A DNA stretch of 64,000 nucleotides, taken from contig NZ_JAIGNO010000003.1 of NCBI RefSeq assembly GCF_019711515.1, forward strand, positions 310,001 to 374,000, given 5' to 3'. Position 1 is the first letter of the stretch. Every line of letters begins with the position of its first letter. The stretch comes from Qipengyuania qiaonensis. GTDB lineage: Bacteria; Pseudomonadota; Alphaproteobacteria; Sphingomonadales; Sphingomonadaceae. The notes beneath the pieces are model-generated. The model was not told the origin of the DNA. It saw nothing but the letters and a program-made list of their open reading frames with translations, and did not search any database. Shown here piece after piece: positions 1 through 64,000 of this stretch. The position numbers were made by a program, and so were the translations under genes.

Positions 1-31
1 TGCGCCGCTAACCGAATTGCGCCGTGTAGGA

Positions 32-245
32 AAGGGTTTCGCGCAGAGGCCGCAGAGGAGCCGGGGCCGCAGAGAGACGCTCCACCCGCGCAGCGGCTTC
101 CGGTTTTTCACACGAAGACACGAAGGGGGCAATCCCGGCTGCCACCTGGCGCAACATCTTCGTGGCTTCGTGTGAGATAAATTGCGGCTTCGCCGCGTAG
201 GTCACTCTGTGGCCTCTGCTCCTCTGCGCTCTCAGCGCGAAACAG
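32..245. repeat. Large imperfect inverted repeat (intergenic palindromic element)
   Basis: The intergenic stretch beyond ribF folds on itself. The inner arms 108-125 and 158-175 are complementary over 17 of 18 positions (TCACACGAAG-type motif). The outer arms, about 35-60 and 215-244, are rich in gcagagg/cctctgc units and are also complementary with gaps. No reading frame in it looks coding. Such palindromes could terminate ribF transcription on the minus strand, or could be a dispersed intergenic repeat family. Only one copy is visible here, so the repeat-family reading is inference. Confidence 0.6.
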
Positions 246-251
246 CGGCCG

Positions 252-1178
252 CTAGGCCAGCAACCGCCGCGCCTCGTCGCAATCCTTCTCCATCTGCGCC
301 ACCAGCGCATCGAGGCTGTCGAACTTCGCCTCGCCGCGCAGGAAATGGTGGAAGGCCACCTCGATCTCCTGCCCGTAGAGATCGCCCGAAAAGTCGAAGA
401 AATAGGGTTCGAGCAGTTCCTTGGGCGGATCGAATTGCGGGCGGATGCCGATATTGGCGGCGCCCTTGAGCCCCTGCCCGGTGGCGAGGATGCGCCCGGT
501 CACCGCGTAGATGCCGTATTTCGGACGCAGGTAATGTTCGACCGGCAGGTTGGCGGTGGGATAGCCGATCTCCCGCCCGCGCTTGTCGCCATGCTGCACT
601 ACGCCGCGAATGGCGAAGGGGCGGGTGAGCAGCCGCGCCGCCTCCTGCGGGTCGCCTCCGCGCAGGGCGTCGCGCACGCGGCTCGACGATACCGGCTCGC
701 CCCGGTCCAGCACCGGCGGCACCGCACGCGCCTCGATCCCGACATCCTTGCCGAGGCTCACGAGCTTCTCGAAATTGCCGCCTCGCGCCTTGCCGAAGGT
801 GAAATCCTCGCCGGTGACGACGCCCGCCACGCCGAGCTGATCGCCCAGCAGCTTGCGAACGAAATCCTCCGCTGTGGTGCCCGCCAGCTCGCCATCGAAA
901 TGAAACACCAGCATCGCGGTTGCCCCTGCCGCGAGATAGAGCTCCTGCCGCTGTTCCAGCGTCGTCAGCCGGAAGGGCGGCGCATCGGGCTTGAAATGGC
1001 GTACCGGATGTGGGTCGAAAGTCGCGATGATCGAAGGGCGGCCTTCGGCGCGTGCCCACCGGATCGCCTCGCCCGCCACCGCCTGGTGGCCGAGGTGGAA
1101 GCCGTCGAAATTGCCCAGCGCGACGATCGCGCCGCGCAGCGATTCGGGCAGCGGCTCGCGGTGATCGAGGTATCTCAT
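252..1178 (-). CDS. ribF: Bifunctional riboflavin kinase / FAD synthetase
   Basis: A 308-residue protein that makes FMN from riboflavin and then FAD from FMN in the cytoplasm. The N-terminal flavin nucleotidyltransferase domain carries GNFDGFHLGH at residues 22-31. The C-terminal riboflavin kinase domain carries the PTAN motif at 207-210. The length matches the usual 305-315 residues. The ATG at 1178 lies 10 bp after the stop of the upstream dihydrofolate reductase gene on the same strand. The bases before it (taactttttagc in gene sense) show no Shine-Dalgarno sequence, so translation may depend on coupling to that gene. The inverted repeat at 32-245 follows its stop. Confidence 0.97.
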   Translation of the reverse strand: MRYLDHREPLPESLRGAIVALGNFDGFHLGHQAVAGEAIRWARAEGRPSIIATFDPHPVRHFKPDAPPFRLTTLEQRQELYLAAGATAMLVFHFDGELAGTTAEDFVRKLLGDQLGVAGVVTGEDFTFGKARGGNFEKLVSLGKDVGIEARAVPPVLDRGEPVSSSRVRDALRGGDPQEAARLLTRPFAIRGVVQHGDKRGREIGYPTANLPVEHYLRPKYGIYAVTGRILATGQGLKGAANIGIRPQFDPPKELLEPYFFDFSGDLYGQEIEVAFHHFLRGEAKFDSLDALVAQMEKDCDEARRLLA

Positions 1179-1187
1179 GCTAAAAAG

Positions 1188-1841
1188 TTATGCGAACAGT
1201 TTTAGAGGTTCACCTGTTTTAGTTGCTCGGCGAGATTTCGGCGGCAATTTTGGCTTCGATAGATGATTGCGTCTTTGAAAATCAGCGACGATTTTAGCTC
1301 TGCGAGCTTCAACTTCATTAGAAGCTTTATGCTTCAATTCAAACACTTGAAAGTCAAATTCATCCGCTCCCTCAGAAGGCACCCGCTCGACTTCCAACTC
1401 CCGACGATCCCAATCCGATTCCTCACCAAATATAGACTGGTCGAAAAAGGCATCAGCTAACGGGAATCGAGCGTTGACGATGGTCAAAAGGTAGCGATCA
1501 ACGTAGGGCGCGAATTGCGAATACGTCTGCGCTCCACCGATGACGAACGCTTCTTTGCCTACCCACTTCTCTCTTGCGAACAGCGCCTCGGCGATGCTGT
1601 GCACATGGTGACAGCCTTCGTGGTCGGGGAACAGCGAGGGAGTGTGTGACAGAACTAAGTTCTCCCTGTCTGGTAGACACGAGCCTAGGGAGTCGTAGGT
1701 TTTCCGACCCATTATAATAACGTTCTGTTTCGTTTTGGACTTGAAGAACCGCAGGTCGGATTTGAGCCGCCATGGAAGGCGGTTCTGTATGCCGATTGCA
1801 CCGTCGAGTCCAACTGCCACGATTGATGTAAGTGTGGTCAT
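1188..1841 (-). CDS. folA: Dihydrofolate reductase, AT-rich, with basic C-terminal extension
   Basis: A 217-residue NADPH-dependent dihydrofolate reductase (dihydrofolate to tetrahydrofolate). Family marks are LPW at residues 22-24, the acidic active-site D29, GRKT at 45-48 and the cofactor motif IGGAQTY at 101-107. Most chromosomal enzymes have about 160-175 residues; here about 45 extra residues, rich in Lys and Arg, follow the fold. The ATG at 1841 has GGGGAC 6 bp upstream; an in-frame extension back to 1913 is less likely. Base composition is clearly lower in GC than both neighbours (about 40 percent in the part I counted), which suggests transfer or replacement of a resident folA. It is co-directional with ribF, 10 bp away. 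Confidence 0.88.
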   Translation of the reverse strand: MTTLTSIVAVGLDGAIGIQNRLPWRLKSDLRFFKSKTKQNVIIMGRKTYDSLGSCLPDRENLVLSHTPSLFPDHEGCHHVHSIAEALFAREKWVGKEAFVIGGAQTYSQFAPYVDRYLLTIVNARFPLADAFFDQSIFGEESDWDRRELEVERVPSEGADEFDFQVFELKHKASNEVEARRAKIVADFQRRNHLSKPKLPPKSRRATKTGEPLKLFA

Positions 1842-1953
1842 GTCATGTCCCCGGTGACGTAGCGCCATTAGAATCTTGAAAGGCCGATACAGCAAGAGTC
1901 CTTTATGCAACACTGCGGAAAGGGCTGTCTAAAGCCTGTGCATAGACTCGTGT

Positions 1954-3009
1954 CTATCGTTCCAGCTGCGTCACATGGCCCATCTTGCGCCCCTCGCGCA
2001 CCTCGGCCTTGCCGTAATCATGGAGATGCGTGTCGGGCTGCTCAAGCCACTGGTTTGCCTGGTCAATATCCACCCCGATGATATTGGTCATGGTGACCCT
2101 TCGCGCTACCGTCGCGGTATCGCCCAGCGGCAGGCCCACCACCGCGCGGATGTGGTTTTCGAACTGGCTGGTGACGGCACCCTCGATGGTCCAGTGGCCC
2201 GAATTGTGCACCCGGGGCGCCATCTCGTTGAACACCGGCCCGTCGCGCGTGGCGAAGAATTCGAGGGTCAGCACCCCCACATAGCCGAGCGCATCGGCGA
2301 CCTGCCGGGCCAGTTCGCGCGCTGCGCCGACCTGCGCCTCGATAGCCTCCCCGGCCGGCAAAGCGGAAGTTGCGAGGATGCCGTCTTCATGCGTGTTGCA
2401 GGTCGAATCCCAGAAGCGAATCTCGCCGTCCCGTCCGCGGACGAGGATGACCGAGAATTCGGCCGCGAACTCGACGAAGCCTTCATAGACCAATGGTGTG
2501 TCGGGCAGGCGGATGCCCTGCGCATCGCGGATGGAACCGATGCGCCACTGGCCCTTGCCGTCATATCCGTCGCGCCGCGTCTTGAGAATGCCGGGCGCGC
2601 CCAGCCTGTCGATCGCACTCACAAGATCGGCGTCCGTATCGACCTGGGCATAGGCTGCAGGCCTCCCGCCCAGCTCCTCGACGAAGCGCTTCTCATTCAG
2701 GCGATCCTGCGCCGTTTCGAGAGCGCGCGGATGCGGGAAAATGCGGCCTTCCGGCATGGCCCGAGCAGTTGCGACGGGGACGTTCTCGAACTCCCACGTC
2801 ACCACGTCGCACCTGGCGGCAAAAGCTGCGAGCGCGGCGGCATCGTCCCACGTGTTCGCGAAGACATCGTCGCAAACTTCGCGCACCACATTGTCGCCCT
2901 CGGGCGCATAGGCGATTGCCCGATAGCCCAGCTGCGCGGCGCTGATCGCCATCATCCGGCCAAGCTGGCCGCCGCCGAGAATGCCGATGGTGCTTCCGCG
3001 CTTGAGCAT
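1954..3009 (-). CDS. purK: N5-carboxyaminoimidazole ribonucleotide synthase
   Basis: A 351-residue ATP-grasp enzyme of de novo purine synthesis that carboxylates aminoimidazole ribonucleotide with ATP and bicarbonate. The N-terminus has the GILGGGQLGRMM nucleotide-fold start typical of PurK. The middle holds the ATP-grasp region (GILKTRRDGYDGKGQW) and the C-terminus the NEMAPRVHNSGHWT signature. The ATG at 3009 overlaps the purE stop by one base (TGATG), so purE and purK are translationally coupled; a TTG one codon upstream is less likely. Length is normal. Confidence 0.97.
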   Translation of the reverse strand: MLKRGSTIGILGGGQLGRMMAISAAQLGYRAIAYAPEGDNVVREVCDDVFANTWDDAAALAAFAARCDVVTWEFENVPVATARAMPEGRIFPHPRALETAQDRLNEKRFVEELGGRPAAYAQVDTDADLVSAIDRLGAPGILKTRRDGYDGKGQWRIGSIRDAQGIRLPDTPLVYEGFVEFAAEFSVILVRGRDGEIRFWDSTCNTHEDGILATSALPAGEAIEAQVGAARELARQVADALGYVGVLTLEFFATRDGPVFNEMAPRVHNSGHWTIEGAVTSQFENHIRAVVGLPLGDTATVARRVTMTNIIGVDIDQANQWLEQPDTHLHDYGKAEVREGRKMGHVTQLER

Positions 3010-3491
3010 CAATCGACGGGGCGTTCGGTGACGGCTGCGCTGCGCGCTGCGCGCCAGTCTTGCAGGCGCTGCGACAGCGCGGCATCGTGATTGGCAAGAA
3101 TGGCCGCGGCAAGCAGCCCGGCATTCGTCGCGCCCGCCTTACCGATGGCGAGCGTGCCCACCGGCACGCCGGCTGGCATCTGCACGATCGACAGCAGGCT
3201 GTCTTCGCCGGAAAGCGCTTTCGACTGCACCGGCACGCCGAGCACGGGAACATGCGTCAGCGCCGCGATCATGCCCGGAAGGTGGGCCGCGCCGCCTGCG
3301 CCCGCGATGATCACTTCGAAACCGGCATCCGCTGCGCCCTTCGCAAAATCGTACATCCGGTCGGGCGTGCGGTGAGCCGAAACGATCCGGACATCGGTCT
3401 CGACGCCGAGTTCCGCGAGCACCTCGGCGGTGCAGGTCATGGTTTCCCAGTCGGACTGGCTACCCATGACAATGGCGACCTTCGCGCTCAT
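3009..3491 (-). CDS. purE: N5-carboxyaminoimidazole ribonucleotide mutase
   Basis: A 160-residue class I PurE that moves the carboxylate from N5 to C4 of the purine intermediate made by PurK. Visible family motifs are GSQSDW (10-15), SAHRTP (38-43) and [12 protein letters not shown] (63-74), which form the active site of the octamer. The length is typical. Its stop overlaps the purK start by one base, and its ATG lies 2 bp beyond the gpmA stop on the same strand, so gpmA-purE-purK are likely read together. Confidence 0.97.
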
Positions 3492-3492
3492 C

Positions 3493-4179
3493 CTAGGCGT
3501 CCTTCAGATAATAGCGCTTGCCCGACACGGTGGTGCCATCGAATTCGTAGATGATCGGCTGCCCCGTCGGGATCTCGAGCCCGGTGATCTCGTCGTCGGA
3601 GATGTTCGAGAGGTGTTTCACCAGCGCGCGCAGGCTGTTGCCATGGGCGGAAATGATGACAGTCTCGCCCTTGCCCAGCAGCGGCAGGATGGCGCTTTCC
3701 CAATAGGGCAGCACGCGTTCGATCGTGAGCTTTAAGCTCTCGGTACGCGGCACGTCGATGCCGGCGTAACGCGGATCGTCGGCGAGATCGAATTCGCTGC
3801 CCGCCTCCATCTCGGGTGGCGGAACGTCGAAGCTGCGGCGCCAGATATGGACCTGTTCGTCGCCATGCTTCTCGCGCATCTGCTGCTTGTCGAGACCGGT
3901 GAGGCCGCCATAATGCCGCTCGTTCAGGTGCCAGTCGCGCGTCACCGGGATCCACAACCGATCGCAGGCTTCGAGCGCGATATTGAGCGTCTTGATCGCG
4001 CGCTTCTGCACGCTCGTGAACGCGGTGGTGGGCAGCACGCCCTTGGCTTTCATCAACTCGCCGGCGTCGTGTGCTTCGGCTTCGCCCTTATCGGTCAGGT
4101 CGACATCCCACCAGCCGGTGAAGCGGTTGGCGAGGTTCCACTCGCTCTGGCCGTGGCGAACGAGGATCAGTTTCGACAT
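3493..4179 (-). CDS. gpmA: 2,3-bisphosphoglycerate-dependent phosphoglycerate mutase
   Basis: A 228-residue cytoplasmic histidine phosphatase-fold mutase that interconverts 3- and 2-phosphoglycerate. The phosphohistidine motif RHGQSEWN begins at residue 8 with catalytic H9. The second catalytic histidine lies in the [11 protein letters not shown] segment near residue 180. The length fits the dPGM family (about 228-250). It is first in a minus-strand run with purE and purK. The ATG at 4179 follows a GGAGTAAT-like ribosome site. Confidence 0.96.
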
Positions 4180-4212
4180 GATTACTCCGGTTTCCCCTAG
4201 GAGCAGTGCGCG

Positions 4213-4356
4213 TTAGCGCTCCGTTTCTTCATTGGGAAGGCTTGTCTGGTCCGATTCGCGGATTTCGCGCCCCTGCGCTCTCCTGCGCCGCAGGTTCTCG
4301 CGAAGTTTCGCGGCAAGGCGCTCTTCGCGGCTCGATTTGTCGTTCTGGCTGCCCAT
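4213..4356 (-). CDS. Small basic hypothetical protein (47 aa)
   Basis: A short frame of 47 codons with ATG at 4356 and TAA at 4213-4215. It encodes a hydrophilic, Arg/Lys/Glu-rich chain with a core like REERLAAKLRENLRRRRAQ. The same style of 40-60-residue protein (a charged amphipathic helix followed by an acidic tail) is familiar in sphingomonad genomes, which is why I report it; that recollection cannot be checked here. It lies between gpmA and tRNA-Thr, co-directional with gpmA, with only a weak ribosome site (GCGAAAG). No function is known to me. Confidence 0.55.
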   Translation of the reverse strand: MGSQNDKSSREERLAAKLRENLRRRRAQGREIRESDQTSLPNEETER

Positions 4357-4467
4357 CGCGCAAGCTTTCGCCAATTTTGCGGCGCGGCTCAAGCGAAGGT
4401 TGACTTATCCGCCGTCTCTGCCAATAGCGCGCGCCTCCACTCCGCGAGGTTCTCGCGGCAGATCCGT

Positions 4468-4542
4468 GCTGCTGTAGCTCAGTGGTAGAGCGCACCCTTG
4501 GTAAGGGTGAGGCCGGGAGTTCAATCCTCCCCAGCAGCACCA
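4468..4542 (+). tRNA. tRNA-Thr (anticodon GGT)
   Basis: A full cloverleaf can be drawn. The acceptor GCTGCTG pairs with CAGCAGC, the D-arm stem is GCTC/GAGC, the anticodon stem CACCC/GGGTG encloses loop TTGGTAA (anticodon GGT), and the T-stem GGGAG/CTCCC encloses TTCAATC. A CCA end is encoded. The 3' 26 bases of this tRNA are duplicated at 12027, so this tRNA is the attachment site of the integrative element that follows. Confidence 0.96.
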
Positions 4543-4546
4543 TTTT
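4517..4546 (+). repeat. attL: 30-bp direct repeat within tRNA-Thr 3' end
   Basis: Identical over 30 bp to 12027-12056. It covers the T-arm 3' half, the acceptor and CCA of tRNA-Thr plus four T residues. This is the usual crossover region for tyrosine integrases that use tRNA genes. Confidence 0.92.
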
Positions 4547-4599
4547 CCTCCTAGGAACGGCGGAAATCTGGCAGAAAATCGAGGCTTATTGGCATCTGG

Positions 4600-4617
4600 C
4601 TGTTACAATTGTAACGG
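4600..4617. promoter_or_regulatory. Palindromic operator-like or integrase arm site upstream of int
   Basis: GTTACAATTGTAAC at 4602-4615 is a perfect 14-bp palindrome that ends 11 bp before the integrase ATG. The 8-mer CTGTTACA (4600-4607) recurs at 11946-11953 near the right end of the island, followed there by ttacaacgg (11962-11970). It could be an operator for int or an arm-type/excisionase site. The sequence shows symmetry and recurrence; the role is inference. Confidence 0.45.
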
Positions 4618-4626
4618 AGAAATCCA

Positions 4627-6057
4627 ATGTGCTCATATCTCGATCAGGTCGGATCAACCTACTATTTCCGCCGCGCCGTACCCCAAGACCTCATCGGCTT
4701 TTTCAAGACCCAGACGGGTAAAGCCCGGACGGATTGGAAATTCAGCCTACGAACCAAGGACCGGGAAACGGCGAAGCGTCTCCTGCGGCCCCACGAGGTT
4801 GAAACGGATGCGCTCATTGATGACGCCCGCCGGACCCTCGCTTCTGCCCGTGATGACGCCGGAGAGCGGATTGGGGGCGAAGGCGGGGGAGATGAGCGAT
4901 CAGAAGCCCTCGCCGCGCTGGAGGCTGCGCAGCGCGCCAGACGGGAGGCTCGCAGGGAAGGACGTATCGAGGTCCACAAGCGCCTCCAGCTAAGCACAGC
5001 CGAAATGGACCCGCAGGACGCCGCATGGATTGATGTGCTGCGCGAGAAAGGCATCTCGCTGGAGATGCTCCGTGAGGCCACAGTGGGGCTCAGGGCGGGC
5101 AACAAGGCACTTGAGGCACAGCGGCAAGGCAGCGGCAAGGCCCTAAGCATTTTCGGCCTCTTCGACCGCTACGCCGCCTCGGGTTCCGCCAACCCGAACA
5201 CGGCGCGCCGATGGCGCAACCGGGTTGAACAATTGGTGGAGCATCTGGGGCACGACGACGCGCGCCGAGTGACTCGGGCAGACCTGAACGGATGGACCGC
5301 CGCTCTGGTGGCAAAGGGTCTGGAAGGGAAAACTGTCCGGGATGGGTACCTGCCCGCCATCCGGGTCGCCTTTGCTGTGGCCTATGAGGATGGGGACATT
5401 CCCACCAACCCCGCTTCCGGATTGAAGGTGAGGGCGCCCAAGCCAACGAAGCTGCGGGAGCGCGAACTTACGGACGATGAGGCGGCCACGATCCTGCGGG
5501 GATCGCTGCAACCCCAGCCGAAGCGCCTGTCACCGGAGCACGCTTTGGCCCGCCGCTGGGTTCCTTGGCTTTGCGCCTACACGGGGGCGCGGGTCAGCGA
5601 AATAACGCAGCTACGAGCCACAGACATAACCAAAGCCGGAGACATTTGGCTAGTCCATATCACTCCGGAGGCAGGCGGAGTGAAAACCGGGGAGGCCCGG
5701 TTGGTACCGATCCATTCGCATCTATTGGACCAAGGCATTGCTCAGTTTGCGAAGACAGGTGACGAAGCGCCTCTGTTCTATCGGGAGGGTGCAGGGAGCG
5801 ACTTGAACCCCGGCTACAAACTGCGAGCCAGCGACCTCGCCAAGTGGGTCCGGACCCTCGGTGTTGATGCGCCCGCACCGAACCACGGCTGGCGACACAG
5901 ATTTAAGACGCAGGCCCGTATCGCTGAAATACCGGAATATCTTGCAGACAAAATACAGGGCCACGCCCCAGCGACAGAAGGTCGGAAATATGGTGGCTCG
6001 AACCTTTTGGTTCTCATGCGAAACGCTATCGAGAAGCTGCCGCGCTTCGATCTATGA
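4627..6057 (+). CDS. Site-specific tyrosine recombinase / integrase
   Basis: A 476-residue integrase expected to catalyse integration and excision at tRNA-Thr. The N-terminus (YLDQVGSTYYFRRAVPQDL) resembles the short SAM-like start of DUF6538-type integrases. A charged linker (about 65-120) and a core-binding domain (about 165-260) precede the catalytic domain (about 278-476). Candidate catalytic residues are R322 (GARVSE), K354, H420 and R423 (HGWRHRF), H446 (GHAP) and nucleophile Y455 (GRKYGG), so the active site is complete. The ATG at 4627 lies 80 bp from attL, with GGAG spaced before it and a palindrome just upstream. The gene reads away from the tRNA, as usual for such islands. Confidence 0.95.
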   Translation: MCSYLDQVGSTYYFRRAVPQDLIGFFKTQTGKARTDWKFSLRTKDRETAKRLLRPHEVETDALIDDARRTLASARDDAGERIGGEGGGDERSEALAALEAAQRARREARREGRIEVHKRLQLSTAEMDPQDAAWIDVLREKGISLEMLREATVGLRAGNKALEAQRQGSGKALSIFGLFDRYAASGSANPNTARRWRNRVEQLVEHLGHDDARRVTRADLNGWTAALVAKGLEGKTVRDGYLPAIRVAFAVAYEDGDIPTNPASGLKVRAPKPTKLRERELTDDEAATILRGSLQPQPKRLSPEHALARRWVPWLCAYTGARVSEITQLRATDITKAGDIWLVHITPEAGGVKTGEARLVPIHSHLLDQGIAQFAKTGDEAPLFYREGAGSDLNPGYKLRASDLAKWVRTLGVDAPAPNHGWRHRFKTQARIAEIPEYLADKIQGHAPATEGRKYGGSNLLVLMRNAIEKLPRFDL

Positions 6058-6089
6058 CGAACGCGGATCGCGCTCTTAGCGTGTGCTGA

Positions 6090-6335
6090 TCAGATATTAG
6101 CTTTGACTAGAAGGGCGGCCACAGACATTCGAAGGGCCGCTGCGACGCGGGCGAGGTTTAGGAAGCTTACATTTCTTTCGCCACGTTCAATCTTACCCAT
6201 GTGAGAGCGATCAATCTCAGAGGCGTCAGCGAGCGCCTCTTGTGAAAGCCCACATTCTAGCCTCGCCGCACGGATCGCCTTCCCCAATTTGAGAAGCTTT
6301 TCCTCGGGATCGGTCTTGGCGGACTTGCGCGGCAC
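6090..6335 (-). CDS. XRE-family regulator, similar in size to restriction-modification controller (C) proteins
   Basis: An 81-residue one-domain DNA-binding protein. A helix-turn-helix of the Cro/C1 type spans about residues 15-72, with the hallmark segments LGKAIRAARL, GLSQEALAD and KIERGERNVSFLNLARVAAALRMS. Size and the IERGERN core match controller proteins that time restriction-modification expression, and an R-M gene is on the same element. It starts with GTG at 6335; no strong ribosome site is seen. It is divergent from the 6409 gene across 73 bp, which probably contains its operator. Alternative role: repressor of the integrase or element. Confidence 0.85.
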   Translation of the reverse strand: MPRKSAKTDPEEKLLKLGKAIRAARLECGLSQEALADASEIDRSHMGKIERGERNVSFLNLARVAAALRMSVAALLVKANI

Positions 6336-6408
6336 GCATTTTCAGTTGCGCCAGATGCACCCATAGGCCACGGTATTTACGACCCATTTCGGGTGTAGGG
6401 GAGCGCAC

Positions 6409-6819
6409 GTGGGGATTTTCAGCAGGGTTACACGAAGGACGCCAGAGCCGGACATCGAGTTTGCCGCACGGGGATTCGTTCAGGTGGCCATAACGCGTCG
6501 CCATGCACCGCATTTGGATTTGCACAAGCTAGAGCGCGGATACGCAGCAGAGCTGCTGGAAGAAGGGTGCTCGCTGGAGCAGGCTTTGTCCGCTCGCTGG
6601 GGTGGAGCCTATGCTATTACGGCAAACCTGTCAGAGTTCGACGAAGCAATTGAGACCTTCAAGGATACCATGGCAGATGCGCTCGGCAGGCGGACTTTCA
6701 AAACGGCTGACGAGGCCAAAGTTGCCTATCAATCAGCGGCTGTCTTTTTGCTGGGCGTGGCGCATGCAGTTGACCCAAGGGAATACGGGAGATTTCTCGA
6801 TTACATCGGAGCAAGGTAG
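6409..6819 (+). CDS. Hypothetical protein (136 aa), island cargo
   Basis: I do not recognise this protein. It starts with GTG at 6409 and is predicted soluble and largely helical, with an acidic mid-part (LERGYAAELLEEGCSLEQAL) and a C-terminal segment (VAYQSAAVFLLGVAHAVDP) that could be a buried helix. There is no signal peptide, metal-binding cluster or enzyme motif. It is divergent from the XRE gene and convergent with the restriction-modification gene. Its place next to a controller-like regulator suggests a part in restriction regulation, anti-restriction or element maintenance, but this is guesswork. Confidence 0.65.
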   Translation: MGIFSRVTRRTPEPDIEFAARGFVQVAITRRHAPHLDLHKLERGYAAELLEEGCSLEQALSARWGGAYAITANLSEFDEAIETFKDTMADALGRRTFKTADEAKVAYQSAAVFLLGVAHAVDPREYGRFLDYIGAR

Positions 6820-7208
6820 GGGCGCACTTGTGTGGGTGCCTAGCAAGCTTTTTGTTGCTGATCGTAACTCGGGAAACCGTGCATGCTCCCTTGGCTTACC
6901 CTCTATCGCCCGTCCCATTTATGGGTCAACTAAATCCCGTGCGTCCTGCGAGTGTACATACTCCTGCTAGTCCATACGGCATTATTCAATTTCTACATCG
7001 TGGAGTGCAGGGGCTTCATTGGTTGCGTTGCCTTTGGCAGCCTAGTTTCTCCCCCCATGCCTCCCTGCGCCCCCATGGAACCCATGGTTTTTAAGGCAGG
7101 CGAACGGTTGTGTTATGACGGTATCAGATCAGGAAAACAAGGCAGGCTGGCCGCCCACGAAGCTGAGCCAGCAAGGCGATCTAGGTCACTGCGTGTGGTA
7201 GCTCCCAG
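6820..7208. other. Intergenic region of the island, no gene recognised
   Basis: This 389-bp stretch lies between two convergent genes. Open frames here start late, lack a ribosome site and show no protein-like composition. It is less GC-rich than the neighbouring genes. I see no tRNA and no strong terminator hairpin. Confidence 0.5.
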
Positions 7209-10094
7209 CTACTTGCTAGCCCGATCCTGATTGAGCTGGAAAAGCCGGGCGAGGATTTCGTCGTCGGTGAGGGTGCCAGCGCGGAAGTCGTCGCCCCAGC
7301 CGTAGGCGTCGGCCACGGCCTCGTCCAAGGCCCGGTGGGCGTGGTCTAGCCATGCGGGGCGGACGTTGTAGAGGTTGGTGAGGGTGCGCTTCTTCAACTC
7401 CTGGGCGGCGGCCTCGTTCTTTGGCAGGAGGCGGTCGGGGTAACCGGGGACGACCTCGGGGACGCGCTCGATCAGGTCGGGCGGGTTGAGCCAGTTCTCG
7501 CGCAACTCGTTGAGCCGGGCCGCTGCGATGGCGATGGCCACCGCGCGGGGATCACCGGCATAATTGGCGGCTGGAATATCGGGCGTGAGACCTTCGGGAA
7601 AGGGGAAGGTCTCGAAGCCTTGGGTCGGCGTGTATTGGGGATCGTTGCCCACACCGTGCCAACCACCAAGCGCAAGCGACCAAACCTCGTGGAAGGACGA
7701 ATGAAGCACGCCGAAGGCGCAGTCATCGTCCCGGCAGATAATGACCACGCGGCTGTCCGGTACGACGCGTCGCCCAGTCCAGACGAACAGTCTGTGCTTC
7801 GCCACGCGGGGAGTGAGGATAGCCCGACCGAGGCCGCTTACGGCCCGCTTGATCCCGGGCACCGTTTCGCCGTGTTGCCACCAGTACTGGCGGCGGCGTT
7901 CCCTGCGGTTCATATCGCGCACCGGCTTCACCACTTTGCGGACATATTCGAAGGGGGTTTCGTACAAACTGGCGTCAGTTTCCGTGCGCTCACCAAAGTC
8001 GATGATCCATCGGTCGCTAGGCCGACGGGTTATGTCGCTACCATTGAGTAGCGGCACGATTACCTTGGAGTTCTTGCTGCCATCAGGGTTGGACGGAAGG
8101 CCGAGCATTTCTCGTGCAAGCGCACCGTCAATGTCGAACGGCCCAACTTTCACCGGCCCCTGAAAGGCGACCTTGGCGTTAACTGGAAGCTGGGTCGCGG
8201 AAGTTAGGTCCACACCTCCCCGCTGTCCGGATAGGTCAGCATAGATTGCCTCAACCGGTTTGCCATCTAGCACCGCACCAGTATGCTGTTCACGGTCGAA
8301 GCAGAGCAATGACACTCTGACCGCTGCGCCTTCAACGGTCCACTCCTGATCGCCCCAAGCCTCGTATATCCGCCCGTGCTGCACGATGGGTTTGAGGACA
8401 TCACGGTTGGTACCGCTACGGATTGAGTTCGTGGAAACCAGCCCGGCACGTTTCAGTTTGTGCGCAACCATTCGATCCCATGCACCTGCAAACCAGTAGC
8501 ACACCAAGTCCGCCCCACCCGGCACCTGCGGCCAAGCCTTGCGGAGGGCGGTGGTGTACTCCTCCCCCAGTTCGGCGATCATCTTCTTGTTCCCGAGGAA
8601 AGGGGGGTTGCCGACGACGACATTGGCCTCTGGCCACCGGGCGCGTTCGCCGGTCACCACGTCCAACACGGCATCCCGGCACTCGATGTTGCCGAGGCTG
8701 CGGAGGATGGGATTGCGGGCGGCCTCGAAGCCGTTTCGGCGCATCCACTGGATTTCGCCAATCCAGACGGACACGCGGGCCAGCTCCGCCGCGTAGGGGT
8801 TCAGCTCGATGCCCAGAACGCTCTCTGGCCCGACCGCTGGGAACTCGCGCGAGCAACCCAGCGCCTCGGCCTCTAGGTTGGCGCGATGCTCCAAGTCTTT
8901 CAGGGCAAGCAGGGATAGGTACAGGAAGTTTCCCGAGCCGCAGGCAGGGTCAAGCACCCGGAACGTCCGCAGGCGCTCCACAAACCCTCTGAGCAGCTCC
9001 TGAGCCATGGCGAAGGCCCGGTCCCGCTTCGTCTTTTCCGCGCCTCGCAGGAGCTTCTCTGCGGTCTGTTGCGGGGCGTTGGCGACCAGCTCCTCGATCT
9101 GGCCCCGGATGGCCTCCCATTCGGCAGTGAGGGGCCGCTGGATGACCGGCCCCACGATCTGCATGATTTTGTCGCGGTCGGTGTAGTGCGCCCCGAGCTG
9201 GCTGCGCTTGTCGGGGTCCAGTCCGCGCTCGAACAGGGTGCCGAGTATCGAGGGGTCCACCTCTGACCAGTCCAGCGCGGCGGCGGCGATCAGGCTGTCG
9301 ATGTCGTTCCGGTCGAGCGGCAGTGCGCTGTCGTCATCGAACAGGCCGCCGTTGAACCACTCCACTTTGGTGAAGCCCACCAGCCCGCCCGACTTCATGG
9401 CGGCGAACAGGGTGGCGGCGTGGCCCGCGAAGCTCTCCGGCTGGCTGCGGCTGGCCTTGAGCATCTCTGAGAACATATGCCCGGGCAGGAGGCCAACGTC
9501 CTCGGCGAACATACAGAACACCAGCCGGTTGACGAAGTGAGCGACGGTGTGGCCCTCGTGGCCACGGTCGCGCAGCCGCTGGGCGAGCCGTGCGAACTCC
9601 TCGGCAGCTTCCTCGGTGAGCATCTGCCGGGTCTTCGCCGGGCGCAGGCGCTCGGGGTCTTCAAAGGCGGCTCGCAACATCTCGCGCGTGGCCCCGTCGA
9701 TCAGGTCGTCGAGTGCGAACTCGTGCACCTCCTGGACGGTGTTGGTCCAGTTGGTGTGCATGCGGAAGCGGTCCATGTCGGACACAATCAGGAGCGGCGG
9801 GTTCTCCAGCGCGATGGCGTATTGCTGGAGCTGGGCGAAAGCCTTGTTTAAGTCTTTCTTCTTGCCCTTGTACTCCCACGCGAAGCAGCCCTTGCGCCAC
9901 ACATCGGCCCAGCCCTCGCCGCCGCTGGTCTTGGTCGCACCTTTCTCGAAGGCGTACCACTCGCCCTTGGGGTCGGCCGTGATCGGATCATCGACCCCCA
10001 GTAATGCGCACAGGTCGTTGAAGTGGCTCTGCGATGCAGCGCGTTCGTTCAGTTGGGTGTTACGCCACTTGGCGATAAACTCTTGAGCCGTCAT
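7209..10094 (-). CDS. MmeI-like (Type IIL) restriction-modification enzyme: nuclease + adenine methyltransferase in one chain
   Basis: A 961-residue protein. The N-terminus carries a PD-(D/E)XK nuclease signature D64-X9-E74-Y-K76, the same spacing as I recall for MmeI. A helical connector follows (about 140-370). The N6-adenine methyltransferase domain has motif I DPACGSGNF at 382-390 and catalytic motif IV NPPF at 496-499. The C-terminal third (about 640-900) should hold the target recognition domain. Such enzymes methylate one strand of an asymmetric site and cut at a distance; no separate methylase or specificity subunit is needed, and none is present. Both active sites look intact. The serine recombinase gene lies 72 bp upstream on the same strand. 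DISARM DrmMI-type methylases are related, but no DISARM partner gene is present. Confidence 0.88.
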   Translation of the reverse strand: MTAQEFIAKWRNTQLNERAASQSHFNDLCALLGVDDPITADPKGEWYAFEKGATKTSGGEGWADVWRKGCFAWEYKGKKKDLNKAFAQLQQYAIALENPPLLIVSDMDRFRMHTNWTNTVQEVHEFALDDLIDGATREMLRAAFEDPERLRPAKTRQMLTEEAAEEFARLAQRLRDRGHEGHTVAHFVNRLVFCMFAEDVGLLPGHMFSEMLKASRSQPESFAGHAATLFAAMKSGGLVGFTKVEWFNGGLFDDDSALPLDRNDIDSLIAAAALDWSEVDPSILGTLFERGLDPDKRSQLGAHYTDRDKIMQIVGPVIQRPLTAEWEAIRGQIEELVANAPQQTAEKLLRGAEKTKRDRAFAMAQELLRGFVERLRTFRVLDPACGSGNFLYLSLLALKDLEHRANLEAEALGCSREFPAVGPESVLGIELNPYAAELARVSVWIGEIQWMRRNGFEAARNPILRSLGNIECRDAVLDVVTGERARWPEANVVVGNPPFLGNKKMIAELGEEYTTALRKAWPQVPGGADLVCYWFAGAWDRMVAHKLKRAGLVSTNSIRSGTNRDVLKPIVQHGRIYEAWGDQEWTVEGAAVRVSLLCFDREQHTGAVLDGKPVEAIYADLSGQRGGVDLTSATQLPVNAKVAFQGPVKVGPFDIDGALAREMLGLPSNPDGSKNSKVIVPLLNGSDITRRPSDRWIIDFGERTETDASLYETPFEYVRKVVKPVRDMNRRERRRQYWWQHGETVPGIKRAVSGLGRAILTPRVAKHRLFVWTGRRVVPDSRVVIICRDDDCAFGVLHSSFHEVWSLALGGWHGVGNDPQYTPTQGFETFPFPEGLTPDIPAANYAGDPRAVAIAIAAARLNELRENWLNPPDLIERVPEVVPGYPDRLLPKNEAAAQELKKRTLTNLYNVRPAWLDHAHRALDEAVADAYGWGDDFRAGTLTDDEILARLFQLNQDRASK

Positions 10095-10166
10095 GCGAAC
10101 GTCTTAGCGAAGATGGGAAGCCGCGAAAGTCCTTTGCCCATTGATTGCGCAATGGTGTGGAGCGCC

Positions 10167-10868
10167 TCAGTCAATGTTTTCGATTGAGGCGAGCACACGG
10201 CATACCTGTGTCGCTTGCCACTTGCCTCCGCGCGCTGTCCGTATGCCTTCTTCATTCAGTGCGCGGGCGATACCAGCCAAGCTAGTTGTTCCTCCGGACT
10301 GTATCTCCGCAATGGCCTGCCCAACGCGTCCGTTGAACTCCGCTGCCCTCGCCTGCCGCGCTACCATACCCAGCCGATGGTCAACGGGCATGCGGGCCTG
10401 TCCGTGCTTTTTGTGCTCCTTGCCGTACTCTCGCCACCCGCCCAGCTTCGTCCCCCTTGCTTTGGCTGCGGCCAGCGCCTCCTTTGTGCGCCTGCTGATA
10501 GCTTTGCGCTCATGCTGGGCCATCGCCGCCATGACATGGATAGTGAGTTCGTTGGCTTCCGGCATATCGGCGGCGACAAAGCTGACCCCCGCGTCCTGTA
10601 GCTGGGCTATGAAAGCCACGTTGCGGCTGAGTCGGTCAAGCTTCGCCACGAGGAGTGTGGCACCGGTGAGCTTGCACCTATTGAGCGCCTTGGTGAGTTC
10701 GGGACGTGCATCCTCCTTGCCGCTTTCCGTCTCGACATAGGTAGGGGTGAGCAACTTGTCCCCTTCGCGTAGGAATGCGTCAATGGCCGCTTGCTGGGCC
10801 TCCAACCCTAGGCCGCTTCGCCCCTGCTTGGCTGTCGATACACGAGCGTAAGCTACATAGTCGGTCAC
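10167..10868 (-). CDS. Serine recombinase / resolvase-family protein
   Basis: A 233-residue small serine recombinase. The catalytic N-terminal domain has YARVSTAKQ with nucleophile S11, LEAQQAAIDAFL, and the KLDRLSRN motif near residue 77. A C-terminal helix-turn-helix-like segment (SLAGIARALNEEGIRTARGG) follows. It starts with GTG at 10868, preceded by AGAGG. On this element it may act as a resolvase, an invertase or a second mobility enzyme beside the tyrosine integrase. No obvious inverted repeat pair bracketing an invertible segment was found. Confidence 0.92.
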   Translation of the reverse strand: MTDYVAYARVSTAKQGRSGLGLEAQQAAIDAFLREGDKLLTPTYVETESGKEDARPELTKALNRCKLTGATLLVAKLDRLSRNVAFIAQLQDAGVSFVAADMPEANELTIHVMAAMAQHERKAISRRTKEALAAAKARGTKLGGWREYGKEHKKHGQARMPVDHRLGMVARQARAAEFNGRVGQAIAEIQSGGTTSLAGIARALNEEGIRTARGGKWQATQVCRVLASIENID

Positions 10869-11470
10869 GAGGCACCTCTGTCAAAACGCGATGTTACGTT
10901 ACCAACTATGCTCGTTGACAGAAATGTAAAGCTCAACCTTCGCGTGGCTCCGCGGGTGGGGCTACGGGGGGAAACGCGCGCGTCAAAGGTCATAGGTGGG
11001 GCCTCTTGCGAGCATTTTATTTTCAGGTCGGGGTTGCGCCGGTTCGACTCGGGGTTGGCCACGCATTTCCGCCAATTTGGCGAATCGGTCGGCAGTCTGG
11101 GGCGACGGTCAAAGGGCCATGCGCGTGCAGAATCGCACCGGCGAATCACTCAACTGTGGAAAAGGCGACTTTTCCCCTATTTCTTGCCCAAGGGGTTGTG
11201 ACGCATCAGGGCCGAGGATTTCCGGCGAGTCGCCCTATCTGAAATTACGCCCGACGAAAGACAACCGGCGATAACTCCGGTATCCACAGGGTTATCCGCC
11301 TTGAACCGAGTGAACCGCGCATTCACCATGTTGATGGTTTGAGGCCGACGCGTCAGCAATGGCTGAAATCTAAGGGAAATGAGGAGGTCACCCGCACGGG
11401 CGGACCTCCCCATCCCGGAACAGAATGTGGCCCCTGTTACGGGTGCGCGATCCTGCCCTCTGTGCAAGCC
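10869..11470. other. Intergenic region of the island with operator-like and DnaA-box-like sites
   Basis: No convincing gene is seen in about 600 bp. It holds a short palindrome CGCCAATTTGGCG (11070-11082) and three DnaA-box-like nonamers: 11155-11163 (TGTGGAAAA, 8 of 9), 11280-11288 (GTATCCACA, 8 of 9) and 11292-11300 (TTATCCGCC, 7 of 9). The resolvase promoter should lie near 10880-10940 on the minus strand. The region may be a regulatory or replication-related segment of the element. Confidence 0.4.
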
Positions 11471-11659
11471 ATGCGTAGCATGGTTGAGATGGGACGCAAA
11501 GAACGTCGGGCCACCCTCACTATGAGGTTCGACATGTCCAAGGTCAGCGTACCCACGGGGAAGCGCGTGATCTGGCGTGCTTGGATTACGGTGAAGGGGA
11601 AGCGGGTTTACGCCCGTGAGCGCGGCATCTGTGCCTTTCCCATCATCTTAGACGAGTAA
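11471..11659 (+). CDS. Small basic hypothetical protein (62 aa)
   Basis: A frame of 62 codons rich in Arg/Lys, ending in a beta-like segment (GKRVIWRAWITVKGKRVYA). The start is uncertain: ATG at 11471, with alternatives at 11480 and 11489, none with a good ribosome site. Support comes from the protein-like composition and from a strong hairpin 11 bp after the stop (11670-11704). No function is recognised. It could be a small nucleic-acid-binding accessory protein of the island. Confidence 0.4.
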   Translation: MRSMVEMGRKERRATLTMRFDMSKVSVPTGKRVIWRAWITVKGKRVYARERGICAFPIILDE

Positions 11660-11669
11660 GCCAGATACA

Positions 11670-11704
11670 GCCTCCGCTGGTCATTGCACTTGGCTGGCGG
11701 AGGC
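11670..11704 (+). terminator. Hairpin terminator-like structure
   Basis: GCCTCCGC (11670-11677) pairs with GCGGAGGC (11697-11704) around a 19-base loop, just after the small ORF ending at 11659. There is no long T run, so it may be a weak or Rho-assisted terminator. Confidence 0.45.
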
Positions 11705-11756
11705 CCCTTCCTACGCTCACGCTGATAGACATGTCCTCGACAAGAAAGGAACGGAC

Positions 11757-11891
11757 ATGGCCCGCAATAGAGTGCCAACGCAAACGTCCCACCGCAGTTC
11801 GCGGACCGGACGCTTCGTGACCGAGCAGTATGCTCACCGCCATCCTGCCACGACCGAGCGGGAACGCATCAAACATCCTGAACGGAAATGA
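11757..11891 (+). CDS. Small basic conserved-type protein (44 aa)
   Basis: The ATG at 11757 is preceded at good spacing by AAGGA. The 44-residue product is Arg-, Thr- and His-rich with the core HRSSRTGRFVTEQYA followed by HPATTERE. Very short proteins with a core like HRSxxTGRFVTExYA..HP.TT are common in proteobacterial genomes and mobile elements (from memory, not checked). Function unknown. A strong hairpin begins 6 bp after the stop. It is the last gene before attR. Confidence 0.65.
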   Translation: MARNRVPTQTSHRSSRTGRFVTEQYAHRHPATTERERIKHPERK

Positions 11892-11896
11892 CACGG

Positions 11897-11926
11897 CGAG
11901 GCCCCTGCATGCGCGGGGGCCTCGTT
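11897..11926 (+). terminator. Rho-independent-like terminator
   Basis: CGAGGCCCC (11897-11905) pairs with GGGGCCTCG (11916-11924) around a 10-base loop, followed by TT. It directly follows the 44-residue gene and closes the island's right-hand transcript. Confidence 0.65.
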
Positions 11927-12026
11927 ATGCCTGATCTTGTAAAAACTGTTACAGCAGGCCATTACAACGGGAACAGCTACGCCAAAAGATACTGCGACTT
12001 TTCAACGCTTTAAGTGCGCGGGGTAA

Positions 12027-12056
12027 GAGTTCAATCCTCCCCAGCAGCACCATTTT
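12027..12056 (+). repeat. attR: 30-bp direct repeat of tRNA-Thr 3' end
   Basis: Identical to 4517-4546. Upstream bases do not continue the tRNA, so only the 3' fragment is present. This marks the right border of the integrated element. Confidence 0.92.
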
Positions 12057-12115
12057 TCGAAAAGCGATGTTTTTTTGGTGTCCGCATTGGCCTGCGCAGG
12101 TGCGCCATGCGAAGA

Positions 12116-13012
12116 TCAGATGGTTCTCTCCGCCTTGTCCTTGGCATTCGTGCCCTTGATCATCGCGCGCATCGCTTCCCACTGCTCGTCGTCCATGTCC
12201 TTGAGCGCGCCGTAGAAGCTGCCGCCATGCGCCTTGTAACCGGCGCCGTCGATAGCGATGGTTTCGCCGTTGATCCATTCGGCACCCGGCCCCATCAGGA
12301 ACACCGCGAGATTGGCGAGTTCGTGCATTTCGCCATGGCGGCCCATCGGGTTCATGTCGTCATGCGAATTCCCGCCGCGCCCGCCGGGCGACAGACGCGC
12401 GCTCATGCCGTCGGTGGGGAAGAGGCCCGGCGCGATGGCGTTGAAGCGCAGGCCGTAACGGCCCCATTCGACCGCCAGGCTCTGGGTCATCACGTTGAGA
12501 CCCGCTTTGCTCATCGCGCTCGGCACCACAAAGGGGCCGCCGTTCCGGACCCAGGTCGTGAGGATGGAGAGGAAGCTGGCCTTGCGCCCTTCCTCGATCA
12601 GCCGCTTGCCGACATCGAGCGTCACGTAGAAGCTGCCGCGAAAGACGATATCGCTGATCGCGTTGAAGCCGTTTACCGACAGATCCTCGGTCCGGCTGAT
12701 GAAATTGCCCGCGGCATTGTTGACTACCCCGGTCAGCGGCCCGTGCTGCCAGATCGTGTCGACCATGGTGCTGATCGCCTCCGGGTCGCGGATATCGCAG
12801 GCGTGGCCGATGATCTTTCCGCCATGCCGATCGGTTAGCTCACGGGCCGTTTCGTCGAGCTTGCCCTGCCGCCGCCCGCAGATATGCACTTCCGCGCCCA
12901 GCTTCAGAAATGCTTCCGCCATTTCTCTGCCAAGCCCGGTGCCGCCGCCGGTGACGAGGATGCGCTCGCCTTTCATCAGCCCATCGCGGTACATCAGCTT
13001 TGTAATATCCAT
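12116..13012 (-). CDS. 2,4-dienoyl-CoA reductase-type short-chain dehydrogenase (DECR1/fadH-like)
   Basis: A 298-residue SDR. The NADP(H) motif TGGGTGLG lies at residues 21-28 and VNNAAGNF near 97-104. The usual YxxxK tyrosine is missing: the segment reads FVVPSAMSK (161-169) with K169, the pattern I recall from mitochondrial DECR1 (FVVPSASAK), where another tyrosine acts. With AVEWGRYGLRFNAIAPG this supports reduction of 2,4-dienoyl-CoA during unsaturated fatty acid beta-oxidation. The ATG at 13012 has AAGGGAGAG upstream. It is the first chromosomal gene beyond the island and reads toward attR. Confidence 0.85.
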   Translation of the reverse strand: MDITKLMYRDGLMKGERILVTGGGTGLGREMAEAFLKLGAEVHICGRRQGKLDETARELTDRHGGKIIGHACDIRDPEAISTMVDTIWQHGPLTGVVNNAAGNFISRTEDLSVNGFNAISDIVFRGSFYVTLDVGKRLIEEGRKASFLSILTTWVRNGGPFVVPSAMSKAGLNVMTQSLAVEWGRYGLRFNAIAPGLFPTDGMSARLSPGGRGGNSHDDMNPMGRHGEMHELANLAVFLMGPGAEWINGETIAIDGAGYKAHGGSFYGALKDMDDEQWEAMRAMIKGTNAKDKAERTI

Positions 13013-13102
13013 CGCTCTCTCCCTTTGTCATCCGGGGGCATAGCGCAAGAGGCCCTCTAAACCAGATTGAATCGATGCGCTGTATTGCCTAGCTATGACG
13101 GC

Positions 13103-13570
13103 ATGGACGCCGCCGACGATCTCATCCCGCTCGACCCTGCCTACAAATCCATGTTGCGCCTGCAGCTGGCGATCACGGGACTGGTGCTGCTGGTGCCCAC
13201 GACCATTGCCGAAATCGCCATCCCCGGATGGACGGGCGCCGTGTGGATCCCGGCCCTGCTCGTCATCGCCTATGCGCTGATCCGCGTGCCGCTGCGGCGC
13301 TACCATGCCAGCAGCTATTCGCTCGTCGAGGAGCGGCTGCGGGTGGTTCGGGGGATCTTCTTCCGCGCAGATACCGTCGTGCCCTTCGGACGCGTACAGC
13401 ATATCGATGTCGGCCAAGGGCCGCTCGAGCGCGCGTTCGGTCTCGCCACGCTTACCGTGCATACGGCGGGCACGCACAACGCCTCGGTTTCGCTGCCGGG
13501 GCTGCGCCACGCCGATGCGATTGCCATGCGCGAAGACATTCGCGCCGCGATCAGGCGCGACACGCGGTGA
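13103..13570 (+). CDS. PH (bPH2/DUF304)-domain membrane protein, YdbS-like
   Basis: About 155 residues. Two adjacent transmembrane segments (about 25-65 of this start) are followed by one bacterial PH-like domain (RYHASSYSLVEERLRVVRGIFFRADTVVPF). It is inferred to sit in the inner membrane with the PH domain in the cytoplasm. The ATG at 13103 (MDAADD) was chosen over a TTG-started extension. Its stop overlaps the next gene's GTG (GTGA). The YdbS/YdbT pair is conserved in many bacteria; its molecular job is not well established. Confidence 0.85.
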   Translation: MDAADDLIPLDPAYKSMLRLQLAITGLVLLVPTTIAEIAIPGWTGAVWIPALLVIAYALIRVPLRRYHASSYSLVEERLRVVRGIFFRADTVVPFGRVQHIDVGQGPLERAFGLATLTVHTAGTHNASVSLPGLRHADAIAMREDIRAAIRRDTR

Positions 13571-15105
13571 ACCAGACGCCCGACACGATCCCGCGCCGGA
13601 CCGACCCGCGCACGTTCGCCGTGCGCACCGTGGGGTTGCTGTCCCAACTCGTCCTGCCCCTTGTCGTAGGTGGCTTTGCCCTCCTCGACGACGGCGATTT
13701 CGACGACGCGATCGTTTATTTTCTGCCCTTTGTCCTGGTCGCCGTGGGCGCGAATATTCTCTTCGCCTATCTGCGCTGGTCACGCCTCACCTATACGGTT
13801 AGTGATGCCGATATCAGGGTTGAAAGCGGCGTCCTCTCGCGCGCCGCGCGCTCGGTACCCTACGAGCGCATTCAGGACGTCAGCCTAGAACAGAAGGTAG
13901 TGCCGCGGCTGTTCGGCCTGGTGGAGGTCAAGTTCGAAACCGGCGCGGGTGGAGGCGAAGATCTCAAGCTTGCCTATCTTCGGGAAAACGAGGGCGAGCG
14001 CCTGCGCGAACTGGTCCGTTCGCGGCGCGGAAGAATCGCGGTTGCCGCGTCGGACACGGACACAGACGAGGCGGAGAACGATGTCGACGCCCGTCTTCTG
14101 TATGCCATGTCGCGCAAGCGGGTGCTCACTTTCGGCCTGTTCGAGTTTTCGCTCGCCGTCGTCGCGGTGGTTGCGGGCCTTGCGCAGCAACTGGAATTCC
14201 TCCTGCCCTTCGAAGTCTGGGACTGGCGGGCCTGGCGCGAGCGATTGACCGGGCCCGGTCAATGGCTGGCGGGGCTCGGATTCCTGGCCCAGATCGTAGG
14301 CGGCGTTCTCGCTGTCGCGTCGCTGCTGCTCGTCGGCGTGGTGACCGGCGTCGTCCGTACCGTCCTGCGTGAATGGGGATTCCGGCTGGAGCGGACCGAC
14401 AAGGGCCTGCGGCGCAGGCGCGGGCTGTTGACGCGAACCGATCTGGTCATGCCTGTCCACCGCGTGCAGGCGCTGCGGATAGGAACGGGCATCGTCAGGC
14501 GGCTGTTCGGCTGGCACTCGCTCAAACTGGTCAGCCTCGCCAGCGATAGTGGCTCGGCTAATCACGAGGCGGTTCCCTTCGCGCAGATGGATGAGATTGC
14601 CCCCGTCGTGGCGGAAACCGGATTCGAACTGCCGGGAGGAACGCAAGAATGGAGCCGCGCCGCACCCGCCTATCGGATCGACGGGTTCCTGCTCGGTCTT
14701 GCGGCAATGGCGGCGCTATCGATCGGCCTGTTCGTCGCCGATCGTGCCGCGTTCGCAATCCTGCCGATTCTGCTCGGCGGTGGCTGGTTCGGTCTCCACG
14801 AATACTTGCGCTGGCGCTGGGATCGGTATGCTATCGGGCCCGGCCAACTCTACGCCCGCCACGGCTGGTTTGCGCCGAGCCTGACCATTGCCTCGCGTGA
14901 GAAACTGCAATCGGTCGAAATCGTGCGCAACCCGCTGGCGCGCCTGCGCGGCTATGCCGATGTGCATTTCGGGCTGGCCGGCGGCCGCCTGCGGATGCGC
15001 GGTGTAGCGTTGGATGAGGCGCGGCACATCCGCGACGCCGTGGTGGACAGCATGGCGCAGCAGGACTTCTCCGATATAGTGGACCAGCAGCTACCCGCCG
15101 CCTAG
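13567..15105 (+). CDS. PH (bPH2/DUF304)-domain membrane protein, YdbT-like
   Basis: A 512-residue partner of the preceding gene, starting with GTG in a GTGA overlap. It shows three repeats of two transmembrane helices followed by a bPH2 domain. Each repeat has the TRRRGLLTRTDLVMPV-type strand pattern (SGVLSRAARSVPYERIQDV, then LRRRRGLLTRTDLVMPVHRVQ, then LYARHGWFAPSLTIASREKLQSV). It is a predicted multi-pass inner membrane protein, length usual for YdbT. Its stop shares a CTAG with the stop of the convergent acetyltransferase gene. Confidence 0.88.
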   Translation: MNQTPDTIPRRTDPRTFAVRTVGLLSQLVLPLVVGGFALLDDGDFDDAIVYFLPFVLVAVGANILFAYLRWSRLTYTVSDADIRVESGVLSRAARSVPYERIQDVSLEQKVVPRLFGLVEVKFETGAGGGEDLKLAYLRENEGERLRELVRSRRGRIAVAASDTDTDEAENDVDARLLYAMSRKRVLTFGLFEFSLAVVAVVAGLAQQLEFLLPFEVWDWRAWRERLTGPGQWLAGLGFLAQIVGGVLAVASLLLVGVVTGVVRTVLREWGFRLERTDKGLRRRRGLLTRTDLVMPVHRVQALRIGTGIVRRLFGWHSLKLVSLASDSGSANHEAVPFAQMDEIAPVVAETGFELPGGTQEWSRAAPAYRIDGFLLGLAAMAALSIGLFVADRAAFAILPILLGGGWFGLHEYLRWRWDRYAIGPGQLYARHGWFAPSLTIASREKLQSVEIVRNPLARLRGYADVHFGLAGGRLRMRGVALDEARHIRDAVVDSMAQQDFSDIVDQQLPAA

Positions 15106-15398
15106 GCGCGCAGATTCGCCCATTCCGGATGGCGGTCGAACTGTGCCGCGACATAGGAACAGCTCGGAACGATCCTGAACCCTTCGCTGCGCGCATCGTT
15201 CACGATGGCTTCCACCAGCTTTGCCGCGATACCCCGGCCGCGCATGTCGGGCGGGACCACCGTGTGTTCGGCATCGCGGGCTTCGCCGCGGACCGTCCAT
15301 GTCAGCTTGCCTGCATAAGCGCCGGTGCCGTCGGTTGCGATGTACTCGCCCTTGGTGCCGCGATCCTCGCTGCGAATCGCTATTTCGGCAGTTTCCAT
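15102..15398 (-). CDS. GNAT-family N-acetyltransferase (YjdJ-like, COG2388 type)
   Basis: A 98-residue small acetyltransferase. The acetyl-CoA site is visible as VVPPDMRGRGIAAKLVEA (about residues 47-64), followed by the IVPSCSYVAAQFDRHPEW ending typical of this short family. Substrate unknown. The ATG at 15398 was chosen because the protein then matches family length; a longer in-frame extension has no support. It is convergent with the YdbT-like gene, sharing a CTAG stop overlap, and divergent from threonine aldolase. Confidence 0.88.
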   Translation of the reverse strand: METAEIAIRSEDRGTKGEYIATDGTGAYAGKLTWTVRGEARDAEHTVVPPDMRGRGIAAKLVEAIVNDARSEGFRIVPSCSYVAAQFDRHPEWANLRA

Positions 15399-15452
15399 CG
15401 TCGAACCTTTCCTTTCTGTGCAAGCAATGCGCCGATGGTTATGGGCGTTCCG

Positions 15453-16448
15453 ATGCAGTTCCTCTCCGACAATGCCGCTGCGGTCCACCCGGCCGTCTGG
15501 GATGCCCTGAAAGCCGCGGATGGGCCCGATTCTCCCTATGATGGCGATGCGTTGAGCGCCGCACTCGACGGGAGATTTTCCGAACTGTTCGGCAAACCCT
15601 GCACGGTTCTCTGGGTCGCTACGGGCACCGCGGCCAACTGCCTTGCCCTGGCGACGATCGTCCAGCCCCACGGGGGCGTCGTCTGTCACCAAGAGGCGCA
15701 TATCGAGGTCGACGAGGGCGGTGCGCCGGGTTTCTACCTGCACGGCGCAAAGCTGATGCTTGCTGGCGGACAGAGCGCGAAACTAACGCCCGCTGCGATC
15801 CTTGCCGCTATCGATCCGATCCGCGACGATGTGCATCAGGTGCAGCCGCATGCCATCGCGATCACCCAAGCGAGCGAATATGGCTGCAGCTATCGGCCCG
15901 ATGAAATCGCGGCGATTGCCGATCTGGCCCGCGACAGGGGTCTCGCTTTGCACATGGATGGCGCACGCTTTGCCAATGCGGCGGCATTTCTGGGCTGCGC
16001 GCCGGCCGAAGCTGCGGGTCCGGTGGATACGCTCAGCTTCGGCTTCATCAAGAACGGAGCGATGAGTGCGGAGGCGATCGTGTTCTTCGATGCAGGGGCG
16101 GCCGATGTGGCGCGCTATCGCCGCAAGCGGGCGGGGCATCTCCAATCCAAGGGCCGCTATCTCGCCGCCCAGCTCCTGGCGATGCTCGATGGCGATCTGT
16201 GGCTGGACAATGCGCGCCACGCCAACTCCGCCGCGCAGGAAATCGGTTTGGCCTGCGCAGAGCGATTGATGCACCCGGTGGAGGCCAACGAAGTGTTTGT
16301 TCGCTGTAGCGCCGCCGAGCGCGAGGCACTGCGCGCGCAGGGTTTCGGCTTCTACGACTGGGGCGATGGCGCCGCACGTTTCGTAACCGCCTGGAACACA
16401 CGCGCCGAAGATGCGTCGGCGCTCGCCCAAGCGATCGGCAATCTATGA
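15453..16448 (+). CDS. Low-specificity L-threonine aldolase-like PLP enzyme
   Basis: A 331-residue fold-type I PLP enzyme, predicted to cleave threonine or allo-threonine to glycine and acetaldehyde. Marks are WVATGTAANCLAL (phosphate-binding turn), HMDGARFANA and FIKNG with the PLP lysine K200. The start is uncertain: ATG at 15453 (MQFLSDN) fits the family's usual beginning, while ATG at 15435 or 15441 would add four to six residues. The stop overlaps the next gene's ATG (ATGA). Related beta-eliminating lyases cannot be excluded. Confidence 0.88.
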   Translation: MQFLSDNAAAVHPAVWDALKAADGPDSPYDGDALSAALDGRFSELFGKPCTVLWVATGTAANCLALATIVQPHGGVVCHQEAHIEVDEGGAPGFYLHGAKLMLAGGQSAKLTPAAILAAIDPIRDDVHQVQPHAIAITQASEYGCSYRPDEIAAIADLARDRGLALHMDGARFANAAAFLGCAPAEAAGPVDTLSFGFIKNGAMSAEAIVFFDAGAADVARYRRKRAGHLQSKGRYLAAQLLAMLDGDLWLDNARHANSAAQEIGLACAERLMHPVEANEVFVRCSAAEREALRAQGFGFYDWGDGAARFVTAWNTRAEDASALAQAIGNL

Positions 16449-17389
16449 GCGCGGCAAGCGAGGCGGAAAGCCTCTTCACTCCGAAAAATTTCGCGGCATT
16501 CCTGCTGGTCAGTGTAATCTGGGGCGGAACCTGGCTGGTGATCCGCGATCAGATCGCTAGCGTTCCGGCAGGCTGGTCGATCTCCTACCGGTTTATCGTC
16601 GCCGCGCTCGGCATGTTCGCGCTAGCCGCGCTGCGGCGCGAAAGCCTGATGCTCGGCCGGGGGGGATTGCGCTGGGCATTCCTGCTGGGTCTGTTCCAGT
16701 TCACCCTCAATTTTGTCTTCGTTTATAATGCGGAAGGCTACATCACCTCGGGTCTGGTTGCGGTCATGTTCGCCCTGCTGGTGGTGCCCAATGCGATTCT
16801 GGGACGGATTTTCCTCGGCCAGAAGATCACCGGGCCGTTTGTTGTGGGCTCGGCGATCGCCGCCATCGGCGTGGCACTGCTGTTCGCGCATGAATGGCGC
16901 TCCTCGCCCGCGACCTTGCAGCAAGTGCTGCTGGGCGCGGGGCTGACGGTTTGCGGCATAGTGTCGGCCAGCGCGGCCAATATAACGCAAGCGATGGAAG
17001 GGGCGAAGAAGCAGCCGTTTCTCGCTCTGCTGGCCTGGGCAATGACCGCAGGAGTCGTCATCAACAGCGCATTCGCACTGGCGACATCCGGCCTGCCGCA
17101 ATTCGATCCGCGACCTTCCTACACGCTTGGCATTCTTTACCTCGGGCTTGCCGGTTCGGTAGTGACCTTCCCGCTCTATTACGGCCTCGTGCGCAAGGTC
17201 GGGGCGGGGCAGGCGGCCTACAGCTCGGTCGTCGTGCCGGTCGTGGCAATGGTACTGTCGACACTGTTCGAAGCGTTCGAATGGGGACCGCTTCCGATAG
17301 CTGGTGCCGCCATCACGCTGATCGGCATGGTCGTCGCGATGCGCGGCAGGGCAAGCGCACCCCCGCGCCGCGCTACTCCCGAGCCATGA
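16445..17389 (+). CDS. EamA/DMT-family transporter
   Basis: A 314-residue inner membrane protein with about ten hydrophobic helices and two EamA repeats. The first repeat opens with FLLVSVIWGGTWLVIRDQ, the signature of the drug/metabolite transporter superfamily. It overlaps the threonine aldolase gene by ATGA, so the two are coupled; export of an amino acid or related metabolite is plausible but unproven. The 3' end overlaps the convergent SDR gene by 17 bp. Confidence 0.92.
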   Translation: MSAASEAESLFTPKNFAAFLLVSVIWGGTWLVIRDQIASVPAGWSISYRFIVAALGMFALAALRRESLMLGRGGLRWAFLLGLFQFTLNFVFVYNAEGYITSGLVAVMFALLVVPNAILGRIFLGQKITGPFVVGSAIAAIGVALLFAHEWRSSPATLQQVLLGAGLTVCGIVSASAANITQAMEGAKKQPFLALLAWAMTAGVVINSAFALATSGLPQFDPRPSYTLGILYLGLAGSVVTFPLYYGLVRKVGAGQAAYSSVVVPVVAMVLSTLFEAFEWGPLPIAGAAITLIGMVVAMRGRASAPPRRATPEP

Positions 17390-18158
17390 TGGCGGCGAGG
17401 CCTTCGCGATAGGTCGGATGGCGCGGCTTCCAGCCAAGCACCCGTTTGGCCTTGCCATTGGCGACACGGCGGTTCTCGGCATAGAACCCGCGCGCCATAG
17501 GTGACAGATCGGCTTCCTCCAGAGTTACAAGGGGCGGTGGTTCGACATCGAGCCGGCGACAAGCCTCCTCGATCACCGCATTCTGGCTCGCCGGCAGATC
17601 GTCGGACAGGTTGTAGGCGCCTGGCGGAACCGCCTGCTCGAACGCCGCGACCACGCCTGCGACGATATCGTCCACATGGACCCGGCTGAAAACCTGTCCG
17701 GGCAGGTCGATCCGGTGCGCCTTGCCTGCCTCGATCCGGTCGAAAGCGCTGCGTCCCGGGCCGTAAATCCCGGGCAGGCGGAATACCCGCGCACCCGCTT
17801 CCAGCCACCGCGCATCGCATTCGGCCCGCGCGCTTCGCCGCCCGCTGCCTGTAGGAGAAGCCTCGTCGACCCATGCGCCATCGGCATCGCCATAGACGCC
17901 GGTGGACGAGAGATAAGCGAGCATTCGTCCCTTCAGCGCGTCACCATAACGGTCCAGCACCGGATCGCTGCCATCGGCCGGGGGCGCGGAGCTCAGGACA
18001 TGCGATGCCTGCGCAAGAGCGGCGGACACACCGTCCCGTTCGTCGAACCCGATATTCCCCGCGCTGCCCGTGGCCTCGACCTGCCAGCCGCGTCCTCGCA
18101 TCGCATAGGCGATCCGCGATGCGGTATAACCGAGGCCGAAGATCAGCAGGCGGCTCAT
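17373..18158 (-). CDS. NAD(P)-dependent epimerase-like SDR (YeeZ-type)
   Basis: A 261-residue extended SDR with a Rossmann fold. The N-terminal dinucleotide loop is FGLGYTAS (residues 7-14), then YLSSTGVYGD with the catalytic Ser/Tyr region, then RLPGIYGPGR. It is of the short nucleoside-diphosphate-sugar epimerase type; the substrate is unknown. The ATG at 18158 overlaps the stop of a 25-codon upstream ORF with a strong ribosome site (ATGA), so translation is probably coupled to it. It is convergent with the EamA gene. Confidence 0.88.
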   Translation of the reverse strand: MSRLLIFGLGYTASRIAYAMRGRGWQVEATGSAGNIGFDERDGVSAALAQASHVLSSAPPADGSDPVLDRYGDALKGRMLAYLSSTGVYGDADGAWVDEASPTGSGRRSARAECDARWLEAGARVFRLPGIYGPGRSAFDRIEAGKAHRIDLPGQVFSRVHVDDIVAGVVAAFEQAVPPGAYNLSDDLPASQNAVIEEACRRLDVEPPPLVTLEEADLSPMARGFYAENRRVANGKAKRVLGWKPRHPTYREGLAAIMARE

Positions 18159-18232
18159 GCGCAGCGGGGACGCGGGCGTGTCGCCGCGTCGATGTCGAGA
18201 ATGCCGCTGACGGCAAAAGGCAGGTTCGGCAT
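18155..18232 (-). CDS. Short leader ORF (25 aa) coupled to the SDR gene
   Basis: The ATG at 18232 is preceded by a near-perfect ribosome site (GGAGG, 6 bp away). The 25-codon frame encodes a short peptide ending in RPRPRCA and stops in an ATGA overlap with the start of the SDR gene at 18158. The SDR start itself has no ribosome site of its own. A regulatory or coupling uORF is the simplest reading; a functional small protein is also possible. Confidence 0.5.
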   Translation of the reverse strand: MPNLPFAVSGILDIDAATRPRPRCA

Positions 18233-18375
18233 GATGATCCTCCTTCCCGCTGCTGCGCGAGTGCCGCGAATCTGTCAATCGCGCGACGGTTGCGGCGCGG
18301 CGAGTGAACGCAAAGTCTCGACGGGCGTTGCAATGGGTGACAGAGCACTTCCGACCCAGAACCGACAGGACCTTC

Positions 18376-21027
18376 ATGGATATTGCGCGCACTCCCGCCA
18401 CGCCCGACGGCAATCCCGAAATGGCCGATGCGGCCGTCGAACCCAAGGCGCCGCCCGAAATCCGCCGCGAGGATTATGCGCCGTTTCCCTGGCTTGTGCC
18501 GACGATCCGGATGGAATTCGACCTCGGCCTGGAGAAGACCCGGGTCAGGACGACCATGGATGTCGAGCGCAATCCGGCTGCCGATGCCTCGCCGACGATC
18601 CGTTTGAATGGTGATGGCCTCCAGCCAGTCTCGCTGACCTGCGACGGGGGCGATTGCGCGGGCCATATGATGGATGGCGACGATCTGGTCATTACCTTGG
18701 AAGGCGATCGCCACACGATCGAGATCGTCACCGAAATCGACCCGTCCGGCAATTCGCAGCTGATGGGGCTCTACGCCTCGGGCGGCATGCTTTGCACCCA
18801 GTGCGAGGCAGAGGGTTTTCGTCGTATCGCCTTCTTCCCCGATCGCCCCGATGTACTGAGCACCTACACCGTGCGGATGAGCGGACCCAAGGCGCAGTTC
18901 CCGGTGCTGCTATGCAATGGGAACCGCACGGGCGAGGGTGAGGGCGGCGACACGCACTGGGCCGAATGGCACGATCCCTGGCCCAAGCCGTCCTATCTCT
19001 TCGCGCTGGTGGCGGGCGATCTCGTCGCCCGGACCGACAGCTTCACCACCATGGGCGGCCGCGAGGTGGAGCTCAACGTCTGGGTCCGCGAGGGCGATCT
19101 CGACCGGACCGAGCACGCGATGGAAAGCCTCAAGCGCTCGATGAAGTGGGACGAGGAAATATTCGGCCGCGAGTACGATCTCGACCTGTTCAACATCGTC
19201 GCCGTGTCCGATTTCAACATGGGGGCGATGGAGAACAAGGGCCTCAACATCTTCAACACCAAATATGTCCTTGCCGACCCCGACACCGCCACCGACGGCG
19301 ATTATGACGGTATCGAGGGGGTAATCGGTCACGAATATTTCCACAACTGGTCGGGTAACCGCATCACCTGCCGCGATTGGTTCCAGTTGAGCCTCAAGGA
19401 AGGCTTCACGGTACTACGCGACCAGTTGTTCAGCGCCGATATGGGCAGCGCACCGGTCAAGCGGATCGAGGACGTGCGCGTGCTGCGGGGGGTACAGTTT
19501 CCCGAGGATTCAGGTCCGTTGGCGCATCCCATTCGGCCCGATTCCTATCGTGAGATCAGTAACTTCTATACCAGTACGGTGTACAACAAGGGCGCAGAAG
19601 TCATACGCATGATGCGCAGCATGGCTGGAGAGGAGCTGTTCCGGAAAGGCACCGATCTCTATTTCGATCGCCATGACGGCGAAGCGGCGACCTGCGAGGA
19701 TTTCGTAAAGGCGATCGAGGACGGCACGGGGCTGGACCTAGTCCGGTTTCGCCGATGGTATGCGCAGGCCGGAACGCCGAAGGTAGTACTTAAGCTCGAG
19801 CATGAGGGAGAGACCGCGAAGATCAGGCTCGCGCAGACGGTTCCGGCGACTCCGGGCCAACCCGTCAAGGAACCCATGCCGATCCCGCTCAAGCTGGCCT
19901 TGTTCGATCGCTCCACGGGAAAGCATGGCGGTGAAGAACTCGTCGTGCTGGGCGAGGAAAGCGCGGAATTCGCCTTCGACGGTTTTGCCGAAAAGCCGGT
20001 CCTTTCGATCAATCGCACCTTTTCCGCGCCTGTCTCGATCGAGCGCGCCGTACCGCGTGAGGATCTCGTTTTCCTGGCGGCGCGAGACGATGACCCGTTT
20101 GCGCGCTATGAGGCGATGCAGGAACTGATGACCGGCTATCTCGTCGCGGCGGTCTCCGGCGATCTTGGCGAAAATGAGCGTGAGGCCGCCCGCGCCGATA
20201 TCGCCCGCGCACTGGAGGCCGTGATCGAGGACGATCGACTCGACGACCTCATGCGTGGCGAACTGATGATGATGCCCAGTCACAGCTATATCGCCGAACA
20301 GATGCTCGTTGCCGAACCGGGTCGTATCCATGCCGAGAGGGAAGCGTTGAAGGCCGATCTGGGTGCGCGGCTCGCATCGCCGTTCCATGCGCTGTACGAT
20401 CGTGCCGCGAAGATAGAGTTTTCGCTTGGTGCTGAAGCAAAGGGTGCGCGCAAAGTCAAAACGCTGATACTCGGCTACGCTGCCGCCAGCGATCCGGCAA
20501 AGGCCGTAGAACTTGCGGCCTGGCAATACGATCGCGCCGACAACATGACCGATCGTCAGGGTGCGCTGATGGTACTGGCTGGCCTCGACAGCGTAGAGCG
20601 CACCGACAAATTGCTCGATTTCTACAATCGTTATCGAGGCAACGCGCTGGTCATCGACAAATGGTTCGCGCTTCAAGCGAGTTCTCTGCATCCACAGGTG
20701 ATCGAGCACGTCAAGGCGCTGAGCGAACATGCCGACTTCACACTGAAGAATCCCAACCGGGTGCGCTCGCTCTATATGGCTTTCGCCGCCAACCCCCACG
20801 GCTTCCATGCCGCCGACGGGGAGGGGTACGACTTGATCGCAGATCTGATCCTGGAACTCGATCCGATCAACGCGCAGACGGCTGCACGCTCCGTTCCTCC
20901 GCTAGGACGCTGGAGGCGGATTGAGCCAGGACGGGCCAGGCTGATGCGCGAAGCTCTCGATCGGATCGCTGCAGCCCCCCGGCTGTCGCGCGACACATTC
21001 GAGCAGGTAACCCGCTCGCTGGGTTAG
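18376..21027 (+). CDS. pepN: Aminopeptidase N (M1 family zinc metallopeptidase)
   Basis: 883 residues, close to the E. coli PepN length of 870. The substrate-binding GAMEN motif is at 283-287. The zinc site HEYFH is at 319-323, with E342 nineteen residues on, completing HEXXH-X18-E. It acts in the cytoplasm on N-terminal residues of peptides. The ATG at 18376 is the most likely start; longer in-frame starts back to 18304 lack support. It is divergent from the leader ORF and SDR. pgeF follows 6 bp after its stop. Confidence 0.97.
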   Translation: MDIARTPATPDGNPEMADAAVEPKAPPEIRREDYAPFPWLVPTIRMEFDLGLEKTRVRTTMDVERNPAADASPTIRLNGDGLQPVSLTCDGGDCAGHMMDGDDLVITLEGDRHTIEIVTEIDPSGNSQLMGLYASGGMLCTQCEAEGFRRIAFFPDRPDVLSTYTVRMSGPKAQFPVLLCNGNRTGEGEGGDTHWAEWHDPWPKPSYLFALVAGDLVARTDSFTTMGGREVELNVWVREGDLDRTEHAMESLKRSMKWDEEIFGREYDLDLFNIVAVSDFNMGAMENKGLNIFNTKYVLADPDTATDGDYDGIEGVIGHEYFHNWSGNRITCRDWFQLSLKEGFTVLRDQLFSADMGSAPVKRIEDVRVLRGVQFPEDSGPLAHPIRPDSYREISNFYTSTVYNKGAEVIRMMRSMAGEELFRKGTDLYFDRHDGEAATCEDFVKAIEDGTGLDLVRFRRWYAQAGTPKVVLKLEHEGETAKIRLAQTVPATPGQPVKEPMPIPLKLALFDRSTGKHGGEELVVLGEESAEFAFDGFAEKPVLSINRTFSAPVSIERAVPREDLVFLAARDDDPFARYEAMQELMTGYLVAAVSGDLGENEREAARADIARALEAVIEDDRLDDLMRGELMMMPSHSYIAEQMLVAEPGRIHAEREALKADLGARLASPFHALYDRAAKIEFSLGAEAKGARKVKTLILGYAAASDPAKAVELAAWQYDRADNMTDRQGALMVLAGLDSVERTDKLLDFYNRYRGNALVIDKWFALQASSLHPQVIEHVKALSEHADFTLKNPNRVRSLYMAFAANPHGFHAADGEGYDLIADLILELDPINAQTAARSVPPLGRWRRIEPGRARLMREALDRIAAAPRLSRDTFEQVTRSLG

Positions 21028-21033
21028 GTCGTC

Positions 21034-21702
21034 ATGGGGGATCATCTGCAAGCGCGCGTTTTGGAGGGCCTGCCACACGGTTTCTCGACCGCGCGGGAAC
21101 CGGATCTCGCGGCCATTTTGCCGGGTGCCGAACTGGTCAGGGTCAAGCAGGTCCACGGCCGAGCCGTCGTCGAGGCGACAAAGGCGAGAGATGCTCTTCT
21201 CGAGGCCGACGGGATCGTGAGCGCCCGCACGGGTCTGTTGCTCGGCATTGTCACCGCCGATTGTGCACCGGTGCTGTTCGCCGACCCGGTCGCGGGTGTG
21301 GTGGGGGCGGCGCATGCGGGCTGGCGCGGTGCACTTGGCGGTGTTCTCGAGGAAACGGTCACGGCCATGATCGCTCTTGGAGCTCAGCCAGAGAATATCG
21401 GTGCCGCGATCGGTCCTACGATCTCCCAGCCCAGTTATGAAGTAGACCAGGCTTTCGAGCGACAGTTCGCTGAAACGGATTCGCACTTCTTCGCGGCCGG
21501 TCGCGAGGGGCATCTGCAATTCGATCTCCCCGCCTATGTCGTACATCGTTTGAGCAAAGTTGGGGTGAGCCGGGTCGAGGATCTCGCCGAGGATACCTAC
21601 TCGCAACCGGGGCGATTTCACTCTTACCGCCGCGCCACACATCGCGGGGAAACGACGAACGGGCGCCAGCTCAGCGTAATAGGGCTTCCCGCCAGCGGCT
21701 GA
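21034..21702 (+). CDS. pgeF: Peptidoglycan editing factor / purine nucleoside phosphorylase-type laccase-domain protein
   Basis: A 222-residue protein of the YfiH/multi-copper polyphenol oxidoreductase fold. Family residues are in VKQVHGR (His), TADCAPVLF (Cys) and AAHAGWRG (His), the metal/active site set. Members remove wrongly incorporated L-Ser from peptidoglycan precursors or act as nucleoside phosphorylases. It is slightly shorter than the usual 240-260 residues. It starts 6 bp after the pepN stop, so the pair is probably co-transcribed. Confidence 0.92.
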   Translation: MGDHLQARVLEGLPHGFSTAREPDLAAILPGAELVRVKQVHGRAVVEATKARDALLEADGIVSARTGLLLGIVTADCAPVLFADPVAGVVGAAHAGWRGALGGVLEETVTAMIALGAQPENIGAAIGPTISQPSYEVDQAFERQFAETDSHFFAAGREGHLQFDLPAYVVHRLSKVGVSRVEDLAEDTYSQPGRFHSYRRATHRGETTNGRQLSVIGLPASG

Positions 21703-21924
21703 GGCGTGTGCTGCATTTCGAAGCCCAAGCGTGCCAAAAGGCGGTTGGCAACCAGTCGCATAGCGGCTAGAGGCGCCACCAAACCGGCACACCGGGGGCT
21801 GTCGCGCACGTATCGCATATTCGGGCGCACCGGCTTTCCGAGAGGGCGGGTACTGGATTCGCACAAGGCGCCGAAACCCGTCCGGGTGGAGGCGCACTAC
21901 CAAGGCAGGCAAGGCAAAGCGCTG

Positions 21925-22497
21925 ATGGCAGACACCGCTGCAACCGCAACTCCCGAAACGACCGGCGTGGCCGATGACGGCATCCGCCGCCGGGATTTTC
22001 TCGACATCGCCGCAGTCAGTGCCGCAGGCATCGGCGGCCTGGCGGTGATCTACCCGCTGATCAGCCAGATGGCGCCGTCGAAGGATGTTCTCGCCGCCAG
22101 TTCGACCGAGGTCGACGTTTCGGCGATTCAGCCGGGGCAGGCGATCAAGGCGATCTTCCGCAAACAGCCGCTGTTTGTGCGCCGCCTGACACCAGCTGAG
22201 ATCCAGGCCGCCAACGCCGTCAGCACCGGTTCGCTGCGCGATCCGCAAACCTTGGCCGAACGAACCAAGGAAGGTCATGAGGATATGCTCGTGACGATGG
22301 GTGTCTGCACCCACCTTGGCTGTGTCCCTCTGGGCGCCGCGGAAGGCGAGGTGAAGGGCGAGTTTGGCGGCTATTTCTGCCCCTGCCACGGTTCGCATTA
22401 TGATACCGCCGGCCGCATCCGCAAAGGCCCGGCGCCGACCAATCTCGAAGTGCCCGAATACGAGTTCACTTCTGACACCGTCATTCAGGTCGGCTGA
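21925..22497 (+). CDS. petA: Ubiquinol-cytochrome c reductase, Rieske iron-sulfur subunit
   Basis: 190 residues. The N-terminus has a twin-arginine signal ([19 protein letters not shown]) that anchors the protein. The [2Fe-2S] ligands are C128 and H130 in CTHLGC, and C152 and H155 in CPCHGS; C133 and C154 form the expected disulfide. It is part of complex III and passes electrons from quinol to cytochrome c1. The ATG at 21925 was chosen; the in-frame 73 upstream codons do not look like protein. First gene of petABC. Confidence 0.97.
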
Positions 22498-22520
22498 GCT
22501 TAGAGAGAAGAGACGATACG

Positions 22521-23813
22521 ATGAGCTTTCCCTGGGCCAAGGAATATACCCCGACCAACGGGGTCATGAAGTTCCTCGACGAGAAGCTGCCACTGCCGCG
22601 CCTCGTCTACAACGCCGTCGGCGCGGGCTACCCGGTACCTCGCAATCTGAGCTATTTCTGGAATTTCGGCGTTCTCGCCGGCTTCTTCCTCGTGCTGCAG
22701 ATTGTCACCGGTGTGGTCTTGGCAATGCATTATGCCGCCAATGCGCAGGTCGCCTTTGCGACGACCGAACACATCATGCGCGATGTCAATTGGGGCTGGC
22801 TGATGCGCTATGCGCACGCGAACGGCGCCAGCTTCTTCTTCATCGTCGTCTACCTGCATATTTTCCGCGGCCTCTTCTTTTCGTCGTACAAGGCGCCGCG
22901 TGAGATGATCTGGCTGCTCGGCGTCGTCATCTTCCTGCTGATGATGGCGACCGCGTTCATGGGCTATGTTCTGCCCTGGGGCCAGATGAGCTTCTGGGGT
23001 GCCAAGGTGATCACCGGCCTGTTCGGGGCAATCCCAGTAATCGGGGAACCGATCCAGATCTGGCTGCTCGGCGGCTTCGCCCCGGACAACGCCGCGCTGA
23101 ACCGTTTCTTCAGCCTGCACTTCCTGCTGCCCTTCGTGATCGCGGGCGTCGTGATCCTGCATATCTGGGCGCTCCATATCCCGGGTTCGTCGAACCCGAC
23201 CGGCGTCGAGGTGAAGAGCGAAAGCGATACGCTACCCTTCCATCCTTATTACACGGCGAAGGATGGTTTCGGGCTCGGCGTCGCGCTCATCCTGTTCTTT
23301 GCGATGGTGTTCTTCCTGCCGAATGCTCTGGGCCACCCCGACAACTATATCGAGGCGAACCCTCTCTCGACACCTGCACACATCGTGCCCGAATGGTACT
23401 TCTGGCCGTTCTACGCGATCCTGCGCGCCTTTACCGTCGACTTCCTGTTCATTCCGGCAAAGCTGATGGGCGTGATCGCGATGTTTGGGTCGATCCTGAT
23501 CTGGTTCTTCCTGCCCTGGCTCGACAAGTCGCCGGTGCGCAGCGGCCATTATCGCCCGCTGTTCCGCAAGTTCTTCTACGTCTTGCTCATCTGCATGGCG
23601 GTGTTGTTCTACTGCGGCGGTGCTCCTGCTGAAGAGCCTTTCGTGATGATGAGCCAGATCGCGACGGCTTACTACTTCCTCCACTTCCTGGTGATCCTTC
23701 CGATCGTCAGCCAGATCGAGAAGCCTCAACCGCTGCCCTATTCGATCACCGAAGCCGTTCTGGGCTCGGACGAGAAGGCAGTGCTTGGCGAAAACGCCAA
23801 AGCGGCGGCCTAA
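22521..23813 (+). CDS. petB: Ubiquinol-cytochrome c reductase, cytochrome b
   Basis: A 430-residue integral membrane subunit with two b-type hemes and about eight helices. Quinol-site features are visible: [16 protein letters not shown] with heme histidines, [26 protein letters not shown] and the PEW loop in [12 protein letters not shown]. The length is typical for alphaproteobacteria. It lies 23 bp after petA and 19 bp before petC. Confidence 0.98.
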
Positions 23814-23832
23814 GCGAGTACGAGAAAAAGAC

Positions 23833-24684
23833 ATGACCAAGCTTCTCAGCATCCGCCTCGTCGCGATACTCGTCGGCCTCGGTTTCACAGTTGTTGCGCT
23901 CTATTCCTTCGTCGTCGGCGCCTATGCTGCGATCACCGAAGAAGCGCCCGGCCACCTGCCCTACGAAGAGCCGCGCGACATCGCCTACTCTTTCGATGGC
24001 CCTTTCGGTAAGTGGGACGTTCAGCAGCTGCAGCGCGGCTTCAAGGTCTACAACGAAGTTTGTTCTGCTTGCCACAGCCTTAAATATGTCGCCTTCCGCG
24101 ACCTCGAACAGATTGGTTACGATGAAGGCCAGGTGAAAGCCTTCGCCGCGTCCAAGCAAGTCCCGGGCATCGACCCGAACACGGGCGAGGCAACCACGCG
24201 TCCGGGCCTGCCGACCGATTACTTCCCCTCGCCCTACCCAAACAATGTCGCGGCGGCAGCGGCGAACAACAACGCCATTCCGCCAGACCTCTCGCTGATG
24301 ACCAAGGCGCGGCATGACGGTACGAACTATGTTGCGTCACTGCTTGCGGGATATGCCGAACCCAGTGCGGAACTGCTTGAAGAGCATCCGGAAGCGGCTC
24401 CGGGGCCGGGGTTGCACCACAACCCCTATTTCCCGAACCTGAATCTCGCGATGGCTCCCCCGTTGGCGATGACCGGGCAGGTGACATATGACGACGGCAC
24501 GGAAGCCACGGTCCAGCAAATGTCCGAAGACGTTGCCGCCTTCCTGACCTGGACTGCCGAGCCGACGCTGGTGAAGCGCAAACAGACCGGCTGGCCGGTG
24601 CTGATTTTCCTGCTGTTCGCAACCGTTCTCGCATATCTGTCGAAGAACCAGATCTGGGCAGCGGCAAAACGCAAGAACGGCTGA
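23833..24684 (+). CDS. petC: Ubiquinol-cytochrome c reductase, cytochrome c1
   Basis: 283 residues with an N-terminal hydrophobic segment, the heme c site CSACH at 77-81, and a C-terminal membrane anchor (VLIFLLFATVLAYLS). The axial methionine is probably in the NLAMAPPLAM segment. It hands electrons to soluble or membrane cytochrome c on the periplasmic side. ATG at 23833. The operon ends at a hairpin at 24711-24744. Confidence 0.97.
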   Translation: MTKLLSIRLVAILVGLGFTVVALYSFVVGAYAAITEEAPGHLPYEEPRDIAYSFDGPFGKWDVQQLQRGFKVYNEVCSACHSLKYVAFRDLEQIGYDEGQVKAFAASKQVPGIDPNTGEATTRPGLPTDYFPSPYPNNVAAAAANNNAIPPDLSLMTKARHDGTNYVASLLAGYAEPSAELLEEHPEAAPGPGLHHNPYFPNLNLAMAPPLAMTGQVTYDDGTEATVQQMSEDVAAFLTWTAEPTLVKRKQTGWPVLIFLLFATVLAYLSKNQIWAAAKRKNG

Positions 24685-24710
24685 GCAGCCGGTTCGAAGC
24701 GAATGATTAG

Positions 24711-24744
24711 CGCCCCTTGCGTCCCAGCGATGCAAGGGGCGTTC
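24711..24744 (+). terminator. petABC terminator
   Basis: CGCCCCTTGC (24711-24720) pairs perfectly with GCAAGGGGCG (24732-24741) around an 11-base loop, followed by TTCTGATT. It lies between petC and the apt ribosome site. Confidence 0.7.
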
Positions 24745-24761
24745 TGATTCCGGGAGAAGGC

Positions 24762-25292
24762 ATGACACCCGACGATCTCAAGGCGCTGATCCGGACGATC
24801 CCGGATTTCCCCAAAGCGGGCATACAGTTCCGTGACATCACCACCCTGCTCGGCCACGGTCCCGGCTTCGCGGCCTCCGTCCGATGGCTGGCGGGCGAGG
24901 TGGAGGGTGTAGAGGCCATCGCCGGCATGGAGGCACGGGGCTTTATCTTCGGAGCTGCGGTCGCGGCCCGTCTCGGTCTGCCGTTCCTGCCGATCCGCAA
25001 GCCGGGTAAACTGCCCTGCGAAGTGATCGGAGTGGATTACGAACTCGAATATGGCGTCGATCGGCTGGAAATGGACCCGACCGCAATCGCGCGGGGGCAG
25101 AACGTGGCAATCGTCGATGATCTTCTCGCCACCGGTGGGACCGCGCTCGCAGCCACCGAACTTCTGCGAAAGGCGGGTGCGGCAGTGGGGCGGGCGGCCT
25201 TCGTGATCGATCTCCCGGATTTGGGTGGGAGCGCCAGACTAGCTGCTCAATCGGTCGATGTGCGGACGTTGATGGACTTCGACGGCGACTGA
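24762..25292 (+). CDS. apt: Adenine phosphoribosyltransferase
   Basis: A 176-residue purine salvage enzyme making AMP from adenine and PRPP. The PRPP-binding motif VAIVDDLLATGGTALAA is clear (about residues 119-135), with MEARGFIFGAAVA upstream and the family opening IRTIPDFPKAGIQFRDITTLL. The ATG at 24762 has GGGAGAAGG upstream. Length is typical. Confidence 0.97.
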   Translation: MTPDDLKALIRTIPDFPKAGIQFRDITTLLGHGPGFAASVRWLAGEVEGVEAIAGMEARGFIFGAAVAARLGLPFLPIRKPGKLPCEVIGVDYELEYGVDRLEMDPTAIARGQNVAIVDDLLATGGTALAATELLRKAGAAVGRAAFVIDLPDLGGSARLAAQSVDVRTLMDFDGD

Positions 25293-25395
25293 TCTTTCCG
25301 AAAGCGCTGGAGATATCGGCGGTGTCGGGCATTGATTGGATTAGTGCCCAAGGGGGTGTACTGACCCGCGACCAATCGCTTAGTCAGAGAGGGGC

Positions 25396-27249
25396 ATGGA
25401 ACAGTCACTAGTTATCGCAATGGTTGGCATGCTGGGCATAGGCGCCCAGTGGCTGGCCTGGCGCACGGGGTGGCCCGCGATTGTCCTGATGCTGGCGGCT
25501 GGCTTTCTCGCCGGACCTATTCTCGGCTTGTTCGATCCCGAACACGCGTTCGGCGACCTGCTCGAACCGATGATCGCAATCGGTGTTGCCCTGATCCTGT
25601 TCGAAGGCGGTTTGAGCCTCGACTTCCGCGAATTGCGTCACGCCGGGGAGGGCGTGTGGCGCCTCGTTCTGCTCGGTGGGCCGATCGCTTGGGTGCTGGG
25701 TGCCTTTGCCGCCCACTCGATCGGCGGCCTTGAATGGCCCGTGGCCATCCTTTTCGCCGGCATTCTCGTGGTAACGGGGCCAACGGTCGTGATGCCACTA
25801 TTGCGGCAATCCTCGATCAAGGCGCGCCCCGCAGCGATCCTTAAATGGGAAGCCATCGTCAACGATCCGATCGGGGCATTGTTCGCAGTCGTCGCCTACG
25901 AGTATTTCCGTGCAGTGGCGCAATCGCCCGGATCGAGCCTGTTCGAAGTCGTCCCGCCGCTTATCTTCGCGGCCATTCTTGCCGGTCTGATCGGCTATGT
26001 TGCAGCGGCTGCCGTAGCTTGGGCGTTCCCGCGTGGAACGGTGCCCGAATTCCTCAAGGTGCCGGTCCTGCTCACCGCTGTGATCGTCGTGTTTGTTCTG
26101 TCCAACCAGATCGAGCACGAAGCCGGACTGGTCGCAGTGACCGTCATGGGCGTGGCGCTTGCGAACATGAATGTCTCTTCTCTGCGTAGCATCCATCCTT
26201 TCAAGCAGAACATCGCCGTGATTTTGATCTCGGGCATATTCATCCTGTTGTCTTCCAGCCTGAAATTCGAAGAGCTTGCCTATCTCAACTGGAACTTCGC
26301 GCTGTTCCTGCTTGCGCTGCTGTTCTTGGTCCGGCCTGGCACGATATTGCTCAGCCTGCTCGGTAGTTCGGTGCCATGGAACGAGCGGCTGTTCCTGTCA
26401 TGGATCGCCCCGCGAGGTATCGTCCTCGTGGCTATCTCGGGCCTGTTCGCGCTGCGGCTCGAGGAAATCGGTTATGACGGCACGGCACTGATCGGCCTCA
26501 GCTTCGCCGTGGTGGTCGCAACCATAGTCGCGCATGGCTTTACCATCGATCTCGTGGCCCGCCTGCTCAAACTCAAAGGAAGCAGCCGCCCCGGCATCCT
26601 GATCGTCGGCAGTACACCGTGGACTATCTCGCTTGCCATGATGATGAAGGAGCTCAAGACGCCGGTCATGGTCGTCGATGCCAGTTGGCAGCGGCTTGCG
26701 CTGGCGCGACAGAAGGGCTTGCCTTTCTACCATGGCGAGATCCTCAACGAGGCGACCGAACACAATCTTGACCTTGCGCCCTATGCGGTCCTCGTGGCGG
26801 CAACCGAGAACGAAGCCTATAACGCGCTTGTGTGTAACGAGTTTGCTTACGAAATCGGGCGCGACACGGTCTTTCAGCTCGGCAATGCGGTCGACGAGGA
26901 CGACAAGCATGCGCTCCCCAGCAGCATCCGTGGCCGTGCCCTGTTCGAGAGCGGTTTCGGCGTGGAGGATGTCAACGAACGGCTCGCGCGCGGCTGGGTG
27001 TTCCGCAAGACCAAGCTGTCGGAAGAGTTCGATTTCGACGCGGCCCGGGAGCGCCTGTCCGATGCGGCATCGATGCTCCTGTTGGTGCGCGACAACGGGA
27101 CGATTCGTTTCTTCACACATGCGGCAAAGCCGGAACCGCGGGCGGGGGATGTTATCGTAAGCTTCGCGCCGCCGCAGGAACGCAGCGCACAGGATGCTGC
27201 CGCCAAACGAGATCGCAAACGAAACAAGACCGCCGACCAGGGGGCATGA
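25396..27249 (+). CDS. Cation:proton antiporter (CPA family) with C-terminal RCK/TrkA-N-like domain
   Basis: 617 residues: about twelve transmembrane helices (residues 5-390) of the sodium/proton exchanger fold, then a nucleotide-binding regulatory domain (about 395-510; opening GILIVGSTPWTISLAMMM). Motifs include GPTVVMPLL and WEAIVNDPIGALFAV, which holds the ion-binding acidic pair region. It probably exchanges Na+ or K+ for H+. The lipoprotein gene follows 1 bp after its stop, so the two are likely co-transcribed. Confidence 0.92.
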   Translation: MEQSLVIAMVGMLGIGAQWLAWRTGWPAIVLMLAAGFLAGPILGLFDPEHAFGDLLEPMIAIGVALILFEGGLSLDFRELRHAGEGVWRLVLLGGPIAWVLGAFAAHSIGGLEWPVAILFAGILVVTGPTVVMPLLRQSSIKARPAAILKWEAIVNDPIGALFAVVAYEYFRAVAQSPGSSLFEVVPPLIFAAILAGLIGYVAAAAVAWAFPRGTVPEFLKVPVLLTAVIVVFVLSNQIEHEAGLVAVTVMGVALANMNVSSLRSIHPFKQNIAVILISGIFILLSSSLKFEELAYLNWNFALFLLALLFLVRPGTILLSLLGSSVPWNERLFLSWIAPRGIVLVAISGLFALRLEEIGYDGTALIGLSFAVVVATIVAHGFTIDLVARLLKLKGSSRPGILIVGSTPWTISLAMMMKELKTPVMVVDASWQRLALARQKGLPFYHGEILNEATEHNLDLAPYAVLVAATENEAYNALVCNEFAYEIGRDTVFQLGNAVDEDDKHALPSSIRGRALFESGFGVEDVNERLARGWVFRKTKLSEEFDFDAARERLSDAASMLLLVRDNGTIRFFTHAAKPEPRAGDVIVSFAPPQERSAQDAAAKRDRKRNKTADQGA

Positions 27250-27250
27250 A

Positions 27251-27868
27251 ATGAACAACCCGATCCGTACCTCGCTCGCCATTGTCGCATTGTCACTTGC
27301 CTCGGGTGCATGTGAAGATCGACGCAGCTCATCTTCATCGCAGGATGATGTCGCGGTGGAGAAGCGGTCGATCTTCCGCCCCGAGTTCCAGGTAGAGCCG
27401 ATTGAGGAGCTGCGCCCATCCGGTTCGCTCGAAACGCGAATTCTCTTTCCCGAAGGCGCCGAACTGACAGAGGACGCGCGTGCCGAACTCGCTACCGTGC
27501 TGGCTTCTCCGCAAATTGCCGCGGGCTATACGATTGTCCTGCGCGGACACAGCGACAGTGGCGGGAACGACGAAGTCAATATGCGCGTCTCGTTGGCGCG
27601 GGCGGAAGCGGTGCGCGACTGGCTGGTGGAGAACGGCGTTGCGCCAGACCGCATTTCGGTGATTGCGTTCGGCGAGCAAAATCCGGCTTCGCCCAACGCC
27701 CTGCCGGACGGTTCCCCCGATGAGGATGGCAGGGCTGTAAATCGCCGGGTCGAGATCGAAGTTCGCAGCTTCGATCAGGCCGCGCGGGACAGCAGGCCGA
27801 CTTTGGCTGAGAGCTTGGCTACTACGAGGCAGGAGGAAGAAACTGAAGATAACGCGCAAACGCAATAG
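27251..27868 (+). CDS. OmpA-family (peptidoglycan-binding) outer membrane lipoprotein
   Basis: 205 residues. The N-terminus is a signal sequence ending in LASGAC, a slightly unusual lipobox with Ser at -3. The C-terminal OmpA domain (about 60-175) holds GHSDSGGNDEVNMRVSLARAEAVRDWL and NRRVEIEV, which bind diaminopimelate of peptidoglycan. It probably tethers the outer membrane to the wall. ATG at 27251, 1 bp after the antiporter stop. Confidence 0.88.
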   Translation: MNNPIRTSLAIVALSLASGACEDRRSSSSSQDDVAVEKRSIFRPEFQVEPIEELRPSGSLETRILFPEGAELTEDARAELATVLASPQIAAGYTIVLRGHSDSGGNDEVNMRVSLARAEAVRDWLVENGVAPDRISVIAFGEQNPASPNALPDGSPDEDGRAVNRRVEIEVRSFDQAARDSRPTLAESLATTRQEEETEDNAQTQ

Positions 27869-27914
27869 CGTGTTGACGGCGGCGCAGCTTCGGTGGCATT
27901 GGCGCTCCACCCGG

Positions 27915-27988
27915 GCGGGTATAGCATAGTGGTAATGCTCCAGCCTTCCAAGCTGGCTAGAGGGGTTCGATTCCCCTTACCCGCTCCA
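27915..27988 (+). tRNA. tRNA-Gly (anticodon TCC)
   Basis: Cloverleaf: acceptor GCGGGTA pairs with TACCCGC, the anticodon stem CCAGC/GCTGG encloses loop CTTCCAA (anticodon TCC), and the T-arm is GGGGTTCGATTCCCC. The discriminator T and an encoded CCA follow. Confidence 0.96.
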
Positions 27989-28066
27989 TTCTCTCCAGTT
28001 AAAATTGGGCGCACTTCCGTGGGAGGACGACCTAATCCTGTGTCGGAAAGTCGACGCACGTCCAAG

Positions 28067-28103
28067 GCCGGATGCACGGCATCGTAGATGCCATGCACCC
28101 GGC
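28067..28103. repeat. Inverted repeat / long hairpin
   Basis: Two 17-base arms (28067-28083 and 28087-28103) around a 3-base centre. Two mismatched positions on the plus strand become G-U pairs in minus-strand RNA, so the hairpin is best in the direction of panC transcription. It lies between tRNA-Gly and panC and could end panC transcripts or be a dispersed repeat. Confidence 0.5.
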
Positions 28104-28214
28104 CCGTGCGAACCCGAAGGGCAGGCGCTGCGTGGCACCGTTCTCAACGGATCTCCGCGATAGCGAGGATTGCGATTCGGTTACAGTCCTCCAAATGGTG
28201 GACCGTGAGCCATT

Positions 28215-29063
28215 TCAGATGATCGGCATATTATCGATCAGGCGCGTTCCGCCGATCCTGGCGGCCACGAACAGGCGATTTACTGCGGCTGCGTTGTTAG
28301 CGGGCGCGAGATCGGCACCGTTGCGTATCTCCGCATAGTCTACCGAATCGAAACCGGCATTTATCAGGCGGCTGCGCAGATCTCTGGTAGCCGAACTCGC
28401 GGCCTGACCTTCGGCAACTCGTCGGATCGCCTCGCGCATTTCGCGGGGGAGCGCAGCGGCTGCATTGCGATTCTCGGGCGAAAGATAGGCGTTGCGACTG
28501 CTCATCGCGAGGCCGTCGGGCTCGCGCACTATGGGTACGCCATGGATCGAATCGACGTGGGGTTCGGTCAGGTCGAGATCTTCCGCCATGCGACGGATTA
28601 CGACCAGTTGCTGCCAATCCTTCTCGCCGAAGAACGCCATATCGGGTCTGACCTGATTGAAGAGCTTGCAAACGACCGTCGCCACCCCGTCAAAATGGCC
28701 AGGGCGATCGCTACCGCAAAGTCCTTCGCTGATCCCGGCGACGGAGACGTTGGTTGCATAGCCGGTTGGATAAACTTCGTCGGGGGAGGGCGCCCATAGT
28801 AGAGCAACACCCTCGTCTTCGAGCAGAGTCGCATCGCGCTGCAGTTGCCTGGGGTAGGCATCCAGATCCTCATTCGCGCCGAACTGCCGCGGGTTGACGA
28901 AGATCGACACGGCAACGTGGGCCGCGGCATTGCGCGCTTCGCGGACAAGCTTGAGATGTCCATCGTGCAAGGCACCCATGGTCGGAACCAGGGCGAGCTT
29001 CCCGGTGGTCTGCAACGCGCGGGTGGCAGGGCGGAGTTCAGCGAGATGGGTGATGGTTTGCAA
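28215..29063 (-). CDS. panC: Pantothenate synthetase
   Basis: A 282-residue enzyme joining pantoate and beta-alanine with ATP in coenzyme A synthesis. Family signatures are VPTMGALHDGHLKLV (residues 26-40), VSIFVNPRQFGANEDLDAYPR, FGEKDWQQL and SSRNAYL. The start is a TTG at 29063 with GGGAG nearby; no ATG would give the conserved N-terminus. Length is normal. Confidence 0.96.
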   Translation of the reverse strand: MQTITHLAELRPATRALQTTGKLALVPTMGALHDGHLKLVREARNAAAHVAVSIFVNPRQFGANEDLDAYPRQLQRDATLLEDEGVALLWAPSPDEVYPTGYATNVSVAGISEGLCGSDRPGHFDGVATVVCKLFNQVRPDMAFFGEKDWQQLVVIRRMAEDLDLTEPHVDSIHGVPIVREPDGLAMSSRNAYLSPENRNAAAALPREMREAIRRVAEGQAASSATRDLRSRLINAGFDSVDYAEIRNGADLAPANNAAAVNRLFVAARIGGTRLIDNMPII

Positions 29064-29086
29064 CGATCCAACTCCCGGAAACGGTT

Positions 29087-29119
29087 AGGGGCGGAGCGAC
29101 CTGTGCCGCCCCGCCCCTT
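29087..29119 (-). terminator. Terminator for the CsgG-like gene
   Basis: The GC-rich hairpin AGGGGCG (29087-29093) pairs with CGCCCCT (29112-29118), with an alternative inner pairing. It lies between the CsgG-like stop (29140) and the panC start (29063), in minus orientation. Confidence 0.5.
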
Positions 29120-29139
29120 GTGTTGCAAGCTGGCGTTTC

Positions 29140-29913
29140 TCAGCGCGCCTCCGGGGCTGCAGCCGCGGCGTCCAGCGGAAGCCCGCCGAGCTGAGACACC
29201 ATATCGGTGTAGGCATTCAGATATGCGAGCACGAGAATCTGGCCGATAGCCGTATTCTCGTAGCTACCGAAGCCCCCCGCAGCGCCTCCGCCTCCGCCGA
29301 ACAGGCCGCCGCCGGCAGCCCAGCCGAGGTCCTTCTTCTGGAAGTAGCCCTCGACAAGCGCTTCTTCGACCGTCGTTCGGGCATTGACGAGCGAGAGGAC
29401 CACGTTTGCCTCACCCTTCTTCACCCGGATACCGCCGGCAAGTGCACCGGCAGTACGACCGAACAGGCCGCCGACAACGCCGCCGAGGGCGCCGCCACCG
29501 CCGCCCGAATTGCTGTTCGCGCTAACGATGTCGGGTTGGAGAAAATAGTCGGCGGTCACAACCTGGCCCAGCCCGACATTCTGCCCGTCCTGCAGCTCGC
29601 CCTGCTCCTGCAAGGCGCGTTCCATTGCTCTGCTCTGCATCGCTCGTCCGCGGCTGACCATGGTAAAGCAACCCGAACGCTGGACGAAGACGCGGATGAT
29701 CTGTTCGGGACTGCCCAGATTCAGTTCGCGCCACCATTTGTCGTCGGGTTCGACCACTGCGATCGTGCCGAGATTGCGGTTGCAGCGCGGAATTTCCATG
29801 GTTCCACGCTCCTGTGCCTTGCGGCCAGAAGATGTGCCTTGGGCGAAAACCGGTTCGGCAACCATGCCCGTCATCGAAAATACGGCCAATGCCGCGAAAA
29901 GCGCCTTCTTCAT
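29140..29913 (-). CDS. CsgG/HfaB-family exported protein
   Basis: 257 residues with a clear signal peptide (cleavage expected after AEPVFA, residue 24) and no lipobox cysteine, unlike CsgG itself. The domain shows the CsgG pattern: IAVVEPDDKWWRELNLGSPEQIIRVFVQRSGCFTMVSRGRAMQ, then QVVTADYFLQPDIV and a Gly-rich loop, then KKGEANVVLSLVNARTTVEEALVEGYFQKKDLGW. Relatives form outer membrane secretion pores or act in holdfast and envelope assembly; the specific role is unknown. It is divergent from mipZ across 229 bp. Confidence 0.82.
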   Translation of the reverse strand: MKKALFAALAVFSMTGMVAEPVFAQGTSSGRKAQERGTMEIPRCNRNLGTIAVVEPDDKWWRELNLGSPEQIIRVFVQRSGCFTMVSRGRAMQSRAMERALQEQGELQDGQNVGLGQVVTADYFLQPDIVSANSNSGGGGGALGGVVGGLFGRTAGALAGGIRVKKGEANVVLSLVNARTTVEEALVEGYFQKKDLGWAAGGGLFGGGGGAAGGFGSYENTAIGQILVLAYLNAYTDMVSQLGGLPLDAAAAAPEAR

Positions 29914-30142
29914 ATTCTGGGTTCCCCCCTTTGGAAAAACAGTTCGCGGCCGCCGACTTATTGCCGATCCTCGCCGGTCGAATGCGACCCAGTTAGGAGG
30001 GAGAATACCAAATGATGGAGTATGTGCTAGTATGGAACCGTCATTGTGGGAAAAATCATACTGCTCCGTGAGACCGCGCGTTGCCGCCGGGCGACGGGTT
30101 GGATAGGGACCTTGCCGACATGATTTCTCCGGCCAGATCCTG

Positions 30143-30952
30143 ATGGTTTCGCAGCCCCACCGCATTGTCTTCGCCAACGAAAAGGGCGGGACGGGCAAAT
30201 CGACGACGGCGGTCCACATCGCCGTCGCGCTGGCTTTTCGCGGCGCCGATGTCGTCGCTTTCGATCTCGACCATCGCCAGCGCACCATGTTTCGCTATTT
30301 CGAGAACCGGGCGGAAACCATGAGTCGTCGTGGTATCGATTTGCCCACTGCGCGCTGCCATGTCGTCGAAGACATGGATGAAGACGGGATGGAAGGCTTG
30401 ATCGAAGAAAAGGCTGCCGAGGCAGATTTCGTGGTCGTGGACACGCCGGGGCGTGACGATCCCCTCGCGCGCCACTCCGCGACGACGGCAGATACGCTCG
30501 TCACGCCAATGAACGATAGTTTCGTCGACTTCGACCTCATCGGTCAGGTCGAAGGCGAGAGTTTCAAGGTCAAGAAGTTGTCCTTCTACGCCGAGCTTAT
30601 CTGGGAAGCGCGCCTGAAGCGCAGCCGGACATCGATCGAACAGCAGCGCGCGCAGATGGATTGGGTAGTCGTGCGAAACCGCACGGGCTATACGGAAGCG
30701 CGTAACATGGCTCGTATTGAACAGGCCTTGGCCGAGATGTCCAAGCGCGTCGGTTTCCGCGTGGCCAAGGGGTTGTCCGAACGCGTGATCTATCGCGAAC
30801 TCTTCCCTTCGGGCCTGACGCTGCTCGATAAGGGACAACTGGGCGATCTTGGGACCAGCCATCTGGTCGCGCGGCAGGAACTACGTGGTCTTGTCGCCAG
30901 CTTCCGCCTGCCCCGCGACAATTTCGAGCAGATCGACGGGGCTGCGACGTGA
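30143..30952 (+). CDS. mipZ: Division plane positioning ATPase MipZ (ParA family)
   Basis: A 269-residue ParA-like ATPase. The deviant Walker A reads EKGGTGKST (13-21, K19), with FDLDHRQRTM following and VVDTPGRDD as Walker B. It aligns to alphaproteobacterial MipZ, including FVDFDLIGQVE and the YRELFPSGLTLLD ending. In Caulobacter, MipZ binds ParB near the origin and inhibits FtsZ so that division occurs at mid-cell. The next gene starts with GTG inside its stop (GTGA). Confidence 0.93.
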   Translation: MVSQPHRIVFANEKGGTGKSTTAVHIAVALAFRGADVVAFDLDHRQRTMFRYFENRAETMSRRGIDLPTARCHVVEDMDEDGMEGLIEEKAAEADFVVVDTPGRDDPLARHSATTADTLVTPMNDSFVDFDLIGQVEGESFKVKKLSFYAELIWEARLKRSRTSIEQQRAQMDWVVVRNRTGYTEARNMARIEQALAEMSKRVGFRVAKGLSERVIYRELFPSGLTLLDKGQLGDLGTSHLVARQELRGLVASFRLPRDNFEQIDGAAT

Positions 30953-31251
30953 TTCGTCTGCTCGCGCTTCTCATACTGATCTCTGTCGCCTGCCGCTGGA
31001 TCTTTGGGAAATGGCCCTGGGAATACCTGCAGTCGAAGCCGACGCGTCAACTGGCCTTGTCGGAAGCGCGCCAGTTGCTTGGGGTCGGACCAGAGGCGGG
31101 CAGACGTGAAATACGCGAGGCGCATCGTCGCATGACTGCCATGATTCATCCCGATAGGGGCGGGACGAACGCGGCAATGCAGGAACTCAACGCGGCCCGC
31201 GACTTACTGCTAGATGACCTACCGCACGAACCACCGGAGCGACCAGAATGA
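30949..31251 (+). CDS. Membrane-anchored J-domain protein (Pam18/TIM14-like layout)
   Basis: 100 residues: an N-terminal transmembrane helix (about 2-20), a short linker and a C-terminal J domain with the HPD motif at 67-69 (MIHPDRGG). It is expected to stimulate DnaK at the inner membrane. This helix-plus-J-domain layout is like mitochondrial Pam18 and alphaproteobacterial relatives. GTG start at 30949 overlaps the mipZ stop; its own stop overlaps the phosphomannomutase ATG, so three genes are coupled. Confidence 0.88.
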   Translation: MIRLLALLILISVACRWIFGKWPWEYLQSKPTRQLALSEARQLLGVGPEAGRREIREAHRRMTAMIHPDRGGTNAAMQELNAARDLLLDDLPHEPPERPE

Positions 31252-32651
31252 GCCATGCCTTTCACCCCACCGTCCTGCGCGAGTACGATATTCGCGGAAT
31301 CATCGGCGAAACCCTCGGGCCGGACGATGCGCGTGCGATCGGCCGCGGTTTCGCTTCCATGCTGGCCGAAGCGGGCGGCAGCAAGGTAGCGGTCGGGTAT
31401 GACGGTCGCGTCAGCTCGCCGCTGCTCGAGCACGCGCTGATAGAAGGGCTGACGGCTTCCGGCATGGACGTCGTCCGGATCGGTATGGGGCCCACGCCGA
31501 TGCTGTACTATGCCGAGGCCTCGGCCGAGGATGTCGATGGCGGGATCCAGATCACCGGGAGCCACAACCCCGCAAATTACAACGGTTTCAAGATGGTATT
31601 CCAAGGGCGTCCGTTCTTTGGCGCGGATATCCAGGAACAGGGGCGCCGCGGTGCCGAGGGAGAATGGGCGGACGGTTCGGGCGAAGTCGAGAAGCGCGAT
31701 GTCCTCGATGCCTACATCGATCGTATGCTCGAGGCGCTGGACGGGATCGACAATACCGCTCTCGCCGATCTCAAGGTTGGCTGGGATGCTGGCAATGGTG
31801 CCGCCGGTCCCGCACTGGAAAAGCTGGCTGCGCGGTTGCCGGGTGAGCATCACCTGCTGTTCACCGAAGTCGACGGCAATTTCCCCAATCATCACCCGGA
31901 TCCCACGGTCGAGGAGAATCTCGAGGATCTGCGCAAGCTCGTCGCCGACAAGGGGCTCGATTTCGGCATAGCCTTCGACGGCGATGGCGACCGCATCGGT
32001 GCCATCGACGGCGAGGGCCGGGTGATCTGGGGCGACCAGTTGCTGATGGTCTATGCCGAGGATCTGCTGACCCGGGCGAAAGGCGCGACCATTATCGCAG
32101 ACGTCAAGGCCAGCCGCGCGCTGTTCGATCATGTCGCTGCACACGGCGGTGAGCCGTTGATGTGGAAGACCGGCCATTCGCTGATCAAGTCCAAAATGAA
32201 GGAAACCGGCTCGCCGCTCGCCGGCGAAATGAGCGGTCATGTCTTCTTCGCCGACGAGTACTACGGCTACGATGATGCACTTTACGCCGGAGTCCGTTTG
32301 ATCGCCGCCGCGGCGCGGCTGGGCCGCTCGGTGACCGAATTGCGCGGCGCAATGCCGCCAATGGTCAACACACCCGAGATGCGCTTCCAGGTCGATGAAA
32401 GCCGCAAGTTCGCTGCCATCGGCGAGATTGCCGAAAGGATCGCAGCCAGCGACGCGGTGGCCGATACCACCGATGGGGTCCGGGTGACGACCGATGACGG
32501 CTGGTGGCTCCTGCGTGCGTCGAACACGCAGGACGTGCTGGTCGCCCGTGCGGAAAGCGAAAGCCAGGAAGGTCTCGATCGGCTGGTCGCGCAGATTGAC
32601 GAGCAGCTCGCGGCATCGGGGCTGGAACGTGGCCCGCAGGCAGGGCACTAA
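31248..32651 (+). CDS. Phosphomannomutase / phosphoglucomutase
   Basis: A 467-residue alpha-D-phosphohexomutase. The phosphoserine is S105 in TGSHNPANYNG, and the metal loop is DGDGD at 244-248. The sugar-binding GEMSGHVFF and the C-terminal phosphate-binding RASNTQ segment are present. It interconverts hexose 6- and 1-phosphates for cell surface polysaccharide and nucleotide sugar synthesis. Length is typical of AlgC/PgmG types. It overlaps the J-domain gene by ATGA. Confidence 0.94.
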   Translation: MSHAFHPTVLREYDIRGIIGETLGPDDARAIGRGFASMLAEAGGSKVAVGYDGRVSSPLLEHALIEGLTASGMDVVRIGMGPTPMLYYAEASAEDVDGGIQITGSHNPANYNGFKMVFQGRPFFGADIQEQGRRGAEGEWADGSGEVEKRDVLDAYIDRMLEALDGIDNTALADLKVGWDAGNGAAGPALEKLAARLPGEHHLLFTEVDGNFPNHHPDPTVEENLEDLRKLVADKGLDFGIAFDGDGDRIGAIDGEGRVIWGDQLLMVYAEDLLTRAKGATIIADVKASRALFDHVAAHGGEPLMWKTGHSLIKSKMKETGSPLAGEMSGHVFFADEYYGYDDALYAGVRLIAAAARLGRSVTELRGAMPPMVNTPEMRFQVDESRKFAAIGEIAERIAASDAVADTTDGVRVTTDDGWWLLRASNTQDVLVARAESESQEGLDRLVAQIDEQLAASGLERGPQAGH

Positions 32652-32682
32652 CTTCGGCTCACCAATACTAAAGGGGGAAAAG

Positions 32683-33528
32683 TTGCGTAGATTTTTCAGA
32701 ACATCGATTGCGGCAGTGGCGCTCGCGATGACGAACCCGGCCGTGGCGCAAGAAGCTGATGAGGCAGGCACAGACGTGGCTGCGCAGAAGAAGATCGACG
32801 ATTTCGCGGCGATGATGACCGGTCTGTTCCAGACCGAGCCGCTCACTGCCGAACAGCAGGCGCGTTTGCCTGCTGCGCAGGAAGTTGTGGGCGCGATGAT
32901 GCCCGATGGCTTCTACGGCAAGATGATGAGCGAGATGATCGACAAGATGTTGAGTCCGATGATGTCGATGTTGGCCGCACCGGAATTCATCCTGGGATCG
33001 CGACTGGATTTGGAACAGGAAACGATCGAAGCTCTGGCGGATGAAGAGCAGGTCGAGATCATGACCATGCTCGATCCGGCTTACGAAAAGCGTTTCGATG
33101 CTACCGTCGGTGTCCTGACAGGCAAGATGGGGGGCATGTTCTCGACCATGGAAGGTCCGATGCGCGAAGGTCTTTCCAAAGCCTATGCGGTGCGGTTCGA
33201 TGACACGCAACTTGCCGATATCTCTGCCTTCTTCGCGACCCCGACGGGCGGCGTATATGCCAGGGAGTCGATGGCCATGTTCGCCGATCCGCAGGTGATG
33301 GAAGCAACCATGCAAGCGCTTCCGGCTGTGCTGAGTGGTCTCGGAGACATGGAATCCGCGATGAAAGAGGCGATGGAATCGCTGCCGACCGAGCGTGGCT
33401 ACGGGGATCTTGATCCTGCCGAGCGGGCCCGGCTGGCCGCCTTGCTGGAGGTGGATGCGGAGAGCCTGCGCGAGATCGTCAAGCCGCCTAAACCGATGGA
33501 TTGGTCTGTCGAAGATCAGGCAATGTAG
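32683..33528 (+). CDS. Exported DUF2059-like protein
   Basis: 281 residues with a signal peptide (cleavage expected after NPAVA, about residue 22). The C-terminal half (PMREGLSKAYAVRFDDTQLADISAFFATPTGGVYARES) resembles DUF2059, which is found in periplasmic proteins. It is methionine-rich in the middle. The start is a TTG at 32683 placed after a strong AAGGGGG ribosome site. It lies 31 bp after the phosphomannomutase gene and may share its transcript. Function unknown. Confidence 0.82.
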   Translation: MRRFFRTSIAAVALAMTNPAVAQEADEAGTDVAAQKKIDDFAAMMTGLFQTEPLTAEQQARLPAAQEVVGAMMPDGFYGKMMSEMIDKMLSPMMSMLAAPEFILGSRLDLEQETIEALADEEQVEIMTMLDPAYEKRFDATVGVLTGKMGGMFSTMEGPMREGLSKAYAVRFDDTQLADISAFFATPTGGVYARESMAMFADPQVMEATMQALPAVLSGLGDMESAMKEAMESLPTERGYGDLDPAERARLAALLEVDAESLREIVKPPKPMDWSVEDQAM

Positions 33529-33591
33529 CGACATCCTTCGACCTGTGCGTCGCGGAGGAACCGAAACGGTTCCTGCATCGCTTCTTTCGTG

Positions 33592-36042
33592 ATGCACACC
33601 GCTATCCCGCCCGAGCTGGAAGACTGGTTCGCCGGGCGTGGCTGGCGCATCCGGCGACACCAGGCCGATATGCTGGCGGCGAGCGATGCCGGGCGGCATG
33701 CGCTGCTCGTGGCTGATACCGGTGCCGGTAAGACGCTGGCGGGATTCCTGCCGACGCTGGCAGATTTCACGCCTTCCCGATTGGGAAGCGGGGATGCGCC
33801 CGACGGGCTGCACACGCTCTATGTCTCGCCGCTCAAGGCGCTGGCGCATGATGTTCAGCGCAATCTGCTGACGCCGATCGATGAAATCGGGCTGCCACTT
33901 CGCATCGAAACGCGCAGCGGCGATACCCCGTCCGATCGCAAGAAGCGTCAGCGCACGCGTCCGCCGCATGTGTTGCTGACGACGCCGGAAAGCCTTTCGC
34001 TGCTGCTTTCCTACCCCGACAGTTTCGAACTCTTCCACGGGTTGAAGCGCGTTGTCATCGATGAAGTGCATGCCTTCGCCACCGGCAAGCGAGGCGATCT
34101 TCTGGCGCTCGCCTTGACCCGTTTGCAGGCGATCGCACCCGGGCTGCAACGCGCCGCGCTTTCGGCGACTTTGGCCAATCCCGAAGGTTTCCGCGAATGG
34201 CTCGCACCGTGGGGCGATATCGACGCGGTGGATGTCGTCGAGGGAGAGGCCGGTGCACCGGCCGAGGTCGAGATCCTCTTGCCCGAAGAAGAGCGCGTGC
34301 CTTGGGGCGGGCATGCAGCGACTTGGGCAATTCCGCAACTCTACGACCAAATCCGCGCCAACCGAACGACGCTGATATTCACGAATACGCGTTTTCTTGC
34401 GGAGTATATCTTTCAGCACCTGTGGGACGTGAACGAAGAGAACCTACCCATCGGCGTTCACCACGGCTCGCTGAGCAAAGAGGCGCGGCGCAAGGTCGAG
34501 AGTGCGATGGCGCGGGGCGAGTTGCGTGCGCTGGTTGCTACGGCCAGCCTGGATCTGGGCGTCGACTGGGGGGATATCGACCTAGTCGTACAGATGGGGG
34601 CGCCCAAAGGCTCCTCGCGTCTGCTCCAGAGGATCGGCCGCGCCAATCACAGGCTCGATTGCCCCAGCCGCGCGCTGTTGGTGCCGGGCAACCGCTTCGA
34701 GTTCCTGGAAGCCACCGCGGCGAAAGAGGCGGTCGATGAGGGCAAGCGCGACGGCGAGGAGTTTCGGCCCGGCGGCCTCGACGTGCTCGCTCAGCACGTG
34801 ATGGCTTGTGCCTGCGCCTCGCCATTTCAGGAAGCGGAGCTATTGGCCGAAATTCGGGGTAGCCTGTCCTATGCCTGGGTGGACGAGAAGATATGGAAGC
34901 GGGTCCTCTCCTTCGTCGAGACGGGCGGCTATGCGCTGAGGGCCTATGACAAATTCAGGCGCATCGTGCGCGATCGCGAAGGGGTATGGCGCCTGACCCA
35001 CCCGGAGCAGGCCCAGCGTCACCGCATGAATGCCGGAATTATAGTGGATTCCGAAATGCTCGACGTCCGCATAAATGCCGGGCGTGGTCGCGGCGGGCGA
35101 TCGCTCGGCAAGGTGGAAGAACGGTTCGCGGCCTCGCTCAGCCCCGGAGATACCTTCTCGTTTGCCGGTATGAGCCTCGAAGTGGTCAAGATTCAGGACA
35201 TGGAGGTCGTGGTGAAGGCCGCCAAGGCCAGCGCCATGATACCCAGCTATGGCGGCGCACGAATGCCGCTGACCACACACCTTGCCGACAGAGTACGAGA
35301 AATGCTGATCGACCGGGCGGCATGGGCGCGGTTTCCGGACGATGTGCGCGAATGGCTCGAGGTGCAGGACTGGCGCTCGAAGATGCCGGGGCCAGGCGAA
35401 CTGTTAGTGGAAAGCTTCCCGCACGCGAAACAGCATTACAGCGTATACTATACCTTCGAAGGCTGGAATGCGAACCAAAGCCTGGGGATGCTGATCACGC
35501 GGCGCATGGAGGATCGTGGGCTGATGCCAGGCGGCTTCGTAGCCAACGACTATTCGCTCGCTGTTTGGGGATTGAAGCCCGTAAAGGAGCCGGCACCGCT
35601 TCTTTCACCCGATATCCTGCAGGACGAATTCATCGATTGGGTGCAAAATTCGCACCTCTTGCGCCGGGCCTTCCGCGAGGTCGCGGTGATTGGCGGGCTG
35701 GTCGAACGTCAGCATCCGGGTAAACGCAAGACCGGCAAGCAGGTCACGTTCTCGACCGACCTGATCTACGACGTTTTGCGCAAGTACGAGCCCGACCACG
35801 TCCTGATCGAGGCTGCTTGGGCGGACGCGCGCACCCGGTTGACCGATGTGGGCCGACTGGGAGACCTGCTCGACCGGTCTGCGGAGCAGCTCGTGCATGT
35901 CCAGCTCGATCGCGTGAGCCCGCTTGCGGTTCCGGTCATGGTGATGATTGGACGAGAGGCGACGCCGCAAGGGGCGGTAGACGATGAACTGCTGCTTGAG
36001 GCGGAGAGTCTCGCGGGCGCGGCTATGCGGGTCGATGGCTAG
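33592..36042 (+). CDS. Lhr-like, ligase-associated-type DEXH-box DNA helicase
   Basis: 816 residues. Walker A ADTGAGKT is at 41-48 and the DEVH box at 157-160. Helicase motif III (SATLANPE), motif V (VATASLDLGVDWGDID) and motif VI (QRIGRANHR) follow, then the Lhr winged-helix and core domains. It matches the helicase of the ligase-associated DNA damage response cassette. The usual partners (exonuclease, ATP-dependent ligase, PdeM phosphoesterase) are not next to it. The ATG at 33592 is used; a GTG codon precedes it. Confidence 0.9.
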   Translation: MHTAIPPELEDWFAGRGWRIRRHQADMLAASDAGRHALLVADTGAGKTLAGFLPTLADFTPSRLGSGDAPDGLHTLYVSPLKALAHDVQRNLLTPIDEIGLPLRIETRSGDTPSDRKKRQRTRPPHVLLTTPESLSLLLSYPDSFELFHGLKRVVIDEVHAFATGKRGDLLALALTRLQAIAPGLQRAALSATLANPEGFREWLAPWGDIDAVDVVEGEAGAPAEVEILLPEEERVPWGGHAATWAIPQLYDQIRANRTTLIFTNTRFLAEYIFQHLWDVNEENLPIGVHHGSLSKEARRKVESAMARGELRALVATASLDLGVDWGDIDLVVQMGAPKGSSRLLQRIGRANHRLDCPSRALLVPGNRFEFLEATAAKEAVDEGKRDGEEFRPGGLDVLAQHVMACACASPFQEAELLAEIRGSLSYAWVDEKIWKRVLSFVETGGYALRAYDKFRRIVRDREGVWRLTHPEQAQRHRMNAGIIVDSEMLDVRINAGRGRGGRSLGKVEERFAASLSPGDTFSFAGMSLEVVKIQDMEVVVKAAKASAMIPSYGGARMPLTTHLADRVREMLIDRAAWARFPDDVREWLEVQDWRSKMPGPGELLVESFPHAKQHYSVYYTFEGWNANQSLGMLITRRMEDRGLMPGGFVANDYSLAVWGLKPVKEPAPLLSPDILQDEFIDWVQNSHLLRRAFREVAVIGGLVERQHPGKRKTGKQVTFSTDLIYDVLRKYEPDHVLIEAAWADARTRLTDVGRLGDLLDRSAEQLVHVQLDRVSPLAVPVMVMIGREATPQGAVDDELLLEAESLAGAAMRVDG

Positions 36043-36069
36043 GCAACTTCGCGAAAGCCAGGACGCAAA

Positions 36070-36095
36070 AAAGGGGCGGATCGCTCCGCCCCTTT
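36070..36095. terminator. Bidirectional terminator between helicase and exbD
   Basis: AAAGGGGCGGA (36070-36080) pairs perfectly with TCCGCCCCTTT (36085-36095) around a 4-base loop, with A-rich and T-rich flanks that serve both directions. It separates two convergent units. Confidence 0.85.
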
Positions 36096-36130
36096 AAACA
36101 CTACTGCTTATCGGTCCGTTCGATCTGGCC

Positions 36131-36562
36131 CTATTTGCCAAAAGTCCGATAGCGTTCATTGCCGACAAAGCCGAACTTGGTGACACCGCTGACCTTGATG
36201 AGCTGCAGCACCTTTGCCGAAAGATCGTAGCTTGCCTGTGCTTCGGGCTCGAACTGAAGTTCGGGCTCAACCGCCATCTGCGTCGACTGATCGAGCAGCG
36301 TACGCAACTGGCCCTGATCGATCGAATTGCCGTTCCAAAGAATCTCATCGGTGGCCGTGAGCACCAGCTTGTTCTTCTCCGGCTCGACCGTGATCGGAGT
36401 ATCGACCGGGCTCGGAGCCGGAAGATCGATGTCGACCGAGTGGGTCGCAACCGGGATGGTGATGATGAACATGATGAGGAGAACGAGCAGGACGTCGATC
36501 AGCGGCGTCATGTTCATTTCCATCATCGGCGCGCCATCATCCTTGCCGCCTGACATTGCCAT
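36131..36562 (-). CDS. exbD: ExbD/TolR-family biopolymer transport protein (first copy)
   Basis: 143 residues: a short cytoplasmic N-terminus, one transmembrane helix with the proton-relay Asp D23 (TPLIDVLLVLL), and a periplasmic domain without cysteine. It forms the proton-driven motor with ExbB that energises TonB. It is last of four minus-strand genes (tonB, exbB, exbD2, exbD1) and is closed by a bidirectional terminator. Confidence 0.95.
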   Translation of the reverse strand: MAMSGGKDDGAPMMEMNMTPLIDVLLVLLIMFIITIPVATHSVDIDLPAPSPVDTPITVEPEKNKLVLTATDEILWNGNSIDQGQLRTLLDQSTQMAVEPELQFEPEAQASYDLSAKVLQLIKVSGVTKFGFVGNERYRTFGK

Positions 36563-36600
36563 AGTGGGTTACTCCCTAATCTGCTTGCCGAACCGCTCGA

Positions 36601-37131
36601 TCAACCGTTGGGGTCGACCGGGTTCGAGATGAAGCCGACGGTGGGGTAGCCCGCCGCCTGGACGTTGTAGATCGCGCCTGCAACGCACGACCAGGGTGCA
36701 TTCACGTCACCACGAATATGCACCTGCGGGATCTTTTCCGGGTCGTTCATGATCGCCTCGGGGCCGCCGGCACGCTGCACGATGGCATCGAGGCGCTCGA
36801 ATGCGCGGTCATAGAGCTCCTCGGAGGTAACCGCCGTCGTGTTGTTGAAATAGACACGGCACTCGCCGCCACGCGACGCACCTTCGAAGCCTGGTTCGCC
36901 TGCACTGGCACCGTTCATGTCCGAAGTGCTGACAGTCAGGAGGAGGTTTTCGACCTTGTCTTTGGATTCGACCGATTCGAAAACCGGGATTTCCAGCCTC
37001 TCGATAGTCTGGATCGCGACCGGAACCGCGATGAGGAAGATAATCAGAAGCACCAGCATCACGTCCACGAGCGGCGTGGTGTTGATGTCCGACATCGGAG
37101 TGCCTGCTCCACCTCCTGTCGAAATCGCCAT
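36601..37131 (-). CDS. exbD: ExbD/TolR-family biopolymer transport protein (second copy, longer)
   Basis: 176 residues with the same transmembrane helix and D23 ([11 protein letters not shown]) but a larger periplasmic domain carrying two cysteines (C91 and C149), which may form a disulfide. It differs clearly from the neighbouring copy. Double exbD genes beside tonB-exbB are known in several proteobacteria, where the second copy is needed only for some substrates. It lies 38 bp upstream of the other exbD. Confidence 0.94.
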
Positions 37132-37214
37132 GTTTCAGTTCCTAACGTTCGAAATTCTTGGGTTCGATGCTGTGGTTGCGAGGGCGACGCCGAGCCGCCC
37201 CCGCTTCCGATCGA

Positions 37215-37991
37215 TTACTTCTTGACCGCGGTGGCGGGCGCGGTGCCGGCAGCCTTGGCTGCCTGCTGCGTCGACGTAGTGGTCAACGCCGCAGGCTTAA
37301 CCGTGCCGTTGGAGTTGATGTAGGCAAGCAGGTCGGTCGAGAATGCGCTGAGCATTTCGGCGATACGCTTGTTGCGGCCCTGCAACCAGTTGTAAGCGAA
37401 CACGGCCGGAACCGCGACCAACAGACCGATGGCGGTCATGATCAGCGCTTCGCCGACGGGGCCAGCAACCTTGTCAATCGAAGCCGAACCGGCGATGCCG
37501 ATGTTGATCAGGGCGCGGTAGATACCGATAACCGTTCCAAGCAGACCGACGAACGGTGCGGTTGCACCAACCGTGGCGAGGAACGGCAGGCCGCCTGCAA
37601 GCTTCGAATTGATGGTATCTTCCGAACGCGCCAGCGAACCGTGCATCCAGTCGTGCGCTTCCAGCTTGTCGGTCATTTTGGCGTGCTGATCTTCGGCAAC
37701 CAGCGCGTCGTCGACGAGCTGACGCCAAGCGCTGTTCTTCTCGAGCTTGGTGGCCCCTTCCTTGAGGTTATTGGCTTTCCAGAAATTGGTGCGCACGGCC
37801 TTGTACTGGCTCATCACCTTGCGCTGCTCGAACAGCTTGGTGAAGAGGATGTAGAACGAGCCGACCGACATAATCACCATGACGCCGAGGATGAACCAGG
37901 CGACGAAGCCGCCCTGTTCCATGGCTTCCATGAAACCGAAAGAGCTCTGCGGTGCTGCTTCACCTGCAGCTGCAAGAAGTTCGAAGGTCAT
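37215..37991 (-). CDS. exbB: ExbB/TolQ-family proton channel protein
   Basis: 258 residues with a hydrophobic N-terminal helix and two further helices of the MotA/TolQ/ExbB channel fold (FLATVGATAPFVGLLGTVIGIYRAL and EALIMTAIGLLVAVPAVFAYNWL). It makes the pentameric channel around ExbD. It is second in the tonB-exbB-exbD-exbD run; the gap to the second exbD is 83 bp. Confidence 0.95.
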   Translation of the reverse strand: MTFELLAAAGEAAPQSSFGFMEAMEQGGFVAWFILGVMVIMSVGSFYILFTKLFEQRKVMSQYKAVRTNFWKANNLKEGATKLEKNSAWRQLVDDALVAEDQHAKMTDKLEAHDWMHGSLARSEDTINSKLAGGLPFLATVGATAPFVGLLGTVIGIYRALINIGIAGSASIDKVAGPVGEALIMTAIGLLVAVPAVFAYNWLQGRNKRIAEMLSAFSTDLLAYINSNGTVKPAALTTTSTQQAAKAAGTAPATAVKK

Positions 37992-38042
37992 AACGAGTGG
38001 TCCTTTTGTGTCATTTGGTTCCGCGTCAGCTGCGGACGAAAC

Positions 38043-38696
38043 TTAGTTGAGCTGATAAACGATCCTGGTGTTGTAGGTATCTGCGATCGGATTGCCCGCC
38101 GCGTCCTGCGCGGGGTTGAAACGGCCATACCGTTCCACGCCTTCGCAAGCGGCTTGATCGAGATCGCTCGAACCACTCGAAGAAGTCACCGTGCAACCCG
38201 TTGCACGCCCTTCGGCAGTTACCGTAACACGGACTCCGACCGTGCCTTCGATACCTTCACGCTCGGCCCTTCTGGGGTAGTTGCGCTGAATTTGCGCGCC
38301 CCAATTACCTCTTACGCTGGCGCCCTGAGCCTTCGAGGGAGGCGGTGGTGGTGCGGGCGGTGCCGGCGGCGGAATAACCAACCGCGGAGGTGCCGGTGGC
38401 GGGATAGTGGTTTGTGTCCGGATCGGAGGAGGAGCCGGCGCGATACTGATCGGCGGCGGCGGCGCGACCGGCGGCGGCGGTGTATCGGGAATGTTTTCCG
38501 GCGGCGGTGGTGGCGGTTCTTCCTCGGGCGGCGGGGGTTCCTCGATATCGATCGTCGTCACGCGCTCGACCACCTGCTGGACTGCATTATATGCGAGACC
38601 GGTGATGAGAGCGTAGCCGAGAGCGATATGGATGAGGGCAACAATGATGATCGCGACGACGCGATTGCCGCTCATCTGTTGGTCAGCATAAGCCAT
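38043..38696 (-). CDS. tonB: Energy transducer TonB
   Basis: 217 residues: an N-terminal anchor (VVAIIIVALIHIALGYALI, about residues 13-31), a long proline-rich spacer (about 50-125, PPPPEE and PPAPP repeats) and the C-terminal TonB domain with YPRRAEREGIEGTVGVRVTV and RYGRFNPAQDAAGNPI. It carries inner membrane proton energy to TonB-dependent receptors such as the one at 59860. It heads the four-gene operon. Confidence 0.95.
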   Translation of the reverse strand: MAYADQQMSGNRVVAIIIVALIHIALGYALITGLAYNAVQQVVERVTTIDIEEPPPPEEEPPPPPPENIPDTPPPPVAPPPPISIAPAPPPIRTQTTIPPPAPPRLVIPPPAPPAPPPPPSKAQGASVRGNWGAQIQRNYPRRAEREGIEGTVGVRVTVTAEGRATGCTVTSSSGSSDLDQAACEGVERYGRFNPAQDAAGNPIADTYNTRIVYQLN

Positions 38697-39041
38697 TCGG
38701 TTGCATCACTCCATCGGGCGCCCCGGAAAATCCGGGGCAGATTGACACATACATTTCCCGCCAAGCCGACGCGAAACAGGTGTCGTTAACACATTCGCAC
38801 CACTTGGGCTCCTGAAAGCCAAGCGGTGAAAGCAGGCCAAAGTTCCCAATAAGAACTCTAGCACCTCTCCCCAAGCAATAATGTATCATGTACTCAGGTA
38901 TGGTCCGACCCTTAGCCAAGCTGTCCCCCCTCCGCAAACGCTTTATCGGTTAACGGCGGATTCAGCGGTCTGTCGGAAGGAACCGTGATAAACTCCGCGA
39001 GTTTTGCGAATCGCGCCTTGGATCCGACAGGAGGAATGATT
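38697..39041. other. Divergent intergenic region upstream of tonB
   Basis: 345 bp between tonB (minus) and the exported protein gene (plus). No coding frame is convincing. It is less GC-rich than its surroundings around 38850-38900 and should hold promoters in both directions. I could not fix a -35/-10 pair or a Fur box with confidence. Confidence 0.4.
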
Positions 39042-39893
39042 TTGCCCATGCCGACGTTTTGCGTGCCCACCCGCCTGTTGCTCGCCAGTGCAGCGCTGAC
39101 CATGGTGCCGTCGGCGACGGGCGCTCAGGAGCCTGCCTCGACCACTCCCGGCCTAACCTACGCCGATATGGTCGATCTCGCCGAAGGCACACCGCTCGTT
39201 CTCAGGGCCCAGATTCGCGAACAGGCGACTGTAGAGCAAGAACGCTCGCCTGGTCTCGCTCCCGGTTTCGTCCGTCTTTATGTCGAAGCGCGCACTACCG
39301 CTCTTATTGCAGGCAATGCACCCGTGGGTGAATCGCTGCGCTACCTTGTCGACGTTCCGCTGACGACCAAGGGGAAGGCGCCCAAGCTCAAGAAGCAGGA
39401 CGTCATCCTGTTTGCACGGCCGGTGCGTGGGCGCGCCGACCAGGTCCAGCTCGTAGATCCGCAGGCGCAGTTTCCTTATAGCGCAGCGTTCGAGGAGCGA
39501 CTGCGTCCAGTCCTCTCGTCAGTCCTGTCGCAGGACGCTCCGCCGCGTGTGACCGGTATTCGCGATGCACTGGCGGTCGAAGGGACGCTGGTCGGCGAAT
39601 CGGAAACTCAGCTATTCCTCGATACGGAGAATGACGGCCCGGTATCGGTCACCATCGTACGTCGCCCTGGTCAGGAACCGCGCTGGGGCGTCTCGTGGAC
39701 CGAGATCGTGGATCAGTCGGCCCGGGCACCGCAGCGCAATACTCTCGAATGGTATCGTCTTGCCTGCTCACTTCCCGCAAACTTGCCGGCGGACGCCAAT
39801 CTCTCGCGCGACGCAAGAGCGCGCGAACTCGCGACCGCTGACTATGCTCTGATCCGCGAAGCGCTCGGACCATGCGAGCGTACGCGTAGTTGA
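39042..39893 (+). CDS. Exported hypothetical protein
   Basis: About 283 residues with a signal peptide ending at ATGA before QEPAST. The mature part has alternating strands and no recognised catalytic motif (for instance GLTYADMVDLAEGTPLVLRAQI). The start is taken as TTG at 39042, 7 bp after AGGAGGA; ATG at 39036 is too close to that site and ATG at 39048 rather far, and all three give the same mature protein. It lies 71 bp upstream of hom. Function unknown to me. Confidence 0.75.
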   Translation: MPMPTFCVPTRLLLASAALTMVPSATGAQEPASTTPGLTYADMVDLAEGTPLVLRAQIREQATVEQERSPGLAPGFVRLYVEARTTALIAGNAPVGESLRYLVDVPLTTKGKAPKLKKQDVILFARPVRGRADQVQLVDPQAQFPYSAAFEERLRPVLSSVLSQDAPPRVTGIRDALAVEGTLVGESETQLFLDTENDGPVSVTIVRRPGQEPRWGVSWTEIVDQSARAPQRNTLEWYRLACSLPANLPADANLSRDARARELATADYALIREALGPCERTRS

Positions 39894-39964
39894 AAAGGCC
39901 ACGCTTGACCCTTTCCAAGACAAACTGGTTCCAACGCACCCTTGGCCTGCGCTAGGCGGCCAAC

Positions 39965-41272
39965 ATGTCTGAACCTCTTCGCATAGCTCTGGCCGGGCTC
40001 GGCACCGTCGGCACTGGCGTGATCGAGCTGCTCGAAACCAACCGGTCGATGATCGAACGCCGCGCCGGACGCGCGCTGGAAATCGTCGCCGTCAATGCAC
40101 GCGACCGCACGCGCGACCGCGGCATCGACCTCACGCCCTATGCCTGGGTCGACGACATGCAGGCGATGGCCGGGCGGGTCGACGTCGACGTGGTTGTCGA
40201 ACTGGTCGGCGGATCCGATGGTCCCGCGCTGACACTGGCGCGAGCGGCGCTTGATGAAGGCAAGGCATTCGTGACCGCAAACAAGGCCATGATCGCCCAT
40301 CACGGCCTGTCGTTGGCGGAGCAGGCGGCACTAAGGGGCGTGCCACTCAAGTTCGAAGCGGCCGTTGCCGGCGGCATCCCCGTGGTAAAGGGATTGCGCG
40401 AAGGCGCGGCAGCCAACCGGATCGAGCGCATTTACGGCATCCTCAACGGCACCTGCAATTACATCCTCTCCGAAATGGAGCGTACGGGTGCCGATTTTGG
40501 CGACATGCTGCGCGCGGCTCAGGAGAAAGGCTATGCGGAGGCTGATCCGACATTCGATGTCGAAGGTGTCGATGCCGCGCACAAACTGGCCATTCTGGCG
40601 GCAATAGGCTTCGGCGCGCGGGTGAATTTCGATGGGGTCGAGGCGACGGGTATCGGCGAGGTCCGAGCCGCCGACATCACTCAGGCCGGCACTCTCGGCT
40701 ATGTCATACGCCTGGTCGGCATAGCCTCGCTCGATCAGAGCGGCGCGGAGGCTGCATTGCTCCAGCGGGTTCGCCCATGTCTGGTGGCGCGGGGGCATCC
40801 GCTCGCCGCGGTCACCGGACCGACCAATGCGGTGGTGGCGGAAGGCAATTTCTCGGGCCGCCTGCTCTTCCAGGGCGCGGGCGCGGGCGCCGGGCCGACC
40901 GCGAGCGCCGTGGTGGCCGATCTCATAGATATCGCGCGCGGCGATAGCGGGGCGCCCTTCTCGGTTCCGGTCGAGGAACTCGAAAAGTTCGCTCCGGCCG
41001 ATCCAGGAAACCGCGTGGGGCGCGATTACATCCGTTTCACCGTCACCGATCGCCCCGGCGTGCTTGCGGAGATCACGGCTGCCATGCGCGATGCGGAGGT
41101 GTCTATCGAGAGCCTGATCCAGCGTGGACGCGACCACGAAGGTGGCGAAGTTCTGGTCGCGATGGTCACGCATGAAGGGCCGGAACGCTGCGTGAGCAAG
41201 GCTCTTGCTCTGCTCGACGGGTCGCCTAGCCTGACGGCTCCTCCGTTGGTGATGCCGATTCTGAAGGATTGA
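39965..41272 (+). CDS. hom: Homoserine dehydrogenase
   Basis: 435 residues. An N-terminal NAD(P)-binding fold (GLGTVGTGV at 11-19), the catalytic domain with GILNGTCNYIL and EADPTFDVEGVDAAHKL, and a C-terminal ACT domain (about 348-425, VTDRPGVLAEITAAM) for feedback control by threonine. It reduces aspartate semialdehyde to homoserine for threonine and methionine synthesis. The 3' end overlaps a convergent gene by 47 bp. Confidence 0.97.
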   Translation: MSEPLRIALAGLGTVGTGVIELLETNRSMIERRAGRALEIVAVNARDRTRDRGIDLTPYAWVDDMQAMAGRVDVDVVVELVGGSDGPALTLARAALDEGKAFVTANKAMIAHHGLSLAEQAALRGVPLKFEAAVAGGIPVVKGLREGAAANRIERIYGILNGTCNYILSEMERTGADFGDMLRAAQEKGYAEADPTFDVEGVDAAHKLAILAAIGFGARVNFDGVEATGIGEVRAADITQAGTLGYVIRLVGIASLDQSGAEAALLQRVRPCLVARGHPLAAVTGPTNAVVAEGNFSGRLLFQGAGAGAGPTASAVVADLIDIARGDSGAPFSVPVEELEKFAPADPGNRVGRDYIRFTVTDRPGVLAEITAAMRDAEVSIESLIQRGRDHEGGEVLVAMVTHEGPERCVSKALALLDGSPSLTAPPLVMPILKD

Positions 41273-41795
41273 TGGCATCCGACGGTGGTGGAAGGCCAAG
41301 TTCTCTTTGGACCAGTGGAACGCCAGGCTGCGCCGGAGTGTCTTCGCCCGTTGGATTCAGGCCCCGGGCAATGCGGTCGGCATCCGAACCTGCCGGGGCT
41401 TCGGGCAGGGCCCCGACGTCGATGATCAACGCCGGCGGCGGTGGGCAGGGCGGGATAAAGCAGCCGCGAGCCACTACCACACCGTGATCGGGAATCCCGA
41501 ACACGTCTGGCGCCTTCGGAGCGCCCCTGTTCATCGTTCGAGTGGCGTATTCGCGTTCTGCACGTTCAGGGTCATAGCCGAAGCCGCCGCCGCCCACCCG
41601 TCTGCGGCAAACGATGATCTCGCCGGAAATCGAGGCTGCCTCCTGTTCGGCGCTGCAATCCTCCAGCTCACCTTCATAGGTTTCGGGTGGAACAAGAATG
41701 TCGATCGTTTCGGGCGGTTCATCCTGCGCGGCGAGCGGAACAGGCGCCAGCAGGCTCAACACAACCAGCGACGCTGGACGCCAGTGTCTCGACAA
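41226..41795 (-). CDS. Exported hypothetical protein, Pro- and Cys-containing
   Basis: 189 residues. The TTG start at 41795 lies 7 bp after AGGGAG. A signal peptide (cleavage expected after PLAA, before QDEPPE) is followed by a proline-rich mature chain with SGEIIVCRR and a CFIPPCPPPPA segment. Short periplasmic proteins with a GEIIVC motif are common in sphingomonads (from memory). The last 47 bp are antisense to the hom 3' end. Function unknown. Confidence 0.72.
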   Translation of the reverse strand: MSRHWRPASLVVLSLLAPVPLAAQDEPPETIDILVPPETYEGELEDCSAEQEAASISGEIIVCRRRVGGGGFGYDPERAEREYATRTMNRGAPKAPDVFGIPDHGVVVARGCFIPPCPPPPALIIDVGALPEAPAGSDADRIARGLNPTGEDTPAQPGVPLVQRELGLPPPSDAINPSESASPTEEPSG

Positions 41796-41894
41796 TGCAA
41801 AGCTCCCTGTATATTCGCGCCGCGCATACGAATTTCCGCCAGCGGCCCGATCACCGATCAATTCCCCTGACAGCTACCGAGGACTGAACTCATT

Positions 41895-42869
41895 ATGAAC
41901 TCGCTTGCCGACAACCCACTCGACCGTGTTCTCGTGCTCGAAATGGTCCGGGTGACCGAAGCGGCCGCGGTCGCCGCTTCAAAGCTGATCGGGCGCGGCG
42001 ACGAGAAGGCTGCCGATGCCGCTGCGGTCGAAGCGATGCGTCAGGCATTCGACACGCTATACATGGACGGTACCGTCGTGATCGGAGAGGGAGAGCGCGA
42101 TGAAGCGCCGATGCTGTTTATCGGCGAGAAAGTAGGCGGTGCACCGGGCAAGGGCCCGAAGATCGATATCGCGCTCGATCCATTGGAAGGAACGACGATT
42201 ACCGCGAAGGCCGGCCCGAATGCGCTGGCCGTGCTTGCGGCTGCCGAGGAAGGCTGCCTGCTCAATGCGCCGGATGTCTACATGGACAAACTAGCCGTAG
42301 GCCCAGGCTATCCCCAGGGCATTATCGACTTGGCCAAGACACCGACAGAAAACGTCAAGGCGGTGGCCGAGGCCAAGGGGGTGGAGCCTGCGGACATCAT
42401 CGTCTGCGTACTCGACCGTCCGCGCCACGCCGAGCTCATCGCCGAGTTGCGCAATCTGGGTTGTGGTGTGGTTCTGATCGGGGATGGCGACGTCGCAGGT
42501 GTGATTGCGGTGACCGACGAAGATACCACGATCGACATGTATATGGGGCAAGGCGGTGCACCGGAAGGCGTTCTCGCCGCAGCAGCGCTGCGCTGTGTCG
42601 GCGGGCAGTTCAACGGGCGCCTCGTATTCCGCAACGACGACGAGAAGGCCCGTGCCGCCAAATGGGGCATCGAAGATCTGGATCGCATCTATACCCGCGA
42701 CGATCTCGTGAAAGGGGACTGCATCTTTGCCGCGACCGGCGTCACCTCGGGCTCGCTTCTCGAGGGCGTGAAATATTTGCGCGATGGTCGGATGACGACC
42801 GAAAGCGTGGTCATGCGCGCCAGCAGCGGAACGGTTCGCTGGATCAAGGGCGAGCATCGCGAGAAATAA
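41895..42869 (+). CDS. glpX: Class II fructose-1,6-bisphosphatase
   Basis: 324 residues of the GlpX family, a lithium-sensitive phosphatase fold. Metal and substrate motifs: GEGERDEAPML, DIALDPLEGTTITAK and GGAPEGVLAAAALR. It is a gluconeogenesis enzyme removing the 1-phosphate of fructose 1,6-bisphosphate. Some relatives also hydrolyse sedoheptulose bisphosphate. ATG at 41895. prs follows 97 bp on. Confidence 0.96.
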   Translation: MNSLADNPLDRVLVLEMVRVTEAAAVAASKLIGRGDEKAADAAAVEAMRQAFDTLYMDGTVVIGEGERDEAPMLFIGEKVGGAPGKGPKIDIALDPLEGTTITAKAGPNALAVLAAAEEGCLLNAPDVYMDKLAVGPGYPQGIIDLAKTPTENVKAVAEAKGVEPADIIVCVLDRPRHAELIAELRNLGCGVVLIGDGDVAGVIAVTDEDTTIDMYMGQGGAPEGVLAAAALRCVGGQFNGRLVFRNDDEKARAAKWGIEDLDRIYTRDDLVKGDCIFAATGVTSGSLLEGVKYLRDGRMTTESVVMRASSGTVRWIKGEHREK

Positions 42870-42966
42870 CCTGCCCGGGGACGGGGAAATGCCCATCTCA
42901 CATGTTGCATATCCATGACGCTCGGCTAGGCGTGGCGCACCGCCAGCTTCCCCGGGGATTCGTCGC

Positions 42967-43902
42967 ATGAAAATCATGGCCGCAAATTCGAACCTGCCGC
43001 TCGCCCGCGCGATCGCAGGCTATCTCGAAATGCCGCTGGTCGACGCGCAGGTACGCCGCTTCGCCGATGAAGAAATCTTCGTCGAGATCCACGAGAACGT
43101 CCGTGGCGAGGACGTCTTCGTCGTCCAGTCGACCAGCTATCCGGCGAACGATAATCTCATGGAATTGCTGATTTGCATCGATGCGCTGAAACGCGCGTCT
43201 GCGCGGCGGATCACGGCGGTCGTGCCCTATTTCGGCTATGCTCGCCAGGACCGGAAGCCCGGTCCGCGTACGCCGATCTCGGCCAAGCTGGTCGCCAATC
43301 TGATCACCGAGGCGGGCGCCGACCGCGTCCTCGCCGTCGATCTGCATGCCGGACAGATTCAGGGATTTTTCGATATCCCGACCGACAACCTTTTCGCCGC
43401 CCCGGTCATGGCGGCCGACATCCAGGCGCGCTACGGCGATCAGGACCTGATGGTCGTATCGCCCGACGTAGGTGGCGTGGTGCGCGCCCGCGCGCTGGCC
43501 AAGCGGCTGGATAATGCCCCGCTGGCCATCGTCGACAAGCGCCGCGACCGTCCCGGCGAGAGCGAGGTGATGAACATCATCGGCGACGTGTCGGGCCGCC
43601 ACTGCATCCTGATCGACGATATCGTCGATTCCGGCGGCACGCTGTGCAATGCGGCGCAGGCGTTGCTGGACCAGGGTGCCGCTTCGGTCGCGGCTTACAT
43701 CACCCATGGCGTCCTCTCCGGCGGCGCAGTGGCCCGGGTCGACGGTTCCGCGCTCAAGGAACTCGTGATCACGGATTCGATCCGTCCGACAGACGACGCC
43801 CGGGATTCGCAGCACATCCGCATCCTGACCATCGCCCCTCTGATCGGCGAGGCGGTTCGGCGGATTGCCGACGAGAGTTCGGTCAGCTCTCTTTTCGACT
43901 GA
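42967..43902 (+). CDS. prs: Ribose-phosphate pyrophosphokinase
   Basis: A 311-residue enzyme making PRPP from ribose 5-phosphate and ATP. Marks: [49 protein letters not shown] and the PRPP loop [16 protein letters not shown]. The product feeds purE/purK, apt and histidine synthesis genes seen in this window. Its 3' end overlaps the convergent AraC-type gene by 20 bp. Confidence 0.97.
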
Positions 43903-44902
43903 GCGAATGCGGCTCGGCATGGGGGTCGCGCCACGGGCGGGGATCGTCGCTGGCGAGACGTGCGAGGACTTCGAGGCGCCGCGACTGCCGGATTTCCATG
44001 GTAATCAGCAGCAGGGGGTGATGTCCCTTTTGCAAGCGTCCGGGCGTTGTATCGAGCAATTTCCGCAGTTCGCGCGTGACATGCGACTGGTCGAAATAGC
44101 GTAGCCGGATTTCGGCTTCTTCCTCGTCCGCAATCACATTCAGCAATACCGCGGCCATATCCAGTGCCCGCGCACGGCGCATCGCGAATCGGGGAGTCAC
44201 GCCCCAGTTCTTCCGGATCACTCGCTCGAGCGTTCGCCGGGCAATACCCCTCGATTTGGCGAAGTCGACTAGCGGGGCTCCGGGGTCCGTCAGACACAGT
44301 TGTTCGAATTCGGCAAGCAGTGGATCGGGCGGCGCCCGTGTGTCCCCACTGCTGATATCGAGCAGTTCCCGCTCCGCAGCGTCGAGCCAGGCTCGCGCAT
44401 CATTGTCCGGCGCAAATCCTTCCGGCGGAAAGGGCGAGCGCGTGAACGGATCGAACGGCAGAATGCGATCCAGTGTCTCTTGGATCGGCGGCAGGTCGAG
44501 GCCGATCGTGCCGCCAGGAGCGAAATTGATCGAGACGACCTTGAAGGATCCGTGTGCGGTGAGCCGCATGAGCCGCGTGCAGGGACCGAAATACAACGCG
44601 ATACCCCTGTCGCCCGGTTCGAAGACTTGCGATCCGTCGGCGGTTTCGGCCGTCCAGCGCGACCCGTATATCATCCTCAGAATAGGCTGCTCGCCGAACG
44701 TGCCGCATTCGATCGTCTGACCTTCTGGCAGAACCACGGAGGTTACGCCGATGCGCGCCACCCACGGCTGCAACGCAGCACAGGGTGCACGGTTATAGGC
44801 GAGCGGCAGCCCTTCCGGAGTGGACCCGGTGGCAGATTTCATGACAGGCGACGATTTGTCGCCCCGGCCTTTGTTAGGCCGACGTCGTTCAGACTTCGAC
44901 AA
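43883..44902 (-). CDS. AraC-type transcriptional regulator
   Basis: 339 residues. A sensor-like N-terminal domain of unknown ligand is followed by a C-terminal HTH of the AraC type (about 210-305: [34 protein letters not shown] and [22 protein letters not shown]). A TTG at 44902 is the likely start with GGAGG 13 bp upstream; ATG at 44842 is the alternative. It is divergent from hisN, so one intergenic space of 96 bp may serve both. Confidence 0.88.
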
Positions 44903-44998
44903 AGTGATTGTTTTTCCTCCGAAGCGACCCGAAGGGCAATCACGTCATCTTTCTAACCGCACCTTGACGGTGCCGCACATGAAGTCAAATGCACTCTG

Positions 44999-45772
44999 AT
45001 GCAAAGTAGTTCCGATATAGCGCTCGCCAATCGTCTCGCCCAAGCTGCAGGGGAGGCCATCCGCCCGCTGTTCCGGGGCGAATGGTCGCAAGAGCAGAAA
45101 GCCGATCGCAGCTTCGTGACCGAGGCCGATCGTGCCGCCGAAGCAGCCATGCGCGCGATCCTCGAAAGCGAACGCGCCGATGACGGGATCATCGGCGAGG
45201 AATACGGCACCCGCAACGAAGGGTCGGCAAGGCAATGGGTGCTCGATCCGATCGACGGTACGACAAGCTTCATCGCCGGGCGGCCGATCTTCGGTACGCT
45301 GATCGCGCTGGTCCAGGATGGGTGGCCGGTGCTGGGCGTGATCGACCAACCCATAACGCAAGAGCGCTGGGTCGGGCAGATCGGCAATGGCACGACCTTC
45401 AACGGCAAGCCAGCGCATGTCGCGGCGTGCAAGGACCTGTCGGACGCGGTGCTCGGCACAACCACTCCGCACCAGTTTTCGGGCGACGATGTCGATGCCT
45501 TCATGGGCGTGGCCAAGGCGGTGGCCGAACGCAAGATCATCTACGGCGGCGATTGCTACAATTACGGACTGGTCGCGAGCGGACATGTCGATGTGGTGAT
45601 CGAGGCCGGTCTCAAGCTGCATGACTATGCCGCGCTGGTCCCGGTGGTCGAAGGCGCGGGCGGCGTGATGAGCGACTGGCTGGGCAACCCGCTAGACGCC
45701 GGCAGCGACGGTCGGGTGATCGCGCTGGGCGATGCGGCCCGGCTCGAGGATGTGCTCGAGGCTATGGGGTGA
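44999..45772 (+). CDS. hisN: Inositol-monophosphatase-family phosphatase, histidinol-phosphatase type
   Basis: 257 residues of the lithium-sensitive phosphatase fold. Metal ligands lie in GEEYG and in VLDPIDGTTSF; the C-terminal part GLKLHDYAALVPVVEGAGG completes the site. It resembles the HisN-type enzyme of histidine synthesis in actinobacteria and alphaproteobacteria; inositol phosphatase activity is the alternative. It overlaps the next gene by GTGA. Confidence 0.88.
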   Translation: MQSSSDIALANRLAQAAGEAIRPLFRGEWSQEQKADRSFVTEADRAAEAAMRAILESERADDGIIGEEYGTRNEGSARQWVLDPIDGTTSFIAGRPIFGTLIALVQDGWPVLGVIDQPITQERWVGQIGNGTTFNGKPAHVAACKDLSDAVLGTTTPHQFSGDDVDAFMGVAKAVAERKIIYGGDCYNYGLVASGHVDVVIEAGLKLHDYAALVPVVEGAGGVMSDWLGNPLDAGSDGRVIALGDAARLEDVLEAMG

Positions 45773-46509
45773 GCTCCCCGCTCTCCGGCAGGACCGCCCT
45801 CGTTACGGGGGCGGCGCGTGGATTGGGTTTCGAAATCGCGCAGCGGCTCGTTGCCGATGGTGCGACGGTGTGGCTCAACGGGCGCGACCGCGCGGCGCTC
45901 GAGAACGCGGCCGGGCGAATCGGCGGCGGTGTGCGGGTGCTGGCCTTCGATATCGGCGACGATCGAGCGAGCGAAGCGGCTTTCGAACGGCTGGCGCAAG
46001 ACGGCCTCGACATTCTGGTCAACAATGTGGGCCAGCGCGACCGGCGTCCGCTCGACCAGCTGACGCGCGAGGACATGGTTGCGATGCTCGCCATCAATCT
46101 CGTCGCGCCTTTCGACCTTGCCCGCCGCGCAGTGCCGTTGATGCAGGCGCGGGGTTTCGGGCGGATCGTCAATATCACCTCGATCGCCGCCGATATTGCG
46201 CGCGGCGATGCACTCTACACCGCCAGCAAAGGCGGTCTGGCAGCATTGACCCGCGCATTGGCAGCGGAACTCGGCCCGACCGGCATTACCGTCAACGCGG
46301 TCTCGCCGGGCTATTTCGCGACTGAAGCGAACGGGGAAATGGCCGCAGATCCGGGTATCGCGCAGCACCTCGCCCGGAGGACGTCGCTCGGCCGCTGGGG
46401 CGAGCCGGGCGAGATCGCCGGTGCGGTTGCCTTCCTCGCCTCGCCCGAGGCGAGCTACATAACCGGCCATACACTGGCCGTCGATGGCGGCTATCTCACC
46501 CACTTCTGA
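45769..46509 (+). CDS. SDR-family oxidoreductase
   Basis: 246 residues, a classical SDR: TGAARGLG coenzyme loop (11-18 region), NNVGQ motif, and catalytic Ser in NITSIAAD with YTASK. The ending FLASPEASYITGHTLAVDGGYLTHF resembles gluconate 5-dehydrogenase and FabG-like enzymes; the substrate is unknown. GTG start at 45769 overlaps the hisN stop. Confidence 0.92.
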   Translation: MSSPLSGRTALVTGAARGLGFEIAQRLVADGATVWLNGRDRAALENAAGRIGGGVRVLAFDIGDDRASEAAFERLAQDGLDILVNNVGQRDRRPLDQLTREDMVAMLAINLVAPFDLARRAVPLMQARGFGRIVNITSIAADIARGDALYTASKGGLAALTRALAAELGPTGITVNAVSPGYFATEANGEMAADPGIAQHLARRTSLGRWGEPGEIAGAVAFLASPEASYITGHTLAVDGGYLTHF

Positions 46510-46627
46510 CTTGCTTTTGTGAAGAGAACCGCTAAGTGCGCGCCCTTCACCGACACGTGATTCACCGCCGGTCTGGCCGAAAGGGCTGCCAGGGCTGGCG
46601 CGACGTGTCTCTGTCAAGGAGATGAAA

Positions 46628-46831
46628 ATGCCCAAGCTGAAGACCAAGAGCGGTGTGAAGAAGCGCTTCAAGATCACCGCAACCGGCAAGGTCAAGCACG
46701 GTGTGGCCGGCAAGCGTCACCGTCTGATCAGCCACAATGCGAAGTATATTCGCCAGAACCGCGGCACCACCGTCCTGTCGGAAGCCGACAGCAAAACGGT
46801 GAAAAAGTGGGCCCCCTACGGCCTCGACTGA
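46628..46831 (+). CDS. rpmI: 50S ribosomal protein L35
   Basis: 67 residues, strongly basic, beginning [15 protein letters not shown] as in all L35 proteins. Start at ATG 46628, with AAGGAG 6 bp upstream; the ATG two codons earlier is too close to the ribosome site. rplT follows 23 bp on. infC, usually upstream, is not present here. Confidence 0.97.
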
Positions 46832-46854
46832 GCGCGAACTAAGGAGAATACGAA

Positions 46855-47214
46855 ATGCCTCGCATCAAACGCGGCGTCACCACGCGCCAGAAGCACAAGC
46901 GGATTCTTGATCAGGCGAAGGGCTATCGCGGCCGTCGCAAGAATACCATCCGCATCGCCCGCCAGGCCGTCGAGAAGGCCGGCCAATACGCTTACCGCGA
47001 TCGCAAGATCAAGAAGCGCAGTTTCCGCGCGCTCTGGATCCAGCGTATCAACGCTGCGGTTCGCGCCGAAGGTCTGACCTATTCGCAGTTCATGCACGGG
47101 ACGAAGCTCGCCGGCATCGAGCTCGATCGCAAGGTCATGGCCGACCTCGCCATGAACGAAGCCGGTGCATTCAAGGCGATCATCGAGCAGGCGAAGAAGG
47201 CTCTGCCCGCCTAA
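46855..47214 (+). CDS. rplT: 50S ribosomal protein L20
   Basis: 119 residues, strongly basic N-terminus ([18 protein letters not shown]) that threads into 23S rRNA, and the conserved [11 protein letters not shown] core. In many bacteria L20 represses its own operon by binding the leader RNA; no such structure was verified here. A terminator hairpin lies at 47239-47266. Confidence 0.98.
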
Positions 47215-47238
47215 GCCACTGCTTAACCGAATCTTTCT

Positions 47239-47266
47239 GAAGGGCGCTCCGCGAGGGGCGCCCTTC
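47239..47266 (+). terminator. Terminator after rpmI-rplT
   Basis: GAAGGGCGC (47239-47247) pairs perfectly with GCGCCCTTC (47258-47266) around a 10-base loop, followed by TGCATTGG. It separates rplT from the AraC-type gene. Confidence 0.75.
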
Positions 47267-47333
47267 TGCATTGGGGCTGCTTGTCGCGAGGTTACAACCG
47301 TCTATACTGCGGCTCTGCAGTCGGAGGAGGCGA

Positions 47334-48206
47334 TTGACAGCTCACGACGCCATCAATGTGCGTTTTTTTGCGCCGCCAGCCGATCTGGCTGCCTGCTTCA
47401 CCAGTTTCTATCGGCTTGAGGTCGACCTGCCGGAAGGCGAAGTTCTCGAAGACTGGTTGCAGCCGGAATGGGCAAATCTCCGCTTTTTCGCCGGCAATCC
47501 GCCGATGGCCGATTTTACCGATGGCCGACCATCCAGCGAAGTCAGATTTCAGGCGACGGGCCCCAGTTCCGGCCCCGCTCATTTCAGGATCGGCCGCACC
47601 CGGATGTGGGGCATCGGGCTGTTTCCGCTCGGGTGGGCGCGCTACGTCGGATTGAACGCCAGCGAGCATGTCAACATCGTCGTCGATGGCGAGCGGAGCC
47701 CCGTTTTCGCGCAGTTCGCGCCGTTGTGTGGGAAACTGTGCACGCGCGAACATTCGGATAAAAGGCAGTTCGCCTGGCTTGCCGAGTTTTTTCGCGCGCT
47801 TGCCCCTCCGCCGCGCGATGGCGCTCGTATCCAGAAGATCCACGAGATCATGGTCGATCCCCACCTTATGCTGGTCGGGGAGTTCGCTTATCGATGCGGC
47901 TTGTCGAAGCGCACGCTCGAGCGTGTTTGTCTGCGCCACTTCGGGTTCCCGCCGCGTTTGTTGCTGCGACGGCAGAGGCTGATGCGCAGCCTTGCCGCCT
48001 TCATGCTCGAACCGCGGGCGAACTGGTCCGAAGTGATCGATCGGCATTACCACGATCAATCGCATTTCGTTCACGAGTTCCACGCCTTCATGCGCTGTTC
48101 TCCCAGCGAGTATGCGGCCAAGCCGCATCCCGTGCTCAGCGCCTTCATGGCCGAACGCAAGCGGGTGTGGGGTTCGCCGGTGCAGGCACTCGATAAACCC
48201 AAATAG
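47334..48206 (+). CDS. AraC-type transcriptional regulator (first of tandem pair)
   Basis: 290 residues. The N-terminal domain has the pattern FYRLEVDLPEGEVLEDWLQPEWANLRF and MWGIGLFPLGWARY. The C-terminal AraC HTH (about 190-280) reads FAYRCGLSKRTLERVCLRHFGFPPRLLLRRQRLMRSL. It starts with TTG at 47334 right after GGAGGAGG. It is clearly homologous to the next gene. The pair is placed between rplT and pheS, which are adjacent in many bacteria. Effector and targets unknown. Confidence 0.88.
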   Translation: MTAHDAINVRFFAPPADLAACFTSFYRLEVDLPEGEVLEDWLQPEWANLRFFAGNPPMADFTDGRPSSEVRFQATGPSSGPAHFRIGRTRMWGIGLFPLGWARYVGLNASEHVNIVVDGERSPVFAQFAPLCGKLCTREHSDKRQFAWLAEFFRALAPPPRDGARIQKIHEIMVDPHLMLVGEFAYRCGLSKRTLERVCLRHFGFPPRLLLRRQRLMRSLAAFMLEPRANWSEVIDRHYHDQSHFVHEFHAFMRCSPSEYAAKPHPVLSAFMAERKRVWGSPVQALDKPK

Positions 48207-48497
48207 GTTTGGGATTCGGATGGAAGTTGCTACCCGACAGCCACAGATGGGATTGTGATAAGCGAAGCGGGGCATGCGGTTCATGGTCACGTCGCCGAGC
48301 GCCTATGCAAAACTTCCGCATTCCGTCCTCGCCGCGGCGGCACATGCCCGCATGGCGATAGCGGGCGAGGCAATGCAGGTGCTTCACCGGCCCGAGGCCC
48401 GTTAGTCTGTCTTCGCCCGGGCCAACAACCGGGCTGGACAGGAAAAATGTTGCAATTCAAAGCCGTTAACCATTAGATCGCGCTTTGGGGGAGCGCG

Positions 48498-49406
48498 GTG
48501 ACGACATCGCTGGTAGAGTTTAGCGATTACGAGGCGAATGGTTTGCGATTGCAGCTGGCCGGACCGCCCGACGATCTGGCGCCGTATCTGTCCGCCTATT
48601 ACCGGACGGAGGTGGAAGAGGGTGTCGAGATCGAGGATTGGCTGCCTCCGGAAGAAGCGAATCTCAGGACGGGGTCTGCGACAGTCTACAAGGCGGCGAT
48701 CGGGGGCGACGCCGTAATCGACGTCCCGCCCGGAGTGATTTCCGGGCCGACGGACCGGGTGACCTATTTGCGCATAGGCGGCGGCAAGTTCTGGGGTATC
48801 GGGTTGACGCCCGCCGGCTGGGCCCGCTTTATCCGCTTGCCGGCCAGCGACATGGCGAACCGCATCACCGACATCGCCGGCTCCGCGGCACACGGGTCGC
48901 TGCAGGCGATGCTCGATGCTTTGCGCGAAGATGGCGATGATGTTCAGGCATCGGCGCGGCTTATTAACGAGACGTTTCGTGCGCTCCCAGGCAACGGTCT
49001 CGACTCCGAAAGCGCGATCCGCGCCGTCCATCTCGGTTTTCTGTCGGAAGACGCGTCTTCGGTGGCATCGATCGCCGAAATGGCGGGCATGAAACCGCGC
49101 ACTTTCGAGCGTTTCTGCAAGCGACATTTCGGCTTCGCACCCAGTGCGTTGCTCAGGCGACAGAGATTTTTGCGCAGTCTCGGCAAGTATATGCTCGATC
49201 CATCGATGCGCTGGATCGGTTCGCTCGACACGCACTACTGGGATCAGGCGCATTTCATCCGCGAGTTTCGCGCGACGATGAATATGAAGCCAAGCGAATT
49301 TGCGGCACTGCCCCATCCAATCTCCGGAGCTGCGGTCCGACTGACGAGCATGCGCGCGGGCGTCACGATGCAGGCCCTCTATCACCCCGACCGTTCGCGC
49401 AACTAG
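48498..49406 (+). CDS. AraC-type transcriptional regulator (second of tandem pair)
   Basis: 302 residues. It shares with the preceding regulator the N-terminal pattern YYRTEVEEGVEIEDWLPPEEANLR and FWGIGLTPAGWARFI, and the HTH segment MKPRTFERFCKRHFGFAPSALLRRQRFLRSL. GTG start at 48498 with GGGGAG upstream. The 291-bp gap to the first copy holds no gene. The two are paralogues, probably from an old duplication. Targets unknown; pheS begins 78 bp on. Confidence 0.88.
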   Translation: MTTSLVEFSDYEANGLRLQLAGPPDDLAPYLSAYYRTEVEEGVEIEDWLPPEEANLRTGSATVYKAAIGGDAVIDVPPGVISGPTDRVTYLRIGGGKFWGIGLTPAGWARFIRLPASDMANRITDIAGSAAHGSLQAMLDALREDGDDVQASARLINETFRALPGNGLDSESAIRAVHLGFLSEDASSVASIAEMAGMKPRTFERFCKRHFGFAPSALLRRQRFLRSLGKYMLDPSMRWIGSLDTHYWDQAHFIREFRATMNMKPSEFAALPHPISGAAVRLTSMRAGVTMQALYHPDRSRN

Positions 49407-49484
49407 GAAACTGGGCTTTAGCATTTCTCCACATGCCGCTAGGGGCGGCGGACGCATAGTTCCGACACTTCCAAGCAAGATCCG

Positions 49485-50606
49485 ATGACCGACCTCGACC
49501 AACTCAAGACCGATGCGCTGACGCAGATCGAAAACGCTCCCGATGCAGCGGCGCTCGAAGCGCTGCGGATCGAATTTCTGGGCAAGCAGGGATCGATCTC
49601 GGGACTCATGAAAACGCTGGGCAAGATGGCGCCCGAAGAACGGCAGGTGCAGGGCCCGCTGCTGAACGGCCTGCGCAGCGCCACCGCCGATGCCATTGCC
49701 GCGCGCAAGGAAGCATTTGAAAATGAAGAGCTTGAAGCGCGACTGGCATCGGAGACTCTCGATCTCACCCTGCCAGCGCCGGATGTGCCGCAGGGCTCGG
49801 TCCACCCTGTCAGCCAGGTGATGGACGAACTCGCTGAAATCTTTGCGGATCTCGGCTTCTCGGTCGCCACAGGTCCCGAGATCGAGGACGACTGGCACAA
49901 TTTCACCGCGCTCAACATGGCCGAAACGCATCCCGCGCGCGCCATGCACGATACCTTCTATTTCCTGCAAGATCGTGCGGATCAGACGCTTGATAACGCG
50001 CCGAACACACGCATGCTGCTGCGGACGCATACCTCGCCGGTGCAGATCAGATCGTTAGTCGAACATGGTGCGCCGATCCGCATCATCGCCCCGGGCCGGG
50101 TCTATCGCAGCGACAGCGATGCGACCCACACGCCGATGTTCCACCAGGTCGAAGGCCTGGTGATCGACCGCGCGATCCATCTCGGCCATCTCAAGTGGAC
50201 GCTGGAGACCTTCCTCAAGGCCTTCTTCGAGCGCGAGGATATCGTGCTGCGCCTGCGGCCGAGCTATTTTCCCTTCACCGAACCGTCGGTCGAGGTCGAT
50301 GTGGGCTGGCAGGATGTAGATGGCCGCCGCGTGCTCGGCGGTGATGGCGATGCGCCGGGCCATGGCTGGATGGAGCTGCTGGGCAGTGGCATGGTCAATC
50401 GCCGCGTGATCGCATTCGCGGGTCTCGATCCGGACGAGTGGCAGGGCTTCGCTTTCGGCGTCGGCGTCGATCGCCTTGCCATGCTCAAATACGGCATGGA
50501 CGATCTGCGCGCCTTCTTCGACGGCGATCGCCGCTGGCTCTCGCATTACGGCTTCTCGCCCTTCGACCAGCCGACGCTCAGCGCCGGGGTGGGAGCACGC
50601 GCATGA
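49485..50606 (+). CDS. pheS: Phenylalanyl-tRNA synthetase alpha subunit
   Basis: 373 residues, the catalytic class II subunit. An N-terminal coiled-coil arm (1-85) is followed by the catalytic core with motif 2 ([21 protein letters not shown]) and motif 3 ([22 protein letters not shown]). It works as an alpha2-beta2 tetramer with PheT, whose ATG overlaps its stop (ATGA). Confidence 0.98.
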
Positions 50607-52972
50607 AGTTCTCGCTCAACTGGCTCAAGGTGTATCTCACGACCGAGGCGGACGCTGCGACGATCGCTGCGACGCTCAACGCCATCGGCCACGAGGTGGA
50701 GGGGATCGACGATCCGGCGGAACGGTTCGCGGGCTTCCGCATCGCCGAAGTGCTGACCGCCGCGCCCCATCCCGATGCCGACAAGCTGCAGGTGCTGACG
50801 GTCGACACCGGAGAGGGCGAACCGCTCCAGGTCGTCTGCGGAGCGCCCAATGCCCGTGCCGGGATGAAGGGTGTGCTCGGCTTGCCCGGCGCGGTGGTCC
50901 CCGCGAATGGCATGGAGCTGCGCAAAAGCGCTATCCGCGGGGTCGAATCCAACGGCATGATGTGTTCCGTCCGCGAACTGGAGCTGGGCGAGGAGCATGA
51001 CGGCATCATCGAGCTTCCGGGCGATGCTCCGGTAGGGACGGATTTTGCCATCTATCGCGGAACCTCGCCCGTGTTCGATGTGGCGATCACGCCCAATCGC
51101 CCGGATTGCATGGGCGTTTACGGCATCGCGCGCGATCTCGCGGCGGCGGGTCTGGGCACGCTGAAGCCGCCGCGCATCGACGCGGTAGAGGGGCGCTTTC
51201 CCTGTCCGGTCGCAATCCGTACCGAGGATCCCGAAGGCTGCCCCGCCTTCTATGGGCGGGTCATTCGCGGCGTGACCAACGGCGCTTCGCCCGAATGGCT
51301 GGCGAATGCGTTGCTCAGCGCCGGGCAGCGCCCGATCAGCGCGATCGTCGACCTGACCAACTTCATGATGCTTTCCTACGGCCGCCCCGCACATGCCTAC
51401 GACCTCGCAAAGCTCACCGGCACGGTGGTCGCCCGCCGCGCGGTCGCAGGCGAGCAGATCGAAGCGCTGAACGAGAAGACCTACACGCTCGACGAAACCA
51501 TGACCGTGATCGCCGACGAGGCAGGCGTGCATGACATCGCCGGGATCATGGGCGGCGAGCATTCATCGGTGACACCCGAGACCAGCGACGTGCTGCTCGA
51601 AATCGCCTATTTCGATCCCGAGCGCATCGGCGTGACGGGCCGCAAGCTCGGGCTTGCCAGCGATGCCCGCACCCGGTTCGAGCGCGGGGTGGATCCGGCT
51701 TTCCTCGACGACGGGCTGGCGCTGCTTTCGGCGCTGATTCTGGAGCTTTGCGGCGGCGAGGCGAGCGATGTGGTGCGCGCGGGTGCTCCACCGAAGGAGC
51801 CGAGGATTGTCACCTTCGATCCGGGGCTCACGCGGCGCCTCGGCGGTGTCGAGGTGGCAGAGGACGAACAGCGGCGCATTCTCGAAGCGCTCGATTTCCG
51901 GGTCGACGAGGCCTGGCAGGTCACCTGTCCGCCGCGCCGCCACGATATCGAAGGTCCGGCCGATCTGGTCGAGGAAGTCGTGCGCATCCACGGCCTCGAC
52001 AAGGTCGAGAGCGTGGCACTGCCGCGCGCGGAGGGCGTCGCCAAGCCCACCGCCACCCCGCTCCAGCTGATGGAGCGCAAGCTGCGCCGCGCAGCAGCGG
52101 CGCGCGGGCTCGACGAGGCGATCACCTGGAGCTTCATCTCCGAGCGCGAGGCCGATCTGGTCGGCGGCGGGCCATGGGTGCTCGACAATCCGATCAGCGA
52201 GGAGATGAAGGTCATGCGTCCCTCATTACTCCCCGGCCTGCTTTCCGCGGCGCGGCGCAACCTCGCGCGCGGTGCATCCTCGCTGCGGCTGTTCGAGATC
52301 GGGCGGCGCTATCTCGCGGATGGCGAGCATCCCTCGCTGGCCTTCGTTCTGGTCGGCGACGAGGCGGAACGCGGCTGGAAGACGGGCAAGCCGCGCACCT
52401 TCGATGCCTACGACGCCAAGGCGCTGGTCCTCGACCTGCTCGCCGCCGCCGGGGCGCCGGTCGGCAATCTCATGGTGATGGGCGAGGCGGGCGAGGTCTA
52501 TCACCCCGGCCAGTCGGCCACGCTGCGGCTCGGCCCCAAGAACCGCATTGCCAGCTTCGGCGCGGTGCACCCTGCGCTGCTCAAGGCTTTCGACATCGAT
52601 GTGCCGGTCATGGCCGGCGGGATCCATCTCGATGCGATCCCGGTCAAAAAGGGTGCACCGAGCTTCGCACGCGCCGCCTATGCCCCGCCCGCATTGCAGG
52701 CGATCGGGCGCGACTTCGCTTTCCTCGTCCCGGCCGATCTCGCCGCCGCCGATCTGGTGCGCGTAGTAAAGGGCGCAGACAAGAAGGCGGTCGTCGATGC
52801 GCGCGTTTTCGACGTGTTCGCGGGGCAGGGTGTGCCCGAAGGCCGGAAATCCGTGGCGTTGGAAGTCACGCTTCAGCCAGGCGAGAAGAGCTTCACCGAT
52901 GTCGAGATCAAGGCGATTTCGGACAAGGTCGTCGCCGCAGCCGCCAAGCAAGGCGCGGAGCTGAGGGGATGA
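50603..52972 (+). CDS. pheT: Phenylalanyl-tRNA synthetase beta subunit
   Basis: 789 residues. Domains in order: N-terminal B1 ([12 protein letters not shown]), OB-fold EMAP-like tRNA-binding region (about 40-150, [13 protein letters not shown]), B3/B4 editing domain (about 210-380, [19 protein letters not shown]), B5 (about 400-475), the core and the C-terminal FDX-ACB anticodon-binding domain (about 695-788, [21 protein letters not shown]). Both ends overlap neighbours by ATGA. Confidence 0.98.
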
Positions 52973-53712
52973 AGACCGCTTTCGTAACCGGCGCCACCGC
53001 GGGGATAGGCGAGGCTACCGTTCGCACGCTGGTCGCTGGCGGGTGGCGCTGCGTGGCCACGGGCCGGCGCAATGAACGGCTCGATGCGCTGGTTGCCGAG
53101 CTGGGCGCGGACAAGGTCCACCCTGCCGCGTTCGATGTGCGCGATACCGCCGCGATGGACGATGCCATCGCCGCGCTGCCCGAAGGTTTCGCCGGGATCG
53201 ATTTGCTGGTGAATAATGCCGGGCTGGCGCAGGGCCTGTCACCCGCGCAGGAGGCCAGCCTCGACGACTGGCAGACCATGATCGACACCAATGTCACGGC
53301 CATGGTGGTGCTGACCCGCAAGTTGTTGCCCGTGCTGATCGAACGCAAGGGCGCAATCATCGCCATCGGGTCGGTGGCGGGCAGCTACATTTATCCGGGC
53401 GGCAATGTCTATGCGGGGTCCAAGGCCTTTGCGAACCACTTCACGCTTGCCTTGCGTGCCGATCTGCACGGTACCGGCGTGCGCGTGACCAGCATAGAGC
53501 CGGGCATGGTGGAAACCGAGTTCACACTGGTGCGCACGAACAGCCAGGACGCGAGCGACGATCTCTATCGCGGGGTGAACCCGATGACCGGGCAGGACAT
53601 CGCCGATACGATCAAGTGGATCGCCGAATTGCCGCCGCATCTGAACATCAACCGGTTGGAACTGATGCCGGTGAACCAGGATTTTGCAGGTTTTCGGGTG
53701 GCGCGCGACTGA
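52969..53712 (+). CDS. SDR-family NADP-dependent 3-hydroxy acid dehydrogenase-like (YdfG type)
   Basis: 247 residues, a classical SDR: coenzyme loop TGATAGIG (8-15), LVNNAGLAQG, catalytic GSVAGSYIYPGGNVYAGSK, and IEPGMVETEF. It is closest in style to YdfG, which oxidises serine, allo-threonine and 3-hydroxy acids. It is coupled to pheT by ATGA and to the small membrane protein by TGATG. Confidence 0.92.
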   Translation: MKTAFVTGATAGIGEATVRTLVAGGWRCVATGRRNERLDALVAELGADKVHPAAFDVRDTAAMDDAIAALPEGFAGIDLLVNNAGLAQGLSPAQEASLDDWQTMIDTNVTAMVVLTRKLLPVLIERKGAIIAIGSVAGSYIYPGGNVYAGSKAFANHFTLALRADLHGTGVRVTSIEPGMVETEFTLVRTNSQDASDDLYRGVNPMTGQDIADTIKWIAELPPHLNINRLELMPVNQDFAGFRVARD

Positions 53713-54020
53713 TGGGGCGCACGGTACTGGCGATTATTTGTGCGCTTATCGGCCTCGGCGGTTTTGGCGTCGCGCTTACCTCCACGGGTGCGCGGCTGAT
53801 CTCCGACTGCTCGCAATCGGTGTTCGTCTCCTCGTACTACGTCTGGGGAGGTGCCCTCGTGTTTCTGCTGGCGTGCGGGGCGGCCATCAGCCTACGCCCC
53901 ACGACGGGTTATCTGATTATCGTCGGCATCCTGCCGTTGCTGGTGTTGCACGATTTCTCGCCGGGGGCCGCGATCAGGGACATCCTCAATAACCAATGCC
54001 CGCTTCTTCGAATCCCGTGA
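53712..54020 (+). CDS. Small membrane protein (102 aa)
   Basis: 102 residues with three hydrophobic segments (VLAIICALIGLGGFGVAL, YYVWGGALVFLLACGAAI, GYLIIVGILPLLVL) and two cysteines outside them. ATG at 53712 overlaps the SDR stop (TGATG). prfC begins 5 bp after its stop, so the run from pheS to prfC may be one transcript. Function unknown. Confidence 0.8.
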   Translation: MGRTVLAIICALIGLGGFGVALTSTGARLISDCSQSVFVSSYYVWGGALVFLLACGAAISLRPTTGYLIIVGILPLLVLHDFSPGAAIRDILNNQCPLLRIP

Positions 54021-54024
54021 GCCA

Positions 54025-55563
54025 ATGACCTCAAACCGCCGTACCTTCGCAATCATCTCGCACCCCGACGCGGGCAAGACCACGCTGACCGAAAAGCTGC
54101 TGCTGACCGGCGGTGCCATCCACCTGGCCGGCGAGGTCAAGGCGCGCGGGCAGGCGCGGCGGGCGCGCTCGGACTGGATGAAGATCGAGCAGCAGCGCGG
54201 CATTTCGGTCACCTCGAGCGTGATGACCTTCGAGCGCGCCAATGAAGACGGGGAAGTCATTACCTTCAACCTGCTCGATACGCCGGGGCACGAGGATTTC
54301 TCCGAAGACACCTATCGCACGCTGACTGCGGTCGATTCCGCCATCATGGTGATCGACGCGGCCAAGGGGATCGAGCCGCAGACGCGCAAGCTGTTCGAAG
54401 TGTGCCGGTTGCGCAGCGTGCCGATCATCACCTTCGTCAACAAGGTCGACCGCGAAGGACGGCCGGTGTTCGAACTGCTCGACGAGATTGCGGATATGCT
54501 CGCGCTCGATGTCAGCCCGCAGGCTTATCCGGTGGGCATGGGTGGGGAGTTCGAAGGCGTGCTCGATTTCGACACCGGCTGCATCGCGCGCCCGGAAGGG
54601 CCGAGCAAGGAGTTCAAGGGCAGGCGCGACTGCGATGCCGAGATTCCCGAACGTTTTGCCGAGAATATCGAACTGGCGCAGATCGGCTATCCCGAATTCG
54701 ATCTCGAGGCGTATCGCAATGGCGATCTCACGCCGGTCTATTTCGGCTCCGCGCTCAAGAATTTCGGCGTCACCGAACTGATCGAGGCGATCGCGAAATA
54801 CGCTCCGCCGCCGCGCCCCCAACCTGCGGGCGAAGAGCAGATTTCGCCCGAACGCGACGAGGTCACCGGCTTCATCTTCAAGGTGCAGGCCAATATGGAC
54901 CCCAACCACCGCGACCGTATCGCCTTCATGCGGCAGGTCTCCGGCACCTTCAAACGCGGCATGAAGCTGACGCCCTCGGGCCTCGGCAAGCCGGTCGCCA
55001 TCCATTCGCCGATCCTGTTCTTCGCGCAGGATCGCGAAGTGGCCGACACGGCCGAGCCTGGCGACATCATCGGCATCCCCAATCACGGCACTTTGCGCGT
55101 CGGCGATACGCTGAGCGAGAAGAACGCGATCCGCTTTACCGGCCTGCCGAACTTCGCGCCGGAGATCCTGCGCCGCGTGGCGCTGGTCGATCCGACCAAG
55201 ACCAAGCAGTTGCGCAAGGCACTCGACGATCTGAGCGAAGAGGGCGTGATCCAGGTCTTCTATCCCGAGATCGGCGGCCAGTGGATCGTCGGTGTGGTCG
55301 GGCAACTCCAGCTCGACGTGCTGATCAGCCGCCTGTCCGCCGAATACAAGGTGGAGGCGCGGCTGGAAGCCTCGCCCTTCGCCACCGCGCGCTGGATCCG
55401 GGGCGAAGACAAGGCGCTGAACGAGTTCGAGAAGTTCAACCTCTCCAACCTCGCCAAGGACCGCGACGGCGATCTCGTCTTCATGGCCAAGAGCCCGTGG
55501 GACGTGAACTACCAGCAGGAAAAGAACCCGGACCTGACCTTCTCCGCGACCAAGGAGCGCTGA
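54025..55563 (+). CDS. prfC: Peptide chain release factor 3
   Basis: A 512-residue translational GTPase that removes RF1/RF2 from the ribosome after termination. G motifs: HPDAGKTTL (13-21), DTPGHEDF and NKVDR. The RF3-specific regions (KARGQARRARSDWMKIEQQRGISVTSSVMTF; C-terminal SPWDVNYQQEKNPDL) are present. It is close to the E. coli length of 529. It starts 5 bp after the small membrane protein gene. Confidence 0.97.
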   Translation: MTSNRRTFAIISHPDAGKTTLTEKLLLTGGAIHLAGEVKARGQARRARSDWMKIEQQRGISVTSSVMTFERANEDGEVITFNLLDTPGHEDFSEDTYRTLTAVDSAIMVIDAAKGIEPQTRKLFEVCRLRSVPIITFVNKVDREGRPVFELLDEIADMLALDVSPQAYPVGMGGEFEGVLDFDTGCIARPEGPSKEFKGRRDCDAEIPERFAENIELAQIGYPEFDLEAYRNGDLTPVYFGSALKNFGVTELIEAIAKYAPPPRPQPAGEEQISPERDEVTGFIFKVQANMDPNHRDRIAFMRQVSGTFKRGMKLTPSGLGKPVAIHSPILFFAQDREVADTAEPGDIIGIPNHGTLRVGDTLSEKNAIRFTGLPNFAPEILRRVALVDPTKTKQLRKALDDLSEEGVIQVFYPEIGGQWIVGVVGQLQLDVLISRLSAEYKVEARLEASPFATARWIRGEDKALNEFEKFNLSNLAKDRDGDLVFMAKSPWDVNYQQEKNPDLTFSATKER

Positions 55564-55601
55564 GGTTGAATTGACGCGCGGAGTGGCGCAAAGCCACGCG
55601 C

Positions 55602-56489
55602 ATGACGCCACACGCCGGACCGACCTCGCAGACCTTCATCTCGCAGCGCCTGCGGCTGCACTATCTCGACTGGGGTGGACTTAACGGGAAGGGGCGCGGG
55701 AAGCCGCCGCTGGTGCTGGTCCATGGCGGGCGCGACCATGCACGCAGCTGGGACTGGGTCGCCGAACAGCTCTGCGACGACTGGCATGTCGTGGCCATGG
55801 ACCATCGCGGCCACGGCGATTCCGACTGGGTCAGCGACGGCAATTATTCCGCCAACGACATGGTCTACGACCTTGCCCAGCTGGTCCATCAGCTCGGCGT
55901 GGGGCCGGTGACCATCGTCAGCCATTCGATGGGTGGCAATGTCTCGCTGCGCTATGCCGGCACGTTTCCCGACATGGTCGGCAAGATTGTCGCCATCGAA
56001 GGCCTGGGGCCGAGCCCGACGCGCCAGGCCGAGATGCGCGAGAAAAGCTATCCCGAACGGCTCAATGAGTGGATCGGCAAGAAGCGCGCCGCATCCGGCC
56101 GCACTCCGCGCAAATACGAAAGCATCGAAGCCGCCTTCGCGCGGATGATCGAGGAAAACAGCTACCTCACCGAAGATCAGGCGCGTCACCTCACCGTTCA
56201 CGGGGTGAACCGCAACGAGGACGGCACCTATAGCTGGAAGTTCGACCCGCACCTCAATGTGTGGCCGGTCGAAGACATTGCCGACGAGTTCCTGCACCAG
56301 ACATGGGCGGCTATCACAGCGCCGACCTTGCTGCTCTACGGCGCTGACAGCTGGGCTTCGAACCCCGAAGGCGATGGCCGGCTCGACCATTTCTCCAATG
56401 CCAGGGTGATCGAATTCGAAAATGCAGGGCACTGGCTCCACCATGACCAGTTCGACCGCTTTATGGCGACACTGAGGGATTTTCTCTGA
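55602..56489 (+). CDS. Alpha/beta hydrolase
   Basis: 295 residues of the alpha/beta hydrolase fold. The oxyanion region is VHGGRDHARSW (40-50), the nucleophile elbow SHSMGG has S109, the acid is probably in LYGADSW, and the histidine in AGHWLHHDQ. Substrate unknown. The stop overlaps the next ATG (TGATG). Confidence 0.92.
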   Translation: MTPHAGPTSQTFISQRLRLHYLDWGGLNGKGRGKPPLVLVHGGRDHARSWDWVAEQLCDDWHVVAMDHRGHGDSDWVSDGNYSANDMVYDLAQLVHQLGVGPVTIVSHSMGGNVSLRYAGTFPDMVGKIVAIEGLGPSPTRQAEMREKSYPERLNEWIGKKRAASGRTPRKYESIEAAFARMIEENSYLTEDQARHLTVHGVNRNEDGTYSWKFDPHLNVWPVEDIADEFLHQTWAAITAPTLLLYGADSWASNPEGDGRLDHFSNARVIEFENAGHWLHHDQFDRFMATLRDFL

Positions 56490-57046
56490 TGGCCGATTTC
56501 TTCGACGCGCTGAACGACAAGCATATCGCCATGATCGGCAAGCAGCCGGTCTTCTTTGTCGCCACAGCCGCCGAAGATGCCCGCATCAATCTCTCGCCCA
56601 AGGGCTACGACGCCTTTCGCGTAATCGCCCCCGACCGGGTCGCCTATCTCGATCTTGGCGGGTCGGGCAACGAGACCCACGCCCATCTCGCCGCGGATGG
56701 GCGGATCACGATCATGTTCTGCAACTTCGACCGGCCGGCACTGATCCTGCGCATCTATGGCCAGGGGCGCGCCGTGCTGCCGCAGGATGCGGGCTGGGCC
56801 GAACTGGCGGACCGGTTCGAACTCATTCCCGGCACGCGGCAAATCTTCGATATCGCGGTCGAGAGCGTCCAGACCAGTTGTGGCTGGGGCGTGCCCTTCA
56901 TGGATTATCGCGAGGAACGCCACACGCTGAAAAAGGCGCATGCCCAGTCCGACCCGCAGGAATGGGTCGCCAAGATGCAGACGCGCACCCAAAGCATCGA
57001 CGGCCTGCCCACCCGCCCGACCGATCGGTTCTTCGAAGGCGAATAG
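56489..57046 (+). CDS. Pyridoxamine 5'-phosphate oxidase-family (FMN-binding split barrel) protein
   Basis: 185 residues of the flavin-binding split barrel family: ADFFDALNDKHIAMIGKQPVFFVATAAEDARINLSPKG at the start is the usual opening of the PNPOx-like group. It probably binds FMN or F420 and acts on an unknown substrate. It overlaps the hydrolase gene by TGATG. Confidence 0.88.
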   Translation: MADFFDALNDKHIAMIGKQPVFFVATAAEDARINLSPKGYDAFRVIAPDRVAYLDLGGSGNETHAHLAADGRITIMFCNFDRPALILRIYGQGRAVLPQDAGWAELADRFELIPGTRQIFDIAVESVQTSCGWGVPFMDYREERHTLKKAHAQSDPQEWVAKMQTRTQSIDGLPTRPTDRFFEGE

Positions 57047-57053
57047 GGCGCGA

Positions 57054-57752
57054 GTGCAGATCACTTTCGCCAGCTACAACATCCACAAGGCTGTCGGGCT
57101 GGACCGCAAACGCGATCCCGAGCGCATCCTTTCGGTCCTGCACGAGATCGACGCCGATATCGTTGCGCTGCAGGAAGCCGACCGACGCATCGGCGAGCGT
57201 GCGAGCGTTCTGCCGCGCGCGGAGCTCGACGATACGCACTGGCGCGTGGTCGAGGTGGCCCGGCGCCCGCGCAGCATCGGCTGGCACGGCAATGCGCTGC
57301 TGGTCAGGCGCGGGATCGATATCGTCCATGGCGAAGCGCTCGATCTTCCGATCATTGAGCCGCGTGGCGCGGCTTGCGGGGAGTTCGTGGTCGAAGGGCG
57401 CAGCCTGCGCGTGATCGGGACGCATCTCGACCTGTCCGGCCTGCGCCGCCGCGACCAGATCCGCTCCCTCCTGAAATTCTGCGGCAAATGCCGGCGCGAT
57501 CTGCCGACCGTCATCATGGGCGACTTCAACCAATGGGGCCGGCAGACGGGCGCGATGCGCGAATTTGCGGCCGACTGGCAGGTCATCACGCCGGGCCGCA
57601 GCTATCCGAGCCGACAGCCCGTGGCGACGCTGGATCGTATCGTGGCGAGCAGGCATTGGAACTGCATCGCGACCGACGTCCATCATACGGCGCTGTCCGC
57701 CGTCGCATCGGACCATCTGCCCATAAAGGCGACCCTCGAATTGCCTAAATAG
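57054..57752 (+). CDS. Endonuclease/exonuclease/phosphatase-family protein
   Basis: 232 residues of the DNase I/Mg-dependent phosphodiesterase fold. Metal-site motifs: ASYNIHKAVG, IVALQEADRR, GTHLDLSGLRRRDQ, MGDFNQWG and SDHLPI. The substrate may be nucleic acid, sphingomyelin-like lipid or inositol phosphates. It starts with GTG at 57054 after AGGGCGCGA, 7 bp past the previous stop. Confidence 0.9.
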   Translation: MQITFASYNIHKAVGLDRKRDPERILSVLHEIDADIVALQEADRRIGERASVLPRAELDDTHWRVVEVARRPRSIGWHGNALLVRRGIDIVHGEALDLPIIEPRGAACGEFVVEGRSLRVIGTHLDLSGLRRRDQIRSLLKFCGKCRRDLPTVIMGDFNQWGRQTGAMREFAADWQVITPGRSYPSRQPVATLDRIVASRHWNCIATDVHHTALSAVASDHLPIKATLELPK

Positions 57753-57829
57753 CGGGCACCCGCCTAAGGAATGGACAATATTATACCCTGAAAAGGGGTC
57801 TGGGCGGCCAAATCTTACCAAAACCTTAT

Positions 57830-57846
57830 TTGGCACGCAGTTTGCT
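57830..57846 (+). promoter_or_regulatory. Sigma-54 (RpoN) -24/-12 promoter for glnK-amtB
   Basis: TTGGCACG-N4-TTGCT matches the sigma-54 consensus YTGGCACG-N4-TTGCW exactly, with GG at 57832-57833 and GC at 57844-57845. It lies 54 bp before the glnK GTG. This indicates NtrC-type nitrogen control; a clear upstream NtrC box was not found by eye. Confidence 0.85.
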
Positions 57847-57900
57847 GCATGTGCGAATGCCGGTGCTTGGGCCGGTGGATCACAATGAGGGGGTGAGCGC

Positions 57901-58239
57901 GTGAAATTCATCATCGCCGTCATCAAGCCATTCAAGCTCGACGAAGTCCGTGAGGCTTTGGGAGCTATCGGAGTGGCCGGAATGACCGTTACCGAAGTCA
58001 AGGGGTTCGGTCGCCAGAAAGGGCAGACCGAAATCTACCGCGGTGCGGAATACTCGACCAATATGCTGCCCAAGGTGAAGCTCGAGATTGCCGCCAGCGA
58101 CGATCTTGCTCCGCAAGTGGTCGAGACAATTCAGCAGACTGCCAGCACCGAGGCGATCGGCGATGGCAAGATCTTCGTATTCGACCTCGCCAGCGCCACG
58201 CGTATTCGCACCGGCGAAACCGGCGACACCGCGCTCTGA
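57901..58239 (+). CDS. glnK: P-II family nitrogen regulatory protein
   Basis: 112 residues, the usual P-II length. The T-loop carries the uridylylation Tyr Y51 (RGAEYSTNML), and the B- and C-loop motifs (GDGKIFVFDL, RIRTGETGDTAL) bind ATP and 2-oxoglutarate. GTG start at 57901. It is paired with amtB, so it is the GlnK type that gates ammonium transport. Its start is 54 bp downstream of the sigma-54 element. Confidence 0.95.
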   Translation: MKFIIAVIKPFKLDEVREALGAIGVAGMTVTEVKGFGRQKGQTEIYRGAEYSTNMLPKVKLEIAASDDLAPQVVETIQQTASTEAIGDGKIFVFDLASATRIRTGETGDTAL

Positions 58240-58247
58240 CGGACAGG

Positions 58248-59594
58248 ATGGGAACCATGATGCTTCGAACTTTTTCTCGCAGCGCCGCCGTCGGCCTCGC
58301 GCTGCTCACGCCCGCAGTGGTATTCGCGCAGGAGGCGGTAGATCCCGCCGCCGCGGAAGCAGCAGCGGCCGTTTCCGGCGGTACGGCCTATATTTTCAAT
58401 ACGCTTCTATTCCTAATCGGCGGATTCCTCGTCATGTGGATGGCGGCGGGCTTTGCCATGCTCGAGGCCGGTCTGGTCCGTTCCAAGAACGTATCGGTCC
58501 AGTGCCTCAAGAATATCGGCCTCTATGCAATTGCCGGTCTCATGTTCTGGGTGATCGGATACTCGATCGCCTATCCGGGTTTCGAAGGGGGCTATTTCGG
58601 CATCGCGGACTTCCCCTACGCGATGCAGGGGGTTGGCGAAGCTGACACCGAGACCGGATATTCGATCGCGTCCGACTGGTTCTTCCAGATGGTTTTCTGC
58701 GCCACCACGGCCTCGATCGTTTCGGGCACGGTTGCGGAGCGCATCAAGATCGTTCCGTTCTTCATCTTCGTCACCGTCCTGACCGGCTTCATCTATCCGG
58801 TTATCGTCAGCTGGGAATGGGGTGCCGGCTGGCTCGATGCGATGGGCTTCTCGGACTTCGCCGGTTCGACTCTCGTTCACTCGACCGGCGGCTGGGCGGC
58901 TCTGATGGGAGCTCTCATCATCGGCCCGCGCCTGGGGCGCTACACCAATAAGGGCATGGCGGTATTCCCGGGTTCGAGCATCCCGCTCGCAACGCTCGGC
59001 ACCTTCATCCTGTGGCTTGGCTGGTTCGGCTTCAACGGCGCGTCCCAGCTTGCCATGGGCACGATCGGCGACGTGTCCGACGTGTCGAAAATCTTCGTGA
59101 ATACAAACATGGCGGCTTGTGCCGGCGTGGTCGTAGCGATCATCTTCACCCAGCTGCGCTACGGCAAGGCGGATACCACCATGGCTCTCAACGGTGCGCT
59201 TGCCGGCCTTGTGGCGATCACTGCCGAACCGCTGACGCCGAATGTGGGCATGGCGATCATAATCGGCGGTATCGGCGGCGCGCTCCCGGTGATCTTCGTT
59301 CCGATACTCGACAAACTGAAGATCGACGACGTCGTCGGCGCCATTCCCGTCCACCTCGTCGCCGGTATCTGGGGTACGCTGGCAGTGCCGCTGACCAACA
59401 CCGAAGTACCGTTCGTGGCACAGATCACCGGTGTCGTCGCGACAGCCGTCTTCGTCTGCGTGACTTCCGGCATCGTCTGGTTCGCACTCAAGATGACCAT
59501 CGGGGTGCGTCCGAGCGAAGAGGAAGAGATGGCAGGTCTCGACCTCGGCGAAACCGGTATCGAAGCCTACCCGGAATTCGCCCGGGCAAGTTGA
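58248..59594 (+). CDS. amtB: Ammonium transporter
   Basis: 448 residues with an N-terminal signal peptide (cleavage expected after VVFA) and eleven helices of the Amt/Rh fold. Recognisable parts are MWMAAGFAMLEAGLVRSKN, the twin-histidine region with VHSTGGWAALMGA, and the C-terminal DLGETGIEAYPEF tail that contacts P-II proteins. The start may be the ATG at 58257. It is co-transcribed with glnK from the sigma-54 promoter. Confidence 0.97.
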   Translation: MGTMMLRTFSRSAAVGLALLTPAVVFAQEAVDPAAAEAAAAVSGGTAYIFNTLLFLIGGFLVMWMAAGFAMLEAGLVRSKNVSVQCLKNIGLYAIAGLMFWVIGYSIAYPGFEGGYFGIADFPYAMQGVGEADTETGYSIASDWFFQMVFCATTASIVSGTVAERIKIVPFFIFVTVLTGFIYPVIVSWEWGAGWLDAMGFSDFAGSTLVHSTGGWAALMGALIIGPRLGRYTNKGMAVFPGSSIPLATLGTFILWLGWFGFNGASQLAMGTIGDVSDVSKIFVNTNMAACAGVVVAIIFTQLRYGKADTTMALNGALAGLVAITAEPLTPNVGMAIIIGGIGGALPVIFVPILDKLKIDDVVGAIPVHLVAGIWGTLAVPLTNTEVPFVAQITGVVATAVFVCVTSGIVWFALKMTIGVRPSEEEEMAGLDLGETGIEAYPEFARAS

Positions 59595-59686
59595 TCACAA
59601 GTTAGGCGGGGCGCCTCTTCTCTCTCCTCTCCTCTTGGAGGTGTCCCCGTCTAAAGATGTTCCTCCTGCGAACACAAGCCTATCGA

Positions 59687-59716
59687 GGGCCGGGATATTT
59701 CCCGGCCCATTTTTTT
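59687..59716 (+). terminator. Rho-independent terminator of glnK-amtB
   Basis: GGGCCGGGA (59687-59695) pairs perfectly with TCCCGGCCC (59700-59708) around a 4-base loop, followed by A and seven T residues. It is the clearest intrinsic terminator in the window. Confidence 0.92.
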
Positions 59717-59859
59717 GTCCGCTGCCTGTGTGACTCTTTTACTACGTTGGCGACCGATCTCATTGAGTAGCGGATGGTCCCGATTGTTTCGCGGCCCAAG
59801 TTGATTCATGTAATTCGTCATCAAGAGGCTGTTAGTGCCTCGGCAGGAGGACGAACATC

Positions 59860-62247
59860 ATGCAAACAATAAACCACCGGCTTGCTGTGCGCACTGCGCT
59901 GCTCTTTGCCGGATGCAGCCACATGGCTGTCGCAGTTCCGTCGCTTGCGCAGGAGACGGAGCAAGTCGAAGACGATGCCAACGTTATCATCGTGACGGCG
60001 ACCAAACGAGATTCGACCATCCAGGATGTGCCGTTTTCGATCAACGCACAGACGCAGGAAGACATCCAGAAATCCGGTGCAGCCAATCTCGAAGACATCT
60101 CGCGCAACGTTGCCGGCCTTTCCGTGCAGAATCTCGGTCCGGGCCAGAGCCAGGTGTCGGTCCGCGGGGTATCGGCGGGGCAGGTCGTACGCGATCAGCC
60201 CGGCGTGAAGGAGCAGGTTGGCGTCTATCTGGATGAAAGCGTCATTTCGCTCTCGCTGTTTACGCCCGATCTCGACCTGTTCGACCTGAATCGCGTGGAA
60301 ACGCTGCGTGGCCCGCAAGGTACGCTATTCGGTTCCGGCAGCGTCGGCGGGACGATCCGCTACATTACCAACCAGCCGCAAGTCGGTGTTACCGAAGGCC
60401 TTGTCGAGGGGAATATCAATCTTGTCGATGGCGACGACCTGGGCTGGCACCTGAAAGGCGCCGTCAACGTGCCTGTAGGGCAGAACGCGGCAATCCGTGC
60501 GGTCGGCTATTACACGCAATATGGCGGCTTCATCGACGCGATCGGTCCAGCTGGCGGCGAAGACGTGAACGATGGCAAGCGCTATGGCGGACGCATTGCC
60601 TTCACGCTCGACACCGGCGAAGGTTTCAGCATCACGCCGCGCGTGGTTTACCAGAAGGTGGAAGCGAATGGCTTCAACCGGCAGGAAATCTACAACCTCT
60701 ACGCCAATCCGTTTACGACCACCCGCCCCGCGGTGACGTTCGACGAGCGCGAGCAGTACCTGCTCTTGCGCGAGGCATTCGAAGACGAAACGCTGATCGC
60801 GGATCTGGTGGTCGAGGCGGAGCTTGGCCCGGTCACGCTCACCTCGGTCAGCTCCTATACCAATCGCGATATCCTGGTCAGCCGCGACGGTAGCGCCCTC
60901 ACCGGCTCGGTTTCGGTCGATCTCGGCTATCCCGACGAGGGTGTCCTGTTGCCGGCCAATCTGCGCGACACCACCGATGTGGAAGGGGTCACGCAGGAAA
61001 TCCGCTTTTCCTCGAACGGATCGGGCCCGTTCCAATGGGTGTTCGGCGGGTTCTACGCCAGCACCGACCGCTTCTATCGCCAACGCCTGCCCACGCCGGG
61101 CTATGCGGCAGTGACCGACGCGACGCTGGGCGCAGGCACATCGGCAGCGGTCGCCAACGGCTTCCCGGATCTCGATTCGCCCTATAATGCGGACCTGCCC
61201 TACCAGCTCGAACAGGTCGCGATCTTCGGCGAAGGCACCTATGCCCTGACCGATGCCTTCGATGTGACGATCGGGGTGCGGTATTACGATTTCGAAGAAA
61301 GCCGCAAGTTCATCTCGGGCGGTTTATTCGCCAATGGCGACAATGTTTCCGATACGACCACGTCCGACGGTTTCAGTCCGCGCATTCTGCTAAGCTATGA
61401 TGTCAGCGAAACGCTTACGGTCAATGCGCAAGCTTCCAAGGGCTTCCGTCTTGGCGGCGTAAACGATCCGCTCAACATCACGCTCTGCACGCCGGAGGAT
61501 GCCGCGCTGTTCGGGGCATTCCAGAGCTATGACGACGAGTCCCTGTGGAACTACGAAGTTGGCGCCAAGGCGCAGGGACGCGGCTTCTATGCCAACGTTG
61601 CGGGTTTCTACAACGACATCAAGAACCTGCAGACGACACTCGATGCCGGAAGCTGTTCCTCGCGCATCGTGTTCAACGTGGAGGAAGCGCATACGATGGG
61701 TGTCGAAGCCGAATTCGGCTTGTCGCCAATCGACGGGCTCGATCTGGTCTTTTCGGGCAGCCTGATCGAGGCGGAGTTCGATTCCACCCTTCCGGGCCCG
61801 CTCGCCGCCGCTACGGGGATTCGCGAAGGTAACCGGCTCGCCTCCGTGCCGAAGTTCCAGTTCTCCGCCTCCGGCAGTTACGAGTTCCCGATCGCGGATA
61901 GTGCGAGCGCCTATCTTTCGGCCTCCTACAGCCATGTCGGCAATCGCTATACGCAGCCGGGCGATCAGGAAAACAATCCGCGCACCTTCGTCCATGGCCT
62001 GCCGTTCGGAGGCGCTCCCGCCGATGCCGCCACCACGGTCGATCTGCTGTTGCCGTCCTACGATCTGGTGAACGTCAATGTGGGCATCGACTTCGACAGC
62101 GGGTTGTCCTTCGTCCTCTACGCAAACAACATCTTCGACGAGAATGCGTTGCTCAGCTTCGACCGCGAACGCGGCGGACGTGCCCGTCTGGGCTATAGCG
62201 TCGGTTCGCCGCGGACCTTCGGCCTGACGGCACGCCAGACGTTTTGA
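59860..62247 (+). CDS. TonB-dependent outer membrane receptor
   Basis: 795 residues. A signal peptide ends near residue 30 (SLA/QE), then the TonB box IVTATKR (44-50). The plug domain (to about 160: RVETLRGPQGTLFGSGSVGGTIRYIT) and a 22-strand barrel with the terminal ARQTF follow. Ligand unknown; members in sphingomonads take up iron chelates, sugars, aromatics or sterols. GGAGGAC lies before the ATG. It is convergent with a GMC oxidoreductase, which may act on the same compound. Confidence 0.95.
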   Translation: MQTINHRLAVRTALLFAGCSHMAVAVPSLAQETEQVEDDANVIIVTATKRDSTIQDVPFSINAQTQEDIQKSGAANLEDISRNVAGLSVQNLGPGQSQVSVRGVSAGQVVRDQPGVKEQVGVYLDESVISLSLFTPDLDLFDLNRVETLRGPQGTLFGSGSVGGTIRYITNQPQVGVTEGLVEGNINLVDGDDLGWHLKGAVNVPVGQNAAIRAVGYYTQYGGFIDAIGPAGGEDVNDGKRYGGRIAFTLDTGEGFSITPRVVYQKVEANGFNRQEIYNLYANPFTTTRPAVTFDEREQYLLLREAFEDETLIADLVVEAELGPVTLTSVSSYTNRDILVSRDGSALTGSVSVDLGYPDEGVLLPANLRDTTDVEGVTQEIRFSSNGSGPFQWVFGGFYASTDRFYRQRLPTPGYAAVTDATLGAGTSAAVANGFPDLDSPYNADLPYQLEQVAIFGEGTYALTDAFDVTIGVRYYDFEESRKFISGGLFANGDNVSDTTTSDGFSPRILLSYDVSETLTVNAQASKGFRLGGVNDPLNITLCTPEDAALFGAFQSYDDESLWNYEVGAKAQGRGFYANVAGFYNDIKNLQTTLDAGSCSSRIVFNVEEAHTMGVEAEFGLSPIDGLDLVFSGSLIEAEFDSTLPGPLAAATGIREGNRLASVPKFQFSASGSYEFPIADSASAYLSASYSHVGNRYTQPGDQENNPRTFVHGLPFGGAPADAATTVDLLLPSYDLVNVNVGIDFDSGLSFVLYANNIFDENALLSFDRERGGRARLGYSVGSPRTFGLTARQTF

Positions 62248-62269
62248 TGGGGCATCCAGGACTTTAAAT

Positions 62270-62302
62270 GCGGGCCGGGGGCGACTCCGGCCCGCTCCTC
62301 GT
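62270..62302. terminator. Bidirectional hairpin between the receptor and GMC oxidoreductase
   Basis: GCGGGCCGG (62270-62278) pairs with CCGGCCCGC (62287-62295) around an 8-base loop, with a T-rich side downstream and A/T-rich bases upstream. It serves both convergent genes. Confidence 0.7.
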
Positions 62303-62318
62303 TTGCGGAGAACTCAGA

Positions 62319-63905
62319 TCAGGCAACCAGCGCTGCCTTCACGAAATCCGCACAGCGCTCGCCGATCATGATGCTCGGCGCGTTCGTATTGCCGCTGACC
62401 ACGCGCGGCATGATGCTGGCGTCGGCCACGTACAGCGCGTCGATCCCGCGCGCCTTAAGCGTCGGGTCGACCACGGCACCTTCATCCGCGCCCATGCGGC
62501 ATGTACCGACGGGGTGATAGACCGTGTCCGCTCGATTGCGGATCAGCTCGTCCAGCTCGGCATCGTCGTGGAGATTAACCGCATAGCGATCCTGCGGGCC
62601 GTATTTCGCGAGGCTGGGCGAAGAGGCGATGCGGTGCGAGAGGCGCACTCCCTCGCGCAAGGTCGCAATATCGCGATCGTCATCGAGGAAGTTCGGATCG
62701 ATGCGAGGCGCATGGCTGGCATCGCGGCTGTCGAGCCGGACGGTGCCGCGGCTTTCGGGTCGCAGGACGCAGGCATGGAGCGAAAAGCCGTGTCCTTTCA
62801 CTTTTTCGCGCCCGTGATCTTCGAGCATGGCAGGCACGAAATGCCATTGCACATCGGGGGCGGGCGCATCGGGCATGACGGTCCAGAACCCGCCCGCTTC
62901 GGCATAGGGTGTCGTCATGATGCCGGTGCGCTTGCGCCGATGCTCCATGATGGCCTTGGCCATGCGGACCGTGCCGGTCAGGCTGTCGCCGATGAAATCC
63001 TTGCTCTTGGTCTCCCAGCTGGAAACGTAGTCGATGTGGTCCTGAAGGTCCGACCCGACTGCGGGCCTGTCGAGTACGACCTCGATCCCGTGCTCCCGCA
63101 AATGCGCCCCCGGGCCGATACCGGACAGCATGAGTATCTGCGGCGAATTGAAAGCTCCCGCTGACAGCACGACCGCGCCGCGCGCCGTGATCGTGCGCTC
63201 CTTGCCCGCGACTGCGTAGGTCACGCCGGTTACCCGTCCCTGGTCGATTTCAAGCCGCTGCACCGTGACGCCGATGCGGATGTCGAGATTCTTCGCGCGG
63301 CGCTGCGGCTCTATATAGGCGCGCGCGGCCGACCAGCGTTCGCCGTCCTTTTGCGTGACCTGGTAGAGTCCGAAACCCTCCTGGTTCGCCCCGTTGAAAT
63401 CGGCATTGCGCGGCAACTGGAGCTGCGCGGCCGCCTCGACGAAAGCCAGGCTGCCCGGATTGGGCCATCTCTGATCGCTGACCCAAAGCGGGCCGCTGCT
63501 GTTATGGTATTCGTCGGCCCCGCGGACATTGTGCTCGGCGCGCTTGAAATAGGGCAGAACGTCGTCATAGCCCCAGCCGGTGCAGCCGAGCGCAGCCCAA
63601 TTGTCGTAATCCCAGCGATTGCCGCGGATATAGACCATGGCGTTGATTGCCGATGAACCGCCCAGGCCGCGCCCGCGAGGCTGATAGCCGACGCGTCCAT
63701 TGAGACCTTTCTGCGGAATTGTCTCGAAACGATAGTTCTGCGCGTCGCGCAGGAAGGGCATGAAGCCGGGTGTCCTGACCAACATGCCGTTGTTCCGCCC
63801 GCCCGCCTCGAGCAGACATACAGTCCGTCCAGCTTCCGCCAGCCTTCCGGCAACGGCACTGCCGCCGCTGCCGCCACCGATCACGATGACATCGAATTCG
63901 TCCAT
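62319..63905 (-). CDS. GMC-family FAD-dependent oxidoreductase (choline dehydrogenase-like)
   Basis: 528 residues. FAD-binding GGGSGGSAVAGRLAEAG at the N-terminus (from residue 10), the GMC signature GRGLGGSSAINAMVYIRGN, and the second signature GAFNSPQILMLSGIG. The catalytic pair is likely H464 (VYHPVGTCRMG) and N506 (SGNTNAPS). It oxidises an alcohol to aldehyde or acid. Substrate unknown; the choline dehydrogenase label is by family only. ATG at 63905. Confidence 0.95.
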   Translation of the reverse strand: MDEFDVIVIGGGSGGSAVAGRLAEAGRTVCLLEAGGRNNGMLVRTPGFMPFLRDAQNYRFETIPQKGLNGRVGYQPRGRGLGGSSAINAMVYIRGNRWDYDNWAALGCTGWGYDDVLPYFKRAEHNVRGADEYHNSSGPLWVSDQRWPNPGSLAFVEAAAQLQLPRNADFNGANQEGFGLYQVTQKDGERWSAARAYIEPQRRAKNLDIRIGVTVQRLEIDQGRVTGVTYAVAGKERTITARGAVVLSAGAFNSPQILMLSGIGPGAHLREHGIEVVLDRPAVGSDLQDHIDYVSSWETKSKDFIGDSLTGTVRMAKAIMEHRRKRTGIMTTPYAEAGGFWTVMPDAPAPDVQWHFVPAMLEDHGREKVKGHGFSLHACVLRPESRGTVRLDSRDASHAPRIDPNFLDDDRDIATLREGVRLSHRIASSPSLAKYGPQDRYAVNLHDDAELDELIRNRADTVYHPVGTCRMGADEGAVVDPTLKARGIDALYVADASIMPRVVSGNTNAPSIMIGERCADFVKAALVA

Positions 63906-64000
63906 GGATTCTCCTCTCCTGCCTAGAGGTTAGGCAGGCTCCGCTTCGCCCGCAATCGGGTTTTCCGATGAAACGGACTTTTCCTGCGTTCCCTGCCGTT

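Follow-up and report, generated by a model that had tools for sequence, protein, structure and literature searches.

A compact integrative island in the 3′ end of a tRNA-Thr gene of Qipengyuania qiaonensis, with a predicted one-polypeptide MmeI-type restriction system as cargo

Integrases that carry exchangeable cargo are familiar from tycheposons and P4-like satellites. Single-polypeptide Type IIC restriction systems are reported to be over-abundant in mobile elements (PMC4176335), and islands with restriction systems have been published at the tmRNA gene and at fis (PMC12595487, PMC10803314). The locus described here lies in a 64-kb stretch of Qipengyuania qiaonensis DNA, hereafter the window, and can be compared with the I23, I44 and I55 tmRNA islands of Pseudomonas and with "phage defense elements" (PMC12595487). 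As in the window, these occupy the 3′ end of an RNA gene between direct repeats, with a tyrosine integrase at one end, a variable cargo that includes defence genes, type II restriction-modification among them, no recognised transfer genes and a conserved distal end. Thus, the tRNA/tmRNA site, the direct repeats, the tyrosine integrase, the defence genes and the lack of transfer genes all recur here. The differences lie in size and in accessory genes. The Pseudomonas islands measure 23–55 kb (related ones from under 20 to over 70 kb) compared with 7.5 kb in the window; they have AlpA at the distal end and commonly RadC-, YqaJ- and Gp2-like genes, whereas no such Pfam match occurs among the main ORFs of the island described here; and a companion serine recombinase, present in the window, is not known to have been described for them.

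The PICMI satellites of Vibrionaceae (PMC10803314) are closer in size. They are likewise compact (about 6 kb), with an integrase and direct repeats (17 bp), and their accessory slot may hold type I or type II restriction-modification. However, PICMIs integrate at fis, are defined by integrase, AlpA and primase, and rely on the particles of a helper phage; the island in the window is at a tRNA-Thr gene, and its main ORFs match neither AlpA nor primase. The GInt islands (PMC5385486) share the tripartite plan of integration genes, cargo and a short distal end, but are defined by ginABCD, that is, three putative integrases and a small protein of putative DNA-binding type, where the window has a single tyrosine integrase. 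Compact islands at RNA genes or at fis with restriction cargo, such as I55-type islands and PICMIs, are therefore already known, and the statement in the preliminary description that this is a form "not widely described for Type IIL enzymes" was too strong, as restriction systems in compact islands and mobile elements have been published (PMC4176335, PMC12595487, PMC10803314).

The 7.5-kb insert lies between two copies of an exact 30-bp direct repeat, at 4517–4546 and 12027–12056 (forward strand; start to start, 7510 bp). The left copy consists of the last 26 bases of tRNA-Thr(GGT), the integration target (4468–4542, forward strand; found by ARAGORN, Rfam tRNA score 73.2 bits), followed by TTTT; the tRNA gene is whole despite the insertion. 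The repeat occurs only twice in the whole window, and the longest exact repeat in 200 mononucleotide shuffles of positions 4300–12300 was at most 17 bp. A histidine-phosphatase gene (phosphoglycerate-mutase-like, PF00300; 3493–4179, reverse strand) flanks the tRNA on its other side and is present at all 29 same-genus loci from other genomes (L008–L036); beyond the right repeat is an SDR gene (12116–13012, reverse strand). At three of these 29 loci (L012, L025 and L026) the site is uninterrupted: phosphatase gene, tRNA-Thr, a single repeat copy (matching at 29 of 30 bases in L012) and SDR gene are contiguous. Two other loci have about 300 bp in the interval, and the remaining 24 are uninformative. 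None of the 29 has an integrase of the window's family within about 1.5 kb downstream of the tRNA; larger stretches at this tRNA were covered for two genomes of the genus, G002 and G056 (loci L216 and L217). The bracketing of the insert by an exact repeat of the tRNA 3′ end, as originally proposed, is thus borne out by a pair unique in the window, and the comparison of tRNA-Thr loci suggested at the time yielded empty sites, each with the repeat in single copy. A pair of repeats enclosing nothing, named then as a contrary pattern, was not seen at those three sites. Neither a relative with the same genes at the tRNA-Thr place nor the same island elsewhere was found among the genomes searched (for the integrase, 59 other genomes of the genus).

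The five genes listed in the preliminary description, for an integrase, an XRE protein, a protein of unassigned function, an MmeI-type enzyme and a serine recombinase, all stand, to which two short right-end ORFs that it had overlooked must be added. Its statement that phage and conjugation genes are absent agrees with the Pfam matches of the main ORFs, which include no relaxase and no family of conjugation or phage structural proteins. Stretches without convincing ORFs are seen around 6820–7200 and 10870–11500. The original description as a compact tRNA-Thr integrative island holds: the integrase looks intact, att repeats are present, a single gene supplies the restriction system, and transfer genes were not recognised. 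We are confident in proposing that the locus is a small integrative island in the 3′ end of tRNA-Thr(GGT) with an exchangeable middle, occupied here by a predicted one-polypeptide MmeI-type enzyme.

The integrase (4627–6057, forward strand) adjoins the tRNA and joins an N-terminal DUF6538 (PF20172) to a PF00589 domain; it has TGAR (319), HGWR (420) and QGH (444) followed by a Y, which we take to be the catalytic motifs. Its relatives amounted to 102 sequences, or 96 distinct loci once five duplicates and L212, which gave no match under the filter used, are set aside, and 80 of the 96 directly follow a tRNA gene that is oriented as they are. The four closest integrases sampled are all in tRNA-Thr(GGT) and form with that of the window a five-member clade (SH-aLRT 97). 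Over the whole tree the target tRNA clusters, requiring 32 changes over all labels against a shuffled mean of 58.3, and none of 200 label shuffles was as low. Within the genus, matches at E ≤ 1e-60 occur in three of the 59 other genomes, at 40–49% identity. In the open-licence literature we found no paper on DUF6538 and, among the matches listed, none on an island family with DUF6538 integrases.

The nearest relative of the island, L178, which was located through its integrase, is 4.2 kb long and has both ends in common with the window and a different cargo, its only other sizeable gene being a serine recombinase. The shared right-end block (11404–11928, forward strand) is 78.8% identical in nucleotide sequence and contains two ORFs kept in L178, for 45 residues (11522–11659) and 44 residues (11757–11891), both on the forward strand; third positions account for 22 of the 30 base differences in the first and for 22 of the 27 in the second. 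The block matched no Rfam family at gathering score. Right-end DNA was matched at E ≤ 0.001 in three of 149 family genomes, at full length only in its own genome, and there was no match on plasmids.

Relatives with paired repeats are of similar or smaller size (2729, 4192, 7202, 7443, 7599 and 7898 bp) or larger, up to 16.3 kb; these sizes were sought within about 10–17 kb downstream, and the 15–19-bp repeats of the longer ones may be partly due to chance. Their cargo varies. Type I genes are found in L184 and L181, a DNA methylase in L037 and, as judged by eye, HsdM/HsdS-like genes in L192. In pools of 150 inside and 144 outside proteins, from 26 loci picked from the 80 (the inside pool omits 4 of the 154 ORFs available, and L059 has no inside ORF), restriction and methylase profiles match inside proteins, and no restriction-named PADLOC model is among the eight that match the outside pool.

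In the window, this place is taken by a full-length protein of 961 residues (7209–10094, reverse strand), a restriction-methyltransferase of MmeI type (Type IIG/IIL), to which the PADLOC model REase_MTase_IIG gives 1069.5 bits. MmeI_N (PF20464), MmeI_hel (PF20465) and MmeI_Mtase (PF20473) score 57.3, 52.7 and 105.3 bits against a Pfam cut-off of 27 each, while MmeI_TRD (PF20466, 25.0 bits) and MmeI_C (PF20467, 21.1 bits) fall below it. MmeI itself (Type IIL; PDB 5hr4; PMC4833311), a distant relative (phmmer E = 2.7e-45), has the same plan in a single polypeptide: an N-terminal D...ExK nuclease, a helical spacer, a gamma-class adenine methylase and, less clearly in the window's enzyme, where it has diverged, a target-recognition part. 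In alignment, residues WAD62, EYK74, GAHYT301, DPACGSG382 and NPPF496 of the enzyme correspond to the D70...E80xK82 nuclease, the conserved His, motif I (DPACGxGxFL) and motif IV (NPPF) of MmeI, with roles taken from PMC4833311. From these domains and motifs, the gene is likely to constitute a one-polypeptide restriction system. Relatives of the gene also occur on plasmids, 13 relatives of the enzyme (45–68% identity) are found in IMG/VR viral contigs, and 17 of 18 other MmeI neighbourhoods in the family lack an integrase of the window's type; therefore, the enzyme is not tied to this type of island.

The XRE/HTH_3 gene (PF01381; 6090–6335, reverse strand), convergent with the integrase, had been called controller-like. 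PADLOC "Control_protein" models do match it, as do other generic helix-turn-helix models. Among its 13 matches in 249 genomes, a 72%-identical relative occupies the same place in L184, directly behind the integrase, with the Type I cargo about 0.8 kb away and another ORF between, and inspection by eye found no restriction gene within 1.5 kb of the other 11 relatives. Since these neighbourhoods point to integrases and not to restriction genes, modest evidence in itself, the XRE protein is probably linked to the island and not the controller of the restriction enzyme, although, by the cut used, such a gene adjoins the integrase in only 3 of the 96 loci. The neighbouring 136-residue protein (6409–6819, forward strand), of unassigned function, has no match in Pfam (E ≤ 0.1), PADLOC or NCBIfam (E ≤ 0.01) and is found in one of 199 family genomes, its own.

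The remaining gene encodes a full-length small serine recombinase (10167–10868, reverse strand) with a resolvase catalytic domain (PF00239, 101 bits), the motifs YARVS and LDR and an HTH_62/Recombinase-like tail. Such a gene lies within 9 kb on the inside of 37 of the 96 integrase loci (59 lack one) and on the outside of two, where the inside spans used, 9 and 7.5 kb, may extend beyond an island's end. The profile was built from eight sequences taken from the islands themselves; without these source loci the counts are 29 and 2 of 88. Similarly, the Pfam Resolvase model matches 13 of the 150 inside proteins; of the 126 families matched by the 144 outside proteins, the 25 commonest do not include it.

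About 25 bp upstream of the recombinase gene is one copy of an imperfect 36-bp dyad (10894–10929, reverse strand), a candidate crossover or operator site, whose left arm is common to the window, L087, L111 and L193. Dyads at p ≤ 0.05 precede 11 of 37 such recombinases and 6 of 74 control ORFs; the combined p is 1.3e-6 for the recombinases and 0.014, a mild deviation from chance, for the controls. The dyad so often found 5′ of the recombinase gene could be a resolution site, a reading that is weak for the window itself, as its own dyad is not significant (p 0.144). Ten islands were scanned for a second copy, direct or inverted, and none was found, the best other match reaching at most 20 of 36–38 positions; they were chosen after the dyad test and comprise the window's island and nine with a significant dyad of the larger size class, leaving out two other significant ones, L059 and L189. 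Inverted repeats listed for the island region are short and imperfect, and inversion or phase variation by the recombinase is not favoured, given the lack of an inverted second dyad in the ten. The recombinase could also be an incidental passenger.

It might be asked whether the serine recombinase moves a nested cassette, comprising itself and the restriction gene, within an older integrase island. The window's recombinase is only 30–33% identical to those of islands whose integrases are 63–67% identical, which argues that serine recombinases have been swapped between islands, and in L212 a truncated MmeI of 84% identity is paired with a different serine recombinase, the order of the two genes being unchanged. 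However, the stretch over which the DNA of L212 resembles the window (8860–10115) stops some 20 bp short of any further sequence 5′ of the MmeI start, and a cassette of this kind finds no second dyad copy in the ten islands scanned. We therefore regard it as unlikely.

In the proposed integrative island, the integrase would insert a 7510-bp circle bearing one att at the tRNA end by recombination, and could excise the same circle, with the XRE protein, the two tiny right-end proteins, or both, regulating or directing excision. The serine recombinase may act on the one dyad that precedes its gene and so resolve dimers or tandem copies. The MmeI-type enzyme would methylate the host and cut incoming unmethylated DNA, so that the host would gain protection from phages and the island would be favoured. 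Excision, transfer and restriction activity are all predicted here from the sequence. Since the island has no recognised transfer genes, its passage from cell to cell probably depends on a helper, by phage transduction or with a conjugating replicon; phage transduction has been shown for the I55 island (PMC12595487).

Could it then be a phage satellite, akin to PICMIs, P4 or PICIs, with unrecognised replication genes and packaged by a helper phage? The size, the integrase beside att, the DNA-binding regulator and the defence cargo do resemble PICMIs (PMC10803314). Besides the 13 enzyme relatives, IMG/VR viral contigs hold nine relatives of the integrase (34–52% identity), two of them, L130 and L131, with a serine recombinase too; phage portals account for 2 of the 150 inside-pool proteins; and L216, in another genome of the genus, is a 14.9-kb element at the same tRNA with primase- and terminase-like genes, as seen by eye. 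Yet the main ORFs have no Pfam match to AlpA, primase or capsid families, the target is not fis, and a search of 50,697 phage records with the integrase gave nothing at E ≤ 1e-20, so that a satellite seems improbable. Least credible is that a larger integrative or mobilisable element has decayed to this immobile remnant, which would suit the lack of relaxase and transfer genes among the Pfam matches, the ORF-poor stretches and the larger size of some repeat-bounded relatives (up to 16.3 kb), but not the full-length integrase, MmeI-type enzyme and serine recombinase with their motifs, nor the recurrence of similar or smaller paired-repeat relatives, the nearest one being smaller.

More tentatively, and as a proposal to which we give somewhat less than even chances, the island may belong to a distinct two-recombinase family of defence islands in Alphaproteobacteria. 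The integrase would set the tRNA address, a small serine recombinase, recruited independently and replaced time and again, would act at a single dyad beside its gene to prevent multimers of the tiny circle or of tandem insertions, and the middle, whether Type IIL, Type I or perhaps Type II restriction, would be swappable between islands at different tRNA genes.

The island would thus be a very small immune-system package, with a resolvase-like protein and a single cargo gene alongside an address-reading integrase, in which the dyad beside the serine recombinase offers a concrete and cheap target for in-vitro work. The family poses the questions of why a second recombinase is so frequent yet repeatedly replaced, and of what carries islands without transfer genes. 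It also provides comparable, repeat-bounded examples from 2.7 kb to about 16 kb in which the cargo changes and the ends can stay, and therefore the swapping of defence genes can be asked about directly.

The tRNA-Thr(GGT) gene lies at 4468-4542, and the 26 bases of its 3′ end, together with TTTT, make up one copy of an exact 30-bp direct repeat (4517-4546), whose other copy is at 12027-12056. There is no third copy in the 64-kb window, and the longest exact repeat in the shuffled region was at most 17 bp (200 trials). The identical repeat of the tRNA 3′ end reported in the preliminary description is thus borne out. The genes placed between the copies match that description as well, although a pair of very small right-end ORFs, 11522-11659 and 11757-11891, had been overlooked. 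Since the GC content of the insert (0.608) is close to that of the whole window (0.623), composition is little informative.

Empty sites were sought around this tRNA-Thr in other genomes of the genus, using the 29 loci that matched best (L008-L036). The histidine-phosphatase gene adjoins the tRNA in all 29. The SDR gene that lies beyond the right repeat was found in five; for the other 24 it is not within the stretch compared, and these are hence uninformative. In three loci (L012, L025, and L026), the SDR gene comes directly after the tRNA, with one repeat copy and a spacing of ~60 bp, about the same as in the window, and the joined window flanks align through the repeat with these empty sites. 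In L024 and L032, ~300 bp separate the tRNA and the SDR gene. Locus L216 (G002:C14:242500-260500) holds at the same site a different 14.9-kb element with a 56-bp repeat, its integrase at the far end, a 196-aa serine recombinase and, by eye, AlpA-like, primase-like, and terminase-like genes. In L217 (G056:C13:128500-148400), two tRNA-Thr tails lie ~32 kb apart, with copper/metal-resistance-like genes, by eye, in the stretch fetched.

The island integrase combines an N-terminal DUF6538 domain with a phage-integrase domain (Pfam). Relatives at E<=1e-70 occur in at least 20 of 397 genomes of the family, its own included, a lower bound given that up to four candidates were scored per genome; the best 80 of 151 relatives from genome contigs were kept. 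IMG/VR viral contigs contributed nine relatives (34-52% identity), and phage records gave no match at E<=1e-20. After removal of duplicates, 80 of 96 integrases are just downstream of a tRNA gene in the same orientation, the targets being Ser, Thr, Leu, Tyr, Phe, and Pro. On a tree of 94 rows, built by a quick method with SH-aLRT support and no bootstrap, the tRNA label clusters, requiring 32 changes against a shuffled mean of 58.3 (none of 200 shufflings as low), and the window integrase belongs to a five-member clade (SH-aLRT 97) whose members are all at tRNA-Thr(GGT). Two IMG/VR contigs, L130 and L131, pair a family integrase with a small serine recombinase; they are either islands wrongly classed as viral or proviruses in which this pairing also occurs. 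The window's own genome has a second, distant integrase (G000:C30:23936-25405; a 593-aa frame, 27-35% identity to the island integrase).

Gene content was compared between the two sides of the tRNA. In 26 loci, 7.5 kb on the island side (inside) yielded 150 proteins and 7.5 kb on the opposite side (outside) 144. Resolvase is the commonest inside Pfam family (13), accompanied by C5-methylase (3), HsdS (3), and HsdM/N6 methylase (2); none of these is among the 25 of 126 Pfam families listed for the outside pool. At 1e-10, 254 PADLOC models match the inside pool and 8 the outside, the models being redundant, so that their numbers do not give a tally of systems. The 25 of 254 inside models listed include ones for Type I specificity and for Type II methylases, with three members each; none of the eight outside models bears a restriction or methylation name. 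Because the inside pool also contains two phage portal proteins, there may be prophages in the wider integrase family. On the inside, 37 of 96 loci have a serine recombinase within 9 kb, versus 2 of 96 on the outside (683 and 688 kb of DNA covered), or 29 of 88 versus 2 of 88 without the eight loci that seeded the profile.

The related islands differ in cargo; ORF calls beyond the window come from a simple script, and functions given as by eye are without profile confirmation. L178, a 4192-bp island at tRNA-Thr(GGT) with a 34-bp repeat, has an integrase 63% identical to the window's and, as its sole other ORF above 100 aa, a different serine recombinase. Its DNA is 78.8% identical to the window at both the left end (4468-4829) and the right end (11404-11928), versus 68.6% in a stretch of the integrase body (5158-5993); the right-end block was seen in none of the other islands compared. 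Cargo is swapped among these islands, and their ends can be retained. Within 11404-11520, a stretch of ~50-60 bp preceding the 45-aa ORF is nearly invariant between the window and L178, a possible att arm or regulatory site. The 7599-bp L037 combines XRE and serine recombinase genes with an N4/N6 methylase, next to which lies a 255-aa ORF that is nuclease-like by eye and has no Pfam match at E<=1e-4. At and beyond its right repeat, the degraded DNA of L037:15836-16372 looks by eye like the start of another copy of this integrase gene (the N-terminus), which might reflect an earlier tandem insertion of a second island. L039 (7898 bp) encodes an Exo_endo_phos protein besides its serine recombinase. 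Restriction genes recur in three islands of provisional extent at the far end: L184 (tRNA-Leu) combines a window-like integrase-XRE pair (XRE 72% identical) with a serine recombinase and the R, S, and M genes of a Type I system; in L181, with no tRNA called nearby, Type I R and M genes occur with a serine recombinase and an XRE of 57% identity; and L192 (tRNA-Ser) pairs a serine recombinase with genes that look HsdM/HsdS-like by eye. In size, the relatives range from L187, where 2.7 kb between repeats accommodate the integrase and a serine recombinase plus a 91-aa ORF, to L195, the largest with a repeat (16.3 kb, 19-bp repeat). In L038, no serine recombinase was found within 9 kb, nor a second repeat. 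A small protein with the motif RRRxRDRxCYxCHLxR recurs in islands and near XRE relatives (L039:13355-13759, L181:13750-14166, L232, and L234).

The XRE gene had been called controller-like, a reading that its relatives do not favor. Matches at E<=1e-18 occur in 13 of 249 family genomes, its own included. The gene immediately adjoins an integrase of this type in the window and in L184 and occurs inside the L181 island; in L227, L230, L231, and L232, relatives were seen by eye close to other tyrosine recombinases. The restriction genes of the window and of L184 start 0.8-0.9 kb from XRE, behind another ORF; near the other XRE relatives, no restriction gene was seen by eye within 1.5 kb. With modest confidence, we propose that XRE is an island regulator.

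In the tRNA-Thr clade, the integrases of L178, L037, and L039 share 63-67% identity with the window's, but their serine recombinases only 30-33%. Across 36 islands, integrase identity and recombinase identity show a weak correlation (r=0.22, reached in 0 of 999 permutations). From this, the recombinase slot seems to have been refilled by different lineages. An imperfect dyad (p<=0.05) is found just upstream of 11 of 37 serine recombinases. Among 74 control ORFs the count is 6, with a mild deviation from chance there as well (combined p 0.014 versus 1.3e-6 for the recombinases). Nine of the 11 dyads belong to the 15 recombinases of 219-264 aa, a class that includes the window's, of 233 aa. The window dyad itself (10894-10929; p=0.144) is not significant alone; its left arm, TTACATnnnTGTCAACG, is common to L087, L111, and L193. 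An exact search of 235 loci for TTACATNNNTGTCWACG, a pattern derived from the very loci it matched, returned only these three and two own-genome loci covering the site; the window contains a single exact match, plus another at 41026 that has two mismatches. No second dyad copy was found in ten islands scanned (best other match at most 20 of 36-38 positions). From the single site per island we infer that the dyad would suit resolution of dimers or tandem insertions, not inversion; judged by sequence alone, an operator is equally possible.

The 961-aa enzyme matches MmeI_N, MmeI_hel, and MmeI_Mtase above Pfam cut-offs, and the target-recognition and C-terminal MmeI models under them; a PADLOC Type IIG model scores 1069.5 bits. 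It aligns with MmeI (PDB 5hr4) at E=2.7e-45, with D64, E74, and K76 opposite D70, E80, and K82 of MmeI, and it has the motifs GAHYT, DPACGSGNFL, and NPPF (residue roles from PMC4833311). Homologues at E<=1e-150 are in 19 of 397 family genomes, its own included. Island DNA is matched in 120 of 72,556 plasmid records; the best 20 of these matches all fall in the enzyme gene's portion of the query, with an annotation as type IIL enzyme MmeI on two of them. IMG/VR viral contigs hold 13 relatives (45-68% identity). Among 18 other enzyme neighbourhoods fetched from the family, an integrase of the island family, assigned by a custom profile rather than a DUF6538 scan, is in one, L212 (G168:C8:951000-970000), beside tRNA-Tyr; L201 lacks such an integrase but has a serine recombinase. 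Given this one neighbourhood in 18 and the plasmid and viral-contig relatives, the enzyme usually travels otherwise. In L212, the gene order of the window is kept, but the enzyme (84% identical) is reduced to its N-terminal part and the serine recombinase is a different one; a TIR-like protein was also seen by eye. We read this as a decayed sister cargo. The enzyme has entered islands of this broad type at least twice.

Islands with a tyrosine integrase at tRNA/tmRNA genes are already described (PMC12595487); they are flanked by direct repeats, lack transfer genes, and hold defence cargo that includes type II restriction. One of them, the Pseudomonas tmRNA island I55, is carried by a jumbo phage. 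Type I or II restriction systems are possible cargo of PICMIs, Vibrionaceae satellites of ~6 kb (PMC10803314), and Type IIC single-polypeptide systems are over-abundant in mobile elements (PMC4176335). The form had been presented as not widely described for Type IIL enzymes; compact restriction islands are in fact published, but the literature matches listed include no DUF6538 island family, no Type IIL cargo on it, and no recurrent companion serine recombinase. Thus, the general kind of island is already described, and, as far as those matches go, the DUF6538 family, its Type IIL cargo, and its companion recombinase are the new part.
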